From: Propionivibrio soli
GTDB taxonomy: Bacteria > Pseudomonadota > Gammaproteobacteria > Burkholderiales > Rhodocyclaceae
DNA length: 64,000 bases
Direction of reading: 5' to 3'
NCBI RefSeq assembly: GCF_025770765.1
Contig: NZ_JANZKY010000018.1
Span: 1 to 64,000, forward strand
Shown: one piece after another, positions 1 to 64,000 of the stretch
Layout of the letters: each line of letters opens with the position of its first letter
Position numbering within the stretch: position 1 is the first letter of the stretch
The notes under the pieces: model-generated
What the model was told of the DNA's origin: nothing
The model's input: only the letters and a program-made list of their open reading frames with translations
Database searches by the model: none
Made by a program: the position numbers and the translations under genes

Positions 1-144
1 CTGGAGAACGGGGACATCGTGCATTTCCGCCCCTCGGGCAATGCGCCGGAACTGCGCTGCTATGCCGAGTCGGGCTCGTCCGAGAAAGCCACCGCCCTCG
101 TCCGCGACGGGCTTAGGCGGTTGGCAGAAAGAAAGGGCGGATAA
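1..144 (+). CDS. Phosphomannomutase/phosphoglucomutase, C-terminal end (partial)
   Basis: The reading frame is open from the first base and stops at 142-144, giving the last 47 residues of a protein that begins outside the window. It carries the motif RPSGNAPELRCYAE, which matches the phosphate-binding loop of domain 4 in alpha-D-phosphohexomutases (phosphomannomutase/phosphoglucomutase). These enzymes move phosphate between C1 and C6 of mannose or glucose phosphates for nucleotide-sugar and polysaccharide synthesis. Only the tail is present, so substrate preference cannot be told and I give no symbol. Confidence 0.72.
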   Translation: MENGDIVHFRPSGNAPELRCYAESGSSEKATALVRDGLRRLAERKGG

Positions 145-471
145 GCAGGGCCTGCCTTCGCGGCGCACTGGCTCTCACGAAGCCCCAAATCAATCAAAAG
201 CAAATGAGAGCGGAGGGCTGGCGGCTGGCCGAAACATGGAATCCTGCGATCGACGAGAACCAATGGGCTGGCCTCCTTGGTACCGCTGTCCGTGAAGTTG
301 CAGCAAACATTCGCATTCTTTCCGCGAAACGTTTACCCTAGTTGGCATTCGTATAATATGCCGAGAGAGCAAGAATGCCGACCATCGGGGGTTTTATTAG
401 ACACTGTCTGATATTCTGTCCAAAAGCCCAACAAAAAGGGGCTGCGATTTCTCGCAACCCCTTGAATTTTC
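145..471. other. Non-coding stretch with a -10 box and palindrome
   Basis: No convincing gene is seen between the mutase tail and tRNA-Asn. A perfect TATAAT lies at 352-357, and an AAACGTTT palindrome at 327-334 just upstream. The -35 region is weak. The stretch ends in the hairpin at 434-464. Short frames here have no ribosome site and no recognisable protein features. Confidence 0.4.
434..464 (-). terminator. Intrinsic terminator of tRNA-Asn
   Basis: Read on the minus strand, AAGGGGTTGCGA, a GAAA loop and TCGCAGCCCCTT form a 12-pair stem with one mismatch, followed by a run of T (plus-strand A run at 433-437). It lies 8 bases beyond the 3' end of tRNA-Asn, as expected for a single-tRNA transcript. 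Confidence 0.75.
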
Positions 472-547
472 TGGCTCCTCGACCTGGGCTCGAACCAGGG
501 ACCTACGGATTAACAGTCCGGCGCTCTACCGACTGAGCTATCGAGGA
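472..547 (-). tRNA. tRNA-Asn (GTT)
   Basis: On the minus strand the sequence begins TCCTCGATAGCTCAGTCGG, has the anticodon loop CTGTTAATC (anticodon GTT) and the T-arm GGTTCGAGCC, and ends with an encoded CCA. The 7-pair acceptor stem TCCTCGA/TCGAGGA is perfect. The length is 76 bases. It has its own promoter and terminator. Confidence 0.97.
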
Positions 548-561
548 ACAACGAAGCGCGC

Positions 562-590
562 ATTCTAGACACTCGAAGACCTTTCGTCAA
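562..590 (-). promoter_or_regulatory. Sigma-70 promoter of tRNA-Asn
   Basis: On the minus strand TTGACG (585-590) and TAGAAT (562-567) are separated by exactly 17 bases. The predicted start is about 8 bases before the mature tRNA 5' end. The -35 element lies only 13 bases upstream of the divergent gene starting at 603. Confidence 0.75.
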
Positions 591-602
591 CTTCGAATAT
601 CC

Positions 603-2483
603 ATGGACGCAGAACTCATTTATGTAAAGACAGCCGCGGGTGAAGAAGCGGTTCAACAACGCACGCGCCTGATGCAGCGGAATGTGCGGATGATCCTGAT
701 TCTCGTCGACGGCCAATCCCCGGTTGGCGATCTTTGCTTAAAGACGGGCAATCCAGAACTCACTGAAAAAGCCTTGCGAGAGCTAGAGAAAGGCGGCTTT
801 ATCGCGCCCAAGATAGAACAGGACTCGTTGTGGGCGGAAAGCAAGAAAGTTGCACAAGAGATTCGAGCGGCAGCGGTCGAGAAGGCATCGCAAATCGGTT
901 CGCTGGTGAAGAAAAAGGAGCATCGCCCATCGCCAATCAGCCAGCGATTGAAGACTGGATCGACGGGTGCCACCTTTACCGATTCAAAATTCGAATACTC
1001 CGAGCAGAGCGAAGCCCCTATGTCGCGCTTCTCGCTCCCGCCAGTGCCTTTTGGAAAAACCGAAACGAAGGGCCAACGAAAGGCTGTTCCTTCGCCAACG
1101 CCGGACAAGAATGTGCGAAAAGAGGCGCAACGAAAAACTGATCGTCCCGATGCGTCGCAGCGTTCAGTGCTTGAACGTCTGAAAGCTTGGTTTCCCAACA
1201 CCAGCTTAATGGTTGAAGAACGCGTAAGGATAAGACCGATTCGTCGGGGCGAGCGCCGGGGCCAAGTTTCTTGGTTGTCGATTGCGATACGTGGAATGGC
1301 GGGGCTTGTTGCGCTTGCTGCTATCGCTTTATTCTTTTTCCCCTATAACTTGTATTTACCGGAGGTTGAAGCAGAACTGACGCGTCTGACCGGCAAGCCG
1401 TCTACGGTCCGTTCAATTCAAGTGACCTATCGACCGACTCTCGCAATTGCGTTAGGCGATGTAGTCATCGGTAATGGGCGAGGGGAACTGAAAGCTTCCG
1501 AACTCAGGGTGCAGTTGGCACTCGAAGACCTGAAAAGCTTGAAACCAGCATGGCACGAAGCTGTTTTGGGTGGCCTCACGTTGACACCAGATACCGTCGC
1601 CCAGATGCCGACAATCCTCGGAAATGTCGCGAAAACGACAACCGGCTTCAGAATGGACCAGGTTCGACTTGAGAAAGCTACTATTTCTTTCGCTGGATTG
1701 AGCATCCCCGGATTTGAAGGGGTGGCTGCGTTGAGGGATGGAGCAGAGGGGACGGTCTCGTTGCGAAGTGGCGATGGTGCCGTCGAACTCCGGCTGGTGC
1801 CTTCTGGGAACCGTCTTGAGGTTGAAATGGAGGCATTGGGATGGCGCCCTCTACCGGCAACGCCAGCGGCAATACTCGAATCTGTTAATGCTCGAGGGAA
1901 GATCGAATCAGGAGTCTTTGAGGCTACGGCGGTAGATGTCCGTGCGTTCGACGGAATGGCCAAAGGTAGTGTCGTGCTCGACGCCGCCAACGATGTACTT
2001 TCTGGCGATCTTTCATTTGAGAGGATCAACGCAGGGAAGTTGTCGACGGTGTTCGGCATCGGTGCGCCAGTATCCGGCGAACTCGCGGGCAAGGTACACT
2101 TTTCGGCCCCAGTTCAATCACGGGATAACTACCTTTCCAAAGTGGAGGCGGATGGTGACATTACCGTTCGCCGTGGCAGTATCCGGGGAATCGACTTGGC
2201 CGAGGCAGTACGACGGCTTTCCGCAGCGCCGGTTCAAGGAGGGGCTACAGGGTTTGAGCAACTCTCAGGGCGACTGAAGATTAGCAAAGGGTACAGCCGT
2301 TTGTCGGGTGTTGTCATCAATTCGGGGTTGGTGCAATCGATGGGTGCCATCGAAGTGGCTCGGGACCGAAACGTGTCGGGGAAACTGGAACTGCAAATGC
2401 GCGGGACGGCAAACCAGACACGGGTGCCTGTCGTCATTGGCGGATCTTTGGAAACGCCTTACGTCCAGGCAAAAGCTCATTAA
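603..2483 (+). CDS. Membrane-anchored AsmA-like protein with cytosolic N-terminal domain
   Basis: This 626-residue protein has three visible parts. Residues 1-70 form a compact helical, winged-helix-like domain (VDGQSPVGDL...LRELEKGGFI), of a kind I associate with uncharacterised betaproteobacterial regulatory proteins. Residues 71-225 are charged, proline-rich and probably disordered. One membrane span lies at about 227-250. The C-terminal part (about 255-626) is beta-rich with AsmA-like features (LTGKPSTVRSIQ, and GSLETPYVQ at the end), a family acting in the periplasm in outer-membrane assembly or lipid transport. No clear ribosome site precedes the ATG at 603. The function is unknown; the AsmA assignment is by pattern only. 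Confidence 0.6.
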   Translation: MDAELIYVKTAAGEEAVQQRTRLMQRNVRMILILVDGQSPVGDLCLKTGNPELTEKALRELEKGGFIAPKIEQDSLWAESKKVAQEIRAAAVEKASQIGSLVKKKEHRPSPISQRLKTGSTGATFTDSKFEYSEQSEAPMSRFSLPPVPFGKTETKGQRKAVPSPTPDKNVRKEAQRKTDRPDASQRSVLERLKAWFPNTSLMVEERVRIRPIRRGERRGQVSWLSIAIRGMAGLVALAAIALFFFPYNLYLPEVEAELTRLTGKPSTVRSIQVTYRPTLAIALGDVVIGNGRGELKASELRVQLALEDLKSLKPAWHEAVLGGLTLTPDTVAQMPTILGNVAKTTTGFRMDQVRLEKATISFAGLSIPGFEGVAALRDGAEGTVSLRSGDGAVELRLVPSGNRLEVEMEALGWRPLPATPAAILESVNARGKIESGVFEATAVDVRAFDGMAKGSVVLDAANDVLSGDLSFERINAGKLSTVFGIGAPVSGELAGKVHFSAPVQSRDNYLSKVEADGDITVRRGSIRGIDLAEAVRRLSAAPVQGGATGFEQLSGRLKISKGYSRLSGVVINSGLVQSMGAIEVARDRNVSGKLELQMRGTANQTRVPVVIGGSLETPYVQAKAH

Positions 2484-2519
2484 GACAGGCGCGACGGCGG
2501 GTCTTACGAAAATGAAGAA

Positions 2520-2544
2520 GCCGGGCAATTGCCCGGCTTTTTTT
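2520..2544 (+). terminator. Intrinsic terminator
   Basis: GCCGGGCAATTGCCCGGC, a perfect 7-pair stem with a 4-base loop, is followed by seven T. It lies 36 bases after the AsmA-like gene and stops transcription before the convergent aminotransferase gene. Confidence 0.88.
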
Positions 2545-2585
2545 CTTTCGCTGCCCAAAGACTACCGGGCGATGTTGATTGCAGG

Positions 2586-3788
2586 CTACAGGACCGCCGC
2601 GATAGCGTCGACCACGTAGTCGATATTCTTCGTGTTCAACGCCGCAACACAAATACGGCCGGTGCTAACGGCGTAAACACCGAATTCGCTTTGCATCCGA
2701 GCGACTTGCTCAGCCGAAAGACCCGTATAAGAGAACATTCCACGTTGTTTGGTCACAAAGCTGAAGTCCTGAGAGGTACCCACCGCTTTAAGTTTTTCGG
2801 CCAAGCTGTGCCGCATCGTGCGGATACGGTCGCGCATGCCGGCCAATTCTTGTTCCCACATTGCCCGCAGCTCTACGTCCGAGAGAACGGCCGCGACGAT
2901 AGCTCCCCCGTGTGTTGGGGGATTGGAGTAATTGGTACGGACGATACGTTTGATTTGAGAGAGAACGCGGGCCGATTCGTCTTTGGAAGATGTAATGACG
3001 GACAACGCACCGACGCGCTCCCCATACATTGAAAACGATTTCGAGTAAGAGGTTGCGACGAAGAATTGCACGCCCGATTCAACAAAAAGTTTGAGTGCGA
3101 CGGCATCTTTTGCGATGCTCTCCGCGAAGCCTTGGTAGGCCATATCAATGAATGCGACGAGCTTCCGTTCACGGATAATCCCGATGATCTCAGCCCATTG
3201 TGTCTCGGTAAGATCGGCGCCCGTGGGGTTATGGCAACAGGCATGCAGGACGACCACTGAGTCGGCAGGCAGAGCATTGAACTTCGCCTTCATCGCGTCG
3301 AAATTTACGCCGTGGGTCGGCTCGTCGTAGTAGGGGTAAACGTCTACTGTCAGGCCGGCGTTCTCAAAAACGCCTCGATGGTTCTCCCAGCTTGGATCAC
3401 TGATATAAACCGTCGTATTGGGTAACAAGCGCTTGAGATAATCGGCACCGACTTTCAGAGCGCCGGTACCCCCCAGGGATTCCACTGTAACCACGCGTCC
3501 CTCGGAAAGGATCTGCGATCCTTCTCCGAAAAGCATTACTTGAACCGCCTTGTTGTACGCAGGCAGCCCATCGATTGGCTGGTATCCGCGAGCCGGTGCG
3601 GTTTCCACGCGTTTTTTCTCCGCGATCTTCACTGCGTTGAGAAGCGGGATTTTTCCGTTCTCATCGAAGTAGACGCCAACACCGAGATTGACTTTCGTCG
3701 GACGGGGGTCAGCGTTGAAAGCCTCTGTGAGGCCGAGAATCGGGTCGCGCGGAGCCATCTCCACGGAAGAGAAAATCGAGGATGTCAT
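2586..3788 (-). CDS. Aromatic/aspartate aminotransferase, class I
   Basis: A PLP-dependent transaminase of about 400 residues in the aspartate/tyrosine aminotransferase family (AspC/TyrB). It swaps amino groups between aspartate, tyrosine or phenylalanine and 2-oxoglutarate in the cytosol. Visible motifs: NLGVGVYFD near the N-terminus, the substrate region HNPTGAD, and the PLP lysine in [15 protein letters not shown] chose the second Met ([11 protein letters not shown]) because homologues begin there; an upstream ATG at 3800 would add four residues. It is divergent from uvrB. AspC and TyrB specificity cannot be separated by eye. Confidence 0.92.
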
Positions 3789-3934
3789 TTGGAGAATCAC
3801 TTATTCCGGTGAGCGTTGCAGGGTTGTTGCGTGCGAGGGCACATGGTAAGTTGCTTGAGACTGGACTTGTACAACAACGCGCCATTCGTGCGCGAGTCGG
3901 CGTTTTGCCGCACAAATTCCTCAGGAATTCTAGC

Positions 3935-6004
3935 ATGACAACTAATGCACTCCACCGGGAGCGTTCCGGATTCGTGACTTTTGACGGAAGCCCTTATCGT
4001 CTGTACCAGCCTTTTCCACCAGCGGGAGATCAGCCGGAAGCTATAGAGAAGCTGGTTGAGGGGCTCCAGGACGGCCTGTCATTCCAGACTCTGCTCGGAG
4101 TAACAGGGTCTGGCAAGACATACACGATGGCTAACGTGATTGCACGCACCGGCCGGCCCGCGTTGGTTCTCGCTCCAAACAAGACGTTGGCAGCTCAGCT
4201 TTACTCCGAATTCCGTGAGTTTCTTCCGGAGAACGCCGTCGAGTATTTCGTTTCGTACTACGACTACTACCAGCCTGAAGCTTATGTTCCTTCGCGGGAC
4301 CTCTATATCGAGAAGGATTCGGCGATCAACGAACATATCGAGCAGATGCGGTTGTCGGCGACAAAAAGTCTGCTCGAGCGCCGCGATTGCGTAATTGTGG
4401 CCACGGTGTCTTGCATCTACGGCATCGGCGACCGGGATGAATACCACAAGATGATTTTGACCATGCGGGTCGGTGACCGGATGGGACAGCGAGACATCAT
4501 CAAACGCCTCGCTGAAATGCAATACGAACGTAACGAGACCGATTTTCACCGAGGTACCTTTCGCGTCCGGGGCGACGTCATTGATGTGTTCCCGGCCGAG
4601 CATGCTGAGAACGCCATTCGCATTTCTCTGTTCGATGACGAGATCGATGGCTTGCAGCTTTTCGACCCGCTTACGGGGCATCTGAAAGCCAAGCTTGCCC
4701 GCTTTACCGTTTTTCCGTCGTCACATTACGTTACGCCGCGAGCAACGGTGGTCAGGGCGATCGAGGGAATCAAGGACGAGTTGCACCGGCGTATCGAGTT
4801 CTTCAACCAGGAAGGGCGCCTCGTTGAATCTCAACGCATCGAACAACGTACGCGCTTCGATCTTGAAATGCTCGATCAACTTGGCTTTTGCAAAGGCATC
4901 GAAAACTACTCCCGGCATTTATCCGGACGCCAACCCGGTGACCCACCACCCACGCTGATCGATTACCTTCCCGCTGACGCGTTGATGTTCGTCGACGAAT
5001 CGCATGTGTCGATCCCGCAAGTCGGAGCAATGTACAAGGGAGACCGCTCACGGAAAGAAAACTTGGTGAACTACGGATTCCGTCTCCCGTCAGCACTCGA
5101 CAACCGCCCGCTCAAGTTCGAGGAATACGAGGCCCTTGCTCGGCAGACCATTTTTGTGTCCGCAACACCGGCCGAATACGAAAGGACACATCAGGGGCAG
5201 GTCGTTGAGCAGGTGGTCCGTCCTACCGGACTCGTTGACCCGGAGATCATCGTCCGTCCGGCAGCTACGCAGATAGATGACCTTCTGTCGGAGATTCGTC
5301 GGCGGACGGCGAGCCAAGAGCGTACTCTAGTGACTACGCTGACCAAGCGCATGGCCGAAGAACTGACCGATTATCTTGGAGAAAACGGGGTTTCCGTGCG
5401 TTACCTCCACTCAGATATCGATACGGTCGAGCGTGTCGAGATTATTCGTGATCTCCGCTTGGGCCAGTTCGACGTCCTGGTAGGAATCAACTTACTGCGG
5501 GAGGGCCTCGATATACCGGAGGTATCGCTCGTTGCCATTCTCGACGCTGACAAGGAAGGTTTCCTCCGGTCCGAGCGGTCACTCATTCAGACTATCGGTC
5601 GTGCAGCACGTAACTTGAAGGGGACAGCGATTCTGTACGCTGACCAAGTCACCGACTCGATGCGGCGGGCGATTGCCGAAACCGGGCGGCGGCGGGAAAA
5701 ACAGATGCACTACAACGAAACTCATGGCATTACGCCAATGGGTGTGAGCAAACGCATCAAGGACATCATCGATGGAGTTTATGACGCAGAGAATGCGCAA
5801 CGCGAACTGAAAGCCGCGCAACAGCGTGCCGGTTACGAAACGATGACCGAAAAGCAGCTTACGCGCGAGGTCAAACGCCTCGAAAAACAGATGGCCGATT
5901 ATGCCAAGAATCTTGAATTCGAGAAGGCAGCGGCGACGCGCGATGAGTTGTTCAAAGTCAAAGAGCAGTTGTTTGGAGCGACGAAACACGATGGCGACGC
6001 CTGA
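3935..6004 (+). CDS. uvrB: UvrABC system protein B
   Basis: The damage-verifying helicase-like subunit of nucleotide excision repair. It binds UvrA, locates the lesion, and recruits UvrC (encoded here at 34 kb). At 689 residues it has the usual length. Walker A GVTGSGKT is at residues 55-62, the beta-hairpin region [10 protein letters not shown] follows, VDESH is the Walker B-like motif, and the C-terminal UVR coiled coil ([23 protein letters not shown]) contacts UvrC. The frame is open upstream to 3782, but conserved sequence begins at [11 protein letters not shown], preceded by AGGA, so I place the start at 3935. Confidence 0.97.
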
Positions 6005-6034
6005 ATGAAGAACCGCATTCAAACGATCACGGAA

Positions 6035-6071
6035 AACTAAACGGGGGCGCCGAAGCGCCCCCGTTTTAGTT
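6035..6071. terminator. Bidirectional terminator between uvrB and rne
   Basis: ACGGGGGCGC, loop CGAA, GCGCCCCCGT form a 10-pair stem extended by A/T-rich arms (AACTAA and TTTTAGTT) that provide U-tracts in both directions. It lies between two convergent genes. Confidence 0.85.
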
Positions 6072-6091
6072 AACCTTCTCTCTCCTAGTTC

Positions 6092-8821
6092 TCACTCCTG
6101 CCGGTTTGTTTCGACCATGACCAGGGGTTCCTGGGCGGCTGAAGCAGGGGCAGGACGGCGGCGGCGGGGGCGCGGCGCTTCTGCAGCCTGCACTTCCGGC
6201 TGCCATTCTTTCACTTTCTCACTACTTGTTTCCACCATGACGAGACCACTTGCTGATAGTGCTTCGTCGATCTGCGTGACGCCTTCAGCGATTTCCAGTG
6301 TGGAGGAGGCAGTTTCCGTTTGAACTGGTGCGGGGAGTTCTTCCTCCGCCCCCTTCGCAGAACTCGCGAAAGGAAGCTCCACTTGCTTCTCGATCACGGG
6401 ACTCTTCGGTTCGTCCGTTCCGATCATCGCCGGCGTTTGTTCCTCTTCGGCAGGCTCAGTAACGCTAGTCACATCTTCGCGCCTTACTGCGGCAATCGCT
6501 GTCGCGGCTTCGGTGCTTGCAGGTGCATGGTCGGCGATCGTTTCCAGAGACTCTTGCGGCGCTGTTACGGGAGACGCCACTTCCTGAGCAAGCGGGGCCG
6601 TCGGGCGTTGGGCTTCGTCTGGCACAGCGGCGCTCTCTGCTTTAGCTATTTCGGACTCGCTCTCGACCTTCACTTGATGCTCAGGCACATCTCCGGTTTG
6701 CTCTCCACGATCGCGCCGGCCGCCGCGGCGGCCGCGACGACGCGAGCCCCCCATCTGGTTACTTTCCTTATTGTCCTCAAGGCTGCGTCCGTTGTTCGGG
6801 ACTTCCGCCATCTGAGGATTTGCCGCCGGTTTTGCATCTGCTTGAGCGACCGGCGCTGCCTGTTCCTTTCGTTCGCCTCGGTTCTCGTTGCGGCGACGGG
6901 GTTCCCGCGTCTCTTTGGGTTCACGGGGCTTGCTATTCTCGTCGCGTTGCTGAGTAGAAGCGGAGCGTGCCACGTCTCGAGTTGAGTCGCGCCCGCTTCT
7001 CTGATCACGTGTTTCACGCTCTTCGTCCCGGCGGTTGTTCCGTCCGCCCCGGCGTCCATCACGCGGCCCGTTGGGACGCGGTTTGACTTCAGCTCTTGGA
7101 ATTGCCGGCGCCGGCGTTTCCGTACGGAACCACGAGAGAATCTTGGCGAAAAAGCCTTGACCAGCGTTCTCTGGGGTATTTTTTGACCGCTCTGCGACAA
7201 CGGGCGCCGGCTGCGCTGGCGTAATACCTTTAATCGCAGCTTCCTGACGCGGTGGCTTGCTCTCCGCCATTTGCGTGGCTTGCTTCTGTGTTTCGTCCGC
7301 TGGTACTTCCACCATCTTGTACGACGGCTGCTGCAGATCGTCCTGGTTCAGTTCCTCGTGCCGCAGGCGAGTGATGCTGTGTTGGGGCGTTTCGAGATGG
7401 ATGTTCGGGATGAGCAGAACGTTGACCTTGTGGCGTAACTCGATCGCCTGAATATCCTGACGCTTTTCATTGAGCAGAAACGTTGCCACATCAACCGGGA
7501 CCTGTGTATGGACGGCGGCCGTATTGTCCTTCATCGCCTCTTCTTCGAGGATGCGAAGGATGTGCAGAGCCGCGGATTCAGCACTCCGGATATGGCCAGT
7601 ACCGGAACAACGGGGGCAGGGTATGTAGCTCGTTTCGGCGAGAGCGGGACGTAGGCGTTGTCGGGACAATTCCATCAGCCCGAAGCGACTGATCTTCCCG
7701 GTTTGAACGCGCGCCCGGTCGAGGCGCAATCCTTCGCGCAGGCGGTTCTCGACTTCGCGCTGGTTGCGCTGACTCTCCATGTCGATGAAGTCGATGATGA
7801 TGAGTCCACCTAGGTCACGCAGGCGCAACTGTCGGGCGATTTCCTCGGCTGCCTCGAGGTTTGTCTTGAAGGCGGTTTCTTCGATATCGGCACCTCGCGT
7901 TGACCGGCCGGAGTTGACGTCAACCGAAACCAGGGCTTCGGTATGGTCGATGACGATCGCACCGCCGGAAGGCAGGCTGACCTGCCGCGAATAGGCCGAC
8001 TCGATCTGATGTTCGATCTGGAAGCGCGAGAACAGCGGAACGTCGTCGCGATACCGTTTGATCCGATTGACGGTTGCCGGCATGACGTGCGCCATGAACT
8101 GCCGCGCTTGATCGAAGACTTCGTCGGTGTCGATCAAGATTTCGCCAATGTCGGGCTGAAAATAATCGCGGATCGCACGGATAACGAGGCTGCCTTCCTG
8201 ATAAATCAAGAAGGCGCCTTTTTGCTGATTAGCTGCGCCGTCGATGGCTTTCCAGAGCTGAATGAGGTAGTTGAGGTCCCATTGCAGTTCTTCCGCGCTG
8301 CGACCGATCGCCGCCGTCCGCGCGATCAAGCTCATGCCCGGGGGCACCTGAAGCTGATCCATGACATCCCGCAGTTCACTGCGCTCGTCGCCTTCGACGC
8401 GTCGTGAAACGCCACCCCCTCGAGGGTTGTTGGGCATCAGAACGAGGTACCGACCAGCTAGGCTTATGAAGGTAGTTAGGGCGGCGCCTTTGTTTCCGCG
8501 CTCGTCCTTGTCTACCTGCACAATCAATTCCTGGCCTTCGCGCAGTGCTTCTTTGATGGTCGCGCGATTGGCTTCAACCCCAGGTTGGAAATAGGAGCGG
8601 GAGATTTCCTTGAAGGGAAGGAAACCGTGACGTTCCGAGCCGTAGTCGACAAAAGCAGCTTCTAAACTCGGTTCTATCCGAGTAATGACCGCTTTGTAGA
8701 TATTGCTCTTTTTTTGTTCTTTGGACGCCGATTCAATGTCGAGATCAACCAGCTTTTGACCATCGACAATGGCGACACGCAATTCCTCGGCCTGTGTCGC
8801 ATTAAACAACATTCGTTTCAT
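6092..8821 (-). CDS. rne: Ribonuclease E
   Basis: The main endoribonuclease of mRNA decay and rRNA/tRNA processing, and scaffold of the degradosome. It has 909 residues: an S1-type RNA-binding domain near residues 35-120 and a DNase I-like catalytic domain with the aspartate motifs VDVNSG and IIIDFIDM. The zinc-link CPRCSGTG follows, then a long low-complexity C-terminal half rich in Arg, Pro and Glu (for example [13 protein letters not shown]), typical of the RNA- and partner-binding tail. The start is set at [10 protein letters not shown], which is conserved; the frame extends 5 codons upstream. A 389-base leader separates it from divergent rluC. Confidence 0.96.
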
Positions 8822-9210
8822 AAAACGGGCTCCCACGCGCGAATACGGGGGGAGCGCCTTGTGCAGGCAGCGACCGATTAGTTTTGGGAAAACTACATGG
8901 ATTCCGCTATTGCAACTAATGTGAAATTATTCGCTGAGTCTTTTTCTTCGACCCTTGGAAAGCAAGGGCCGGGAATCTGCTTGGGGCGATCCGGACGTGC
9001 TTGGCGCGTGCAAATCAAGTAGTATCGCTACTTTTGGTGAGCGTACTTAACCAGGTGATTTGCGCTGTTTGATCTTGCACAGGTTGGTGCAAGCGAGGCG
9101 GCTGGTGCCTGCCGGAAATTGCGTTGCCAATATAAACGGCGCCGCTCGACGGTCTCACGGGTCAGCGCCTCTTTCAAGCCGAGACGCAAATCAAAATCAG
9201 TATATTCAAA
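8822..9210. promoter_or_regulatory. Long divergent rne/rluC leader region with stem-loops
   Basis: A 389-base non-coding region between divergent rne and rluC. It contains perfect short stem-loops at 9017-9033 (AAGTAG/CTACTT) and 9074-9093 (CTTGCAC/GTGCAAG). In E. coli the rne mRNA has a long structured 5' leader through which RNase E controls its own message. A similar role here is inference from position and size only. No reading frame with coding character is seen. Confidence 0.4.
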
Positions 9211-10209
9211 ATGGCCGAAGTAAGCAAAGATTCTGTTACTCAGGCCACGATTACCGAATACGAGGATGGACAGCGGCTCGACAACTTCCTGCTGAAGTTG
9301 TGTAAGGGTGTCCCCAAAAGCCACGTCTACCGAATTATCCGCAGTGGCGAAGTCCGGGTTAATGGGAAACGGGGGCAAGCGGCCTATCGTTTGTGTACGG
9401 ACGATGTGGTTCGTATCCCTCCTGTACGCATCGCGGTTCGGGAGGCTGAAATCGTCGCCGGCGCCGAACTCAAGTCCGAACTGCCGATCGTTTATGAAGA
9501 TGACGCGATGCTCGTGGTCGATAAGCCTGCAGGTATTGCTGTTCACGGCGGGAGCGGCGTGAGTTTTGGCGTGATTGAAGCGCTTCGGCGCCAGCGCCCT
9601 CATGCGCGCTTCCTTGAACTGGCTCATCGCCTCGATCGCGAAACGTCGGGACTCTTGTTGGTCGGCAAGAAGCGCTCCGCGCTTGTGGCCTTGCATGACA
9701 TGTTTCGCGGCACCGTGAGCAGAGGGGCGAGCAGGGGCAAGGAGGTCGACAAACGATATCTGCTGCTGGTCAGCGGCCGGTGGCCTGATCCGGTCCGACA
9801 CGTAAAACTTCCTCTGTACAAATACCTGAACGAATCAGGCGAGCGCCGCGTACGTGTTTCCGAAGAAGGTAAAGAATCGCATACGGTATTTCGCCTTCAA
9901 GCGCGCTGGGAACGCTTCAGCCTTCTCGAGGCCGAACTGATTTCCGGCCGCACCCATCAGATCCGGGTTCATTGCGCACACCTCGGCTTTCCGATCGTCG
10001 GCGATGAAAAATACGGCGATTTCGCCCTCAATAAGGCCATCGCCAAGGAGGGGCTGAAACGGATGTTTCTACACGCCAGAAGAATGGTGTTGCCACATCC
10101 GCTCAGTGGCGATCCTCTAGCTCTAGAGGCGAAGTTGCCGGATGCGCTTCATTCATTTCTACTGAGAATCGATTCGCGAGAAAAGCGAGACTATGGCGAG
10201 AAAGTTTGA
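9211..10209 (+). CDS. rluC: 23S rRNA pseudouridine synthase RluC
   Basis: Converts uridines 955, 2504 and 2580 (E. coli numbering) of 23S rRNA to pseudouridine. At 332 residues it has an N-terminal S4 RNA-binding domain (RLDNFLLKLCKGVPKSHVYRIIRSGEVRVNG) and the RluA-family catalytic motif HRLDRETSG with the nucleophilic aspartate. SGRTHQIRVH and GDEKYGD follow, all family hallmarks. It is divergent from rne and overlaps the next gene by 17 bases, suggesting co-transcription. Confidence 0.95.
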   Translation: MAEVSKDSVTQATITEYEDGQRLDNFLLKLCKGVPKSHVYRIIRSGEVRVNGKRGQAAYRLCTDDVVRIPPVRIAVREAEIVAGAELKSELPIVYEDDAMLVVDKPAGIAVHGGSGVSFGVIEALRRQRPHARFLELAHRLDRETSGLLLVGKKRSALVALHDMFRGTVSRGASRGKEVDKRYLLLVSGRWPDPVRHVKLPLYKYLNESGERRVRVSEEGKESHTVFRLQARWERFSLLEAELISGRTHQIRVHCAHLGFPIVGDEKYGDFALNKAIAKEGLKRMFLHARRMVLPHPLSGDPLALEAKLPDALHSFLLRIDSREKRDYGEKV

Positions 10210-10849
10210 CCTATTGGTTTTCGATTGGGACGGTACGCTTTGCGACTCGGTTGCGGCGATCGTTGAAGCGGTGCAAGCAGCCTGCAGGGATCTTAGTATT
10301 GAGGAACCAAGCGACTACCACGCGCGTCAAGTGATAGGGCTCGGTCTGGCTGACGCGCTGCGGCATTCTGCTCCGAATCTCGACGAAGACCGGTTTCCTG
10401 AGATGGTAGAGCGCTACCGGTTTCATTACCTCTCACAAGATCATCGCCTTCGTTTGTTTGACGGCGTCCCAGAACTACTCCACGAGATGACGTCGGCGGG
10501 ATTTACCTTGGCAATTGCTACGGGGAAAAGCCGATTGGGATTAAACAGAGCATTGGCAAATCCGGGGCTCGGGGCGTTCTTCTCGGCGACGCGGTGTGCG
10601 GACGAGTGTTTTTCGAAGCCTCATCCGCAAATGCTGCAGGAACTGATGGAAGAGTTTGATGTACCGCCGGAGCGAACGTTAATGATCGGCGACACGACCC
10701 ACGATCTTCTAATGGCGAAGAATGCAGGGGTCGCCAGTCTCGCGGTTAGCTATGGGGCTCATGCAGCAGAAGTTCTCGAAACGTTAGCGCCGCTCGCATG
10801 TCTTAGCGCCGTTAGCGAGGTTAGGTGCTGGCTTAAGTCAAATGCTTAA
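10193..10849 (+). CDS. HAD-family phosphatase (phosphoglycolate phosphatase-like)
   Basis: A 218-residue HAD hydrolase. Motif I is DWDGTLCDS with the nucleophilic aspartate, motif II lies in LAIATGKSR, and motif III/IV is MIGDTTHDLLMAKNAG. A helical cap domain lies between motifs I and II. It resembles Gph phosphatases, which act on phosphoglycolate or other small phosphates, but specificity cannot be read from the sequence. The overlap with rluC by 17 bases is a conserved pairing in betaproteobacteria. Confidence 0.88.
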   Translation: MARKFDLLVFDWDGTLCDSVAAIVEAVQAACRDLSIEEPSDYHARQVIGLGLADALRHSAPNLDEDRFPEMVERYRFHYLSQDHRLRLFDGVPELLHEMTSAGFTLAIATGKSRLGLNRALANPGLGAFFSATRCADECFSKPHPQMLQELMEEFDVPPERTLMIGDTTHDLLMAKNAGVASLAVSYGAHAAEVLETLAPLACLSAVSEVRCWLKSNA

Positions 10850-11004
10850 ACGCTGATTGGACGCTATACTGTCTTGCTTTATGCATGTGGCGGCTAGGCG
10901 TCCGGCGTTAGTTGCGGAGAGCGAGGTGACTTGCTTGTCCGTTAACGGTGACCCAGCATGCAACCTTCTCTTCACCTCTGATCTCTATACTGAGTAAAGC
11001 TACT

Positions 11005-11958
11005 GTGGAAATACGTGAAAACGATCCGGGTTGGGAACGGCAACTTCTGGAGAAAATTGCGCTTGCCTCGCTAAAGGAGCAGCGGGCGAGAAGGCGGTGG
11101 GGCATTTTCTTCAAGCTCGCTATCCTTGCTTATCTCGTGGCCACCCTATTCTTGGTCGTGGATTGGGGAGGATCGGAAAAGCTGGTTGACGGTAAGCACA
11201 CAGCACTGATCAACATTCGTGGAACGATTGAGGCGACCGGGGACGCGAGCGCGGAAAAAATTAATGGTGCCTTACAGTCTGCATTCGAGGACAAGGGAAC
11301 CGCTGGAGTTATCTTGCGCATAAACAGCCCGGGTGGCAGCCCCGTGCAATCGGGGATTGTCTACGACGAAATCCGGAGGCTGCGCGCGAAGTACGTTGAT
11401 ATACCGCTGTATGTAGTGGTCGAAGATGTCTGCGCATCTGGTGGTTACTACATCGCCTCTGCGGGAGACAAGATTTTCGTGGATAAGGCTAGCATCGTCG
11501 GTTCAATCGGCGTGCTGATGGATGGGTTCGGTTTTACCGAGGCGATGCAGAAGATTGGTGTGGAGCGGCGGCTCCTCACTGCAGGGGCGAATAAAGGCTT
11601 TCTCGACCCGTTTTCGCCGCAGGATGAGAAGCAGAAAGAGCATGCCAAGATACTACTCGGAGAAATTCATAATCAATTCATCGAGGTAGTCCGCAAAGGG
11701 CGCGGGGGCAGACTCAAGGAGACTCCGGAGATGTTCTCCGGCCTGATGTGGACCGGTAGCCAGAGCATTGCAATGGGATTGGCTGACGACTTCGGTACGG
11801 TAGACTCAGTCGCGCGCGACCAGATCAAGGCGGAGAATATTCTCGATTACTCGGTGAAAGAGAATATCGCCGAAAGGGTAGCCAAGCGACTTGGGGCTGA
11901 AGTGCTGACCGATGTGGTCTTTCGCTTGTTCGGCGCTGAACGGCCCATGCTTCGGTGA
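11005..11958 (+). CDS. sppA: Signal peptide peptidase SppA (family S49, short form)
   Basis: An inner-membrane serine protease that degrades cleaved signal peptides. An N-terminal cytosolic segment is followed by one membrane span (FFKLAILAYLVATLFLVVD), then an S49 domain with INSPGGSPVQSG and CASGGYYIASA containing the catalytic serine. It has a single protease domain, unlike the tandem 67-kDa E. coli SppA. I prefer the GTG at 11005 (MEIRENDPGWERQ) because it has a GAG about 10 bases upstream and fits the family start. The GTG at 10948 would add 19 residues but has no close ribosome site. Confidence 0.9.
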   Translation: MEIRENDPGWERQLLEKIALASLKEQRARRRWGIFFKLAILAYLVATLFLVVDWGGSEKLVDGKHTALINIRGTIEATGDASAEKINGALQSAFEDKGTAGVILRINSPGGSPVQSGIVYDEIRRLRAKYVDIPLYVVVEDVCASGGYYIASAGDKIFVDKASIVGSIGVLMDGFGFTEAMQKIGVERRLLTAGANKGFLDPFSPQDEKQKEHAKILLGEIHNQFIEVVRKGRGGRLKETPEMFSGLMWTGSQSIAMGLADDFGTVDSVARDQIKAENILDYSVKENIAERVAKRLGAEVLTDVVFRLFGAERPMLR

Positions 11959-11981
11959 TGACCTAATCCCTGAAGGGAGTT

Positions 11982-12695
11982 CTAGGCCGCCTGGAACAGG
12001 AAAACCGTTGGCCGCCGATCTATTTCAGGCCGTGTGCGGTTGCGCCAGATGGACGCGGTTGCGGTAACGATACGCTCCGTATCCAGCGTAAGGTCCGTGG
12101 CGATGCAGATCATCGTATCCGGGGCGCAAATGCGAATCAATGCCTCGAAAAGCTGCCGGTTGCGGTAGGGGGTTTCGATGAATACTTGGGTTGTTTTTCC
12201 CGTTCGGGATAAATGTTCAAGTTCGCGGATTCGCTTCTGGCGCAACTCGTCTTTGACTGGCAGATAGCCGTGAAAAGCGAAGCTTTGTCCGGATAACCCC
12301 GAGGCCATCAGGGCAAGGAGGATCGACGACGGACCGACCATTGGTACGACATCGATACCTTCTTGATGGGCCAACGCGACGAGATTCTTCCCCGGGTCAG
12401 CTACGGCGGGGCAACCGGCCTCTGAGATCAGCCCAACATCATGCCCGTTTCTTGCCGGCGCGAGCAGCGTATCGAGTTCCTCTTCTAGCGTATGTTCGTT
12501 GAGTTCGCGAATATCGATTTGTTGCAGGGGAAGTGTGCAACCGATAGATTTGAGGAACGCGCGGGCCGATTTCGCGTTTTCGGCGACGAAGTGCCCCAGC
12601 TGCTTGGCGCGCGAAATCACCGCGTCGGGAAGGACCGAGGGGATAGGTCCCAACCCCAGTGGTACGGGGATCAAATAGAGTTTTCCTGTCCTCAT
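11982..12695 (-). CDS. RsmI-like SAM-dependent methyltransferase (tetrapyrrole methylase fold)
   Basis: A 237-residue protein of the tetrapyrrole methylase superfamily. Features include the N-terminal GKLYLIPVPLG strand-loop, SEAGCPAVADPG and VGPSSILLALMASGL, matching the fold of RsmI (16S rRNA cytidine-1402 2'-O-methyltransferase). It is shorter than RsmI (about 280) and ends VFLFQAA, so it probably belongs to a paralogous, poorly characterised subfamily common beside maf and sppA in this group. The substrate is unknown. The gap to the upstream gene maf is 15 bases, so they are probably co-transcribed. Confidence 0.82.
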   Translation of the reverse strand: MRTGKLYLIPVPLGLGPIPSVLPDAVISRAKQLGHFVAENAKSARAFLKSIGCTLPLQQIDIRELNEHTLEEELDTLLAPARNGHDVGLISEAGCPAVADPGKNLVALAHQEGIDVVPMVGPSSILLALMASGLSGQSFAFHGYLPVKDELRQKRIRELEHLSRTGKTTQVFIETPYRNRQLFEALIRICAPDTMICIATDLTLDTERIVTATASIWRNRTRPEIDRRPTVFLFQAA

Positions 12696-12710
12696 ATGGG
12701 GCCAGGGGGG

Positions 12711-13304
12711 TTACGAGGATGCCAAAGGGTTGATCCCTTCGAGGCGAAGCATGTCGCAGAGGGCGATGAGGGGGAGGCCAATAAGCGCGTTGGGATCTTC
12801 CCCCACCATTCTGGAAACCAAGGCGATCCCAAGTCCCTCGGATTTTGCACTACCGGCACAATTATATGGGCGCTCCTTACAGAGGTATTCCTCGATTTCC
12901 TGTTCCGATAGCTGGCGAAACGTGACGTCCGTGCCAACTCCAGCCACATGGGATCTGCCGGTCTGTGCATTAAGCAGGCACAGCCCCGTAAAGAACCTGA
13001 TCGTCCGTCCTCGTAACGCGCGCAACTGCTCCACCGCTTTGTCGTGAGACCCGGGTTTGCCAAACAACTCACTACCACAGTAAGCGACTTGGTCGCTTCC
13101 AATGACCAAGGCCGAAGGGAAACGATCTGCTACTGCGCGTGCTTTGGCTTCGGACAAACGCAGAGCGGCATTTTCAGGCGATTCGCCTGGCTGTATCGTT
13201 TCGTCGATTCCGGGCTCTGCTGTCTCAAAAGGAAGACCTAGGCGGGAAAGCAGTTCATGTCGATAAGGCGAAGTAGAGGCGAGGACGATTTGAGGTAGCT
13301 GCAT
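12711..13304 (-). CDS. maf: Maf-family nucleotide pyrophosphatase (YceF type)
   Basis: A 197-residue house-cleaning pyrophosphatase that hydrolyses non-canonical NTPs; the YceF branch acts on 7-methyl-GTP. The N-terminal motif [16 protein letters not shown], the acidic VIGSDQVA, the FFTGLC segment and [11 protein letters not shown] are Maf hallmarks. Its position beside yceD-rpmF-plsX is conserved and supports the YceF branch. It is divergent from yceD, with 113 bases between them. Confidence 0.92.
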
Positions 13305-13379
13305 GACAAAGGGATTGTTGGGTTGCTTTTTTCCGGAGGCTCAACGAAATAACATGTTGTGCCGAGTAGAAAGCCTGTT

Positions 13380-13408
13380 TTGACTTCGAAGGGCAAAAAT
13401 AATATCAT
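13380..13408 (+). promoter_or_regulatory. Candidate promoter of yceD-rpmF-plsX
   Basis: TTGACT (13380-13385) and TATCAT (13403-13408) are separated by 17 bases. The expected transcription start is near 13414-13416, only a few bases before the yceD ATG at 13418, so the message would be nearly leaderless. Confidence 0.6.
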
Positions 13409-13417
13409 GCGCGCCTT

Positions 13418-13909
13418 ATGTCGCAACGGGTGGTTATCGACAGTTCCGCTTTTGCACGTGAAAGCGCTTCGCTGGAAGGTGAAGTTGCGGTTGCGGACCT
13501 CGCCCGGCTTCTCGATATGCTGACCAATAACAAGGGCAGCTTGAAGTACCGGATCGATGGAGGCTTGGGGTCGCATAACCGGCCACAGTTGACGGTGAAA
13601 GTGGACGGAGCGCTGTCTCTTCGCTGCCAGCGCTGCCTTGAGGGAATCGGCTATCCGGTTAAGCTGCGTAGCGTTCTCGAGTTTGTCGATAACGAAGAAG
13701 ACTTGACGCAGGAGGAAATCGAAGACGATTCAAGAGACTTCCTCCAGGCGCAGAGTGAGTTGGATGTTGTTGATTTGATCGAAGATGAGATCATCCTCGA
13801 TCTGCCTTCAGCGCCGCGCCACGAAAATTGTGCTTTGCCAGAGATTGAGCAGGAACAAAAAGCAGAATCGCCTTTTGCATTGCTCAAGAATTTGAAGAGC
13901 AAAGCGTAG
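13418..13909 (+). CDS. yceD: YceD family protein (DUF177, 23S rRNA accumulation protein)
   Basis: A 163-residue acidic protein of the YceD family, required for normal 23S rRNA levels in bacteria and in plants. The conserved core has two cysteines, LRCQRCLEG, followed by the acidic stretch [14 protein letters not shown] and [16 protein letters not shown], all typical. It is followed 25 bases later by rpmF, the universal neighbour. The ATG has no ribosome site of its own, consistent with a near-leaderless start. Confidence 0.93.
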
Positions 13910-13934
13910 TGAACATGATCTAGGAGCAACAATT

Positions 13935-14114
13935 ATGGCCGTTCAACAGAACAAGAAATCGCCGTCCAAGCGCGGTATGCACCGTTCGCACGACGCTTTG
14001 ACCAACCCGCCGCTGGCTGTTGAGCCCACCACCGGCGAAGTGCATCTACGTCATCATGTGAGCCCCTCGGGCTACTACCGTGGCAAGAAGGTTGCCAAGG
14101 GTTCAGCCGAATAG
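13935..14114 (+). CDS. rpmF: 50S ribosomal protein L32
   Basis: A 59-residue protein beginning [20 protein letters not shown], with [30 protein letters not shown] in the second half. This is a clear L32, with the usual lysine/arginine-rich N-terminus. An AGGAG ribosome site lies about 8 bases upstream. It is part of the widespread yceD-rpmF-plsX-fab arrangement that couples ribosome and lipid synthesis. Confidence 0.98.
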
Positions 14115-14127
14115 GATTTAGAGAGCA

Positions 14128-14179
14128 GGCAGGTCGATTCCCTGTTGGGAATTGCCTGCCTTTTCTTTTGCCTTTTTTC
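14128..14179 (+). terminator. Hairpin with T-rich tract in the plsX leader (possible attenuator)
   Basis: GGCAGG and ATTCCC on the left pair with GGGAAT and CCTGCC on the right (stem 14128-14160). The tract TTTTCTTTTGCCTTTTTT follows. It lies between rpmF and plsX, and the T-tract ends two bases before the plsX ATG at 14182. It looks like an intrinsic terminator, so it may reduce read-through into the fab genes. Confidence 0.65.
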
Positions 14180-14181
14180 CG

Positions 14182-15195
14182 ATGACTGTCACCGTAGCGG
14201 TCGACTGCATGGGGGGGGATCACGGTCCGGAAGTGACCGTGCGCGCCGCCTTGGATTTTATCGCCCGGCATGGCGACGTTCGCGTTATCCTCGTCGGCCT
14301 TGACGAAAAGATACGCCCGTACCTCGCGGGGGCGGGGAATCCAAGAGTCGCTGTTCGTCATGCAAGCGAGGTCGTCGCGATGGACGAGTCGCCGGCGTTG
14401 GCTATCCGCAACAAGAAGGATTCTTCGATGCGCGTGGCCATCGATCTCGTCAAGAATGGAGAGGCGGATGCCTGCGTGTCGGCCGGCAATACTGGCGCTC
14501 TAATGGCGATTTCGCGGTTTGTTCTCAAAACACTCCCCGGAATCGACCGCCCGGCTATCTGTGGCATTCTGCCGACGTTACGGGGGCACGTACACGTTCT
14601 CGATCTGGGTGCTAACGTCGATTGCACGCCTGAGCATTTACTCCAGTTCGGCATTATGGGAGCGTCGCTCGTTGGTGCCATTGAACACCGGGAAAAGCCG
14701 TCCGTCGGGATACTGAATATCGGCGAGGAAGACATCAAAGGCAATGATGTCGTGAAACGAGCCGCCGAACTGATGAAGGATTCCGGCCTCAATTTCATCG
14801 GAAATGTTGAAGGCGATGGAGTCTACAAAGGCGAAGCCGACGTGATTGTGTGTGATGGTTTCGTCGGTAATGTTGCATTGAAGACCTCTGAAGGGTTGGC
14901 CCAGATGCTCGCGACTTTCTTGCGCCAGGAATATGGGAGAAACCTCTTCGCTAAACTCGCAGCGCTGGTGTCGCTACCTGTGTTGAAGCGTTTCAAGAAA
15001 CGTGTAGATCACAGGCGATACAATGGCGCAAGTCTGCTTGGGCTGAAGGGTATCGTCGTCAAAAGCCACGGTTCGGCCGACGCATTTTCTTTTGCCAACG
15101 CGCTGGAGCGGGCCGCGGATACGGTGAGAAGCGGAGTGCAGGACCGCATCACCGAACGCGTGGCCCGGCAGCACCCCATTCAGGAGACCGCATAA
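14182..15195 (+). CDS. plsX: Phosphate acyltransferase PlsX
   Basis: Converts acyl-ACP to acyl-phosphate, the first step in phospholipid synthesis with PlsY. It has 337 residues. The N-terminal [16 protein letters not shown] is the family signature, with [11 protein letters not shown] and [16 protein letters not shown] further on. Conserved sequence begins at [12 protein letters not shown], so I start at 14182. No Shine-Dalgarno sequence is visible; the region directly upstream is a T-rich tract after a hairpin. fabH begins one base after the stop. Confidence 0.96.
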
Positions 15196-15196
15196 T

Positions 15197-16156
15197 ATGT
15201 ATGCTCGCATCGCAGGCGTTGGGAGTTTTTTGCCAGGGCAACCCGTAAGCAACGAGGATCTTGTACGACGGGGGGTGGACACCAACGATGACTGGATTAT
15301 CACACGCACCGGAATTAGGGCTCGGCATCTGGCCGACGAAGGTTGCACTTCGAGCTATCTCGGTTATGAAGCCGCCAAGCGAGCCCTTGACTCTGCCGAT
15401 GTCGAAGCAGCGGATCTTGATCTCATCATCGTCGCAACATCAACACCCGATTTCATTTTTCCAAGTACCGCCTGCTTGATACAGGAAAAGCTGGGGAATC
15501 GTGGTGCGATGGCCTTTGATATTCAGGCGGTTTGCAGTGGCTTCGTTTATGCCCTAGGTGTCGCTGACAAGTTCATCCGTTCCGGCAGCCATCGAAAAGC
15601 GCTGGTCATTGGCGCAGAAGTGTTCTCCCGCATCCTGGATTGGGAAGACAGAGCAACGTGCGTGCTATTCGGCGATGGCGCTGGTGCTGTTGTGCTTGAA
15701 GCTTCCGAAAGGCCAGGGATATTGGCAACAGCCGCGCATGCGGATGGCTCCTATAACCGGATTCTATCGGTCCCTGGTAGTGTCTGCGGTGGAAAAGTCA
15801 TTGGTGATCCGTTCCTCAGGATGGACGGACAGGCGGTATTCAAGTTCGCGGTCAAAGTGCTTTCTGAAGTAGCCACCGAGTGTTGCGCCATTGCGGAAAT
15901 CGCCTCTTCCAAGATAGATTGGCTAATTCCGCATCAAGCCAACATTCGAATCATCGAGTCCACGGCGAAGAAGCTTGGGCTCGTTATGGATAAAGTTGTT
16001 GTTACCGTGGAAAAACACGGAAACACGTCCGCTGCGTCGATTCCGCTGGCGTTGGATGCGGCTATACAGGACGGCCGCTTGCAACGAGGCCAGAAGATTA
16101 TGCTTGAAGGCGTCGGGGGAGGGTTTACCTGGGGCGCTGTCCTGGCCGAGTACTAG
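15197..16156 (+). CDS. fabH: 3-oxoacyl-ACP synthase III
   Basis: Starts fatty-acid synthesis by condensing acetyl-CoA with malonyl-ACP. It has 319 residues with the Cys-His-Asn triad visible: the cysteine in [10 protein letters not shown], the histidine in IPHQANIRI, and the asparagine in [10 protein letters not shown]. It lies in the plsX-fabH-fabD-fabG run and is almost certainly co-transcribed with its neighbours. Confidence 0.97.
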
Positions 16157-16171
16157 CAAAGGGGAGTAATC

Positions 16172-17110
16172 ATGACGTTTGCTTTCGTTTTTCCAGGGCA
16201 AGGGTCCCAGTCGGTGGGAATGATGTCCGCATATGGCGATTCAGCGGTTATCCGTTCGACGTTCGCTGAAGCATCCGATACGCTCGGCCAGGACCTCTGG
16301 CAACTGATGATCGACGGTCCGTCTGAGGCTCTTGCTCAAACCGTTAATACGCAGCCGTTGATGCTGACTGCTGGTGTGGCCGTGTACCGTCTCTGGCTTG
16401 ATAAAGGAGGAAGGGTTCCGTCCGTTGTTGCCGGGCACAGCCTTGGCGAGTATTCCGCTCTGGTAGCGGCGGGAGTGATCGCGTTCAAGGACGCTGTGCC
16501 TCTAGTCAGGCTGCGTGCTACGGCAATGCAGGAAGCCGTGCCGGCGGGAGCCGGCGCGATGGCAGCTATTCTGAATTTGGATGACGACAAGATCCGGGAA
16601 GCCTGTGTTGAAGCGATTGCGGAAGTCGGTGCCGACAGCGTCGTCGAACCGGTAAATTTCAACGGTCCGGGGCAGACGGTAATCGCGGGAAGCAAGGCTG
16701 CTGTGGAAAAGGCATGCGAAGGCTGCAAAGCGCGAGGTGCCAAGCGGGCGGTACTTCTCCCTGTATCGGCTCCGTTTCACTCCTCATTGATTCGCCCGGC
16801 AGCCGAGAAATTGGCGGACCGCTTGGCGACTTTGGAGTTTGCTGTTCCGAAAATCACGGTCGTGAACAACGTAGATGTGGCTGTTGAATCGTCTCCAGAA
16901 AGAATTAAGGATGCCCTTATTCGTCAGGCGTTTTCTCCGGTGCGGTGGGTTGAAACCATGCAGAAGATCGCGACGATGGGCGTAACAGCGGTGGCCGAAT
17001 GTGGCCCCGGTAAAGTGTTGGCCGGCCTCACCAAGCGATGTGTCGAAAGCGTGAATGGCATCGCGCTGGCCGACTTAGCTTCCATCGAAGCCAATCTCAA
17101 CCTGGAGTAA
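16172..17110 (+). CDS. fabD: Malonyl-CoA:ACP transacylase
   Basis: Moves malonyl groups from CoA to ACP to supply the chain-extending unit. It has 312 residues with FPGQGSQSVGM at the N-terminus, the catalytic serine in GHSLGEYSAL, and the histidine in SAPFHSSLIRPA. An AGGGGAG ribosome site precedes the ATG. The gap to fabG is 3 bases. Confidence 0.97.
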   Translation: MTFAFVFPGQGSQSVGMMSAYGDSAVIRSTFAEASDTLGQDLWQLMIDGPSEALAQTVNTQPLMLTAGVAVYRLWLDKGGRVPSVVAGHSLGEYSALVAAGVIAFKDAVPLVRLRATAMQEAVPAGAGAMAAILNLDDDKIREACVEAIAEVGADSVVEPVNFNGPGQTVIAGSKAAVEKACEGCKARGAKRAVLLPVSAPFHSSLIRPAAEKLADRLATLEFAVPKITVVNNVDVAVESSPERIKDALIRQAFSPVRWVETMQKIATMGVTAVAECGPGKVLAGLTKRCVESVNGIALADLASIEANLNLE

Positions 17111-17113
17111 TTT

Positions 17114-17857
17114 ATGGTGCTACAAGGTCAAGTTGCGCTTGTGACAGGCGCAGCACAAGGTATCGGCTCGGCTGTTGCCCTTGTGCTCGGCCGTCAAGGT
17201 GCGACGGTTATCGGTACTGACATTAACGAAGCAGCCGCGCAACGAATCAGTTCGGCTCTCTCCGAGGCTGGCATCCCGGGACGTGGTTTGGTGATGGACG
17301 TCCGTGACCCCGAACAGATCGAGGCAGCGATTACCCGGATCGAAAAGGAGTATGGGGTTGTTTCCATCTTGGTGAACAACGCCGGAATTACGCGCGACAA
17401 CCTTGCCATGCGGATGAAGGACGAGGAATGGGATGCCGTAATCGAGACGAACCTGAAATCCGTGTTCCGCATGTCTCGCGCGGTAATGAAGGGGATGATG
17501 AAGGCGCGTAGCGGCAGGATTATCAATATTACGTCCGTCGTTGGTCACGCAGGAAATCCCGGGCAAGTAAACTACTGCGCCTCGAAAGCAGGCGTGAGCG
17601 GGATGTCGCGTTCGTTGGCGCGGGAACTGGGGAGCAGGAACGTCACGGTAAATTGTGTCGCACCGGGATTTATCGACACCAGTATGACGAAAGTTCTGGA
17701 AGAAAAGCAGAAGGCGGCTCTTGTGGCCGGTATTCCGTTGGGACGCTTGGGCCAGCCAGAGGATATCGCAGCCGCCGTCGGCTTCCTTGCCTCTCCCGCT
17801 GCAGCCTACATTACCGGCGCCACAATCCACGTGAACGGCGGCATGCATATGGAGTAA
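17114..17857 (+). CDS. fabG: 3-oxoacyl-ACP reductase
   Basis: NADPH-dependent reduction of 3-oxoacyl-ACP. It is a 247-residue short-chain dehydrogenase with the glycine-rich TGAAQGIGSAVA, NNAGITRDNLAMRM, the catalytic serine in INITSVVGHAG and the YxxxK motif YCASKAG. The context between fabD and acpP identifies it among the many SDR proteins. Confidence 0.97.
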   Translation: MVLQGQVALVTGAAQGIGSAVALVLGRQGATVIGTDINEAAAQRISSALSEAGIPGRGLVMDVRDPEQIEAAITRIEKEYGVVSILVNNAGITRDNLAMRMKDEEWDAVIETNLKSVFRMSRAVMKGMMKARSGRIINITSVVGHAGNPGQVNYCASKAGVSGMSRSLARELGSRNVTVNCVAPGFIDTSMTKVLEEKQKAALVAGIPLGRLGQPEDIAAAVGFLASPAAAYITGATIHVNGGMHME

Positions 17858-17907
17858 ATCCACAAGCTTAGAGATAGTGGGCGACGCGGACCGGTTCGCC
17901 CGCTCGT

Positions 17908-17936
17908 TTGGAAGGGACCGGTCATTTTGGTAGAAT
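17908..17936 (+). promoter_or_regulatory. Candidate promoter of acpP
   Basis: TTGGAA (17908-17913) and TAGAAT (17931-17936) are separated by 17 bases, upstream of acpP. A separate strong promoter fits the need for far more ACP than the enzymes encoded before it. Confidence 0.65.
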
Positions 17937-17981
17937 AGCGCGGCTTTGTTTCACACATGAACCTTGAGAAGGAGCATTTTG

Positions 17982-18218
17982 ATGGAAAATATCGAACAAC
18001 GCGTCAGGAAAATTGTCGCCGAGCAACTCGGCGTTAATGAAGCGGATATCAAGAACGAGTCCTCGTTCGTTGACGATCTTGGCGCGGATTCGTTGGATAC
18101 GGTTGAACTGGTGATGGCGCTCGAAGAAGAATTCGAGTGCGAGATCCCGGACGATGAAGCCGAGAAAATCACCAACGTCCAGCAAGCGATCGATTACGTT
18201 GTAAACCACAAGAAATAG
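17982..18218 (+). CDS. acpP: Acyl carrier protein
   Basis: The 78-residue carrier on which fatty acids are built. The phosphopantetheine attachment serine is in [10 protein letters not shown]. The protein is acidic (for example [17 protein letters not shown]) and of standard length. A strong AGAAGGAG ribosome site lies before the ATG at 17982; the frame extends 6 codons further upstream, but those are not conserved. It is charged by AcpS, encoded here at 30.7 kb. Confidence 0.98.
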
Positions 18219-18321
18219 TCTTTCTCGCGGGATACCCGTGGGCGGCGGATAGTCATGCCGTCCGCGGAGTAAACACTCCCGTTTTTTCTTTCAATGCTTT
18301 CCCGTTTCCCCGGAGAAGAAA

Positions 18322-19560
18322 TTGGCACGTCGTAGAGTCGTCATCACCGGCCTGGGAGTTATTTCCCCGGTCGGGAATACTGTCGAAGAAGCTTGGCAGA
18401 ACATTCTTGCCGGACGTTCAGGTATCGATCGGATCACTCGGTTTGACGCGTCGTCGTTCCCAGTTCAGATCGCGGGCGAAGTCAAAGGGTTTGATGTGAC
18501 CCAATACATCCCGGCGCGCGATGCGCGACGGATGGATACGTTCATCCACTACGGGATGGCGGCCGGGATTCAGGCGATCAAGGATGCAGGACTCGAGGCC
18601 CATCCGGCGAATGCCGATCGGATCGGGGTTTCGATCGGCTCAGGGATCGGCGGATTGCCGATGATCGAAGTGACGCGAGACGAGTTCGTTGCCTCTGGTG
18701 TTCGGAAAATTTCGCCGTTTTTCGTCCCTGGCTCGATTATCAACATGATCTCAGGCAACTTGTCGATCCTTTATGGGTACAAGGGGCCCAATATCGCTCT
18801 GGTCAGTGCCTGTTCGACCGGGACGCACAGTATTGGTGATGCCGCTCGCCTCATTGAATACGGCGACGCTGACATCATGGTTGCTGGAGGTGCGGAGTGT
18901 ACGGTTTCTCCGTTGGGCTTGGGTGGTTTCTGCGCGGCGCGTGCGCTCTCGACTCGCAACGATGATCCTGCGACGGCAAGCCGTCCGTGGGACAAAGACC
19001 GGGATGGTTTTGTCCTCGGTGAAGGGGCTGGCGTGATGGTGCTGGAAGAGTACGACCATGCCAAAGCCCGGGGTGCGAAGATTTACGCTGAGCTTGCCGG
19101 GTTCGGAATGAGCGCTGACGCAAACCATATGACTGCACCGTGCGAAGATGGCGAGGGCGCTGCTCGCTGTATGACGAATGCCCTGAAGAACGCTGGTGTG
19201 GGTCCGGCTGACGTCCAGTATGTGAATGCACATGGTACGTCCACTCCGCTCGGTGATAAGGCTGAAACGATCGCAATCAAGCGGGCTTTTGGCGAACATG
19301 CCAAATCCTTGGTCGTTAATTCGACGAAATCGATGACGGGGCATCTTCTCGGCGCTGCGGGAGGTATTGAGGCTGTCTTCTCGGCTCTTGCGATTCAACA
19401 GCAGGTATCGCCGCCGACAATCAATATTTTTAATCAAGACGAGGAATGCGACCTCGATTATTGTGCGAATGAGGCTCGGAAGATGCGCATCGACGTTGCG
19501 ATCTCCAATTCGTTCGGGTTCGGCGGAACGAACGCCACACTCGCCTTCAAACGGGTTTAG
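18322..19560 (+). CDS. fabF: 3-oxoacyl-ACP synthase II
   Basis: Elongating condensing enzyme, 412 residues. The active-site cysteine is in VSACSTGTHSIGDA, the histidines are in NAHGTSTPLGD and GHLLGAAGGIEA, and the C-terminal SNSFGFGGTNATL is typical. Translation appears to start at a TTG (18322) with GGAGAAG just upstream; the encoded ARRRVVITGLG matches the family start. Confidence 0.96.
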   Translation: MARRRVVITGLGVISPVGNTVEEAWQNILAGRSGIDRITRFDASSFPVQIAGEVKGFDVTQYIPARDARRMDTFIHYGMAAGIQAIKDAGLEAHPANADRIGVSIGSGIGGLPMIEVTRDEFVASGVRKISPFFVPGSIINMISGNLSILYGYKGPNIALVSACSTGTHSIGDAARLIEYGDADIMVAGGAECTVSPLGLGGFCAARALSTRNDDPATASRPWDKDRDGFVLGEGAGVMVLEEYDHAKARGAKIYAELAGFGMSADANHMTAPCEDGEGAARCMTNALKNAGVGPADVQYVNAHGTSTPLGDKAETIAIKRAFGEHAKSLVVNSTKSMTGHLLGAAGGIEAVFSALAIQQQVSPPTINIFNQDEECDLDYCANEARKMRIDVAISNSFGFGGTNATLAFKRV

Positions 19561-19592
19561 TAGCCCGCATCTCTGCTTCACGGAAGCGGGCG

Positions 19593-20033
19593 GTGCAGTT
19601 TCCAATCCGGATACAACTGCGCCGCTCCCGCCTTCTCCTCGCCAGCGTTACAGCCATGCACGGAGCAGCGGCGATTTGCCTCTTGGCTTTGCCGCTTCCG
19701 GTTACTCTGCGTTTCCTGCTTCTCATCTTGGTTTCGATTCCGACACTGTTTGTTTGGCGCCGCCCCTCAATAGCAGGTCTGCGCATAACAAGCGCGGAGT
19801 GTGCCGAGTGGATTCTCCAAGATGGTCAGGCTCTAGCGCTTACGGTTCTTCCTGAAACGTCGGCGACCCGTTATTGGGTTGCCCTGCGTGCCCGTATTGA
19901 GGACCGAAAACTGGTGGCAAGTGCAGCCTTGCTGCCCGATCAAATGACTTCAGCGGAGTTTCGGCAACTCCGAGTCTGGCTGCGATGGCACCGTGAAAAA
20001 CGGCCGACAGCGAAAGTTGCCGCAGACTCTTAA
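19593..20033 (+). CDS. YgfX-like membrane protein
   Basis: A 146-residue protein with two close hydrophobic segments ([20 protein letters not shown] and [17 protein letters not shown]) and a soluble C-terminal half containing WILQDGQ and LPDQM...[10 protein letters not shown]. This layout matches the YgfX family, in which the E. coli member was proposed as a cell-division toxin. Homologues lie between fabF and nadB or rpoE in many betaproteobacteria. The start is a GTG at 19593. It overlaps the convergent nadB stop by 4 bases. Function here is inferred from family and context only. Confidence 0.6.
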
Positions 20034-21613
20034 AGGGGGCGCGGGAAATGCCGTCGGAGGACCGTGTTTTCAGGCGTGGGAAGCATTCCCGGATAATCGC
20101 GGCTGAAATGCAGGCCACGGCTCTCTCGGCGCTGCAAGGCGCAGCGAACGATAAGATCCGCTGTGACAACGAGATTGCGAAGTTCGATAAGATCGTGGCT
20201 GACCCGGAAGTTTGAGTAGTACTCGTCGATTTCCCGTGTCAGTAAGCGGATCCGATGCTGAGCTCGTTGCAGACGCTTGGTGGTGCGCACGATGCCGACG
20301 TAGTCCCACATGAAGCGTCGCAACTCGTCCCAGTTGTGGGAAATGACGATCTCCTCGTCGGGGTCCGAAACGCGACTCGCATCCCACTCGGGTAGATCCG
20401 GCAAGCTCATCGCCGGCTGCGCGAGGATGTCGTTCACTGCAGCTTCCGAGAACACGAGGCACTCGAGAAGAGAGTTGCTCGCCAATCGGTTTGCGCCATG
20501 CAACCCGGTACAGGACGCTTCTCCCGCCGCATAAAGACCCGGGATGTTCGTCCGGGCATGCAAGTCAGTCACGATTCCGCCGCAGGTATAGTGGGCCGCC
20601 GGTACGACAGGAATGGGCTGCCGGGTTATGTCAATGCCGAACTCCAGGCAGCGGCGAAGAATGTTTGGGAAATGCTCTTGCAGGAATTCGGCGGGCTTGT
20701 GCGAAATGTCGAGATAGACACAGTCAAGCCCCCGTTTCTTCATCTCGAAGTCAATCGCCCGGGCCACTACATCGCGTGGAGCAAGCTCGGCACGTGAGTC
20801 GTGTTCCGGCATGAATCGGGTCCCGTCCGGCAGCTTGAGAAGGCCACCTTCGCCGCGCACGGCTTCGGAAATAAGGAAGGATTTCGCTTGTGGATGGTAC
20901 AGGCAGGTGGGATGAAACTGAATGAATTCCATGTTGGCTACACGACAACCTGCTCGCCACGCCATGGCAATGCCATCACCCGTTGAGGTATCGGGGCTGG
21001 TCGTGTACAGATAAACCTTGCCCGCGCCGCCAGTGGCGATAAGAGTGTGCGGAGCGCCAATAGTGACCACCTCTCCGCTGACGGTGTCCAAGGCATAGGC
21101 TCCATAGCAGCGCTTTGCTGCCAGTCCCAATTTGTCCCCTGTTATGAGGTCGATGGCGATATGGTCTTCGAGCACTGTGATGTTCGGTTCCTGCCGAACC
21201 TTGTTCGTCAACGTATCTTGGACGGCCATGCCCGTTGCGTCTGCAACGTGAATGATTCTTCGCGCGCTGTGACCGCCTTCGCGCGTCAAGTGGTACCCGC
21301 CTTCCTCGCGGGTGAAGGGAACGCCTTGTTCGATCAGCCATTCGATGGCTCGGCGCCCATTCTCGATGACAAAACGCGTTGCCTCAGGGCTATTCAGGAA
21401 TGCTCCCGCGGTAATCGTGTCCCGAATATGGGCCTCGATCGAGTCTTGACTGTCCAGCACCGCCGCGATTCCCCCCTGCGCACGGCTGGAAGCACTCTCT
21501 TCAAGGCTGCGCTTGCTGATCAGGCCGACCTTATGGGTTTTTGCAAGTCGCAGAGCTGCCGATTGGCCTGCGAGCCCGCCGCCAATAACGAGAACGTCAA
21601 AACGAAGTGCCAC
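20030..21613 (-). CDS. nadB: L-aspartate oxidase
   Basis: FAD enzyme that oxidises aspartate to iminoaspartate, the first step of NAD synthesis. The FAD-binding motif [20 protein letters not shown] is at the N-terminus, [11 protein letters not shown] follows, and [17 protein letters not shown] is the C-terminal FAD motif. It has about 527 residues. I place the start at the GTG at 21613, with AGGGA upstream, because conserved sequence begins there. The frame continues 43 codons further, but those residues are not family-like. Confidence 0.94.
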
Positions 21614-21815
21614 GTCGGAGTCCCTGAAGTTGAGGCGGACTACTATATCACGCGCTTCCTGCCGAATTAAGCGCTGAGGAGCTGGTGATCCATCCCTTGG
21701 GAGCGTGAAGACCACGTGAATGCAAAGGTTATGCACGATCACGGCGTCGAAATTGCGGTTGCGTTATACTCTGTCGGTACGCATAGAACCGAGTCCGACA
21801 GGGAATCCATAAAGC

Positions 21816-22415
21816 ATGAACGAACGCGAAATTGACCAGGAATTGGTCGAGCGCGCACAGGCAGGCGACAAGCAGGCTTTCGAGCAGTTGGTGGAGAAGT
21901 ACCAGCGCAAGCTTGGGCGCTTGTTGTCGCGCTTCATACGGGACCACGCCGAGGTTGAGGACGTTTCCCAGGAGGCGTTCATCAAGGCGTATCGCGCATT
22001 GCCGTCATTTCGCGGCGAGAGCGCGTTTTACACATGGCTGTATCGAATCGGCATCAATACCGCCAAAAACTATTTGGTGGCCAAAGGGCGGCGTGCTCCG
22101 ACCTCAACCGATTTCGACGCTGATGAAGCCGAAACCTTTGAAGACGCGGATCAGTTGCGGGATATCAATACACCTGAGCGGCTGCTGCAGTCGAAGCAAA
22201 TCGGGCAGACAGTCAATGCTGCGATGGAAGCGTTGCCGGAGGAGTTGCGCAATGCGATTGTGTTGCGTGAGATCGAAGGGCTGAGCTACGAAGAAATCGC
22301 CGAAGAGATGAATTGCCCGATCGGAACCGTTCGGTCGCGGATTTTCCGCGCGCGGGAAGCCGTTGCCGAGAAGCTTCGACCGCTGCTCGACACGGCGCCG
22401 GACCATCGCTGGTAG
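21816..22415 (+). CDS. rpoE: RNA polymerase sigma factor RpoE (ECF)
   Basis: Envelope-stress sigma factor of 199 residues. Region 2 (EQLVEKYQRKLGRLLSRFIRDHAEVEDVSQEAF) and region 4 (LREIEGLSYEEIAEEMNCPIGTVRSRIFRARE) are both complete. It is normally held by the anti-sigma factor RseA with RseB, but neither gene follows here: rseC begins 7 bases after the stop. Divergent from nadB with 202 bases between. Confidence 0.96.
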   Translation: MNEREIDQELVERAQAGDKQAFEQLVEKYQRKLGRLLSRFIRDHAEVEDVSQEAFIKAYRALPSFRGESAFYTWLYRIGINTAKNYLVAKGRRAPTSTDFDADEAETFEDADQLRDINTPERLLQSKQIGQTVNAAMEALPEELRNAIVLREIEGLSYEEIAEEMNCPIGTVRSRIFRAREAVAEKLRPLLDTAPDHRW

Positions 22416-22422
22416 TTTTTGC

Positions 22423-22875
22423 GTGCTTCTCAGCGAAAGCGAGCTTCACTCTCCGCCCGGTATCGACGCCAGTGGGACTGTAATTGCGGTCGATGGCGGG
22501 TACGCTACCGTTCGCGTGAACGATGTGGGGTGCGGGCGGTGCCACGAGGAGGGCGGGTGCGGCGGGAACAACATCGGCCGCATGCTTTGCAGTGATTCAC
22601 GAAGCTTCGACGTATTGAATGACGCCGGCGCCGAAGTCGGGGAAAAAGTGACGCTAACGGTTCCTGTGGGCGCCGTTCGGCGGGTTGCTGCTGCGGCTTA
22701 CGGCATTCCGCTCATGGCCCTCTTTGCGGGAGCCGGCTTTGGTATGTTCGCCGCCGGTGACGGAGGAGCGATTGGCGGGGCTGTTGCCGGGCTTTTGGTG
22801 GGGTTTGTCACGCTTCGTTCCGGCGTAGTTCAACGCTATCTCCAGCAACCCGGAAGACCTTATATCCGCCATTGA
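22423..22875 (+). CDS. rseC: RseC/MucC-family protein
   Basis: A roughly 150-residue membrane protein. The N-terminal soluble part has a cysteine cluster (GCGRCHEEGGCGG), and two membrane spans follow (AAAYGIPLMALFAGAGFGMF and GAIGGAVAGLLVGFVTL). This matches the RseC/MucC family, linked to sigma-E regulation and to SoxR reduction. I start at the GTG at 22423, 7 bases after rpoE. Its place between rpoE and mucD supports the call. Confidence 0.82.
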   Translation: MLLSESELHSPPGIDASGTVIAVDGGYATVRVNDVGCGRCHEEGGCGGNNIGRMLCSDSRSFDVLNDAGAEVGEKVTLTVPVGAVRRVAAAAYGIPLMALFAGAGFGMFAAGDGGAIGGAVAGLLVGFVTLRSGVVQRYLQQPGRPYIRH

Positions 22876-22942
22876 TTTTCTCGCGGCCGCTCACATGTCG
22901 TCCGCAACAGTCGTTTTTCACTTGCGGAGGGTTCGCCTCTCT

Positions 22943-24370
22943 ATGAAACACATCCTTGCGGCGTTTTTTCTTGTCGTGCTTTCCTTGGCCGCCCAAGCAC
23001 AAGGCAGGTCATTGCCGGATTTTTCAGAGTTGGTCGAACGGCAGGGGCCGGCCGTGGTAAACATCAGCACGACGCAGATCGTCCGTGGAGGTTCTCGTGG
23101 AGAGCAGCCGTCTTTTCCGGAAGACGATCCGATGGCGGAGTTATTCCGCCGTTTTTTTCGTGGGCAACCGGGGATTCCGGGCTTGCCGAATAAGCCAAGA
23201 GAGTTCGAGAGCCGTTCCTTAGGCTCCGGCTTCATCGTGAGTGCCGATGGCTATATCCTTACGAATGCTCACGTTGTGGATTCGGCTGATGAAATCACCG
23301 TGCGTCTGACGGACAAAAGGGAACTCAAAGCCAAGGTCATCGGGGCAGATAAAAGAACGGACGTAGCACTGATTAAGGTTGATGCGACTGGTTTGCCGAC
23401 TGTACGGATGGGTGATCCCAATGTGCTTCGTGTCGGAGAATGGGTTGTGGCGATTGGATCACCATTCGGATTCGAGAACAGCGTTACGGCGGGTATCGTG
23501 AGCGCGAAGGGCCGGTCGCTGCCGCAAGAGAATTTCGTCCCGTTCATCCAGACAGATGTCGCTGTGAACCCGGGTAACTCCGGGGGACCCTTGTTCAACA
23601 TGAACGGCGAGGTGGTCGGCATCAATTCGCAGATCTATAGCCGTTCCGGTGGCTTCATGGGTATTTCCTTCGCAATCCCGATCGACGTCGCGATGGATAT
23701 CCAAAACCAGTTGAAGGCGAACGGCCGTGTGAGTCGAGGACGGATCGGCGTTGTAATCCAAGAGGTGACGAAGGACTTGGCAGAGTCGTTTGGTTTAAGC
23801 CAGCCTCAGGGCGCCGTGGTCAATGCGGTTGAGAAAGACGGGCCGGCCGAAAAGGCAGGGATCGAGCCTGGAGACATTATTCTGAAATTCGACGGCAAGG
23901 CCGTCGCGAGCTCAGGAGATCTGCCCCGCATCGTTGGCGGAACGAAGCCTGGGGCAAAGGCCACGGTGCAGGTATGGCGAAAAGGCGCGGTGCGTGACCT
24001 TAATATAGTGGTGGGTGAAACGCCTGAAGAAAAGCAGACGGTACGTGTCGGACGGGCAGGAAAAGCGCCCGAGCAGGCTGCAAACCGGCTCGGCCTAGTT
24101 GTCTCTGAACTGACTCCCGAACAGAAGCGTGAATTGAAAGTGAATGGCGGACTCGTCGTCGACGATATTCGGGGGAATAGCGCGCGGGCGGATTTGCGCG
24201 TCGGCGACATAATCCTTGCCTTGATTGCTCGTGGCGAAACGACCGAAATCAGGGGCGCGGAGCAGTTCAACAAGCTTCTTGCGCAATTTGATCGCACAGC
24301 GAATGTGACGTTGCTGGTAAAGCGCGGGGAATTGCAGACCTTTGTTACGATCAAGGGGCTCCCGAAGTGA
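22943..24370 (+). CDS. mucD: Periplasmic serine protease MucD/DegP family
   Basis: HtrA-type protease and chaperone for misfolded envelope proteins, 475 residues. A Sec signal peptide (MKHILAAFFLVVLSLAAQA) is followed by the catalytic triad: His in TNAHVV, Asp in KRTDVALI, Ser in NPGNSGGPL. Two PDZ domains follow (about residues 260-350 and 390-475). The ATG at 22943 has GGAGGG upstream; an earlier start would disrupt the signal peptide. Downstream of rpoE and rseC, as in the MucD locus. Confidence 0.94.
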   Translation: MKHILAAFFLVVLSLAAQAQGRSLPDFSELVERQGPAVVNISTTQIVRGGSRGEQPSFPEDDPMAELFRRFFRGQPGIPGLPNKPREFESRSLGSGFIVSADGYILTNAHVVDSADEITVRLTDKRELKAKVIGADKRTDVALIKVDATGLPTVRMGDPNVLRVGEWVVAIGSPFGFENSVTAGIVSAKGRSLPQENFVPFIQTDVAVNPGNSGGPLFNMNGEVVGINSQIYSRSGGFMGISFAIPIDVAMDIQNQLKANGRVSRGRIGVVIQEVTKDLAESFGLSQPQGAVVNAVEKDGPAEKAGIEPGDIILKFDGKAVASSGDLPRIVGGTKPGAKATVQVWRKGAVRDLNIVVGETPEEKQTVRVGRAGKAPEQAANRLGLVVSELTPEQKRELKVNGGLVVDDIRGNSARADLRVGDIILALIARGETTEIRGAEQFNKLLAQFDRTANVTLLVKRGELQTFVTIKGLPK

Positions 24371-24633
24371 CTGGCGCTGTTGGTAGCAGGAGGATCGAAC
24401 TGAGGCTTCTCTCGCGGACTTATTGTCACCTTTGCGAGGAAATGGAGGCTGCGCTGCTTCCTCTCATCGAAGGGAAGGCTGTCAGCCTCGTCGTGGTCGA
24501 TGTGGACAGTGACCCAACTTTGGAAGAGCGCTACGGCGAGTCGGTCCCCGTGCTTCTTCACGAAGAACATGAGTTGTGCCGCCATGTGCTGAATGCCGCC
24601 AAAGTCCGTGATCATTTGGACGAAATCCGCTAG
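24367..24633 (+). CDS. Glutaredoxin-like thiol protein
   Basis: An 88-residue thioredoxin-fold protein of the glutaredoxin family with a CxxC site ([12 protein letters not shown]) and the cis-proline region [13 protein letters not shown]. It belongs to the short family found beside mucD and lepA in betaproteobacteria. The partner is unknown. The GTG start overlaps the mucD stop by 4 bases (GTGA), so translation is probably coupled. Confidence 0.8.
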
Positions 24634-24660
24634 AATCCGCGTTTTACGACAAATCGAACA

Positions 24661-24687
24661 AAGGGTGCCTGCCGGCACCCTTTTTTT
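24661..24687 (+). terminator. Intrinsic terminator between the glutaredoxin gene and lepA
   Basis: AAGGGTGCC, loop TGCC, GGCACCCTT form a 9-pair stem followed by a T run ending at 24687. It lies 28 bases after the glutaredoxin stop and only 14 bases before the lepA ATG, so any transcript entering lepA from upstream must pass through it. Confidence 0.85.
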
Positions 24688-24701
24688 CAGTGCCGCCTCG
24701 C

Positions 24702-26492
24702 ATGCAACGGATCCGTAACTTCTCCATCATCGCTCATATCGACCACGGGAAATCGACGCTCGCCGACCGCATCATCCACTTGTGTGGGGGGTTGTCGGAT
24801 CGCGAAATGGAGGCCCAAGTCCTCGACTCAATGGACATTGAGCGCGAGCGTGGGATCACGATTAAGGCCCAGACCGCTGCCCTCCAGTACAAGGCGCGCA
24901 ATGGCGAGGTCTATAACCTGAATCTCATCGACACGCCGGGACACGTGGACTTCTCCTATGAAGTCTCGCGTTCGCTTTCCGCGTGCGAGGGAGCGCTTCT
25001 TGTCGTCGATGCTTCGCAAGGGGTTGAGGCGCAAACAGTGGCCAATTGCTACACGGCCATCGACCTTGGTGTCGAGGTCCTTCCGGTCCTGAACAAGATC
25101 GACCTGCCTTCTGCCGCACCGGACAATGCGAGGACGGAAATCGAGGACGTCATCGGCCTCGACGCATCGCACGCGATTCTCGCCTCCGCCAAAACGGGCT
25201 TGGGCGTCGAGGATATTCTGGAAGCAATCATCGAGCGCATCCCGGCTCCGAAAGGCGATGTCGACGCTCCGCTCAAGGCGTTGATCATTGATTCCTGGTT
25301 CGATAACTATGTCGGCGTCGTGATGCTCGTACGCGTTGTTGATGGTTGCCTTCGTCCCAAAGACCGCATTCGTCTCATGGCGCATGACTCGACGTATCTG
25401 TGCGAGCAGGTCGGGGTTTTTACGCCCAAGGCGATGCAGCGGGACGCCCTCTCTGCCGGCGAAGTGGGGTATGTGATTTCGGGCATCAAGGAGCTTCAAG
25501 CGGCCAAAGTCGGGGATACCGTAACGCTGGCCGATCGCTCCGCATCGGAACCGCTGCCAGGATTCAAGGAGATCAAGTCGCAGGTGTTCGCGGGCCTGTA
25601 TCCCGTCGAGGCCAATCAATACGATTCCTTGCGCGAATCACTGGAAAAGCTGAAACTCAACGATGCGTCCCTGCATTACGAGCCGGAAGTCTCGCAAGCG
25701 CTCGGCTTCGGCTTTCGTTGCGGCTTTCTCGGCCTGCTCCATATGGAGATCGTGCAGGAACGGCTGGAGCGTGAGTTTGACCAGGATCTGATCACCACTG
25801 CGCCGACGGTCGTTTATGAAGTCCTTATGCGTGACGGGTCGGTGGTCGAGGTCGAGAATCCGGCAAAGCTGCCCGAATTCACCAAGATCGACGAAATCCG
25901 CGAACCGATCATTACGATTACGGTCTTCGTCCCCCAAGATTACGTCGGCAACGTTATCACCCTGTGCAATCAGAAGCGTGGCAATCAGGTGGATATGACC
26001 TACCATGGCCGACAGGTTCAGCTCGTGTATGAAATGCCGATGGCCGAGGTGGTCATGGACTTCTTCGACAAACTGAAGTCCGTTTCGCGCGGCTACGCCT
26101 CGCTTGACTACGACTTTAAGGAGTTCCGGGCCGCCGACGTGGTGAAACTCGACATCCTGATCAATGGCGAGAAGGTCGATGCGTTGTCGATGATCGTGCA
26201 TCGGGCAAATTCGGTCTTCAGGGGACGGGAGCTTGCGGCCAAGATGCGGCAGCTGATTCCACGCCAGATGTACGACGTGGCAATTCAGGCCGCGATCGGT
26301 TCCAATATCATCGCGCGCGAAAACGTGAAGGCATTGCGCAAGGACGTGCTCGCAAAATGTTATGGCGGGGACATTACTCGCAAGAAAAAATTGCTTGAGA
26401 AACAAAAAGCCGGCAAGAAACGAATGAAACAGGTCGGCTCGGTCGAGATTCCGCAGGAGGCGTTCCTTGCCGTACTGCGTATCGGAAAGTAG
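24702..26492 (+). CDS. lepA: Elongation factor 4 (LepA)
   Basis: Ribosomal GTPase that acts on stalled or back-shifted translation and in 30S assembly. It has 596 residues. G1 is [10 protein letters not shown]3 DTPGH, G4 NKIDLP; the C-terminal LepA-specific domain ends in [21 protein letters not shown] start at ATG 24702 ([14 protein letters not shown]), matching E. coli; an upstream GTG at 24690 would add 4 residues. No Shine-Dalgarno sequence is seen, because the space is taken by the terminator. Confidence 0.96.
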
Positions 26493-26502
26493 GGGAGACT
26501 AA

Positions 26503-27291
26503 GTGAATTTTGCGTTGATTCTATTTTGCCTGCTCGTGGTCACGGGAGCTGCCTGGGCCGCGGATGTGCTGGTTTTCCGCAAGCGGCGGGCTCACGGTGC
26601 TAAAGACCCTTGGTGGGTGGAATATGGGGCTAGTTTCTTTCCGGTCATCCTGCTTGTTTTCGTTCTGCGTTCTTTCGTTGTCGAGCCGTTCAAGATTCCT
26701 TCGGGATCGATGATTCCCACGCTTCAAGTGGGCGATTTCATTCTCGTCAATAAGTTCACATACGGGATTAGGCTGCCGGTGATCAACAAGAAGATCATTG
26801 ACGTGGGTGAACCCAAGCGCGGTGATGTTATGGTGTTTCGCTACCCAGAAGACCCGTCACTCGACTACATCAAGCGCGTTATCGGCGTTCCTGGCGATAA
26901 AGTCGAGTATCAGAACAAGCGGCTTACTATCAACGGCAAACCGGTCGAAACGACTCGCATCGACGATTATCTTCACCCGGAACGCTTGTATTACTCGAAG
27001 CAATTCGTAGAGAAGACCGACGGTGTTGAGCACCAGATTCTCAACGATGATGATGCACCAGCATTTATCTCCGACGTATCGCGGTTTCCTCAGCGCAACA
27101 ATTGCCTCTACAATAACTCCGGTGTCATTTGCACTGTTCCGCCAGGCCACTTTTTCATGATGGGCGATAATCGGGATAACAGCCGCGATAGCCGTTTCTG
27201 GGGTTTCGTTCCGGAGGAGAACATTGTTGGCAAGGCGTTTTTCATCTGGCTTAATCTGGGCGATCTGAAACGGATCGGCTCGTTCAAATAG
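26503..27291 (+). CDS. lepB: Signal peptidase I
   Basis: Inner-membrane protease that removes signal peptides from secreted proteins, 262 residues. Two N-terminal membrane spans precede the catalytic serine in IPSGSMIPTL and the lysine in YIKRVIGVPGDKV; MMGDNRDNSRDSR is the third family box. GTG start at 26503 with GGGGAG upstream, 10 bases after lepA. The lepA-lepB pair is widely conserved. Confidence 0.96.
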   Translation: MNFALILFCLLVVTGAAWAADVLVFRKRRAHGAKDPWWVEYGASFFPVILLVFVLRSFVVEPFKIPSGSMIPTLQVGDFILVNKFTYGIRLPVINKKIIDVGEPKRGDVMVFRYPEDPSLDYIKRVIGVPGDKVEYQNKRLTINGKPVETTRIDDYLHPERLYYSKQFVEKTDGVEHQILNDDDAPAFISDVSRFPQRNNCLYNNSGVICTVPPGHFFMMGDNRDNSRDSRFWGFVPEENIVGKAFFIWLNLGDLKRIGSFK

Positions 27292-27303
27292 GGGAGGTCC
27301 GCT

Positions 27304-27660
27304 GTGAAAAACCAGCGTGGTGTTGCGCTTTCTGGAGTACTGTTCTGGGGTATCGTCATCGCCTTGTTGGCGGTGCTGGGAATGAAGGTGGTGCCCGAGT
27401 ACGTCGACTATTTCAAGGTCGTCAAGAGCGTCAAATCGATTGCCGCCGATTCGTCCGGGAAAACAGTGCCAGAAATTCGCGCCGCTTTCGATCGGTATGC
27501 GGATGTTAACTACCTGAAAGATATCAAGGGCACGGACCTCGATATTTCCAAGGACGGGAACCGCGTTGTGATCGCATTTGCATACGAGCGGCGCATTCCG
27601 CTTTTCTACAACGTTAGCCTGTTGATCGATTTTGAAGGTTCGTCGGCAGGGCGCGACTAG
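27304..27660 (+). CDS. DUF4845 family protein
   Basis: A 118-residue protein with one N-terminal membrane span (GVALSGVLFWGIVIALLAVLGMKVVPEY) that resembles a type IV pilin-like leader, and a small periplasmic domain (KGTDLDISKDGNRVVIAFAYERRIPLF). It matches the DUF4845 family, usually encoded between lepB and rnc. Its function is unknown. GTG start with GGGAGG upstream. Confidence 0.85.
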   Translation: MKNQRGVALSGVLFWGIVIALLAVLGMKVVPEYVDYFKVVKSVKSIAADSSGKTVPEIRAAFDRYADVNYLKDIKGTDLDISKDGNRVVIAFAYERRIPLFYNVSLLIDFEGSSAGRD

Positions 27661-27665
27661 AGCGA

Positions 27666-28334
27666 ATGGCAACCCGGCTGGAGCAGGCGTTAGGCTTCCG
27701 TTTCAACAATAGCTCGCTGCTGCAGATTGCACTGACGCATCGCAGCCACAGTTCGCCGCACAACGAACGGCTGGAATTTCTTGGCGATTCAATTCTGAAC
27801 GCCACGATTGCCCGGCAACTTTTTGATCGTTTCCCTGACCTACCGGAAGGTGATCTGTCCCGCCTACGTGCTAATCTCGTCCGGCAGGACAGCTTGCATC
27901 GCCTCGCCGTTTCCTTGTCGCTCGGAGATGCTCTCCGTTTGGGCGAAGGGGAACTGAAGAGTGGCGGCGCGCAACGACCGTCAATCCTTGCCGATGCTCT
28001 CGAGGCGGTATTTGGAGCCGTCTGGCTTGATTCAGGGTTGGAAGCGGCGAGTGAGGTCATTGGACGGTTGTATGCTGAGTGGCTAACCGCAATCGTCCCA
28101 GGGCAGCCGATCAAGGACGCCAAGACGCGCTTGCAGGAACTTTTGCAGGGGCGGCGTCTTCCGTTACCAAAGTACGCGCTTGCCCGTGCGTCCGGCGAAG
28201 CACATGCACAGCAGTTCACCGTCGTCTGTGAAATCGAAAGCCTTCGGGTGTGCACAGAGGGATATGGCAGCAGCCGCCGTGCGGCCGAGCAAATGGCGGC
28301 GGAAAGCGCGTTGAAAAGGTTGCAGGAACCATGA
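27666..28334 (+). CDS. rnc: Ribonuclease III
   Basis: Double-strand-specific endoribonuclease for rRNA precursors and mRNA, 222 residues. The signature NERLEFLGDSIL carries the metal-binding acids. A C-terminal double-stranded RNA-binding domain spans about 150-220 (TRLQELLQGRRLPLPKY to RAAEQMAAESALKRL). It overlaps era by 4 bases, the standard rnc-era arrangement. Confidence 0.97.
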   Translation: MATRLEQALGFRFNNSSLLQIALTHRSHSSPHNERLEFLGDSILNATIARQLFDRFPDLPEGDLSRLRANLVRQDSLHRLAVSLSLGDALRLGEGELKSGGAQRPSILADALEAVFGAVWLDSGLEAASEVIGRLYAEWLTAIVPGQPIKDAKTRLQELLQGRRLPLPKYALARASGEAHAQQFTVVCEIESLRVCTEGYGSSRRAAEQMAAESALKRLQEP

Positions 28335-29215
28335 GCGAAATGAGATCAGGGACGATTGCCATCGTTGGGCGCCCGAACGTCGGTAAATCAACGCTCATCA
28401 ATCGACTGATCGGCGAGAAGATCAGCATTGTGTCTCGTAAGGCACAGACGACGCGCCATCGGATCATGGGTATCCTGACGAACCCGGATGCTCAATATGT
28501 TTTTGTCGACACGCCGGGATTTCAGACCAAGCACAAAAACGCTCTGAACCGGGCGATGAATCGCGGCGTTACCCGCGCGCTTGCCGATGTAGACGTTATC
28601 GTCATGATGATTGACAGCGAGCGTTTCGACGAGCGCGATGAGGCCGTCGTAAAGCTCTTGCCGAGCGACCGTCCTGTCCTTCTTGCCGTGAATAAAACTG
28701 ATCTTTTCAAGGATAAGACGGCACTCCTGCCGCTACTCCAGAAGCTCTCTTTGAAGCATGACTTTGCTGCCATCGTTCCGGTCAGCGCGGCGAAGGGGGC
28801 GCAACTTAAGGACCTGCTTGCTGAAATTCGCAAGCATTTGCCAAACGAGGAACTACTTTTCGGTGAGGATGAGATCACCGACAAGAGTGAGCGTTTCCTG
28901 GCGGGCGAGTATATTCGCGAGAAGCTATTCCGTTTGATCGGAGACGAACTGCCATACGCGGCAACCGTCCAGATCGACAAGTTTGAGGTCGAAGGCGCCC
29001 TGCGTCGGATCAGTGCGACCATCGTTGTCGACAAAGCCCCGCACAAGGGCATTGTGATCGGCAAGGGTGGGGAAATGCTGAAACGAATTGCCAGCGAGGC
29101 GCGACAGGACATGGAACGCTTGTTCGATGGCAAAGTGTTTCTCGAAGTGTTCGTCAAGGTCAAATCCGGGTGGGCCGACGATGAGCGCCTTCTCAAGAGT
29201 CTCGGCTACGAGTAG
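28331..29215 (+). CDS. era: GTPase Era
   Basis: Essential GTPase in 16S rRNA maturation and 30S assembly, 294 residues. G1 is GRPNVGKSTL, G3 DTPG, G4 NKTD; a C-terminal KH domain follows (GIVIGKGGEMLKRIASEARQDME). The ATG at 28331 overlaps the rnc stop (ATGA); a longer upstream frame lies inside rnc and is not conserved. Confidence 0.97.
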   Translation: MSEMRSGTIAIVGRPNVGKSTLINRLIGEKISIVSRKAQTTRHRIMGILTNPDAQYVFVDTPGFQTKHKNALNRAMNRGVTRALADVDVIVMMIDSERFDERDEAVVKLLPSDRPVLLAVNKTDLFKDKTALLPLLQKLSLKHDFAAIVPVSAAKGAQLKDLLAEIRKHLPNEELLFGEDEITDKSERFLAGEYIREKLFRLIGDELPYAATVQIDKFEVEGALRRISATIVVDKAPHKGIVIGKGGEMLKRIASEARQDMERLFDGKVFLEVFVKVKSGWADDERLLKSLGYE

Positions 29216-29238
29216 AGCAGACGGGGCAGGGCGCTGAT

Positions 29239-29952
29239 GTGACGAGAGCCAAGGTCGACGGGCAGCCGGCTTTTGTGCTGCATACTTATCCGTTCCGAGA
29301 AACCAGCCTCATTATCGAAGCCTTCTCTCGGGACTTCGGCCGTGTCGCACTTCTTGCGCGCGGTGCGCGTCGGCCGCGTTCGGCCATGCGAGGGCTATTG
29401 CAGGCTTTTCAACCACTTGAAGTGGGCTGGGCCGGTAAAGGCGAAGTGCAGACCCTGATGAAGGCCGAATGGCAAGGCGGCCAGCCGTTGCTGACGGGAA
29501 CGGCCTTGTTCTGCGGTTACTATCTCAACGAGTTGTTGATGCACCTGCTTCCGCGGGAGGATGCGCATGAGCGCCTTTTCTCCGTTTACGCCGGAACCTT
29601 GAAACGTTTCGCCGAGGCTGTGCGTGAAGCGGATATTCGGCGCTTCGAACGCGCGTTTCTCCAGGAACTCGGCTATGGTCTTACGCTGACGACCGATGCC
29701 GAGGGTGCGCCGATCGCGTCCGACGGGTACTATGCGTATGAGATCGAAAACGGGCCAGTGAGGCTTGCACGGGCCGGGAGTTCAGCGCTTTCCGTCAGCG
29801 GCAAGACCTTGCTTGATATGGAACGGGACGATTTTTCCGACCCGCGCTCGCTGGTTGAAGCCAAGCAGTTGATGCGCGCCATGATCGCGCACTACACGGG
29901 TGGTAAGGAATTGGAAACCCGAAAAATCTTCATGGAGTTGCAAGAGCTATGA
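29239..29952 (+). CDS. recO: DNA repair protein RecO
   Basis: Mediator of RecF-pathway recombination that loads RecA on SSB-coated DNA, 237 residues. An N-terminal OB fold (AFVLHTYPFRETSLIIEAFSR, then RVALLARGARRPRS) is followed by a helical domain (CGYYLNELLMHLLPREDAHERLF). GTG start at 29239. It overlaps pdxJ by 4 bases. Confidence 0.95.
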   Translation: MTRAKVDGQPAFVLHTYPFRETSLIIEAFSRDFGRVALLARGARRPRSAMRGLLQAFQPLEVGWAGKGEVQTLMKAEWQGGQPLLTGTALFCGYYLNELLMHLLPREDAHERLFSVYAGTLKRFAEAVREADIRRFERAFLQELGYGLTLTTDAEGAPIASDGYYAYEIENGPVRLARAGSSALSVSGKTLLDMERDDFSDPRSLVEAKQLMRAMIAHYTGGKELETRKIFMELQEL

Positions 29953-30716
29953 TCGAACTGGGTGTAAATATCGACCATGTGGCGACGATTCGCCAAGCGC
30001 GCCAGACCTATGAGCCCGAACCCGCTTGGGCCGCACTCGAAGCTCATCTCGGTGGCGCAGATGGAATCACCGTACATTTGCGCGAGGATCGTCGCCATAT
30101 TCAGGATGCAGACGTCGAGAAGCTTCGCTCGCTGACACAGGTGAAGCTGAACCTCGAAATGGCGGCCACGGACGAGATGGTCGAGATCGCATGCCGCCTC
30201 AAGCCCGAAATGGCCATGCTCGTTCCCGAAGGTCGCCATGAAGTGACGACTGAAGGTGGACTGGATATCGTCGCTCAGGAAGAGAAGCTCCGGAAAGCGA
30301 TTAGCCGGCTGTCAGATGCTGGCATCATTAGCAGCGTCTTCATCGACGCCGAACTGGCGCAAGTCGAAGCGGCAGCGCGGATTGGTGCGCGCGTTTGTGA
30401 AATCCATACCGGCCCGTACGCCCACGCCTTCCACAACAAAGGGCGGGATGCGGAGAGTCCGGCGGTTCTTGCCGAGCTAGAAAAAGTCCGTGTCGCGGGA
30501 GATGCCATCCGGCGCTTGGGGATGCGCTTCAATGCGGGGCATGCGCTGAATTACTTCAACGTTCAGCCGGTGGCAAAACTGCCTGGCATCCGCGAACTGC
30601 ATATCGGTCATGCCATTGTCAGCCGGGCCGTATTCGTAGGACTTCGCGAAGCGGTTGCTGAGATGAAACGCTTGATGCGCGAGGCGCAGACCTACAGGTC
30701 CGCGCCGACGAAATGA
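29949..30716 (+). CDS. pdxJ: Pyridoxine 5'-phosphate synthase
   Basis: Closes the pyridoxine ring from 1-deoxyxylulose 5-phosphate and aminoacetone phosphate in vitamin B6 synthesis, 255 residues. ELGVNIDHVATIRQARQT at the N-terminus, GADGITVHLREDRRHI, and ELHIGHAIVSRAVFVGL are TIM-barrel motifs of the family. It is coupled by 4-base overlaps to recO upstream and acpS downstream. Confidence 0.97.
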   Translation: MIELGVNIDHVATIRQARQTYEPEPAWAALEAHLGGADGITVHLREDRRHIQDADVEKLRSLTQVKLNLEMAATDEMVEIACRLKPEMAMLVPEGRHEVTTEGGLDIVAQEEKLRKAISRLSDAGIISSVFIDAELAQVEAAARIGARVCEIHTGPYAHAFHNKGRDAESPAVLAELEKVRVAGDAIRRLGMRFNAGHALNYFNVQPVAKLPGIRELHIGHAIVSRAVFVGLREAVAEMKRLMREAQTYRSAPTK

Positions 30717-31090
30717 TCGCAGGCATCGGTACGGACATCGTTGCTGTAGCGCGCTTAGGGAAACTGTATGAGCGGCATGGAGAACGCGCCTTGGAAAAGG
30801 TGCTGGCACCAACCGAGCGACGCGAGTTTGCCGCCGCGAGCGACCCAGCGCGCTTTCTTGCCAAACGTTTTGCGGCCAAGGAGGCCTTTGCCAAGGCCTT
30901 CGGAACAGGGATCGCCAAGCCGGTGACACTGAGCAATATCGCCGTCACGCACGACGCGTTGGGGAAACCCGTGTTGGCTTATGCGCCCGAGCTGTCGGCT
31001 GCCGTACGAGAACGGAACCTGTCCGCTCACCTTTCCATCAGCGACGAGAGAGATTACGCCGTCGCTTTCGTGGTTCTCGAGACGCCATGA
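30713..31090 (+). CDS. acpS: Holo-ACP synthase
   Basis: Attaches the 4'-phosphopantetheine arm to AcpP. It has 125 residues with the two signature motifs: GIGTDIVAVARL with the metal-binding aspartate, and FAAKEAFAKAFGTG. It provides the activated carrier for the fab genes at 15-19 kb. Overlaps both neighbours by 4 bases. Confidence 0.97.
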   Translation: MIAGIGTDIVAVARLGKLYERHGERALEKVLAPTERREFAAASDPARFLAKRFAAKEAFAKAFGTGIAKPVTLSNIAVTHDALGKPVLAYAPELSAAVRERNLSAHLSISDERDYAVAFVVLETP

Positions 31091-32100
31091 GCGAAACGTT
31101 TCAATTGCCCCTTGGCCCGTTGATGATCGACATCGCGGGTATCGAGTTGAGCCCGATTGATCGTGAGCGGTTGCAGCACCCCTTGGTCGGTGGGCTCATC
31201 CTGTTCGCTCGCAACTACGCTTCGCCCGAACAATTGTGCCGCCTTACAGCCGAGGTCCATGCACTCCGATCGCCGGCGCTCATCGTCGCTATCGACCATG
31301 AGGGCGGCCGGGTCCAGCGATGCCGGGAAGGTTTCACCCGACTGCCGCCCATGCGTCGGCTCGGCGAGCTTTGGGAAAAGAAGCCATCGGAAGCTACGGT
31401 GGCAGCGGAAGCAATCGGATTCGTCTTGGCGAGCGAACTACGTGAAAACGGTGTCGATCTTTCCTTCACACCCGTTTTGGACCTCGATTGGGGCCGAAGC
31501 AGCGTGATCGGAGATCGCTCTCTCCACAGCGACCCGGCCGTCGTTACCGAACTGGCCGGTGCGCTGATCAAAGGGCTCAAGCGTGCCGGGATGGCTGCGT
31601 GCGGTAAGCATTTTCCTGGACACGGATGGGCTGAAGCCGATTCACACGTCGCGATGCCGGTCGACGATCGCGAACTGTTTGAAATGACGCCCGACATGAC
31701 GCCGTATCGGGGCCTGCCGCTTGACGCGGTGATGCCGGCCCACGTGGTTTATCCACGCATTGATGCCCGCCCTGCCGGGTTCTCGCCTGTGTGGATAGGA
31801 AAGCTGCGTAATGAATTGGGATTCACGGGCGTCGTGTTCAGTGACGATTTATCGATGCACGGGGCAAGCGTCGCAGGCGACATCGTGGGACGCGTCGAAG
31901 CGGCATCGCAGGCTGGTTGCGACATGCTCCTCGTGTGTAACGCCCCGGATGCCGTGGATGAGGTTTTGTGCCGATGGAAACCGGCTGCCGATTCTTCCCG
32001 TTCGGCCCGTTTGATGGGACTTTTTCCAAAGAATGCCTCTCTTAAACGTGACGCGCTCTACGCATCGGGTGTTGAACTCGCGCACCGGTTGGTTGGCTAA
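31087..32100 (+). CDS. nagZ: Beta-N-acetylhexosaminidase NagZ
   Basis: Family GH3 enzyme that removes GlcNAc from muropeptides in cell-wall recycling in the cytosol. It has 337 residues with KHFPGHGWAEADSH (the His of the catalytic dyad) and the nucleophile aspartate in VVFSDDLSMHG. Length and motifs are standard for the short, single-domain NagZ. Last gene of the lepB-to-nagZ run. Confidence 0.96.
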   Translation: MSETFQLPLGPLMIDIAGIELSPIDRERLQHPLVGGLILFARNYASPEQLCRLTAEVHALRSPALIVAIDHEGGRVQRCREGFTRLPPMRRLGELWEKKPSEATVAAEAIGFVLASELRENGVDLSFTPVLDLDWGRSSVIGDRSLHSDPAVVTELAGALIKGLKRAGMAACGKHFPGHGWAEADSHVAMPVDDRELFEMTPDMTPYRGLPLDAVMPAHVVYPRIDARPAGFSPVWIGKLRNELGFTGVVFSDDLSMHGASVAGDIVGRVEAASQAGCDMLLVCNAPDAVDEVLCRWKPAADSSRSARLMGLFPKNASLKRDALYASGVELAHRLVG

Positions 32101-32155
32101 AGAGCGGGCTAAGAAATAGTAGAAAGTAGAAGGGAAGGGCGGTATCCCAGAAAAG

Positions 32156-32182
32156 AAAAAGGCGGCAATTGCCGCCTTTTTT
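32156..32182. terminator. Bidirectional terminator between nagZ and efp
   Basis: AAAAAGGCGGC, loop AATT, GCCGCCTTTTTT: a 6-pair GC stem flanked by A and T runs, so it works for both convergent genes. Confidence 0.9.
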
Positions 32183-32198
32183 GTTCGATCGTGCCGCG

Positions 32199-32756
32199 TT
32201 ACTTGACGCGCGCGCGATATTCGTCGGTGCGCGTATCGATTTCGATCTTGTCGCCGATTTCGACGAAAGCCGGAACCGGCAGCTCGTGACCGGTCGCCAG
32301 GCGGGCCGGCTTCATAACCTTGCCCGACGTGTCGCCCTTGACGGCTGGTTCGGTGTAAATCACTTCACGAACTAGGATCGTCGGCAGTTCGACCGAGATC
32401 GGCTTGCCTTCGTAGAAGACGACTTCGCACGCCATGCCGTCTTGAAGATACTTCAGTGCATCTTCCATGAACTCGGCTTCGATTTCGTACTGGTTGTACT
32501 CGGAGTCCATGAAGACGTACATCGGGTCTGCGAAGTACGAGTAGGTAACTTCCTTGCGGTCGAGCTGGACGGTATCGAACTTGTCGTCAGCGCGATAAAC
32601 GGTTTCGCTCGGCGCACCGGTCAGCAAGTTCTTCATTTTCATCTTGACGACCGAGGCGTTGCGGCCCGACTTGCTGTATTCGGCCTTGAGGACGACCATC
32701 GCGTCGTTGCCGACCATGAATACGTTGCCGGCGCGGAGTTCTTGAGCAGTTTTCAT
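32199..32756 (-). CDS. efp: Elongation factor P (Arg32 type)
   Basis: Relieves ribosomes stalled at polyproline. It has 185 residues; the tip loop reads YSKSGRNAS with arginine at position 32 in place of the lysine of E. coli EF-P. Arg32 is the site rhamnosylated by EarP, encoded just upstream. The start is set at [11 protein letters not shown], 14 codons inside the open frame. The three-domain layout is complete. Confidence 0.97.
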
Positions 32757-32798
32757 AACGGTATATCTGTTCCGGTGGTGACGGGAAAATAGCCGCAC

Positions 32799-32804
32799 AT
32801 TATA
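32799..32804 (-). promoter_or_regulatory. Candidate -10 box of efp
   Basis: On the minus strand a perfect TATAAT lies 42 bases before the efp ATG and overlaps the earP stop codon. The -35 region is weak. It would allow efp to be expressed apart from earP. Confidence 0.4.
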
Positions 32805-33960
32805 ACTTGCTTTTGCAAAAATGCACGAGGGAACTGCACAAATCGTGCTGTTTTAATAGCTTTTTTTCCCATCTGCCTGCGTGTTCCCGAAGCTTCGGCA
32901 GAGCATCTCTCAGCATCGCCCACGAGGCCGCTATTTCGCCTGCGCGAGCCGGGTCGTTCCAGGCGCCGTGAAAGGTGTTCAAGGCTTGCCGAGCCGTGCT
33001 TGGCAACTCGTCGGCGTAATGCTTCAGAAAGGCGGCGAGTTTCGTGCGGTGGGCTTCGTCCTCCTGCGGATAGATGTGCCAGATGAACGGTTTGGCAGCC
33101 CATTGAGCGCGTATGAATGAATCTTCGCCACGCACAAAGTTGAGATCGCACAACCACAGGAGGTGGTCGTAACCGGGTTGGCTCAGGAAAGGAATCAGGC
33201 GGATTTCAAGATTCTCACTCCGCACTGCCTCGCCTTCCGAAAGAGAACGCCCGGCGAATCCCTCAATTGCTGGCAAGGTTCGGGTGACCGGCGTCAGGCA
33301 GCAAATGGGCTTTTCGCCCGTTGCCCAAATCTTGAGCAGAGGAGGAAGCCCCGGGTTTTCGTACGCGAAAAGCGAAACGAGCAACGCGCCTGGGGCTGGA
33401 GGCGTTTGATGCAGCATTTGCCAGAACGCGCCTTGTTGCTCCTGCGAGGCTAGGAACGCTTGGCGTTCAGGCGCGAGTTCCCGTTCACGAAGCAGGCCGC
33501 CGGTTTCTGCGGTGAATCCCGGAAAGAAGAAATATTTCGTCAGCGGTAGTTTTGGATGAGGTGAGGGTAGTGTGTGATAACCGGTTACCCAATCCTCAGC
33601 GCTCAAGTAGTCCAGGTTGATCCACACCGGCGGCTTGGGCTGGCGCGCCATCGCTTCGATGAAAACCTCCGGAAGGTAGCAGGCGAACGCTTCTACGACG
33701 AAGTTACCGGGAACAACCGTGGGGAAGTCGTCGTCCCAACGATGGATCTCAACCCCCGCGATGCTTTGTACATCCAGCCTAGAGTCGACGTCGCTCTCAA
33801 TGCGGCGAAACGCTTCGAGGTCGGATACCCATAGCCGTGTTTGGAAACCGTGTTCGACAACGAGTTGGCGCGCTAACCGCCAGCAAACCCCGATGTCGCC
33901 GAAGTTGTCGACTACCTGGCAAAAAACATCCCAAAGAAGCGGTTTATCAACGAAGCGCAT
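32800..33960 (-). CDS. earP: EF-P arginine rhamnosyltransferase EarP
   Basis: Adds rhamnose from dTDP-L-rhamnose to Arg32 of EF-P; a GT-B inverting glycosyltransferase of family GT104. It has 386 residues. The N-terminal [21 protein letters not shown] holds the conserved aspartates, and [25 protein letters not shown] is the C-terminal donor-binding region. It lies 43 bases upstream of efp on the same strand, and the Arg32 in that protein matches. Confidence 0.96.
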
Positions 33961-34023
33961 CGTGAACGAGTAAAGGTTTTACGCCCGCCAGCCGCTACGG
34001 GGCGCGTGATAACATCGAGCGAC

Positions 34024-35925
34024 ATGCTAACCGCTGTTCACATGAACGAAAAGCCAACCTCCGAACCGTTCGACCACAAGGCTCTGTTGGCCACCTTGAC
34101 CGATCTGCCTGGCGTCTACCGGATGATCGACGCGCAGGGTAACGTCCTCTACGTCGGCAAAGCGAAGAATCTGAAGAAGCGCGTTTCTTCGTACTTCCGC
34201 GACAATCATCCGAGCCCGCGAATCGCGCTGATGGTGCAGCAGATTGCGCGCGTCGAAACTACCGTCACGCGGTCAGAAGCCGAGGCTCTGCTGCTCGAGA
34301 ATAACCTGATCAAGGGTCTCGCGCCGCGGTACAACATCCTGTTTCGCGACGACAAATCGTATCCCTATATCGTCATTACGCGCGAACCGTATCCGCGACT
34401 CGGTTTCTATCGCGGTAGTACCGACCGGAAATCAGACTATTTCGGTCCTTTCCCGTCGTCGACGGCGGTTCGCGCCAGCCTCAACCTCTTGCAGCGCATG
34501 TTTCGCCTGCGAACCTGCGAGAACTCGGTGTTCAGTAACCGGTCGCGACCCTGTCTGCTCTACCAGATCAAGCGCTGTTCCGGACCGTGCGTCGACCTCG
34601 TGACGCCAGAGGCGTATGCCGAGGATGTGCAAATGGCGGCCATGTTTCTGCAGGGGCGGCAGCAGGAGGTTATCGGACGGCTGTCCGATGCGATGGACAA
34701 AGCGTCGGCCGACCTCGCCTTCGAGCAGGCCGCGATCTACCGTGACCAGATCCAGTCCCTGCGTCAGGTGCAAGACAAGCAGTTCGTCGAGAGCACGCGC
34801 GGGGAAGACGTCGATATCGTGGTAGTGGTAGCGGAGAACGGCCTCTTGTGCGTGAACCTCGCCATGGTGCGCGGTGGCAGGCATCTGGGTGACAAGCCAC
34901 AATTTCCAAGCAATGCGGCCGAGAGCTCGGCGGAAGAAGTGCTCGCAGCATTCCTCGTTCAGCATTACATGGCGCACCCGATCCCGGCCCGGGTTTATGT
35001 CAATCAATCGCTTGCCGACAAAAGCATTGCGGTCGTTCTTTCGGAACTTGCCAAGCGCCCGGTTCCCGTTCTTCAGCCCAGGCAAACGATTCAGAAGGTG
35101 TGGGTCGAAATGGCCGAACAGAATGCAAACCTGGCCATTCTTGCGCGCCGCAGTGCCTTTTCCACGCAGCAATCGCGGCTCGCCGCGTTGCGAGAGGTGT
35201 TGCACCTCGACATTGAGGAAACCGAAGCATCTGAACAAGAGGATGGCGAAGGCGAGGACGGCCATCAGGGAACGGCGGGGATCCGCATCGAGTGCTTCGA
35301 CATTAGCCACACGCGCGGCGAATCGCCCGTCGCCTCGTGCGTCGTGTATCACGGCAACGGCATGCGCAAGTCGGATTACCGACGCTTCAATATTACTGAC
35401 ATTGAACCGGGGGACGATTACGCGGCCATCCGCCAAGCGGTATACCGGCGCTACGAAAGGGTGGCGAGTGGCGAACGAGCGGCGCCTTCGCTGATCCTCA
35501 TCGACGGTGGCAAGGGACAGGTAGGATCGGCCCATGCCGCACTGGAGGAACTCGGTCTCGCGCATCTTCCGATGCTCGGGGTCGCGAAGGGTGAGGGCCG
35601 CAAACCCGGTCTTGAAACACTCGTTTTCCCCGATGATCGGGAACCGGTACAATTACCCGCGGAGCACCCTGCGCTTCACCTGATTCAGGAAATACGCGAC
35701 GAAGCGCATCGCTTCGCCGTTTCGGGGCATCGGGCGCAACGCAGCAAAACGAGAAGAACTTCGCGGCTCGACGAGATTGCCGGGATCGGACCGAAGCGGC
35801 GCAAGGCGTTGATTGCCCACTTCGGCGGTTTGCAGGGCATCGCCGATGCGGGGATTGATCAACTGGCGGCCGTTCCGGGAATCAGCCGGGATTTGGCGGA
35901 AACGATATACGCGGCTTTGCACTGA
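34024..35925 (+). CDS. uvrC: UvrABC system protein C
   Basis: Dual-incision nuclease of excision repair, about 633 residues. N-terminal GIY-YIG domain (LPGVYRMIDAQGNVLYVGKAKNLKKR), a cysteine-containing section (CLLYQIKRCSGPC), a UVR motif, an RNase H-like C-terminal nuclease (ECFDISHTRGESPVAS) and a helix-hairpin-helix pair at the end. Starts are possible at 34006 (GTG), 34024 and 34042; I prefer 34024, with GAG 7 bases upstream. Its stop overlaps the pgsA start by 1 base. Confidence 0.95.
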   Translation: MLTAVHMNEKPTSEPFDHKALLATLTDLPGVYRMIDAQGNVLYVGKAKNLKKRVSSYFRDNHPSPRIALMVQQIARVETTVTRSEAEALLLENNLIKGLAPRYNILFRDDKSYPYIVITREPYPRLGFYRGSTDRKSDYFGPFPSSTAVRASLNLLQRMFRLRTCENSVFSNRSRPCLLYQIKRCSGPCVDLVTPEAYAEDVQMAAMFLQGRQQEVIGRLSDAMDKASADLAFEQAAIYRDQIQSLRQVQDKQFVESTRGEDVDIVVVVAENGLLCVNLAMVRGGRHLGDKPQFPSNAAESSAEEVLAAFLVQHYMAHPIPARVYVNQSLADKSIAVVLSELAKRPVPVLQPRQTIQKVWVEMAEQNANLAILARRSAFSTQQSRLAALREVLHLDIEETEASEQEDGEGEDGHQGTAGIRIECFDISHTRGESPVASCVVYHGNGMRKSDYRRFNITDIEPGDDYAAIRQAVYRRYERVASGERAAPSLILIDGGKGQVGSAHAALEELGLAHLPMLGVAKGEGRKPGLETLVFPDDREPVQLPAEHPALHLIQEIRDEAHRFAVSGHRAQRSKTRRTSRLDEIAGIGPKRRKALIAHFGGLQGIADAGIDQLAAVPGISRDLAETIYAALH

Positions 35926-36503
35926 TGCCTTCCAACATCCCGATGTACTTGACCTGGCTGCGGATCGTCCTGATTCCGCTGATGGTGGGTATTTTTTATG
36001 TCCCCGACTCGTGGACGGCCTTTGTCGGCCGGGATCTGCTCGCGACGCTTGTTTTTATCGTTGCCGCGGCGACAGATTGGCTCGACGGCTATCTGGCTCG
36101 GCGCTGGAACGAGACGTCGGCCTTCGGCGCGTTTCTCGATCCCGTCGCAGACAAACTGATGGTCGCCACCGCGCTCATCATGCTCGTGCAACTCGAAAGG
36201 CTCGACGCGATACTTGCTGTCATCATCATCGGGCGCGAAATCGCGATCTCGGCGTTGCGCGAATGGATGGCCGAAATCGGAGCGCGCAAGAGCGTTGCTG
36301 TGTCGATGGTCGGCAAGATCAAGACCACAGCGCAAATGGTTTCCATTCCGCTCTTGCTTTACCACGCGCCACTCGCCGGACTCGATACACAATTCGCGGG
36401 AACTTGGCTGATTTATGTAGCCGCTGTGCTTACGTTGTGGTCCATGGGTTACTACTTGCGCATGGCATGGCCGCACCTGACCGGCAAGGCTGACAGCGAC
36501 TGA
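35925..36503 (+). CDS. pgsA: CDP-diacylglycerol-glycerol-3-phosphate 3-phosphatidyltransferase
   Basis: Makes phosphatidylglycerol phosphate in the inner membrane. It has 192 residues with several membrane spans and the CDP-alcohol phosphatidyltransferase motif DGYLAR...GAFLDPVADK (D-G-x2-A-R-x8-G-x3-D-x3-D). The uvrC-pgsA pairing with a 1-base overlap is conserved in proteobacteria. Confidence 0.95.
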   Translation: MPSNIPMYLTWLRIVLIPLMVGIFYVPDSWTAFVGRDLLATLVFIVAAATDWLDGYLARRWNETSAFGAFLDPVADKLMVATALIMLVQLERLDAILAVIIIGREIAISALREWMAEIGARKSVAVSMVGKIKTTAQMVSIPLLLYHAPLAGLDTQFAGTWLIYVAAVLTLWSMGYYLRMAWPHLTGKADSD

Positions 36504-36541
36504 GCGGGTGTCAAAGCAAGCGACAAAGCCGGGCGAAAACG

Positions 36542-36569
36542 TTGACAGCCCCGGTCAAGCCTTTATAAT
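36542..36569 (+). promoter_or_regulatory. Strong sigma-70 promoter of the tRNA cluster
   Basis: Perfect TTGACA (36542-36547) and perfect TATAAT (36564-36569), 16 bases apart, 15 bases upstream of tRNA-Gly. This is the best consensus promoter I noted in the window. Confidence 0.88.
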
Positions 36570-36584
36570 GCGCACTCGCTTCAC

Positions 36585-36660
36585 GCGGCAGTAGCTCAGT
36601 TGGTAGAGCGATACCTTGCCAAGGTATAGGTCGAGAGTTCGAGACTCTTCTGCCGCTCCA
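36585..36660 (+). tRNA. tRNA-Gly (GCC), copy 1
   Basis: 76 bases. Acceptor stem GCGGCAG/CTGCCGC, anticodon loop CTTGCCAAG (GCC), T-arm AGTTCGAGA, CCA encoded. It is identical over its whole length to the copy at 36808. Confidence 0.97.
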
Positions 36661-36722
36661 GTTTTCCAGATAAGCCAGAGATGGCTTTTCCGCGGTTCAA
36701 AATCCTATCGTGAGGTAGGCGC

Positions 36723-36796
36723 GGCGCGATAGCAAAGCGGTTATGCACCGGATTGCAAATCCGTGTAGGTCGGTTCGACTCCGGCTCGCGCCTCCA
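36723..36796 (+). tRNA. tRNA-Cys (GCA)
   Basis: 74 bases. Acceptor GGCGCGA/TCGCGCC, anticodon loop ATTGCAAAT (GCA), T-arm GGTTCGACT, CCA encoded. It lies between two identical tRNA-Gly genes in one transcript. Confidence 0.97.
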
Positions 36797-36807
36797 GATT
36801 TGATCAC

Positions 36808-36883
36808 GCGGCAGTAGCTCAGTTGGTAGAGCGATACCTTGCCAAGGTATAGGTCGAGAGTTCGAGACTCTTCTGCCGCTCCA
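36808..36883 (+). tRNA. tRNA-Gly (GCC), copy 2
   Basis: 76 bases, an exact repeat of the tRNA at 36585-36660, including the CCA. Followed directly by a terminator hairpin. Confidence 0.97.
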
Positions 36884-36886
36884 GAC

Positions 36887-36922
36887 AAAAAAGGAAAGTG
36901 CTTTGAAGCACTTTCCTTTTTT
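36887..36922 (+). terminator. Terminator of the Gly-Cys-Gly tRNA transcript
   Basis: AAAAAAGGAAAGTGCTT and AAGCACTTTCCTTTTTT form a long stem with a very short loop, followed by more T. It lies directly after the second tRNA-Gly. Confidence 0.88.
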
Positions 36923-36937
36923 CCTTTTCGGGACAGG

Positions 36938-36943
36938 TATAAT
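36938..36943 (+). promoter_or_regulatory. -10 box of tRNA-Leu
   Basis: A perfect TATAAT 11 bases before tRNA-Leu and just after the preceding terminator. No good -35 box is seen in the terminator T-tract. Confidence 0.5.
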
Positions 36944-36954
36944 CGCCCCCCTCA

Positions 36955-37041
36955 GCCCGGGTGGTGAAATTGGTAGACACAAGAGACTTAAAATCTCTCG
37001 GCCGTAAGGCTGTACCGGTTCGATCCCGGTCCCGGGCACCA
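36955..37041 (+). tRNA. tRNA-Leu (TAA)
   Basis: 87 bases with a long variable arm (CTCGGCCGTAAGGCTGT). Acceptor GCCCGGG/CCCGGGC, anticodon loop ACTTAAAAT (TAA), T-arm GGTTCGATCC, CCA encoded. Confidence 0.97.
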
Positions 37042-37054
37042 TCCCAATCTTTCC

Positions 37055-37486
37055 ATGATCATATTCGACCTCGCCTGCGTCCACGACCACACCTTTGAAG
37101 GCTGGTTTGCTTCCCAAGCGGCTTTTGAGAGTCAACTTGAGGATGGCTTGATCTCGTGTCCTCACTGCGGTTCGGCAGAGGTTCGTCGTGTGCCGTCGGC
37201 TGTTCATCTGGCAAAGCCCGCCAATACGCCGCTGGTTGCCCAAGCAACACCCGCGGACCCTAAGACGGGCCTGCTGGATGCCTTTCGCCGGCTGATGTCG
37301 ACGATCGTGGCCAACAGCGAGGACGTCGGCCGCGAGTTCGCCGAGGAAGCGCGCAAGATTCACTATCTAGAAGCACCGGCCCGCTCGATCCGCGGCGAAG
37401 CCAGCGTCGAGGAGTTCGAGGCGTTGCGCGAAGAGGGCATCGAGATCCTGTTGTTGCCGACGATCAAGAAGGAAAACCTGAACTGA
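37055..37486 (+). CDS. DUF1178 family protein
   Basis: A 143-residue protein of the DUF1178 family. The N-terminal MIIFDLACVHDHTFEGWFAS and the CPHCGSAEVRRVPSAVHLA segment suggest a small metal-binding ribbon. The C-terminal half is helical and acidic (GREFAEEARKIHYLEA). The family is widespread in proteobacteria and its function is unknown to me. It lies 13 bases after tRNA-Leu, so it may share that transcript. Confidence 0.88.
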   Translation: MIIFDLACVHDHTFEGWFASQAAFESQLEDGLISCPHCGSAEVRRVPSAVHLAKPANTPLVAQATPADPKTGLLDAFRRLMSTIVANSEDVGREFAEEARKIHYLEAPARSIRGEASVEEFEALREEGIEILLLPTIKKENLN

Positions 37487-37631
37487 GCGGCTGCGGCTGT
37501 GCCGCGCTCTCCAGAAACGATCATGGCAAAGCCGGTTATCGGAACGAGCCTCAATCATTGCTCACTTGAAGTTTACTTGGTGGGACTGAGCCAGCGGCAG
37601 CAATGAGCCGTTCTCGTAACTCAACGGCAGA

Positions 37632-38519
37632 ATGAAAACATCGAAGACCGTTACTGCGCACCCTTACGCGGGGCGAGGCATCCTGATGGCGCTGCTTGCC
37701 ACGGTGGCCTATGCCGTCGTCGACGCACTTTCGAAGTACCAGGCGAGGAATTACCCGGTTGGGATGATCGTCTGGGTGCGCTACGCCGTGCCTTTGCTCG
37801 TGTTGCTCGGCATTTATCTACCGCGACGTGGCCGCAGCCTGTTCCGCACAGCGTATCCCGGGGTGCAGCTTGCCCGCGGCATTCTGCTGACTGCTGGTAC
37901 GGTGTTCATCGTCTTCGCGTATCGCCTGATGCCTCTCGCCGAGGCGCAGGCGATCAGTTTTATCCACCCCGTGTTGCTCACCGTGCTTGCCGTCATTTTT
38001 CTCGGCGAAAAGGTCGGCGCGGTTGGCTGGTGCGCGGTTCTGGTCGGTTTCTCCGGCGTGTTGATCATCGTTAGGCCGGGCGGAGGCATGTTGACGGCGG
38101 CGGCCATCCTGCCCCTCGGGCTGGCATTGAGCTTCTCGTCCTATCAAATGCTCACGCGTTTAATCGCTCCCAAAGAGAGCTCCGTCAACCTTCTGTTTTG
38201 TGCCATGCTGGTGGGTACCGTGTCTATGACTTTGGCATTACCTCTCCAGTGGAAACCGCCGACGCTCGAAGGATTCCTTTTCTTCGTGGCGATCGGTCTT
38301 TCATCAGGCGTCGGCCACTTCTCGACAATCAAGGCGCTTGAGCTCGCACCTGCATCGTTGCTGGCGCCGTTCGCCTACATCCAGCTCGTCTGGGTAACGG
38401 TCCTTGGATCGCTGTTTTTCGGCGATTTCCCCAAGCCGATCACTATTCTCGGCATGGCCGTCGTCGTTGCCGGCGGCCTGCTTGTTGCGGCTTCGCGTCG
38501 GTCGTCTGAGCCGCGGTGA
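37632..38519 (+). CDS. EamA/DMT-family transporter
   Basis: A 295-residue membrane protein with about ten hydrophobic spans arranged as two five-helix EamA repeats. The first repeat ends near AVLVGFSGVLIIVRPGG; the second ends in ITILGMAVVVAGGLLVAA. LAEAQAISFIHPVLLTVLAVIFLGEKV is a typical helix pair. Such proteins export or take up metabolites; the substrate cannot be told. It converges with the sugar operon. Confidence 0.88.
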   Translation: MKTSKTVTAHPYAGRGILMALLATVAYAVVDALSKYQARNYPVGMIVWVRYAVPLLVLLGIYLPRRGRSLFRTAYPGVQLARGILLTAGTVFIVFAYRLMPLAEAQAISFIHPVLLTVLAVIFLGEKVGAVGWCAVLVGFSGVLIIVRPGGGMLTAAAILPLGLALSFSSYQMLTRLIAPKESSVNLLFCAMLVGTVSMTLALPLQWKPPTLEGFLFFVAIGLSSGVGHFSTIKALELAPASLLAPFAYIQLVWVTVLGSLFFGDFPKPITILGMAVVVAGGLLVAASRRSSEPR

Positions 38520-38547
38520 CGACAAGGCTCTGTGGGCCCCGTCCTCC

Positions 38548-39891
38548 CTAAGCTACCCGTCGGCAGCGCTCGATGTAGTCTCGGTACCACAAACCGCTTT
38601 GCTTGATCGTCCGCTGTTGCGTTTCGTAATCGATGTGGATGATGCCGAAGCGGCGTGAGTATCCCCAGCCCCACTCGAAGTTGTCGAGCAGCGACCAGAC
38701 GAGATAGCCGATGAGTGGAGTTCCTTGCGCGCGCGCGCGGGCGACCGCCGCCAGATGGCCCTCTAAATACGATTGCCGGCCCTCGTCGCGTATTTCGCCG
38801 TTGCTCACTTCGTCGTGGAAAGCGGCGCCGTTCTCGGCGACGTACATCGCCGGCGGTGCGTAGTCCTGGTGGATCCGCATGATGATGTCGTAGAGACCGT
38901 CGGGGAATACTTCCCATTCCATGGCGGTGTACGCGGCATCTGCGGGTTGGACTTGCGCCGCATGCGGATACGGCAGGCTGCCGTCGTGGGTCACGTGACC
39001 CCGCGTGTAATAGTTGAGGCCAAGCGCGTCGATGGGCTGGCGAATGATCTCCATGTCGCCCGGCTGTACGAGCGTGGCTGGCGCAGCTTCGCCGTAACCA
39101 TCCCAGATATCTTGCGGGTAATGCCCAAGGAAAAGGGGATCGGCGAACCAGCGGTTGAAGATGCCGTAGGCGTGGTGGGCCGCGGCTTCCGATTCGGGGC
39201 GCGCATCGGCGGCGTAGTAGGGTTTCACGTCGAGGACGATGCCGAGCTTTGCAGTGTGCGTATGGGCACGCAGGGCCGGCATGGCGAGGCCGTGCGCGAG
39301 CAGTAGGTGATGCGCGGCGGCGAGCGCCTTGCGGATGTCTTGTTCGCCGGGGGCGTGGCGACCTTCGAGGTGGCCGACGATGGCCGAGCAGCGCGGCTCG
39401 TTGAGTGTCGCGTAGGTATGCACGCGGTCGCCCAATCGCTTGACAACTACCTCGGCGTAGGCGGCGAAGGCGGCGCTCGTGTCGCGGTTCATCCAGCCGC
39501 CCCGTTCAGCGAGCGAAAGCGGCAGATCCCAGTGATAGAGCGTGACGAAAGGCGCAATGCCGGCGGCGAGCAGCTTGTCGACCAGCCGGTCGTAGAAGTC
39601 GAGCCCTTTCTCGTTCACGGCGCCAACCCCGTCCGGAACGACGCGCGGCCAGGCGATGGAGAAGCGATAGGCGTTCAGGTTGAGCGACTGCATGAGCGCA
39701 ATGTCTTCCTCGACGCGGTGGTAGTGGTCGCACGCCACGTCGCCGGTGCTCTTGTCAGCGATTCGGCCGCTGTGATGGGAAAAATGGTCCCACATGCTGG
39801 GCTTGCGCCCGTCCTCGGACGCCGCGCCTTCGATCTGATAGGACGAGGTGGCGGAACCGAACAGGAAGTCTTTGGGAAACGGCGACGACAT
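38548..39891 (-). CDS. Family GH1 beta-glucosidase
   Basis: A 447-residue cytosolic glycosidase that releases terminal beta-linked glucose (or related sugars) from oligosaccharides. FLFGSATSSYQIEGA is the GH1 N-terminal signature, TLNEPRC holds the acid/base glutamate, and YVAENGAAF the nucleophile glutamate. No signal peptide. It is the last gene of the six-gene sugar operon, 63 bases after the GH2 gene. Confidence 0.95.
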   Translation of the reverse strand: MSSPFPKDFLFGSATSSYQIEGAASEDGRKPSMWDHFSHHSGRIADKSTGDVACDHYHRVEEDIALMQSLNLNAYRFSIAWPRVVPDGVGAVNEKGLDFYDRLVDKLLAAGIAPFVTLYHWDLPLSLAERGGWMNRDTSAAFAAYAEVVVKRLGDRVHTYATLNEPRCSAIVGHLEGRHAPGEQDIRKALAAAHHLLLAHGLAMPALRAHTHTAKLGIVLDVKPYYAADARPESEAAAHHAYGIFNRWFADPLFLGHYPQDIWDGYGEAAPATLVQPGDMEIIRQPIDALGLNYYTRGHVTHDGSLPYPHAAQVQPADAAYTAMEWEVFPDGLYDIIMRIHQDYAPPAMYVAENGAAFHDEVSNGEIRDEGRQSYLEGHLAAVARARAQGTPLIGYLVWSLLDNFEWGWGYSRRFGIIHIDYETQQRTIKQSGLWYRDYIERCRRVA

Positions 39892-39954
39892 GGGTGGAAT
39901 CCTTCCGAAAAGGTGACGAGGGGGGCGAGGGGCGGGCTAGCAGCCGTGCAGCGG

Positions 39955-42471
39955 CTAATCGGGGGGCGCCTGATAGCTGTGCCACAGCGAAAAGATGCGT
40001 ATCGATTCGAACGGCGATGGCTGGGCATCGGGCGGATACGTGATCGTGATTTGTCGCGGTTCGCCGGGGAACAGGTCGAAGAGGTTGTCATCCGGCCGCA
40101 CCTCGGGCGATGCGAACGAAACCTGTACGGCAAGGGCGAGGCTTTCGGCTCCCACCGTCAGGGTCGCTTTGCCCGGCGCGTCGGACCGCCAGTGCGTGCG
40201 TATGCGCGGATCGGAAAGCTCGATGAAGCGGGGGACGGTGAATAGTGCGGTCTGCCGCGATAGCACCTCGCCGGTCGCGGCGTCTTCGAGGCGAGTGGCG
40301 AGCACGGCGTTTTCGTTGCGCACGTCCAGGGCCGGGTCGAGAACGACGTCGGCATGATGGACGACCTGCCCCGGTTCGAGAACGACATCGCGCGTCTCCT
40401 CGGCCGCGAGCGTCCGCCCGGCGACATCGCGCAGTTGCCAGCGCAGCCGGGCCCTGCGCGACGTGGGAGCGTCGTGGATCGTGAACAGCGCGTAACGGTC
40501 GATCGTGTTGTGGACCGTGTTGTACGGGCCGATCGTCAAGTCGCCTTCGGTGCGCAAGTAAACGAGGCTTGGCGCATAGGCGCGCCGCGCCTCGAAATGC
40601 AGCGCCTTCCACCGCCCGCCATACTCGATCGAACTCCAGGAGGCGACGGGCCAGCAGTCGTTGATCTGCCAATAGAGGCAGCCCATCGTACGTGGCATGC
40701 GATGGCGGAAGTGCTCGATCCCGATCTTCATGCACCACGCCTGATTCAGTTGCGACAGGTAGGCGAGGGCACGGTATGAGTAAGCATGGCGGAAACGTTG
40801 GTTGATGTAATGCAGCATCGTCGCGTTGCCGCCGCCGTTCTTCTGGTGGTTTTCCATCACCGGCGCGAAGACGTTCAGCGCCTCGTGCGGGCAAAAGGTG
40901 GCGGCGAGTTCCGGCGACGCGTAGCTCTGCATGCCGAACTCGGAGCAGAAACGGACATCGAGGGCCTCGTAGCTCTTGACCGGGGCGCGCTCGTGCCAGA
41001 CCTTCCAGTAGTGGACGTCCCCGGCGCGGCCGTCGTTGGCGTCGGCGAGATAAGCGCCGGGTGTCCAGGGAGAACTCGGCCAGTAGGGCGTAACCCCGTC
41101 GAGTTCCTGCACGCGCTGGGGCAGCAGGCGGTGGAACAGCCGCTCGTTGTCGGCCGCTATGGACGGCTTTTCGCGCATGCGATCGGCGTAGTAGCCGATC
41201 ATTTCGTTTTCGTTGTTTCCGCACCAGAGTGCGAGACAGGCATGGTGCCGTAGGCGCCGGATCTGATCGGATGCCTCGGCATCGACGAGTGCGACATACT
41301 CTGCGTCGCCCGGGTACAGGCTGCAGGCGAACATGAAGTCCTGCCAGACGAGGATGCCCAGCTCGTCGCACAACTCGTAGAACGCGTCGTCCTCATAAAC
41401 GCCGCCGCCCCAGACGCGCAGCATGTTCATGTTGGCGTCGACGGCGGCCGTGAGCCTTTCCCGATAGCGCGCGCGGTCGCATTCGGTAATGAAGGCATGG
41501 TCGGGAATCCAGTTCGCGCCTTTGGCAAAGATGGGGCGGCCATTCACCCGGAAGTAGAACGTCTCCCCGTCGGCGTCGTTTTCGCGCACGAGATCGACCG
41601 TGCGCAGGCCGATTGCCTTTTCGCACCGGTCGATTTCCTGGCCGCTGCGGTCGCGCAGGACAGCGCGAAGCGTGTAGAGCGGCTGCTCGCCCTGGCCGTT
41701 GGGCCACCACAGCCGGGGCGTACTGACGACGGCCAGGCCGTCCGTGAAGGAAGCGACCCGTCGGCCGTCGATCTCAAGTTCGGCTTCGAGGACGCAACCC
41801 TTGGCATCGCCGACGATCTCCGGCGTGAACGTCAATTCGACCTCGCCCGTGGGGCGGTGGAATTGACCCACGCGAACGCCGTCGAGGCGTGCTCCCGACC
41901 AAGCCTCGATGCGCAGCGAGCGCCAGATGCCGCAAGTAACGAAGCGCGGGCCCCAATCCCAGCTGTATTGGTACTGCGCCTTGCGGATTCTCGACCGGCC
42001 GCCGACCGGGTCGTTGCGCTCGCGGTAGGGTTGCCACGCTTCGTGCTCGGCGATGTAGTCGAGCGTATTGCGGAAGTCGATCTCCAGTCGGTTCTCGCCG
42101 GGCCGGAGCAGGTCGCGGATTGGAAAACGGTACGTGCAGAACATGTTTTCGGTCGTTCCGACCACCGTGCCGTTGAGGCGGATGCTGGCGAGGGTGTCGA
42201 GCCCGTCGGCCACCAATTCCACCTGCTCCTGCTGGAGCATCTGCTCGTCCACCTTCAGCACGCAGCGATACGACCAGTCTTCGCGCTCGATCCATTGCAG
42301 ATCGTTTTCGTTGGTTCCGTAAAACGGATCGGGGATGAGGCCGTTGCGGTACAGGTCGGTGTGGACGCATCCGGGGACACGAGCCGGGTACCAGGCGCCG
42401 TCCCGGGGAAAGGAAACTTCCCAATTGTCATGAAGAGGCAGGCGCAAACGGGGCATGCTGTCGTTCCTCAT
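39955..42471 (-). CDS. Family GH2 beta-mannosidase
   Basis: An 838-residue glycosidase that removes terminal beta-mannose. N-terminal sugar-binding domain (LHDNWEVSFPRDGAWYPARVPGCVHTDL), immunoglobulin-like domain, then a TIM barrel with WCGNNENEMIGYY (acid/base glutamate) and RFCSEFGMQSY (nucleophile), motifs closer to beta-mannosidase than to beta-galactosidase. No signal peptide is seen, so it probably acts on imported oligosaccharides. The start is the ATG at 42471 with GGGAGA 3 bases upstream; the 56 extra upstream codons overlap the ATPase gene and are not family-like. Confidence 0.92.
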   Translation of the reverse strand: MRNDSMPRLRLPLHDNWEVSFPRDGAWYPARVPGCVHTDLYRNGLIPDPFYGTNENDLQWIEREDWSYRCVLKVDEQMLQQEQVELVADGLDTLASIRLNGTVVGTTENMFCTYRFPIRDLLRPGENRLEIDFRNTLDYIAEHEAWQPYRERNDPVGGRSRIRKAQYQYSWDWGPRFVTCGIWRSLRIEAWSGARLDGVRVGQFHRPTGEVELTFTPEIVGDAKGCVLEAELEIDGRRVASFTDGLAVVSTPRLWWPNGQGEQPLYTLRAVLRDRSGQEIDRCEKAIGLRTVDLVRENDADGETFYFRVNGRPIFAKGANWIPDHAFITECDRARYRERLTAAVDANMNMLRVWGGGVYEDDAFYELCDELGILVWQDFMFACSLYPGDAEYVALVDAEASDQIRRLRHHACLALWCGNNENEMIGYYADRMREKPSIAADNERLFHRLLPQRVQELDGVTPYWPSSPWTPGAYLADANDGRAGDVHYWKVWHERAPVKSYEALDVRFCSEFGMQSYASPELAATFCPHEALNVFAPVMENHQKNGGGNATMLHYINQRFRHAYSYRALAYLSQLNQAWCMKIGIEHFRHRMPRTMGCLYWQINDCWPVASWSSIEYGGRWKALHFEARRAYAPSLVYLRTEGDLTIGPYNTVHNTIDRYALFTIHDAPTSRRARLRWQLRDVAGRTLAAEETRDVVLEPGQVVHHADVVLDPALDVRNENAVLATRLEDAATGEVLSRQTALFTVPRFIELSDPRIRTHWRSDAPGKATLTVGAESLALAVQVSFASPEVRPDDNLFDLFPGEPRQITITYPPDAQPSPFESIRIFSLWHSYQAPPD

Positions 42472-42484
42472 AGTTCTCCCGGCT

Positions 42485-43573
42485 CTACAGCCGCCGCTCG
42501 GTTTCGCGTGAGAACACCGAGAGGCGGTCGAGATCGAAATGCAAGGGCACGGTTTGCCGGTCAAGGCGCGCTTCGCGGGGATCGACGCGCAGGGACATGG
42601 CTTCGTCGCCGACCTTTGTCCACACCAAAGTATCGGCACCGAGAGGCTCGACGTAATCGATGCGCGCCATTACTCCGGTGTTGCTCGTGCCACCTGCTTC
42701 GCCGAAACAGACGTTCTCGGGTCGTACGCCAAGTGCGATCTCCTGGCCAGCGACCGGCGGCGCCTTGAAGCGATAGCGCGACAGATCGACCTGGAATCCC
42801 GTGCATGCGGCGACCGGTCGTCCGGCTTCGATGGCGATGCGGCCCTTGAGAATGTTCATCGGGCTGGCACCGATGAACCCGGCCACGAACAGGTTCTCCG
42901 GCTCGTCGTAGAGCGTCTGGGGCTCGGCGTGCTGCTGAATCACGCCGCCTTTGAGAACGACGATCGACGAAGCCATCGTCATGGCCTCGACCTGGTCATG
43001 CGTCACGTAGATGCTCGTTACGCCGAGGGTGTCATGCAGTCGGCGGATTTCACCGCGCATCTGCGAACGCAGCTTGGCGTCGAGGTTCGACAGCGGTTCG
43101 TCGAAGAGGAAGAGACTCACGTCGCGTACGAGGGCGCGGCCGATGGCGGCGCGCTGACGTTGCCCGCCCGAAAGCTGCGATGGTTTGCGGTCGAGAAGTT
43201 CAGTCAGGTGCAGCATCGTTGCCGCTTTTTCGACCTTGCGTTCGATCTCGCTGCGCTTGAGGCCGGCGACCTGGAGGCCGAAGCTCATGTTGCCGCGTAC
43301 GGTCATCGTCGGATACAGCGCGTACGACTGGAAAACCATCGACAGGCCCCGATCCTTCGGTTCCAGCCCGATCACGTCCTTGCCGTCGATCTCGATCCGA
43401 CCCGATGTCGGCGATTCCAACCCGGCAATGATGTTGAGCAGGGTGGACTTGCCGCAACCCGATGGGCCGAGTAAGACGAGAAACTCTTTTTCGCGCACCG
43501 ACAGGTTGATGTTCTCGAAGACCGCGGTGTTATCAAACCGCTTGCTCAAATTGACGATGTTTAACTCGGACAT
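42485..43573 (-). CDS. Sugar ABC transporter ATP-binding protein (MalK/UgpC type)
   Basis: A 362-residue ATPase that powers sugar import. Walker A GPSGCGKST, signature LSGGQRQR, Walker B LFLFDEPLSNLDA, and His loop VTHDQ. The C-terminal TOBE region (about 240-362, GVRPENVCFGE) is typical of MalK-like ATPases. It sits between the permeases and the glycosidases in one operon (gaps of 27 and 13 bases). Confidence 0.95.
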   Translation of the reverse strand: MSELNIVNLSKRFDNTAVFENINLSVREKEFLVLLGPSGCGKSTLLNIIAGLESPTSGRIEIDGKDVIGLEPKDRGLSMVFQSYALYPTMTVRGNMSFGLQVAGLKRSEIERKVEKAATMLHLTELLDRKPSQLSGGQRQRAAIGRALVRDVSLFLFDEPLSNLDAKLRSQMRGEIRRLHDTLGVTSIYVTHDQVEAMTMASSIVVLKGGVIQQHAEPQTLYDEPENLFVAGFIGASPMNILKGRIAIEAGRPVAACTGFQVDLSRYRFKAPPVAGQEIALGVRPENVCFGEAGGTSNTGVMARIDYVEPLGADTLVWTKVGDEAMSLRVDPREARLDRQTVPLHFDLDRLSVFSRETERRL

Positions 43574-43600
43574 GTGTTGTTTCCCTTATGCAATACCGGT

Positions 43601-44455
43601 TCAACCCTTCACGGCACCCGATGTGATTCCGCGCACGAAATAGCGTCCGGAAGCCAGGTAGACGAGCAGCGGCGTGGCGGCGGTGAGAATGGTGGCGGCC
43701 ATGTTCACGTTGTATTCCTTCTCGCCGAAGGTCGAATTCACCAAGTTGTTCAGCTGGGCGGTCATCGGCAGGTTGTCGCGGCCGGCGAAGATCAGCCCGA
43801 GGAGGTAATCGTTCCAGATGCCGGTGACCTGCAGGATCACCGCCACGACGAGGATCGACGGCGACATCGGCAGCATGATGCGCCAATAGATCTGCATGAA
43901 CCCGGCGCCATCCACGCGCGCCGCCTTCATGATCTCGGTGGGCAGGGAGGCGTAGAAATTGCGGAAGATCAGCGTCAACACCGGCAGCCCGAACAAGACG
44001 TGGATGGCGATGATTCCCGGCAGCGTGCCGTAGATGCCGAGCGTGCGTGTCATGATGACGAGCGGATAAAGCAGAACCTGATACGGAATGAAGGCGCCGG
44101 CCATCAGCAGACCGAGCATCAGTTCGGCGCGGCGCACGTTCCACAGTGCGAGCGCGTAGCCGTTGAGCGAACTCAGGGCGACCGAGAGGATGACGCTCGG
44201 CACCATGATCTTCAGCGAATTGCCGAATCCACCGCGGATGCCGTCGCACGCCATGCCGATGCACGCGCTCGACCACGCCTTGAACCAGGCGCTGAAATTC
44301 GGATCGAGGGGCAGGGCGAAAATGTTGCCTTCGCGAATCTCCGGCATTCCTTTCAGCGAGGTGGTGACCATGATGTACACCGGGATGAGGAAGAACGCGG
44401 TACTTACCGCGAGGAAGGCGTAGATGCCGATGCGGCCGATGATCTTGCTGTTCAT
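43601..44455 (-). CDS. Sugar ABC transporter permease (MalG/UgpE-like)
   Basis: A 284-residue membrane protein with six predicted spans and the cytoplasmic EAA loop (EIMKAARVDGAGFMQIYWRIMLPM) that docks with the ATPase. It matches the MalG-type permeases of the carbohydrate uptake family 1. The start is set at MNSKIIGRIGIYAF; the frame is open further upstream into the preceding permease gene. Confidence 0.93.
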   Translation of the reverse strand: MNSKIIGRIGIYAFLAVSTAFFLIPVYIMVTTSLKGMPEIREGNIFALPLDPNFSAWFKAWSSACIGMACDGIRGGFGNSLKIMVPSVILSVALSSLNGYALALWNVRRAELMLGLLMAGAFIPYQVLLYPLVIMTRTLGIYGTLPGIIAIHVLFGLPVLTLIFRNFYASLPTEIMKAARVDGAGFMQIYWRIMLPMSPSILVVAVILQVTGIWNDYLLGLIFAGRDNLPMTAQLNNLVNSTFGEKEYNVNMAATILTAATPLLVYLASGRYFVRGITSGAVKG

Positions 44456-44471
44456 GATTTCGTGGCTCCCG

Positions 44472-45344
44472 TCAGCGGCGCAATTTGTGGAAGCTGTAGG
44501 CGACGTAAGGCGCAACGACGGCAATCGTCGTCATCAGCAGCATGACGGCCGCCGCACTTGCCATGCCGATGTTGGCGCGCTCGAAGGTCAGGTCGATGAC
44601 GAACTTCGCCGGCAGGTCGGACGCATTGCCCGGTCCGCCACGGGTAAGGGCGACGACGAGGTCGTAGGCCTTGACGACCGCCATCGCGAGCAGCACGACG
44701 CAGGTCATGACCATCGGCCGTAACATCGGCAGCACGATCGACAGGTAGGTCCGCCAGGCCGGAATGCCATCGATAGCCGTCGCTTTCCAGATGTCGCGGT
44801 CGATTCCGCGCAGGCCGGCGAGGAGAATGGCCATCACCAGTCCCGACGATTGCCAGACGGCCGCAATGACGATCGCGTAGATGGCTTTATCGGGGTTGAT
44901 CAGCCAATCGAACGAGAAATCGGCGAAGCCCAGATCGCGGACGAATTTCTGCAGGCCCAGCGTCGGGTTCATGAACCACTGCCACGCCAGGCCGGTGACG
45001 ATGAACGACATTGAGAGCGGGTACAGGAAGATTGTACGGAACAACGACTCCGCGCGAATTCGCTGGTCGATCATGATCGCCAGAAGGAAACCGAAGGCGA
45101 GTGTGATCGAGATGAAGCAGCCGCCATATATGAACAGGTTGGAGAAGGCAACGTGGAAGCGCTCGGTGTCGAAGAGGCGCACGTATTGCGTGAAACCGAC
45201 GAACTCGTAGCGCGGAATCAGCTGCGTCTTGGTAAACGAGATGACGCCAGTCCATGAGATGGCAACGAGCATGATGCCGATCGCCGCGACCGTCGTCAGC
45301 GTGATCGTCACCAGCGCAGGCAGCTTGGCGCGAAAGGAGAGCAT
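44472..45344 (-). CDS. Sugar ABC transporter permease (MalF/UgpA-like)
   Basis: A 290-residue membrane protein with six predicted spans and the EAA-type loop (DIWKATAIDGIPAWRTYLSIVLPML). It forms the import channel with the second permease 16 bases downstream. Confidence 0.93.
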   Translation of the reverse strand: MLSFRAKLPALVTITLTTVAAIGIMLVAISWTGVISFTKTQLIPRYEFVGFTQYVRLFDTERFHVAFSNLFIYGGCFISITLAFGFLLAIMIDQRIRAESLFRTIFLYPLSMSFIVTGLAWQWFMNPTLGLQKFVRDLGFADFSFDWLINPDKAIYAIVIAAVWQSSGLVMAILLAGLRGIDRDIWKATAIDGIPAWRTYLSIVLPMLRPMVMTCVVLLAMAVVKAYDLVVALTRGGPGNASDLPAKFVIDLTFERANIGMASAAAVMLLMTTIAVVAPYVAYSFHKLRR

Positions 45345-45425
45345 GGGAAACTCCCGGTGGAAACGGGCTTGCGGGTTGCGCGTCCACGCCGGAACTCCGG
45401 CGTGGAACGTGAAGGTGGAACGGCG

Positions 45426-46670
45426 TCAGCGCGACTGTCGGATGGCGTTGGCGATCAGGTTCGACGCCGCCGTGGCGTCGATCGACTTGTCGTTCCAGAA
45501 CTTGGTGAGCGCGTCATGCACCGCGCCCATCATGTCGCCCGACAGCGCCATCGCGAAGTTGGGCAACTGGTTCTCGGGCTTGCTCAGCACGGTACGGCCG
45601 AGTTGTGCGCATTGATCCATGCTGGAGAGATCGACGTCGGTGCGCGCGGGAATCGACCCCTTGACCTTGGCCAGGGCCAGTTGCACCTGCGGGTCCATGA
45701 TCGTGTTCGCCAGTTCGACCTGTGCCTTGGTCGGCTTGTCGCCGCCATTCTTCGGGAAGGCGAAGGTGTCGACGACGAGGATGTAGGCGTCCTGATTTCC
45801 GGGCGCCATCGCGCAGCCGTATTCCTTGCCGGCCGTCATGCCCGCAGCGACGAACTCGCCTTTGGCCCAGTCGCCCATGAACTGCACGGCGGCCTTGCCG
45901 GTGATGACCATGTTCGTGGCATCGTTCCAGTTGCGTCCCGGGCTGCCTTCGTCGACGAACGCCTTGAGGTCCTTGAACGTCTTCAACGCTTTCACGACGG
46001 GCTCGCTCTTCGCGTATTCGGCGTTCTTCTCGACGAAGAGTTTCCGGTAGGCGTCCTTGCCGGCGACGCCGACGAGCACGCTGTTGAAGAACACCCGCTC
46101 CTGCCACGGTTGACCGCCGAGCGCGATCGGGGTGATGCCGGCCGCCTTGATCTTCGGCGCATCAGCAAGGAAACCTTCCCACGTTTTCGGCGGCGTCAGC
46201 CCGAGCTGCTGGAAGACCTTGGTGTTGTAGAACATCCAGTTGTCCGCGTGCACCGTGATCGGTGCGGCGATGATGTGGCCTTCCGACGAGAGCTTGTCGG
46301 TAATGAGCTTGGGCAATACCGCGGACCACTTGCCGTCGCGGGCGACCGTGTCCATCGACGCTAGCATGCCTTGGTCCGCCAGATTGAGCAGGTCCACGCC
46401 AAGATTCCATTGGATCGCCGCCGGTGCGTCACCGCCCATGATGCGGTTGACGGCGGATGCGCGCGCTGCCGATCCCCCGACCACGGCGCTGTCCTTCCAG
46501 CCACCGCCCCTCGCCTCAAAGGCCTTGGCGATTACGCTGATCGACTTGGCCTCGCTGCCTGACGTCCACCAATGAACCACGTCGGCCGTCATTTCCTTCG
46601 GCGCGGCCGAAGCCGCCAGAGACACCGAAATGACACAAAGGCCGGTTAGAAAACGCGCCGGGTATTTCAT
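45426..46670 (-). CDS. Sugar ABC transporter substrate-binding protein
   Basis: A 414-residue periplasmic binding protein. A signal peptide (MKYPARFLTGLCVISVSLAASA) is followed by DVVHWWTSGSEAKSI, typical of cluster 1 extracellular solute-binding proteins. It is first in the operon and carries GGAG before the ATG. With GH2 and GH1 enzymes downstream, the likely ligands are manno- or gluco-oligosaccharides; this is inference. Confidence 0.93.
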   Translation of the reverse strand: MKYPARFLTGLCVISVSLAASAAPKEMTADVVHWWTSGSEAKSISVIAKAFEARGGGWKDSAVVGGSAARASAVNRIMGGDAPAAIQWNLGVDLLNLADQGMLASMDTVARDGKWSAVLPKLITDKLSSEGHIIAAPITVHADNWMFYNTKVFQQLGLTPPKTWEGFLADAPKIKAAGITPIALGGQPWQERVFFNSVLVGVAGKDAYRKLFVEKNAEYAKSEPVVKALKTFKDLKAFVDEGSPGRNWNDATNMVITGKAAVQFMGDWAKGEFVAAGMTAGKEYGCAMAPGNQDAYILVVDTFAFPKNGGDKPTKAQVELANTIMDPQVQLALAKVKGSIPARTDVDLSSMDQCAQLGRTVLSKPENQLPNFAMALSGDMMGAVHDALTKFWNDKSIDATAASNLIANAIRQSR

Positions 46671-46712
46671 ATCGTCTCCTACGTTAAAGTATCGGGACCG
46701 CTGAAAAGGGGA

Positions 46713-46748
46713 TACAAACGCTTACACAATGTTACGCAAACGTTGTAG
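46713..46748. promoter_or_regulatory. Two LacI-type operators before the sugar operon
   Basis: Site 1 (ATACAAACGCTTACAC, core at 46716-46723) and site 2 (ACGCAAACGTTGTAGT, core AACGTT at 46739-46744) are palindrome-like and resemble LacI-family operators. Site 2 spans the predicted transcription start of the ABC operon, which would block transcription. Site 2 shares 15 bases with the site at 46954. Confidence 0.7.
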
Positions 46749-46755
46749 TAAAAAT

Positions 46756-46784
46756 ACTATCTTACGGCTCCGTCACGATGTCAA
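46756..46784 (-). promoter_or_regulatory. Promoter of the sugar ABC/glycosidase operon
   Basis: On the minus strand a perfect TTGACA (46779-46784) and GATAGT (46756-46761) are separated by 17 bases. The predicted start near 46749 overlaps operator site 2. Confidence 0.7.
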
Positions 46785-46951
46785 CAGATTTTTCTCCGGA
46801 GCGGATGATACTTGTCTGATGCGCGGTAAACCGTTAAACACAATAAAATATCCATTACATTCATATGGATATGAACATGACGTGGTGATGCGCGTGCTAG
46901 GGGTCATCGCAAGCAGAATGATCTGCGAAGCAAGATTCCTTCTTTACGCAC

Positions 46952-46970
46952 AAGCGCAAACGTTGTAGTT
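46952..46970. promoter_or_regulatory. LacI-type operator before the repressor gene
   Basis: AGCGCAAACGTTGTAGTT repeats the 15-base core CGCAAACGTTGTAGT of site 2. It lies about 32 bases before the repressor start, fitting autoregulation. Confidence 0.65.
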
Positions 46971-47001
46971 TTAGAACAAGAATACAGTGGGAGCCGAAGC
47001 A

Positions 47002-48042
47002 ATGAAGAACCGTGAAACGAGTGAGGCACTCGCCGCGGTACCGAAGAAAGCGACGTTGAAAAGCATCGCCGCCCATCTCGGGGTTTCGGTTTCGACGGTG
47101 TCGCGGGCGTTGAAATCGAGTCCCGACATCGGCCGCGAAACCAGAGAACTCGTCAAGAAGGCGGCACAGGAAGTGGGCTACGTTCCGGATCTCGGCGGCG
47201 TGAAGCTGCGCACGGGACGTACGTTCAACCTGCTCTACATCAAGGCGATCCACCCGCAGCAGGACGTCCCAGACGGATCGGTCGCCGCGCAAGTGAGCGC
47301 GATCACGGAGAATCTCGCGGGAACGTCGTACCAACTGCAGCTGATGGCGTGGGACCCAAACGACGAAGAGGCGGCGCCGCTCAAGCGGGCAGTGGAGGGC
47401 CGGCTGGTCGACGGCGTGTTGCTCGACAACACCCGCCCGCTGGATGCGCGCGTGCGCTATCTCCTTCAGATGAACGTGCCTTTTGTGACGTTCGGGCGTA
47501 CTGAACTGTTAACCGAACATCCCTATGTCGACGCCGATAATGAGAAAGCGGCTTTCGATGCGACCTCGCATTTGATCCGTCAAGGGCACAAGCGGATTGC
47601 CTTGATCGGGCCCCCGTTGATTTTCACCTACGCACTCCAGCGTCGGCGCGGGTATTTGCGCGCGATGGAGCAGGGCGGCCTCGACGTCGATGCGGCGTTA
47701 TTCAGTGACGAAGGCGTGAGCGCACGACGCAACCGCGAGGTCGTCCGCCAGATGATGCAGCTTGCCGAACCGCCAACCGGTTTCGTATCGACCAACGATT
47801 CCTCCACGCTCGGCATCCTTGCCGGGCTTCGCGATTCGGGGCGTCTCGTCGGGCGTGATTGCGATGTCGTGTCGCGCGATTATTCGCAGTTCAGCAATTA
47901 CCTCAACCCGCCGCTCTCGACGTGTTACCTCGATATCTACAAAGTTGCGGCCACGATGTCGGAGTTCATCGTGCGCAGTATCGAAGGCGCGCCGGTAACA
48001 CAGTTGCAACGCGTGTTCGAGACGGAGTTCATTCAGCGATAA
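47002..48042 (+). CDS. LacI-family transcriptional repressor
   Basis: A 346-residue regulator. The helix-turn-helix TLKSIAAHLGVSVSTVSRALKSSPDIG near residues 18-45 is followed by a periplasmic-binding-like sugar-sensing domain (VDGVLLDNTRP, FVSTNDSSTLGILAGLRDSG). The ATG at 47002 has GGGAG 8 bases upstream; a GTG at 46987 would add five residues. Divergent from the sugar operon with shared operators, so it is probably the local repressor. The inducer is unknown. Confidence 0.93.
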   Translation: MKNRETSEALAAVPKKATLKSIAAHLGVSVSTVSRALKSSPDIGRETRELVKKAAQEVGYVPDLGGVKLRTGRTFNLLYIKAIHPQQDVPDGSVAAQVSAITENLAGTSYQLQLMAWDPNDEEAAPLKRAVEGRLVDGVLLDNTRPLDARVRYLLQMNVPFVTFGRTELLTEHPYVDADNEKAAFDATSHLIRQGHKRIALIGPPLIFTYALQRRRGYLRAMEQGGLDVDAALFSDEGVSARRNREVVRQMMQLAEPPTGFVSTNDSSTLGILAGLRDSGRLVGRDCDVVSRDYSQFSNYLNPPLSTCYLDIYKVAATMSEFIVRSIEGAPVTQLQRVFETEFIQR

Positions 48043-48541
48043 GCGAGCCGGTACGGGGGCATTATCCCATCTTGCCTCGCCCGTGACTGTTGTTCCCGGT
48101 GTCATTTCGCGGGAACCGTAATGCGCATGCCGATGGTGTGGTGTGTACCCAATAAGCATAATCGAGGTTGTGCGCGGAGAAAACTTTAGCGCTGCTCCGG
48201 AACTAAATTTTCCCTTCTTTGTCCTAGCCTAGCGTCATTTTATGCCGTCCGGTATGGGCGTACGGAATCTAATCGAAGACATCACAATTGATGATTGGAT
48301 TCCCTAGTTTCCTTTAGCTATATTCCTGTCACACGGAACGCAAGAGCGCGTTCCGTTCCTCCGAACTCCGCGTGGTGTTAGGAGGAAGTTGGGCTGTTAT
48401 GCCTGCGGTTCGCGAAAGAGGCGAGCCTGACGACCTGATACGAGCGCCGGCCGTAAACGGCCGGAACCATCCCATCGATTAGATGCCTCAAGTCCCACTT
48501 GTGCGCATCTCAAGAACGGAGAAAGCGAGGTTCAGACCGCG
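48043..48541. other. Non-coding stretch before the type III secretion genes
   Basis: 499 bases without a convincing gene. Two perfect stem-loops are visible: CGGAACGC/GCGTTCCG (48334-48355) and CCGGCCG/CGGCCGG (48447-48464). A strong AGGAGG lies at 48380-48385, and a 27-codon frame (48399-48482) follows it. The stretch probably holds the promoter and leader of the secretion genes; no consensus sigma-70 promoter or PIP box was recognised. Confidence 0.45.
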
Positions 48542-49621
48542 ATGCTGTCCGTTGACGTTACCGATCTGGGAAACTCGCCCGCGCTGCCGCGGATAAGCCC
48601 ACTTGTGTGTCGGGCATTCAATCGGCTTTATGGCGGGGCGCGCTCGTTTCATGTGGACTTGCCGAACGTCTCCGGCGATATCGTCTTTTCGTATATGCCG
48701 GAAACAGATGAGATGCTGGATGCATCGGCGTCTTACCGATTCCGGATCGGTTCTCATACGGGTCGGCTGAGACTCGATACGTTGACGCAGGCGACATTGC
48801 TGCGTGAGCGCCGCGTCGATTTGCTTCCTCTTGAGTTGCGCTACATCCTTCTGGCCGATGCTTTGGAGCCGGTGGTAACCCTCCTTGAGCGCAATTTGCA
48901 AACCGAGATTGAGTGGGCCGCGCCGGACGATGATGACGAGGCTGCTCACGAAAAGCCGGACGTTCGCGGAAACGAAGCTTTCTTCACGATGCGTGTCCCC
49001 GGCGATTCCCCGTTATTGCACGGAAGCATTTCTTTCGACGACGAAGATGCGCTGGATGCCCTCGTGCCGCGCGGTATGTCTGCCGTGGCCACGACAGCGG
49101 CCTTCGATTTTCTGCGTGTCCCGCTCCGTTTCCGTATAGGCGCCACTCGCCTCAGTCTGCGCGAAGTACGAGGCATTGCGCGTGGCGACATTGTGAGCAT
49201 CGAGGAGTGGAGTGCCGCAGGAAGCGCCGTGCGTGTCCACGCACCGATCGGTGGCTCCGGAGGCTACGTGCTGCATGGTCTGGCAGAAGGTTCGCGAATC
49301 ACGCTTCAATCGATGAGAGACGAAACCATGAACGCAAACACGCGTGACGCTTCCGAAACACCAGCGGACGCCGCGAACCTGCCCCTTGACCGGCTCGATG
49401 CGCTCGAAGTGACGCTGCAATTCGACCTCGGTGAGATTTCTCTGTCATTGGGAGAGCTGAAGGCATTGCGGCCGGGACATGTGTTCGATCTGGGCCAGCC
49501 GTTGAATCGGAGTTCGGTGCGCATTCTTGCGCACGGGAACGTATTGGGCCGCGGCCACCTCGTGGCGGTTGGCGATCGATTGGGACTCAGAGTGTCGGAG
49601 TTCGCACTCAATGCCCTGTAG
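48542..49621 (+). CDS. sctQ: Type III secretion cytoplasmic ring protein SctQ
   Basis: A 359-residue protein with two SPOA (surface presentation of antigens) domains: one at about 190-260 (LRFRIGATRLSLREVRGIARGDIV) and one at about 290-359 (LEVTLQFDLGEISLSLGELKALRPGHVFDL). SctQ forms the sorting-platform pods under the export gate. The N-terminal half is divergent, as is usual. An internal ATG at 49328 with GAGAGA upstream could yield a separate 97-residue SctQ-C form, known from Yersinia and Salmonella. First recognisable gene of the cluster. Confidence 0.85.
   Translation: MLSVDVTDLGNSPALPRISPLVCRAFNRLYGGARSFHVDLPNVSGDIVFSYMPETDEMLDASASYRFRIGSHTGRLRLDTLTQATLLRERRVDLLPLELRYILLADALEPVVTLLERNLQTEIEWAAPDDDDEAAHEKPDVRGNEAFFTMRVPGDSPLLHGSISFDDEDALDALVPRGMSAVATTAAFDFLRVPLRFRIGATRLSLREVRGIARGDIVSIEEWSAAGSAVRVHAPIGGSGGYVLHGLAEGSRITLQSMRDETMNANTRDASETPADAANLPLDRLDALEVTLQFDLGEISLSLGELKALRPGHVFDLGQPLNRSSVRILAHGNVLGRGHLVAVGDRLGLRVSEFALNAL
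49328..49621 (+). CDS. Possible internal SctQ-C product
   Basis: In frame within sctQ. ATG at 49328 has GAGAGA about 7 bases upstream. The 97-residue product would be a short acidic linker plus the whole second SPOA domain, the same design as SctQ-C of Yersinia (YscQ-C) and Salmonella (SpaO-S). Not proven from sequence alone. Confidence 0.4.
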   Translation: MNANTRDASETPADAANLPLDRLDALEVTLQFDLGEISLSLGELKALRPGHVFDLGQPLNRSSVRILAHGNVLGRGHLVAVGDRLGLRVSEFALNAL

Positions 49622-49737
49622 CACCGGGTAAATCTTCCGACCCGGTGCCCGTACCGGGAACGCGCTGAGACCGTGTCGTCAGTGGCGAAAAAACGGGACG
49701 TCCATTGTGTTGATGATTGTCCGCGTCTGGAGGTTAC

Positions 49738-49836
49738 ATGATGTCGACAAGAGAGCATGGCTTTTCCTGGCCAATGTGCGGCGATGAGAGTCGAAAGCAG
49801 GCCGCGTTGCTTTGGACCGAAAGCCCTGCGTCGTGA
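49738..49836 (+). CDS. Small ORF with strong ribosome site (uncertain)
   Basis: A 32-codon frame (MMSTREHGFSWPMCGDESRK...) preceded by TGGAGG 5 bases before the ATG. It lies between sctQ and sctR, where no known gene is found. It resembles no family I know. It overlaps the next small frame by 4 bases (GTGA). It could be a real coupled peptide or a relic. Confidence 0.3.
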   Translation: MMSTREHGFSWPMCGDESRKQAALLWTESPAS

Positions 49837-49937
49837 TCGTCGGGAGCATTCTCGGTCGCTTTCCGAGTAAACCCTTGTTCGGCTCCATGGCGAGTCGCGC
49901 TTGCGGCGATAGGCTGATTGACTGCGCGCGGGGGTGA
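49833..49937 (+). CDS. Small ORF coupled to sctR (uncertain)
   Basis: A 34-codon frame from GTG (49833), beginning MIVGSILGRFPSKPLFGSMA, overlapping the preceding small ORF by 4 bases and ending 3 bases before the sctR ATG. The tiling suggests translational coupling, but no family or homologue is recognised. Confidence 0.25.
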   Translation: MIVGSILGRFPSKPLFGSMASRACGDRLIDCARG

Positions 49938-49940
49938 GCA

Positions 49941-50594
49941 ATGGAAATGCCCGAACCAGTAACGCTCGTTGCGCTCATTCTGGCGCTCGGCATTGCGCCT
50001 TTCGCGGCTTTGATGGTGACCTGTTTCACCAAGCTGGTCATCGTTTTCGGACTGCTGCGTACGGCGCTTGGGTTGCAGCAGACACCGCCGAATATGGTGC
50101 TGAATGGTATTGCCATTGTCCTATCGATCTACATCATGGCGCCCGTGGGCATGGATATTGCCGATGGGCTTCGCGGGCGAACATTTGGCGTAAAAGGGCA
50201 GGGAATCAACGACATCGTCGCTGTGGTCGATGCGGCCAAGCCGCCGATCCGGCAGTTTCTGGAGAAACATACGCGTGAACGCGAACGCCAGTTCTTTCTC
50301 AAATCGGCTTCCGCCATGTGGCCCAAGCAGCATGCCGACGAACTGGTAGCCAACGACTTCATGGTGCTCGTCCCGAGCTTTACCTTGAGCGAACTGACGC
50401 GTGCTTTTCAAATCGGCTTCGTGATTTACCTTGTCTTTGTCGTCGTCGATTTGATCGTTGCCACGATCCTGCTGGCGCTCGGCATGTCGATGCTCTCGCC
50501 GACGACCATATCGTTGCCTTTCAAATTGCTTCTTTTCGTGATGCTGGATGGATGGACGCGACTCGTCCACGGCCTCGTTCTTTCGTATCGCTAG
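49941..50594 (+). CDS. sctR: Type III secretion export gate protein SctR
   Basis: A 217-residue inner-membrane protein, FliP/YscR family. N-terminal spans ALILALGIAPFAALMVTCFTKLVIVFGLLR, conserved LGLQQTPPNMVLNGIAIVLS, periplasmic helical part, and C-terminal spans FVIYLVFVVVDLIVATILLALGM. SctR pentamers form the export pore with SctS and SctT. Unusually, sctV and not sctS follows. Confidence 0.96.
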   Translation: MEMPEPVTLVALILALGIAPFAALMVTCFTKLVIVFGLLRTALGLQQTPPNMVLNGIAIVLSIYIMAPVGMDIADGLRGRTFGVKGQGINDIVAVVDAAKPPIRQFLEKHTRERERQFFLKSASAMWPKQHADELVANDFMVLVPSFTLSELTRAFQIGFVIYLVFVVVDLIVATILLALGMSMLSPTTISLPFKLLLFVMLDGWTRLVHGLVLSYR

Positions 50595-50682
50595 GGCCGC
50601 GCAAGGAAACATTACAGGGCGAACGGCCTATGCCGTTCAGGGTTGAAGATGCCGCGATGGCGGCCGTCTGAGGACATCGGCA

Positions 50683-52731
50683 ATGGCTCGTTCATTCGCA
50701 GTCCCCGATAACGGAATCCGGGCGTTGTTCCGAGGTGCGGGGCGACAGAGCGACCTCGCGCTGGCCGCGCTCCTTATGGCTATCGTGGCGCTGTTCGTGT
50801 TGCCGCTGCCGACACCGGTTCTCGACCTGCTGATCGCCACCAACCTCTCGATCAGCCTGGTTCTGATCGTCGTTGCCATGTACATCCCGTCGGCATTGTC
50901 ATTGTCGACGTTCCCGTCATTGCTGCTATTCACGACGCTTTTCAGACTGGCACTCAACATCGCGTCAACGAAGTTGATCCTTCTGCATGCCAATGCGGGT
51001 CACATCATCGACACGTTCGGCAAGCTGATCGTTGGCAATAACGTCGTTGTCGGCGGCGTAGTGTTTCTCATCATCGCGATCGTTCAGTTCATCGTGGTTG
51101 CGAAAGGCTCGGAGCGCGTGGCGGAAGTGGCGGCACGCTTTGCCCTCGACGCCATGCCCGGCAAGCAGATGAGCATCGACGCCGAAGTTCGGGCCGGCGT
51201 GCTTTCGTCGGAGCAAGCGCAACGTCGGCGCCAGATGCTTGAGCGCGAGAGCAGCCTCCATGGTGCGATGGACGGCGCAATGAAGTTCGTGAAGGGCGAC
51301 GCCATCGCTGGCATCGTCATCGCGGTGGTCAATATCCTCGCCGGCATTACGATCGGCACGTTGATGCGCGACATGAGCCTCGGCGACGCACTGCAGCGCT
51401 ACGCGATCCTTACGGTCGGCGACGGCATGGTGTCGCAGATTCCGTCGTTGCTGGTGTCGATCGCGGCCGGCATCGTCATCACGCGGGTCGATTCGAGCGG
51501 ATCGCAGCTCGCGGGACAGATCGGCAGTCAACTGCTTGCACATCCGCGTGCGCTGGCGATCGCCGGCCTTGCAGTGGCGAGCTTCATCATCGTCCCAGGT
51601 TTTCCGAAGTGGGTTTTCCTGCTGCTCTCGGCGACGATTCTTGGGCTCGCGTGGGTATCGCGTTCCTTCCTCGAACGCGGACGGATACCACTCTGGATCT
51701 CGCACCGCGACGAGGAAGATATCGGAAGCGATGCTCCCGCGCCGATCGCCGCACCGCTGGCCGTGCGTCTCGCCCAGGGCCTGCGCCGCACCGTGGACTT
51801 GCACCTACTCGATCAAAGGCTGGCGGCAGGCAAGGCCAACGTCGAAGGACAACTTGGCCCGGTTTTTCCGCACATACAGGTTTCGTTCTCCGGGCCGGCT
51901 GACAGCAACGACTACGTCATCGAGGTTCACGGTGTCGCCGTGGCACGCGGCACGTTGAATCCCGGCTGCCTTCTGCTCGATCCTGGCGCCGTAGCTGTTC
52001 CCGCCGACGCGCAGATCGCTGAACCGTTCGGGCCATTCGCCCGCGTTGCCTGGGTTGAGCGCGCGCCGGAAGACGCCAGGGCGTGGACGCCGGAAGAGGT
52101 CGTCGGTCTGCATGTCGAACATTCCGTACGTCAGCATGCGTCCGAGTTGCTCGGATTGCAGGAAGTACACCGGTTGCTGCAATCATTGCAACGCGAAGCA
52201 CCCGATCTCGCCACCGAAATCTCTCGCGTCGTACCTACGCCGCGGATGGCGGAAGTGTTGCGTCGCCTTCTTCAAGAGGGCGTGCCCGTGCGCAATCTCT
52301 TGCGCATTGGCGAGAGTCTGGTGAACTGGGCACAGAGAGAGCAGGACACGATCGCGCTCACGGAGCAGGTACGCATCGACATGGGCCGCTACATCACGAG
52401 TCGTTACGTCGGCGCCGACCGTCAGCTCCCGGTTGTGTTGTTCGAGTCGAATCTGCTCGACACGATTGCGGGCGCCATCGAACGGTCGCCGACCGGAAAC
52501 CGGCTCTTGCTGAATCCGTCGATCGCCGAAGATATCCGAGAGCAGATGCGCCGCATTGTCGACTCGGTGAACGGGCGCGTCGTAGCCGTCGTCTCATTCG
52601 ACGTACGTCGTTACGTGAAGCTCTTGCTGCAACCGGCCATTCCTCAGTTGGTCGTTCTTTCGTACCAGGAAATCGACGACGACGTGGCGTTGCACCCCGT
52701 CGGCTGGATCACCCATCCTCAGACCGCTTGA
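50683..52731 (+). CDS. sctV: Type III secretion major export gate SctV
   Basis: A 682-residue FHIPEP (FlhA/YscV) protein. About eight membrane spans are in the first 330 residues, including the conserved LFRLALNIASTKLIL and the FHIPEP loop DAMPGKQMSIDAEVRAG. A cytosolic domain that forms the nonameric ring follows (about 350-682, with RVAWVERAPEDARAW). It selects substrates and uses the proton motive force. It sits between sctR and sctS. Confidence 0.97.
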   Translation: MARSFAVPDNGIRALFRGAGRQSDLALAALLMAIVALFVLPLPTPVLDLLIATNLSISLVLIVVAMYIPSALSLSTFPSLLLFTTLFRLALNIASTKLILLHANAGHIIDTFGKLIVGNNVVVGGVVFLIIAIVQFIVVAKGSERVAEVAARFALDAMPGKQMSIDAEVRAGVLSSEQAQRRRQMLERESSLHGAMDGAMKFVKGDAIAGIVIAVVNILAGITIGTLMRDMSLGDALQRYAILTVGDGMVSQIPSLLVSIAAGIVITRVDSSGSQLAGQIGSQLLAHPRALAIAGLAVASFIIVPGFPKWVFLLLSATILGLAWVSRSFLERGRIPLWISHRDEEDIGSDAPAPIAAPLAVRLAQGLRRTVDLHLLDQRLAAGKANVEGQLGPVFPHIQVSFSGPADSNDYVIEVHGVAVARGTLNPGCLLLDPGAVAVPADAQIAEPFGPFARVAWVERAPEDARAWTPEEVVGLHVEHSVRQHASELLGLQEVHRLLQSLQREAPDLATEISRVVPTPRMAEVLRRLLQEGVPVRNLLRIGESLVNWAQREQDTIALTEQVRIDMGRYITSRYVGADRQLPVVLFESNLLDTIAGAIERSPTGNRLLLNPSIAEDIREQMRRIVDSVNGRVVAVVSFDVRRYVKLLLQPAIPQLVVLSYQEIDDDVALHPVGWITHPQTA

Positions 52732-52748
52732 ACAGGGAAACGGAAAAC

Positions 52749-53015
52749 ATGACACCCAATCACATTCTCGATATCACGCGTGAAGGGCTGCTAGTCGTCC
52801 TTGCCGTCTCGCTCCCCATCGTCGTCGTGGCGACAGTCAGCTCGCTGCTCGTCGCCGTGGTGCAGGCGGTGACGCAGATCCAGGACCAAAGCATCGGGCA
52901 GAACGTGCGCCTGCTCGTTGTGATGATTGCCGTGGTGATTGGTGCCGGTGTGCTGGGAAGCGCGGTTCTGCGTTTCTCGGAACTCGGTTTTCAGACCTTA
53001 GTCGAAATCAGATGA
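52749..53015 (+). CDS. sctS: Type III secretion export gate protein SctS
   Basis: An 88-residue FliQ/YscS protein with two membrane spans (LLVVLAVSLPIVVVATVSSLLVAVVQAVTQIQDQ and LLVVMIAVVIGAGVLG). The conserved TQIQDQSI is present. The ATG at 52749 has AGGGA upstream; the frame is open much further into sctV, but those codons are a shadow. It overlaps sctC by 4 bases. Confidence 0.95.
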   Translation: MTPNHILDITREGLLVVLAVSLPIVVVATVSSLLVAVVQAVTQIQDQSIGQNVRLLVVMIAVVIGAGVLGSAVLRFSELGFQTLVEIR

Positions 53016-54847
53016 AGCCGGGAAGCGCAGTGGCGATGATCTTGCGCGGCGTTCTTCTGGGCGCGACGATGCTCTTGGGAGCGTCGTTCTGGTCGGCCTC
53101 ACAAGCGGCCGAACTGAATTGGAATAATCGCTCTTTCCGGATTGTCGCGTCCGACAAGAGCCTGGCCGATTTCCTGCGCGAACTTGCGGCGTCTCAAGAT
53201 ACGACCGCCGTCATCGACCCGGCAGTAACCGGCACCATTAGCGGAAAGTTTTCCGGTCCGGCGCTGCGCATATTGAACAGCGTGGCGTCGGCGAATGGGC
53301 TGACGTGGTATTACGACGGATCGTTCCTCTACATCGAGAATGCCGCTGATGCCCGCAGCGAGGTTTTCGCCATCAAAGGCGAGAATGCCAAGCGCATCGC
53401 GGAGACGCTCGAGATGCTGAGGATCACCGATTCACGCCATCCGTTTACCGTGTTCGAGCGGGAGGGGCAGGGTAGCGTTCACGTCTCCGGGCCGAAGCGT
53501 TACCTGGAGATGGTGCGCAAGGCGATCGAATCGGTCGAGCGGCCGACGGCGGCTCCCGAAAACGCGGAGATACGCCTCTTCCCCTTGAAGTACGCATGGG
53601 CTTCGGACTTCAAGATCATGCGGGCGCGCAAGGAAGTGACGATTCCCGGTGTCGCGAATGTCCTGAACACCTTGTTTGCCGGCCGCCAGAGTTCGACCAC
53701 CGGAGCCGCGTTAGGACCGGCGACGGCCGAGGGCCCAATACGTCAGCCGCGCATGGGTGGGGAGTTTGCGCGCCGCGATCTCGCCAGCATGATGCTTCCG
53801 GAGATTCCAGCCGGTGCCGGCGATATTGGCAACATGCTCGGCGGTGCGCGGCCAAGCGGCCCGAATCTGCCGCAGTTCCATGCCGATACACGGCTCAATG
53901 CGGTGATCGTGCGCGACGTGCCCGACCGGATGGAGCGCTACGCGGCGGTGATCAGATCGCTCGACATACGGCCCCGGTTGATCGAGATCGAAGTCACGAT
54001 CATGGATATCAGCCGCGACAACCTCAATCAGCTCGGAGTCGACTGGCGCTTGCACTCGAAGCATCTCGACATCCAGACCGGGAACGGCAACCGTAACCAG
54101 CAAACGTGGGGTACCGGTCCGGGAGGCGGCGAGACGGGGCAGGTCGGAGGCGTGGACGACAACGGCACCCTGCTCACTCCGCTTGGCGGGCTATTCAGCG
54201 CGGCGATTGGTAATTCCGCGAGCAATTACCTGCTGGCGCGTGTCTATGCGCTGGCGGCCAACGGAAAAGCCGAATTCGTGGCCCGCCCGAAAGTCCTTAC
54301 GCTCGACAACATCGAGGCGGTGCTTGAGAACCTGCGCGAGTTGCATGTCCGCGTGCAGGGCTTCCAGGACGCCGGATTGTTCAACATCATCACCGGCACG
54401 TCGGTGCGCGTCACGCCATTGATCGTCGACGAGGAACCAGCGCGCGGCGTGATGATGTCGATCAATATCGAGGACGGCGACCTGTCGCAGCAGGCGGTGG
54501 ACCAGATTCCGATCATCAACCGCCGTACCGTGAACACGCAGGCCATGGTCGAGGAAGGGCAGAGCTTGCTCATCGCCGGCTATTCGTCGCAAGAGAAGAC
54601 GGAAGCCGTCAATCGCGTGCCTTTCCTTTCGGACATTCCGGTCATTGGTCCGCTCTTCACCTACAACGAGAAGAAGCATGCGGACATGGAGCGGTTCTAT
54701 CTGTTGACGCCGCGTCTCGTGATTCCACGCTTCACCCCCGGCCCGGACGGCACGATTGACCCACGTTCACTGCCTGGGCTGCCGCCAGGAACTCCCAGTG
54801 GGTCCGGCGTGCCCGGGGATTCGGCGCCTGTCCAAGGAGCTGGCTAG
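53012..54847 (+). CDS. sctC: Type III secretion outer-membrane secretin SctC
   Basis: A 611-residue secretin. A signal peptide (to about residue 33, LGASFWSASQAAE) is followed by N0, N1 and N3 ring domains and then the secretin core (about 390-580: VARPKVLTLDNIEAVL, PIINRRTVNTQAMVEEGQSLLIAGY, VPFLSDIPVIGPLF). The C-terminal tail is Pro/Gly-rich. It forms the outer-membrane ring through which the needle passes. sctD follows with no gap. Confidence 0.96.
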   Translation: MKPGSAVAMILRGVLLGATMLLGASFWSASQAAELNWNNRSFRIVASDKSLADFLRELAASQDTTAVIDPAVTGTISGKFSGPALRILNSVASANGLTWYYDGSFLYIENAADARSEVFAIKGENAKRIAETLEMLRITDSRHPFTVFEREGQGSVHVSGPKRYLEMVRKAIESVERPTAAPENAEIRLFPLKYAWASDFKIMRARKEVTIPGVANVLNTLFAGRQSSTTGAALGPATAEGPIRQPRMGGEFARRDLASMMLPEIPAGAGDIGNMLGGARPSGPNLPQFHADTRLNAVIVRDVPDRMERYAAVIRSLDIRPRLIEIEVTIMDISRDNLNQLGVDWRLHSKHLDIQTGNGNRNQQTWGTGPGGGETGQVGGVDDNGTLLTPLGGLFSAAIGNSASNYLLARVYALAANGKAEFVARPKVLTLDNIEAVLENLRELHVRVQGFQDAGLFNIITGTSVRVTPLIVDEEPARGVMMSINIEDGDLSQQAVDQIPIINRRTVNTQAMVEEGQSLLIAGYSSQEKTEAVNRVPFLSDIPVIGPLFTYNEKKHADMERFYLLTPRLVIPRFTPGPDGTIDPRSLPGLPPGTPSGSGVPGDSAPVQGAG

Positions 54848-55984
54848 ATGGATACAACGTCAGCCACGCCTCAACCGGGATGGTGCCTGCGGTTCCTGAG
54901 CGGCGCCGTCAAAGGACGGATCATTGCTCTGCATCCTGGGCAGAACGTCATCGGCTCGGGCAGCGATTGCGACGTCATGCTGCCGAGCAGCGACGTGTTG
55001 CCGCGTCACCTGATCGTCAACGTTGGCGATCTCGTTGTCACCGTGCAGCGCGTGGGCACCGCGACGGCGACGTTCAATGACGGCGAAATGGAACAGCGGC
55101 GGCGTTCCGTCGCGGTGGGTGATGTGGTCGCGGTCGGGCAAATCACCTTCCAGTTCGATCGTTCGTATCCTGCCGCCGCTCGCGACGAGTCGCCGTTCGA
55201 TTGGCCGGACACGATGTTTGCGAAGAGCACTACGGAAACACTCGCCGAAGAAGCGCCCGAGCCACCGCGCGTGCGGTGGGCGGCGGCAGCGTGTCTGTTC
55301 GCCGCGGCTGTCGTCGTGGTCGTCTGGGCTGGATTCTTCCGCGGTCCTGCCGGCCCTTCGCCGGCGAGCGAAGTGAATGCGGAGGCCGTCAATCGAGCCG
55401 TGGTCGGTTATCCCGAAGTGGAAGTCGTCACGCTCATCGATGGAAAGCTCGCTGTACGCGGCTTCGTGGAGTCGAAGGCACGCAAGCAGGCCCTGCTCGA
55501 AGCGCTCAAGCCCTTCGGGTCGCGCGTCGACATCAACGTGCAGCCCGCCGACGAGATCGTGGCGCAAGCCCATCGTTACCTCGGCAGCCCGGCGATTGCG
55601 GTGAATTACACCGGCCGCGGTCAAGTCGTCTTGTCGGGCACTTCGGATGACGAGCAGTTGCCGCGCCGAGTCAAACAGCTCGCCGAGGACTTGCACCCGA
55701 CCGTGCTGGTGGTCGATCGCGTCGACTACCGTCCGAAGGATCCGTCGAAGACGCGTTCGGCGGTTTCGGACCGGGAAAAGTGGGCGGCATGGCAGAGCCA
55801 ATTACCTGCGCGTCTCGTGAGCATTACCGACGACGGCAACGGCGGGCGTTATATCCAGCTCGCCAACGGCAGTCGCTATTACGAAGGCGCCGTGCTGCGT
55901 TCGGGCGTCGAGGTACAGCAGATCGATGCGGACGAGGGCCTGAGCTTTAGCTCGCCTACGCCCGTACAGGAATCGGAAAAATGA
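54848..55984 (+). CDS. sctD: Type III secretion inner-membrane ring protein SctD
   Basis: A 378-residue protein. An N-terminal FHA-like domain (RIIALHPGQNVIGSGSDCDVMLPSSDVLPRHL), one membrane span at about 147-165 (AAACLFAAAVVVVVWAGFF), and a periplasmic part with repeated ring-building folds (VTLIDGKLAVRGFVESKARKQALLEAL). This is the SctD/YscD/PrgH layout. It makes the outer of the two inner-membrane rings. Confidence 0.88.
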   Translation: MDTTSATPQPGWCLRFLSGAVKGRIIALHPGQNVIGSGSDCDVMLPSSDVLPRHLIVNVGDLVVTVQRVGTATATFNDGEMEQRRRSVAVGDVVAVGQITFQFDRSYPAAARDESPFDWPDTMFAKSTTETLAEEAPEPPRVRWAAAACLFAAAVVVVVWAGFFRGPAGPSPASEVNAEAVNRAVVGYPEVEVVTLIDGKLAVRGFVESKARKQALLEALKPFGSRVDINVQPADEIVAQAHRYLGSPAIAVNYTGRGQVVLSGTSDDEQLPRRVKQLAEDLHPTVLVVDRVDYRPKDPSKTRSAVSDREKWAAWQSQLPARLVSITDDGNGGRYIQLANGSRYYEGAVLRSGVEVQQIDADEGLSFSSPTPVQESEK

Positions 55985-56058
55985 GCGTGGTCCCTTACAG
56001 CCCACGCGGTTCAGAGGATTCGAGATTTCACGCGGAATGCGCACCGTGTGGAGTGGTA

Positions 56059-56081
56059 CCCGGCCGGAGACGGCGGGTTTT
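56059..56081 (+). terminator. Terminator-like hairpin between sctD and the needle candidate
   Basis: CCCGGCCG, loop GAGA, CGGCGGG (one bulged G) followed by TTTT. It lies 75 bases after sctD and 44 before the small gene at 56126. It may reduce read-through and set the needle candidate apart. Confidence 0.45.
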
Positions 56082-56125
56082 GTTTGGTTGCCGTTACGGC
56101 ACTTTTACTCGACTAGGAGAACACC

Positions 56126-56347
56126 ATGGCAGTTAACGCAACGAACTCTTCGACCAGCGACAACATCGCCCTGATGCAGAAGATGCAACAGGAAAACGCC
56201 GCGCTGATGACCACCAGCATGACCGTATCCACCGCCGTTCAGGGCATGTCGACGGCGGCGCACACGGTGAACGCCGCTAGTGCCGCCGGCACGGAAGTGG
56301 GCAAAGGTGCAGCCAACGACGTACGTCAGGCGGCCAAGCAGGCCTGA
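56126..56347 (+). CDS. Candidate needle/pilin subunit (SctF-like)
   Basis: A 73-residue helical protein (MAVNATNSSTSDNIALMQKM...) rich in Ala, Ser, Thr, Gln and Met with no Cys, Pro, Trp, Tyr or Phe. Such composition and size fit needle or Hrp-pilus subunits, which polymerise outside the cell. It lies between sctD and sctI, with AGGAG before the ATG. Hairpins on both sides suggest separate mRNA control, as for abundant structural subunits. I do not recognise the family by a specific motif, so the call is from context and composition; a HrpB1-type accessory protein is less likely because it is much shorter. Confidence 0.45.
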   Translation: MAVNATNSSTSDNIALMQKMQQENAALMTTSMTVSTAVQGMSTAAHTVNAASAAGTEVGKGAANDVRQAAKQA

Positions 56348-56357
56348 TGCTGGAAAC

Positions 56358-56389
56358 GGCGGCGCCCCGATGCGTCATGAGGCGCCGCC
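56358..56389 (+). other. Stable stem-loop after the needle candidate
   Basis: GGCGGCGCC and GGCGCCGCC form a perfect 9-pair stem with a 14-base loop, 11 bases after the stop codon. There is no T tract, so it is more likely an mRNA-stabilising end than a terminator. A second hairpin (GGCGTG/CACGCC, 56455-56476) lies before the sctI ribosome site. Confidence 0.55.
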
Positions 56390-56487
56390 TACCCCGGGTT
56401 ACGAATCGCTCATACGGGCGATTCGCCGGCCAGAAAAGCGGAATGGCGTGTCGGCAACGGCACGCCGTTTCGAAGAGGAGACGAATC

Positions 56488-56922
56488 ATGAGTTTACCCA
56501 TCGAATCGATCGGCACGGCGTCCGAGTCGGCCGCTAGCGCGGCCGCCCGGCTCGTCGAGCAGTCGGCCCATGCCGAAATGCCGAGAGGGCAGGATCAGGT
56601 CGAGGCCCGGTCGTTCGCCACTTTCATGAACGCCAACGAACCGGGCTATGGCTATCCGACGTCTTCGGTACGCGCACCCGACGCCTTGCACCGCGCAGCA
56701 CAAAGCCTGACGGCGCAATACGGCAATGATTACAGGACGTTCGAAGACATCCGGGCGAGCATGGTGCAGTCGGTGGATTTCGCCAATCCGATCCGCACCA
56801 TGTTCACGATGACGAATCTTTCGATTGAGGCTCAGGCCAGCTTTACCCGCCTGCATCTGTCGAGCTCGCTGGCGAGCGCGGCAACGAGCCTCTTCGGCAA
56901 CTTGCTGAAGAACCAGCAGTGA
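56488..56922 (+). CDS. sctI: Type III secretion inner rod protein SctI (candidate)
   Basis: A 144-residue protein with a disordered N-terminal part and a helical C-terminus (NPIRTMFTMTNLSIEAQASFTRLHLSSSLASAATSLFGNLLKNQQ). This end resembles inner rod proteins such as HrpB2 or YscI, which connect the export gate with the needle. ATG with AGGAGA upstream; it overlaps sctJ by 4 bases. Position before sctJ is the usual one for sctI. Sequence similarity in this family is weak, so the call leans on order. Confidence 0.7.
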   Translation: MSLPIESIGTASESAASAAARLVEQSAHAEMPRGQDQVEARSFATFMNANEPGYGYPTSSVRAPDALHRAAQSLTAQYGNDYRTFEDIRASMVQSVDFANPIRTMFTMTNLSIEAQASFTRLHLSSSLASAATSLFGNLLKNQQ

Positions 56923-57722
56923 AACGCGCGATGAGCAGGTCTGGCGTCCGCACCACGGGGCATGCCTTCCGGTGCCTGCTCGCGGTGGCGTGCCTTGTGC
57001 TCGCCGGCTGCGAGACCGAGTTGTATTCGAGTCTCCGCGAACAGGAAGCGAACGAGATCCTCGCTGCATTGGCTGACGGCGGCATTCACGGCAAGAAGGC
57101 GCGGCTCGAAGGCGACAACTGGCAAGTACTCGTCGACGAGACACAACTTGGCACGGCGCTGTCGCTGCTCCGTGCCCAAGGTCTGCCACAGGAACGACGC
57201 GTCACGATGGGCGACGTGTTCCAGAAGCAAGGCCTTGTTTCTACGCCCTCGGAAGAACGCATGCGTTACATCTTCGCTGTATCGCAAGAGTTGTCGCAGA
57301 CCCTGCGCGAGATCGATGGTGTCGTTTCGGCCAGGGTTCACGTGGTGATTCCGGAGAACGACCCCTTGAGCACCCGCGTGCGTCCCTCGTCGGCGGCGGT
57401 GTTCATCAAACATGCGCCTGACACCGATCTGCAGTTGCTTACGCCGACGGTCAAGGATCTCGTCGCACACTCCATCGAAGGCTTGACGCATGCCCAAGTG
57501 GCGCTGACGTTGATCGAAGCGCGGCGGCCCGAGGTGCGCGTGGCCGCGGCGTCGGCGGCGCTTCCCGCAGGGGCGGAGACCGATGCGTTCTCTCGGCAGA
57601 CCGTGGCCATCGTTGTGGCGCTCTTGATTGCCGGCGCCATTTCCCTGATTGCTCTTCCGGCATTGCTGCGCAAGAACGGGCGTGACTGGGGATGGTTTCT
57701 GAATCGAGTGCTGCGTCGATGA
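56919..57722 (+). CDS. sctJ: Type III secretion inner-membrane lipoprotein SctJ
   Basis: A 267-residue lipoprotein of the YscJ/FliF family. Signal peptide with lipobox LAGC, then ring-building domains (YSSLREQEANEILAALADGGIHGKKARLEGDNWQVLVDE and LREIDGVVSARVHVVIPEND), and a C-terminal membrane span (VAIVVALLIAGAISLIALPALL). It forms the inner of the two inner-membrane rings. GTG start overlapping the sctI stop; an ATG lies 4 codons in. Confidence 0.96.
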   Translation: MKRAMSRSGVRTTGHAFRCLLAVACLVLAGCETELYSSLREQEANEILAALADGGIHGKKARLEGDNWQVLVDETQLGTALSLLRAQGLPQERRVTMGDVFQKQGLVSTPSEERMRYIFAVSQELSQTLREIDGVVSARVHVVIPENDPLSTRVRPSSAAVFIKHAPDTDLQLLTPTVKDLVAHSIEGLTHAQVALTLIEARRPEVRVAAASAALPAGAETDAFSRQTVAIVVALLIAGAISLIALPALLRKNGRDWGWFLNRVLRR

Positions 57723-58441
57723 ACAGCATTGTGACCGACCTGGATGCCGTCGTTGCCGCGGCTGCACGTCCTCCGAAACTGGAAGCGTACTTTCCGGCGG
57801 AACCGGTACATCTTGCCCGGCTGGTCGCGCGGTTCGCGCTGCACCCCGAGCTGGATATTCATCCAAGTTGGTTGCCGGCGAACTGGCCACCTCGTTTCCG
57901 TCGAGCGGAACGCTTCGGCGTACGGGGCCAAGCCGTACTCGCCGATTGGCTGCATGCGCATACACCGCGAATAGAACTCGATTTCAGCGAGCCTATACGG
58001 CGGCTGCTTCTCGTTGATGGTCCGACACTGCGCCGTCTCGCGTTTTACTGCAGTTTCTGCGCGCATGCGCCGCTGCTCGAACAACGCGGCCCGGTAGCGC
58101 GTCGGTTGAGACGGCAAATGCAACGGATTGACGACGATGCCCGTGACTTTGTTCTTGGACGCACACCTCGGCTGTCGGCTTTTTCCATGGATGCGTCCGC
58201 TATCGAACGCCGGCCGGCGTCCGCCGGGCGCGTGTTGACGAGCCGTGGCTACCGGCTCCTGCGAGGCGTTGTTGCTCTGCAGGGTGATGCCGTGCTGCAT
58301 CGCCTCGAACGCAAATTACCGCGGGCCGCCTCGTTCGCGCGTGCGCCGCAACTCACTGACATCCAGGCCAATCAGCTCTCGGAGCTGATCCAGATGTGCC
58401 TTATTCCGGAGAGATTTGCGCAATGGGACTGGCTTTTCTGA
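57719..58441 (+). CDS. sctK: Type III secretion sorting-platform protein SctK (candidate)
   Basis: A 240-residue cytosolic protein encoded between sctJ and sctL. It has HPSWLPANW near residue 50, a pattern seen in SctK/HrpB4 proteins, and an otherwise Arg-rich helical sequence. SctK links SctD to SctQ in the sorting platform. It overlaps sctJ by 4 bases and sctL by 19. The family is divergent, so the call rests mainly on position. Confidence 0.65.
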   Translation: MNSIVTDLDAVVAAAARPPKLEAYFPAEPVHLARLVARFALHPELDIHPSWLPANWPPRFRRAERFGVRGQAVLADWLHAHTPRIELDFSEPIRRLLLVDGPTLRRLAFYCSFCAHAPLLEQRGPVARRLRRQMQRIDDDARDFVLGRTPRLSAFSMDASAIERRPASAGRVLTSRGYRLLRGVVALQGDAVLHRLERKLPRAASFARAPQLTDIQANQLSELIQMCLIPERFAQWDWLF

Positions 58442-59052
58442 TTACCACGGAACACCTGCAACTGCTCAGTGAACGCAAGGTGCTCAAAGAGGCCGAGTAC
58501 GCCGCGTTGCTCGACGCGCAAGCGGTGGTCGACACGGCTCGGCGCGAGGCGCAGCGCATCGTGCGGGAGGCCAACAGCCAGGCGGCGGAGATGCGTCGAC
58601 GCGGCCATCAAGAAGGACTCGAGGAAGCAAAGGGTGTTTACGCCGACCGCTTGATCGAGGTGGCGATGGGCAGCCGGCAGCAGTTGCAGGCCTTGCGTGA
58701 CTCAATGGTCGGCCTGGTAACGAAGGCGATTCAGCAGTTCGTGCTCGAAACCGATGCCAGCGAACTGTTCGAGGCGGCCCTCGTGCGTGTCGATGCCTTG
58801 ATCCGCCACGAACCGTATATCAGCGTACGCGTTGCTCCGGAGCAGGAGGCGGCATTTCGGCAAGCGCTCGGGCGGCTCAAGGACGAGGCGGGCTGGATCG
58901 CCAACGTTTCGGTGCAGGCCGATCCGGCGCTCGCCGAAGGTTCGTGTGTCATGCATACGGCGTCGGGTACGCTGGAGATCGGCGTCGACGCCCAATTGCA
59001 GGCCTTTCAACGCGCGATTGAACGCTCTGCGCCGCAACTCGTCGGGCATTAA
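58423..59052 (+). CDS. sctL: Type III secretion ATPase stator SctL
   Basis: A 209-residue protein of the FliH/YscL/HrpB5 family. N-terminal FLITTEHLQLLSERKVLKEAEYAALLDAQAVVDTARREAQRIVREA, a long coiled coil, then a globular end (YISVRVAPEQEAAFRQAL and LEIGVDAQLQAF) like V-ATPase subunit E. It regulates SctN and links it to SctQ. The ATG at 58423 has GGAG upstream and lies within the sctK end. Confidence 0.88.
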   Translation: MGLAFLITTEHLQLLSERKVLKEAEYAALLDAQAVVDTARREAQRIVREANSQAAEMRRRGHQEGLEEAKGVYADRLIEVAMGSRQQLQALRDSMVGLVTKAIQQFVLETDASELFEAALVRVDALIRHEPYISVRVAPEQEAAFRQALGRLKDEAGWIANVSVQADPALAEGSCVMHTASGTLEIGVDAQLQAFQRAIERSAPQLVGH

Positions 59053-59070
59053 CGGAACGGAAGAATCGCC

Positions 59071-60435
59071 ATGTCTGCGCCCTCCCACATCCGCCCCGAT
59101 TCGGTAACTCTGTCCGATCTCGCTGACGGTTTCGTCTCCGAGTTCGAACAGGCGATCACGCGCGCCACGCCGGTTCGCGTGCGCGGGCGTGTGAGCAAGG
59201 CGGTCGGGATGTTGATCAGCGCGACGGGTATCCAGGCGCACGTCGGCGAACTTTGTGAACTGGTAACACCCGGCGAGCCGCCACTGCTCGCGGAAGTGGT
59301 CGGCTTCCTGCAGAACACGGCGATTCTTACGCCGCTTGGCGCGACGACGGGAATTTCGGCGTTGACCGAAGTCGTTCCATCCGGGCGTGGCCATGTTTGT
59401 CCGGTCGGCGCGGGACTGTTGGGGCGCGCGATCAACGCGCTCGGCGAGCCGATCGATGGCCGCGGCCCTGTTGATGCTCAAGCCTGGCTGCCCGTGCACC
59501 GGGAACCCGTGAGTCCGCTCGCCCGGCAGATGATTACGCAGGCGCTTACCACAGGCATTCGCGCCATCGACGGCCTGTTGACGCTCGGCGTCGGGCAACG
59601 CATGGGCGTGTTTTCGCCGCCTGGGATTGGCAAGAGTACCTTGCTCGGCATGCTGGCGCGTTCGTCCACGGCGGATGTGAATGTCATTGCGCTCGTCGGC
59701 GAGCGTGGTCGCGAAGTCAAGGAATTCATCGAGCACAACCTTGGACCCGAAGGACTTGCGAAGTCTGTGCTAGTCGTCTCGACGTCGGACCGCCCGCCAA
59801 TGGAGCGTGTGAAGTCGGCGTATGTGGCGACAACGATAGCCGAACATTTTCGCGACAAAGGACAGTCGGTTCTGTTGCTCGTCGATTCACTGACGCGTTT
59901 TGCCCGCGCTCAGCGCGAGATCGGCTTGGCCAGTGGCGAGCCGCCGACGCGGCGCAGCTATCCGCCGTCGATCTTCTCGATGCTGCCCCAACTGCTCGAA
60001 CGTGCCGGACAGGGCGGCGCGGGAGCGATCACCGCCATCTATTCGGTCCTTACCGAGGGTGATGAGGAGAACGACCCGATCGCGGAGGAGGTACGTTCAA
60101 TCGTCGATGGGCACATCGTTCTCTCGCGCAAGCTGGCCGCCGCCAATCATTTTCCGGCCATCGATGTATTGGAGAGCGTGAGCCGCGTCATGCCGCAGGT
60201 GACAGGCGCGGCTCATCGCGAGGCGGCGGCGAAGGCGCGGGCGTTGCTTGCCAAATATCAGGAGGTCGAGCTGCTGGTGCAGATCGGCGAGTACCGAGCT
60301 GGTACGGACGAACTGGCCGACCGGGCGATCGCGGTGCGGCCCTCGCTGCAGGATTTCCTTAAACAACGGCCGGAAGCCGCGCAATCGCTGGAGCACAGCG
60401 TCGGCGCCTTGCGCGAATTGGCGGGAACATCATGA
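59071..60435 (+). CDS. sctN: Type III secretion ATPase SctN
   Basis: A 454-residue hexameric ATPase, F1-beta/FliI family, that unfolds substrates and releases chaperones. Walker A PPGIGKST at about 183-190, Walker B in VLLLVDSLTRFARAQREIGLA, and the PPTRRSYPPSIFSMLPQLLERAGQ segment. Full length with beta-barrel, catalytic and C-terminal domains. It overlaps sctO by 4 bases. Confidence 0.97.
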   Translation: MSAPSHIRPDSVTLSDLADGFVSEFEQAITRATPVRVRGRVSKAVGMLISATGIQAHVGELCELVTPGEPPLLAEVVGFLQNTAILTPLGATTGISALTEVVPSGRGHVCPVGAGLLGRAINALGEPIDGRGPVDAQAWLPVHREPVSPLARQMITQALTTGIRAIDGLLTLGVGQRMGVFSPPGIGKSTLLGMLARSSTADVNVIALVGERGREVKEFIEHNLGPEGLAKSVLVVSTSDRPPMERVKSAYVATTIAEHFRDKGQSVLLLVDSLTRFARAQREIGLASGEPPTRRSYPPSIFSMLPQLLERAGQGGAGAITAIYSVLTEGDEENDPIAEEVRSIVDGHIVLSRKLAAANHFPAIDVLESVSRVMPQVTGAAHREAAAKARALLAKYQEVELLVQIGEYRAGTDELADRAIAVRPSLQDFLKQRPEAAQSLEHSVGALRELAGTS

Positions 60436-60944
60436 ACAGCGAAATGACCGTCGACTGGAAGCGGCTGATTGAAGTCCGCCGTAAGCAGCAGGTTGCCGCC
60501 CAAGAAGTCGTGGCCCTCGACCGCCGCAGGGAAGAGGAAGCGGCCGCGTTGGTGCGGCACGTGGCTTCCGAACTTGAGGCAAGGCAGTTGGCGAAGCGGG
60601 CGCATTGGCAGGCGATCGAGAGTGCGGCGCGCGAATCCGGCTGCACCATGCGTTCGCTCAGCGAGGCCCGTGCCTGGAGCGGCGCGCTCGATGCGCAGAT
60701 TGCTAAGGGGCAAGCGGATCTCTCCGAGGCGCAGACGGCGCACTGCGAGAAACTTGCCGTGCTGGAACGCAGCCGTGCGCGGCTACGTGCCGCGGCGGGG
60801 GAAGTGCGCAAGGCCGAGGAAATGCTCAAGCGGGAGCAGTCCGCGATGGCGCAGCAGCGGGAAACGCGACGGGAAGCCTTGGCCGAGGAAGCGGCAAGAG
60901 TTCTCTGGTCGTCCGGGCACTTCGCCGCGGCGGGGCGAGCGTGA
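60432..60944 (+). CDS. sctO: Type III secretion stalk protein SctO
   Basis: A 170-residue protein that is almost all helix and heptad-like (LIEVRRKQQVAAQEVVALDRRREEEAAALVRH, and AQTAHCEKLAVLERSRARLRAAAGEVRKAEEML). It fits the FliJ/YscO/HrpB7 central stalk that enters the SctN ring. Identified by position after sctN and by the coiled-coil hairpin pattern, as sequence is poorly conserved. Confidence 0.72.
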   Translation: MNSEMTVDWKRLIEVRRKQQVAAQEVVALDRRREEEAAALVRHVASELEARQLAKRAHWQAIESAARESGCTMRSLSEARAWSGALDAQIAKGQADLSEAQTAHCEKLAVLERSRARLRAAAGEVRKAEEMLKREQSAMAQQRETRREALAEEAARVLWSSGHFAAAGRA

Positions 60945-60954
60945 GGTCAAGGAC

Positions 60955-61743
60955 ATGGAACTGACGTTCGACTTTTCCATGGTACGAAGCTGGGTTGGCG
61001 CGGTGGCTTTGAGCGTGCCGCGGCTTCTCATGCTCTTCCTCGTCGTCCCGTTCCTTTCCGGGAGCATGATCCCCGGCTTGGCGCGCAACGGCGTCGTCCT
61101 GACGTTCGCCCTGTTCGTCGCCCCGATGATCGTCGACACCGTACCGCCGCTGACTCTCGTCTCTTGGGGATTGGCCCTCAAGGAAGCGCTCGTCGGCCTA
61201 TTGCTCGGACTCGGCTTCGGTATTTTCATCTGGGCCATTCAGAGCGTCGGCGACCTTGTCGACTTCATGACCGGGTCAAGCAATGCCGCGTTCTTCGACC
61301 CGGCGGCGGGTCATGAAAACGGCCCGACGGGCGAGTTTTTGAGTTGGCTGACGATCGCGCTATTTGTTGCCTCGGGCGGATTGCAGGCGATGTTCGCAGC
61401 CGTTCTCGACTCGTATACCCTTTGGCCCGTCGGCGCCTGGATGCCCGAACTCGGCAATATTCTCGAGGGATTTGCGGTCCGTCAGGGCGACACGCTCTTC
61501 CAGTGGATCGTCAAGCTGGGCGCGCCGGTGCTGCTCATCCTCTTGCTAGTAGAGATTGGGCTCGGACTGGTCGGCCGCGAGGCGCAGCAGTTGAATGTGT
61601 TCTTCGCCGCCCAGCCGGTCAAGAGTTTGATTGCGGCATTCATGATGCTGCTGTGGCTGCAATTCGTTTTTGACTCCCTGCGCGGATTCCTGCTTCCCGA
61701 AAACGGGGTGCTGGAATTCCTACGCTCGGCGATGGGGAAATGA
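60955..61743 (+). CDS. sctT: Type III secretion export gate protein SctT
   Basis: A 262-residue FliR/YscT membrane protein with about six spans (SVPRLLMLFLVVPFLSG, LVGLLLGLGFGIFIWAIQSVGDLVDFM, LLILLLVEIGLGLVGREAQQLNVFFAAQPVKSLIA). It contributes to the export pore with SctR and SctS. The ATG at 60955 is 10 bases after sctO; the upstream open frame is a shadow of sctO. Confidence 0.95.
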   Translation: MELTFDFSMVRSWVGAVALSVPRLLMLFLVVPFLSGSMIPGLARNGVVLTFALFVAPMIVDTVPPLTLVSWGLALKEALVGLLLGLGFGIFIWAIQSVGDLVDFMTGSSNAAFFDPAAGHENGPTGEFLSWLTIALFVASGGLQAMFAAVLDSYTLWPVGAWMPELGNILEGFAVRQGDTLFQWIVKLGAPVLLILLLVEIGLGLVGREAQQLNVFFAAQPVKSLIAAFMMLLWLQFVFDSLRGFLLPENGVLEFLRSAMGK

Positions 61744-61753
61744 GGTAGCGACC

Positions 61754-62803
61754 ATGGCTGAAAAGACCCACCAGCCAACCCAACGACGTTTGCGCGACGC
61801 GCGCCGCCAAGGCGAAGTTGTCTTCAGTCTCGACCTTTCGTCGACGGCCGTTTTTTGGGTCGTCATCGCCATGGCGGCACTGCTGGCACCGACCGCGCTC
61901 ACCATGCTGCAGGAGCTATGGCTGCACGCCACCAGTCGCACATTGCTGACGCAACCGGATGACCGCTTCGGCGAGTTGGCCTTGCATAGCGCCGAGGTGT
62001 TGCTGTGGACGACGATACCCGTGATCGCCGTCGCCATCGTGGCGGCCGTTCTCGGTTCGTTTTTCCAGGTCGGCGGTCTTGCGGCGTGGGTTCGCCTGAA
62101 GCCCGACATCAACCGGCTCAATCCGGTTTCGGGCCTGCAGAACATCTTCTCGCTACGCAACCTGGTCAAGTTCGCGAAGATGATCGTCAAGACCTTGCTT
62201 CTGGCGGCACTGCTCTACGTCGTGATCCGGTCGTACCTCGATAGCGCATTGCGGCTCGGTTACCTGCCAGCTTCAGAGATCATGGCCTTGGGCGCGCGCA
62301 CCTTGCTGGTGACATTCGCCTGGGCAGGGATGGTATTCACCGCCAGCGCGGCTTTCGACTACGCACACGAGCGCTACGAGTTCATGCGTCGTCACCGTAT
62401 GTCGGATGAGGAATTGCGCCGCGAGCACAAGGAATCCGAGGGCGACCCAACGAACGTGGCACGGCGCCGCTCGGCGCATTTTGAGGCGATCTTCGCCAGC
62501 ATTGCCGACCGCGCGCGCGCGTGTTCGGTGATCGTTCTATCAAACCGCGTCGCCGTTGGACTGCAATACCTCGGACCAGACGATCTGCCGCGTGTGATGG
62601 TGGCCGGAGAAGGCGAAGTCGCAGCGCAAATCAGGCGCTTCGCGGCCGAAGGCGGCGTACCGGAAGAGATTGAGGCCGCCTTGGCCGAACGGTTGTATGA
62701 ACAGGCGCCCGTGGACCAGCCGGTTCCAAGGGCTTTGTATGGACAAGTCGCCCAAGTGCTGCAGCGGGCGCACGAGCCGAGCGGGAAGGGCAATCAGCCC
62801 TAG
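61754..62803 (+). CDS. sctU: Type III secretion switch protein SctU, without NPTH motif
   Basis: A 349-residue FlhB/YscU protein. The N-terminal EKTHQPTQRRLRDARRQGEV is typical, four membrane spans follow (about residues 30-200), then a cytosolic domain (about 205-349). The autocleavage motif NPTH is absent: the expected place reads VLSNRVAVGLQY (residues 261-272), so Asn264 remains but Pro-Thr-His-Tyr is replaced by Arg-Val with two residues missing. Surrounding features are intact, so the gene does not look broken. Ten bases after sctT, ATG start. Confidence 0.94.
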   Translation: MAEKTHQPTQRRLRDARRQGEVVFSLDLSSTAVFWVVIAMAALLAPTALTMLQELWLHATSRTLLTQPDDRFGELALHSAEVLLWTTIPVIAVAIVAAVLGSFFQVGGLAAWVRLKPDINRLNPVSGLQNIFSLRNLVKFAKMIVKTLLLAALLYVVIRSYLDSALRLGYLPASEIMALGARTLLVTFAWAGMVFTASAAFDYAHERYEFMRRHRMSDEELRREHKESEGDPTNVARRRSAHFEAIFASIADRARACSVIVLSNRVAVGLQYLGPDDLPRVMVAGEGEVAAQIRRFAAEGGVPEEIEAALAERLYEQAPVDQPVPRALYGQVAQVLQRAHEPSGKGNQP

Positions 62804-62872
62804 ACCAAGGAATGCACGGTCAACCGCATTTGAGCAGGCTCGAGTTTTGAACGCTTTGACGAGGAGACGATC

Positions 62873-64000
62873 ATGCTAGACGGAGGCGGCGGCGTTAGCC
62901 GGACAACCTATACCCCACCAGTTACCGTGACGCCGGTCAATTATCCGTCGAATAACGGCGGCCAAAGCACCAATAACGCAAGCTCGACGGCTTCGGCCGC
63001 CGCCGCTCAGGCAGAGCGGGAAAGGGCGGCAGCGGCGGAACGGGCTGCCGAGCTGCGGCGACAGCTCGAAGCGCAACGGCAGGCAATGCTCGAAGCGCAG
63101 CGCAAGGCGCTTGCCGAACAGCAGAAGGCGGCTGAGGCCGAAGCCAAGGCGAAACGCGAAAAGGAAAACGCCGATCTTCAGAACAAGGCCAAAGTGGCGC
63201 GCGAAAAGGCGAACATTGAAGCCAACAAATGGGCTGACGCGCAGGCACAGGTCGAGCTGAGTGAAAAGGAAATCAAGCTTCAGGACGCGAAGGTAAAGGA
63301 TGCCAAGGCCGGTCGCTTGAGCAACAACCCCTCCGATGAAACTCGCAAAGCACAGGATCAGTACGACCTCGCAAAAGCGAACAAGGTGGAGACGAGTCGT
63401 TACGTGACCTGGTCCGAGGCCGAGCACAAGGCGGGGGAAGCCGAGCGTGCGAAAGCGCCGAATGCCACTCTGTTGCGTAACGAGGCGAACACGGCGAAGG
63501 CCGAGACCCTATATGCCGTGTCGCAAAGGAAGACGATCGAGGCGCGCATAGAGCGCGACAAGGTCAAGAATGATCCGAAAGCCGATCCGAACGACGTGCA
63601 GAAGGCAGAAGACGGCTACAACAAGGCGGTTGATGACGAGAAAGTTGAGAGCAAGCTAGTCGCTGCGGCCAAGGCTGAAGGTGAGGCAGCGAAAGCGGAG
63701 AACGACTTCAACACGCTTCCGGCAACGACGTCGCCGGCAGACAGGAAGGCGGCCCAGGAGAAGGCGAACAGCCTGCGCGCCGACGCCAACCTGAAGAAGA
63801 AAGAGTTCCTGGTGGCCGATGCCGAGCGGACGGCCAATGACGAGAAGCGCAACCTCGCGAACGTTTCGCGTAAAGCCCAGGATCTGCGCACGAAGTATGA
63901 AAAAGTCAATGGTGAATACAACACCACCAAAACTGATCTGGCCGCTGCCAAGGCGAACAACGACGAGAAGAAGGTCAAGGAACTCCAGACCAAACTGAAC
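62873..64000 (+). CDS. Long coiled-coil protein, possibly secreted (partial)
   Basis: An open frame from ATG 62873 (GAGGAGA upstream) with no stop for 376 codons to the end of the window. The first 45 residues are rich in Gly, Ser, Thr, Asn and Pro (MLDGGGGVSRTTYTPPVTVTP), as in type III secretion signals. The rest is rich in Ala, Lys, Glu and Gln with coiled-coil character (AERERAAAAERAAELRRQLEAQRQ), and repeated ARKAQD/KANK-type blocks. It may be a translocator, effector or needle-length ruler; I recognise no family. It lies 69 bases after sctU. Confidence 0.6.
   Translation, partial: MLDGGGGVSRTTYTPPVTVTPVNYPSNNGGQSTNNASSTASAAAAQAERERAAAAERAAELRRQLEAQRQAMLEAQRKALAEQQKAAEAEAKAKREKENADLQNKAKVAREKANIEANKWADAQAQVELSEKEIKLQDAKVKDAKAGRLSNNPSDETRKAQDQYDLAKANKVETSRYVTWSEAEHKAGEAERAKAPNATLLRNEANTAKAETLYAVSQRKTIEARIERDKVKNDPKADPNDVQKAEDGYNKAVDDEKVESKLVAAAKAEGEAAKAENDFNTLPATTSPADRKAAQEKANSLRADANLKKKEFLVADAERTANDEKRNLANVSRKAQDLRTKYEKVNGEYNTTKTDLAAAKANNDEKKVKELQTKLN

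What the first reader, a model, noticed from the sequence alone, without database searches (positions are those of the whole stretch)
62537..62572. SctU lacks the conserved NPTH autocleavage motif
In SctU/FlhB proteins, autocleavage between Asn and Pro of NPTH allows the switch from needle to later substrates. Here the aligned place reads LSNRVAVGLQY (residues 262-272): Asn264 is kept, but Pro, Thr, His and Tyr are replaced by Arg-Val with two residues lost. The flanking sequences on both sides are family-like and the frame is intact. Either this system switches substrates without cleavage, or it does not switch. It may belong to a divergent branch of type III systems.
Basis: partly seen in the sequence, partly recalled or inferred. 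Interest (0 to 1): 0.75.

Follow-up and report, generated by a model that had tools for sequence, protein, structure and literature searches.

The report
Secretion gate without its self-cleavage site
A branch of bacterial type III secretion machines, found in many relatives of Burkholderia, has lost the self-cutting site that textbook versions use to switch from building the needle to exporting other proteins, which offers a natural test of whether that cut is needed.

Summary
The core observation holds: the window's SctU (61754-62800, 349 aa, intact frame) has no NPTH. It is neither a sequencing error nor a private mutation. All 78 close SctU relatives listed in 398 genomes of Burkholderia's family lack NPTH, as do 34 of 35 loci from a genome-contig scan; the odd one falls outside the clade. 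Of 86 distinct clade sequences, 86 have Ser at the Asn column and the same one-residue gap. With the motif columns removed the clade is still one branch (100/100). It contains the Burkholderia cepacia complex injectisomes (published type BCI); the papers I searched do not report the loss. The switch domain keeps its fold in a model, and selection is purifying. I found no recognisable SctP (the ruler that in Xanthomonas needs NPTH to bind) in these clusters. The window's genome has a second type III system with NPTH and an HpaP-like gene. Best reading: ruler and cleavable loop were lost together and export runs without an NPTH switch (inferred). Ser-based self-cleavage remains an untested, bolder alternative.

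The parts
61754..62803 (+). sctU, 349 aa, without NPTH
   Evidence: PF01312 E=1.1e-79; TIGR01404 262 bits, below its cut-off of 358
62537..62551 (+). remodelled cleavage loop L-S-N-R-V (residues 262-266); Ser263 faces the catalytic Asn of other SctU/FlhB
   Evidence: alignments; predicted hairpin turn 263-265
48542..49621 (+). sctQ
   Evidence: PF01052 E=5e-19
49941..50594 (+). sctR
   Evidence: PF00813 E=1.7e-66
50683..52731 (+). sctV
   Evidence: TIGR01399 725 bits, above its cut-off
52749..53015 (+). sctS
   Evidence: PF01313 E=1.3e-15 within the longer ORF 52083-53015; start inferred
53012..54847 (+). sctC secretin
   Evidence: TIGR02516 422 bits, above its cut-off
54848..55984 (+). sctD
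   Evidence: TIGR02500 100 bits, above its cut-off of 86
56126..56347 (+). 73-aa gene, needle (sctF) candidate by position only
   Evidence: no Pfam match; small ORFs in the same place in relatives
56488..56922 (+). inner rod (sctI) candidate by position only; start inferred
   Evidence: no Pfam or NCBIfam match
56919..57722 (+). sctJ
   Evidence: TIGR02544 221 bits, above its cut-off
57692..58441 (+). sctK
   Evidence: PF06578 24.6 bits, cut-off 22
58396..59052 (+). sctL
   Evidence: TIGR02499 114 bits, above its cut-off
59071..60435 (+). sctN ATPase
   Evidence: PF00006 E=8.7e-86; TIGR02546 589 bits, just below its cut-off of 604.75
60432..60944 (+). 170-aa gene, sctO candidate by position only
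   Evidence: no Pfam match; relatives have an ORF of about 200 aa in this place
60955..61743 (+). sctT; start inferred
   Evidence: TIGR01401 192 bits, above its cut-off
62873..64000 (+). first part of a 2768-aa giant gene that runs past the window end (L094:874-9180)
   Evidence: open frame; PF16013 DUF4781 E=3.9e-18; related stretches in Burkholderia and Cupriavidus loci

Best explanation
This is the SctU of a type III secretion system in the clade that contains the Burkholderia cepacia complex injectisomes. In the ancestor of the clade the NPTH loop was replaced once: catalytic Asn to Ser, one residue deleted, His lost (shown by sequence and tree). The Asn chemistry of self-cleavage is therefore not available, and the cytoplasmic domain most likely stays one chain in the usual SctU fold (inferred). 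The clusters also show no recognisable SctP, the ruler which in Xanthomonas needs NPTH to bind SctU. The simplest account is that ruler and cleavable docking loop were lost together, and that the machine exports its proteins without the NPTH-dependent early-to-late switch (inferred). One possible reason is that it serves mainly the giant DUF4781 protein encoded near it (a guess).
For: 78 of 78 close relatives lack NPTH; 86 of 86 distinct sequences share Ser and the gap; one clade at 100/100 without the motif columns; dN/dS medians 0.22 and 0.17 over the whole gene, 0.20 and 0.10 over the cytoplasmic part; fold kept in the model, with uncleavable YscU and EscU mutants among the best PDB matches; no SctP-like ORF seen in the window cluster or in 6 relatives' clusters; PF09483 (HpaP) in 1 of 8 carrier genomes, beside that genome's other sctU. 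In the window's own genome the other system has NPTH and a PF09483 match between sctN and sctQ. N264A, P265A and P265G in Xanthomonas HrcU abolish HpaC binding (PMC3040844, passages).
Against: Cleavage was not tested in any member. Absence of SctP rests on a divergent family: PF09483 also misses whatever ruler serves the NPTH-type second systems of G590 and G592, and the own-genome match is just below the cut-off (22.3 against 23.8 bits). The genes at the sctF, sctI and sctO places are named by position only. Non-cleaving mutants of known systems are impaired in late export (PMC3542141, PMC3040844, passages), so a maintained natural one needs some compensation. The absolutely conserved Ser is not explained by mere loss. 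The link to the giant protein is unproven, and the region was seen in 9 of 38 loci only (most loci end too early to show it).
Confidence: 0.55

Rival explanations
1. SctU is not cleaved, but the system still switches: another protein (the giant, a chaperone, or an unrecognised ruler) changes the uncleaved domain's conformation.
For: Rulers are hard to recognise by sequence (PF09483 misses in G590 and G592). Point mutations in HrcU, FlhB and YscU can activate late export without the ruler (PMC3040844, passages).
Against: No candidate regulator was recognised in the clusters; PF07201 (SctW) was found in 2 of 9 carrier genomes, on other contigs than this system.
Confidence: 0.3
2. Ser263 carries out a different self-cleavage, an N-to-O acyl shift before Ser, as recalled for SEA domains, so the switch persists with new chemistry.
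For: Ser in 86 of 86 distinct sequences while its neighbours vary; both Ser codon families occur (79 TCN, 7 AGY); the place is a predicted tight hairpin turn.
Against: Nothing direct. A Ser in a tight turn can be conserved for structure alone, and the ruler that would use the cut is not recognised. The SEA parallel is from memory, not from a call.
Confidence: 0.08
3. The system is decaying and the loop drifted after loss of function.
For: Published work found no effectors and no needle gene for BCI (PMC8565462, passages and section 13); the window row has a long branch.
Against: dN/dS about 0.2, open frames, core genes kept in order, an invariant Ser, and a published BCI mutant of B. vietnamiensis colonises rice poorly (PMC8565462 abstract).
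Confidence: 0.05
4. Sequencing or alignment error in the window.
Against: Independent genomes of several genera carry the same gap and Ser.
Confidence: 0.01

Closest known systems
BCI, Burkholderia cepacia complex injectisome (Wallner et al. 2021, PMC8565462)
   Same: The SctU proteins of Burkholderia cepacia complex members fall in the same clade; shared core gene order from sctV to sctU; a giant gene nearby with DUF4781
   Different: In the window sctQ and sctR sit directly before sctV and the giant follows sctU; in the paper a >10 kb element separates sctR and sctQ from the rest. No LysM found. The host is in another family. The paper's text contains no 'NPTH'
Canonical autocleaving SctU/FlhB (YscU, EscU, Spa40, HrcU, FlhB)
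   Same: Same Pfam family over its whole length and same C-terminal fold in the model
   Different: NPTH gone, one residue shorter, Ser at the catalytic Asn
Laboratory non-cleaving mutants (YscU N263A/N263D, EscU N262A/N262D)
   Same: Among the best PDB matches to the model (2w0r, 3bzr, 2v5g, 3bzp); no catalytic Asn
   Different: Those are single-residue mutants; here the state is natural, clade-wide and under purifying selection
Natural motif variants NPEH, NPSH, NPTR
   Same: Departures from NPTH in SctU/FlhB (L007, L045, L047, L051); NPEH FlhB is reported to cleave (PMC7771051, passages)
   Different: They keep Asn-Pro and the loop length

Membership tests
SctU/FlhB protein family (PF01312) | Significant full-length profile match | tested here: met
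   268.6 bits against a cut-off of 24.4, residues 3-337 to profile 2-333 of 335
SctU/FlhB protein family (PF01312) | Encoded with the other export-gate genes | tested here: met
   sctR, S, T, V in the same cluster
SctU/FlhB protein family (PF01312) | C-terminal cytoplasmic domain fold | tested here: met
   Model pLDDT about 86-93 for residues 251-340; PDB matches are SctU/FlhB domains, E down to 4.7e-7
Autocleaving SctU/FlhB | NPTH, or at least Asn-Pro-x-His | tested here: not met
   Ser at the Asn column, one residue missing
Autocleaving SctU/FlhB | Actual cleavage | not testable with these tools
   Needs protein
NCBIfam TIGR01404 (SctU equivalog) | Score above the curated cut-off | tested here: not met
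   262.3 bits, cut-off 358; the window protein is divergent
BCI injectisome (PMC8565462) | Phylogenetic place with the Burkholderia cepacia complex systems | tested here: met
   SctU tree only, 100/100 for the clade; the published type was defined on SctC, SctN, SctT and SctV, which I did not treat by tree
BCI injectisome (PMC8565462) | >10 kb element separating sctR and sctQ from the rest | tested here: not met
   Window order is Q-R-V-S-C-D-...-T-U-giant; giant gene about 8.3 kb
BCI injectisome (PMC8565462) | LysM domain in the giant protein | tested here: not met
   Pfam finds DUF4781 but no LysM in the window giant, nor in the B. cenocepacia giant of L052, so the feature may need a more sensitive method
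BCI injectisome (PMC8565462) | LuxR-type regulator upstream | not tested
   -

The most novel reading that the evidence does not exclude
The clade replaced Asn-based autocleavage by a Ser-dependent self-processing of the same hairpin, cutting before Ser263: a second, independently evolved chemistry for the type III switch, which would explain why Ser is absolutely conserved while its neighbours drift.
Probability: 0.08. Interest if true: 0.88.

Novelty: new variant of a known kind. Interest (0 to 1): 0.66.

Why it matters
NPTH is called strictly conserved (PMC2615192, abstract passage) and its cleavage is central to models of how type III systems switch from needle parts to later substrates. 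A natural clade without it, with no recognisable ruler and under purifying selection, would show that a type III machine can be kept without that switch, or that it evolved another. Many carriers are culturable, so the role of cleavage could be studied in a system that never had it. The papers found by my searches do not report the loss; subscription journals were not searchable.

Tried and rejected
Sequencing error and displaced NPTH: rejected. First genome-contig scan with the single window protein: 46 pattern hits, none confirmed as a relative; repeated with alignment A1. In the window's genus (28 genomes, its own included) and family (199) the best matches besides the window's own SctU were 33% and 35% identical; in 369 genomes of the class only G419 and the window's genome passed E<=1e-42. 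All the loci fetched from these that reach the motif keep Asn-Pro: NPTH, or NPSH (L007), NPEH (L045), NPTR (L047, L051). G419's NPTR protein as an intermediate: rejected, it falls outside the clade. FlhX-like fragment on C12 (L004) as a separately encoded C-terminal half: not pursued. Only SctU was used for trees; SctV, SctN and SctR were not. PSI systems, named in the same 2021 paper, were not identified in my data.

Limits of counts: one search scored at most 5 candidates per genome and did not list all weaker matches; my 78 are all listed matches of at least 327 bits. The set of 73 NPTH rows is defined by its motif, so its uniformity is not a result; the same holds in part for the 32 comparison rows. 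Rows dropped: L096 (no SctU match), L001, L004, L005, L094 (own copies, fragment, flank), L118 (does not reach the motif). L207-L211 came later and are in no count; L207 and L208 lack NPTH, L210 and L211 have it. One search printed alignments for one locus only and was not used.

Full report
WHAT IS THERE. The ORF at 61754-62800 encodes a 349-residue SctU. Before it lie sctQ, R, V, S, C, D, two small genes (needle and inner-rod candidates by position), J, K, L, N, a 170-aa gene in the place of sctO, and T. After it comes a 2768-residue gene that runs past the window's end. The protein has no NPTH. The place reads S-V-I-V-L-S-N-R-V-A-V-G-L-Q-Y.

ALIGNMENT. Close relatives fix most of it: Burkholderia has V-V-Y-S-P-R-V-A-V, Cupriavidus V-V-Y-S-T-Q-Y-A-V, others F-S-A-R-H or H-S-A-N-A. 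All are one residue shorter than the canonical loop, with Ser in the catalytic Asn column. The gap sits one column apart in two alignments, so whether Pro or Thr went is open; the pairing of Ser263 with Asn is the same in both.

A CLADE FEATURE. A profile search of 398 genomes of Burkholderia's family listed 78 matches of at least 327 bits, in 75 genomes; the next listed match has 240.4 bits. All 78 were read: none has NPTH, and all have three residues between the Ser and the A-V/I-A-L strand. Of the weaker listed matches I fetched 15, and 15 of 15 have NPTH. In nine whole genomes 22 matches were found: 8 without NPTH, 13 with it, one that does not reach the motif. The genome-contig scan gave 35 loci, 34 without NPTH. 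Four Burkholderia plasmid or chromid records also lack it. Pooled, 95 strings reduce to 86 distinct sequences over a common core, all with Ser and the gap. In a tree of 61 rows without the motif columns the 25 NPTH-less rows form one clade at 100/100; the window groups with three Cupriavidus-type rows (98/95) on a long branch. One loss suffices.

CONSTRAINT. Median dN/dS over up to 150 sampled pairs per group is 0.22 (Burkholderia-type) and 0.17 (Cupriavidus-type), and 0.20 and 0.10 for the cytoplasmic part. Ser263 is TCN in 79 and AGY in 7 of 86. Six cytoplasmic positions are nearly fixed in the clade and rare in 32 other type III sequences; only two of them are also near-invariant in those, 222 (K to R) and 263 (N to S). 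The N there is partly by choice of the set. So Ser does not look like a random residue in a dead loop.

STRUCTURE. The AlphaFold2 model is weak overall (mean pLDDT 68.7, pTM 0.36) but good in the C-terminal domain (block means 86-93 for residues 251-340), with strands 259-262 and 266-271 around 263-265. The best PDB matches are YscU and EscU domains, four of the first five being cleavage-site mutants with the P or N changed (2w0r, 3bzr, 3bzt, 2v5g), the fifth (3c03) likewise; wild-type YscU 2jli is sixth. The mutants rank high probably because their chain is unbroken; this is not evidence about cleavage here.

SWITCH MODULE. I saw no SctP-like ORF between sctQ and sctU in the window, or between sctV and sctU in 6 relatives. 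This is by eye and position, not by a SctP profile for each ORF. HpaP (PF09483) occurs in 1 of 8 carrier genomes, about 3.5 kb from that genome's other, NPTH-type sctU; the two non-carrier genomes in the same call both have it. SctW (PF07201) occurs in 2 of 9 carriers, on other contigs. The window's genome has a second system on C1 with NPTH and a PF09483 match between its sctN and sctQ, 22.3 bits against a cut-off of 23.8. Against over-reading: G590 and G592 have NPTH-type second systems but no PF09483 match, so the profile misses some rulers, or they lack one.

MECHANISM. In Xanthomonas, mutations of the Asn and Pro abolish binding of the ruler HpaC (PMC3040844, passages). In Shigella, Spa40 N257A prevents cleavage and switching while needles are only slightly longer (PMC3542141, passages). 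I infer that ruler and docking loop were lost together and that the gate works in one mode. The giant nearby shares a DUF4781 stretch with the B. cenocepacia and Cupriavidus giants (26-30% identity); the B. cenocepacia one also matches DUF6782, a putative metallopeptidase family. A machine built mainly for one large cargo would need no order of export. That last step is a guess; 9 of 38 loci showed the DUF4781 region, most others ending 10 kb or less past sctU, before its place in L052.

WHAT IS KNOWN. BCI was named in 2021 (PMC8565462; outline with abstract, passages and sections 13 and 20 read): dominant in Burkholderia sensu stricto, also in Variovorax, no effector or needle gene found, a rice-colonisation defect in a B. 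vietnamiensis mutant. Its text has no 'NPTH'. A 2025 paper reports that B. cenocepacia clusters lack regulatory (SctP, SctW) and translocator genes (PMC12580581, passages); it treats nine cluster types, not BCI by name. Searches for the loss listed no paper that reports it, judged from listings and, for six papers, passages. One of these gives the family motif as NP(T/E)H (PMC7771051).

ORIGIN. Among plasmid records, the window genome's 16S is closest to Niveibacterium (Rhodocyclaceae) at 91.3%, then Burkholderiales near 90%. The tool puts it in the same order as Burkholderia's family but in another family (identical places in G608/G1263). In samples of 399 genomes of the order and 398 of the phylum, the NPTH-less type appeared in the window's genome and the same two Burkholderiaceae genomes only; two weaker matches in the order have NPTH. 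With its absence from 27 congeners this suggests transfer; not tested further.

Noticed in passing
62873-64000, on to L094:9180: Giant 2768-aa gene after sctU with a DUF4781 region and coiled-coil-like, low-complexity stretches; a candidate cargo of the system. The B. cenocepacia counterpart (L052, 3890 aa) also matches DUF6782 and has three HExxH motifs.
   Followed up: partly
56126-56347; L059:4347-4595, L060:4078-4359, L063:4084-4314: Small ORFs of about 73-93 aa between sctD and the sctI candidate: positional candidates for the needle gene that published work did not find in BCI clusters.
   Followed up: partly
L095 (G000:C1:400000-419000): Second type III cluster in the same genome, with NPTH in SctU and an HpaP-like match between sctN and sctQ.
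   Followed up: partly
L007, L045, L047, L051: Natural motif variants NPSH, NPEH and NPTR in other SctU/FlhB proteins, with loop length unchanged.
   Followed up: no
L106 (G592:C125): Divergent NPTH-type SctU (end branch 1.34) in the Paraburkholderia madseniana genome, next to the NPTH-less clade in the tree without strong support; possibly the isolated 'Mad' system of the 2021 paper.
   Followed up: no
G674, G692, G754 (L150/L163, L151/L164, L149/L165): Three genomes each carry two different NPTH-less SctU genes, so this type can be present twice.
   Followed up: no
L149-L155 (7 rows of the FSARH/FSPRH subclade): Ser263 is encoded by AGC or AGT here, one step from Asn codons AAC/AAT, against TCN elsewhere in the clade.
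   Followed up: no
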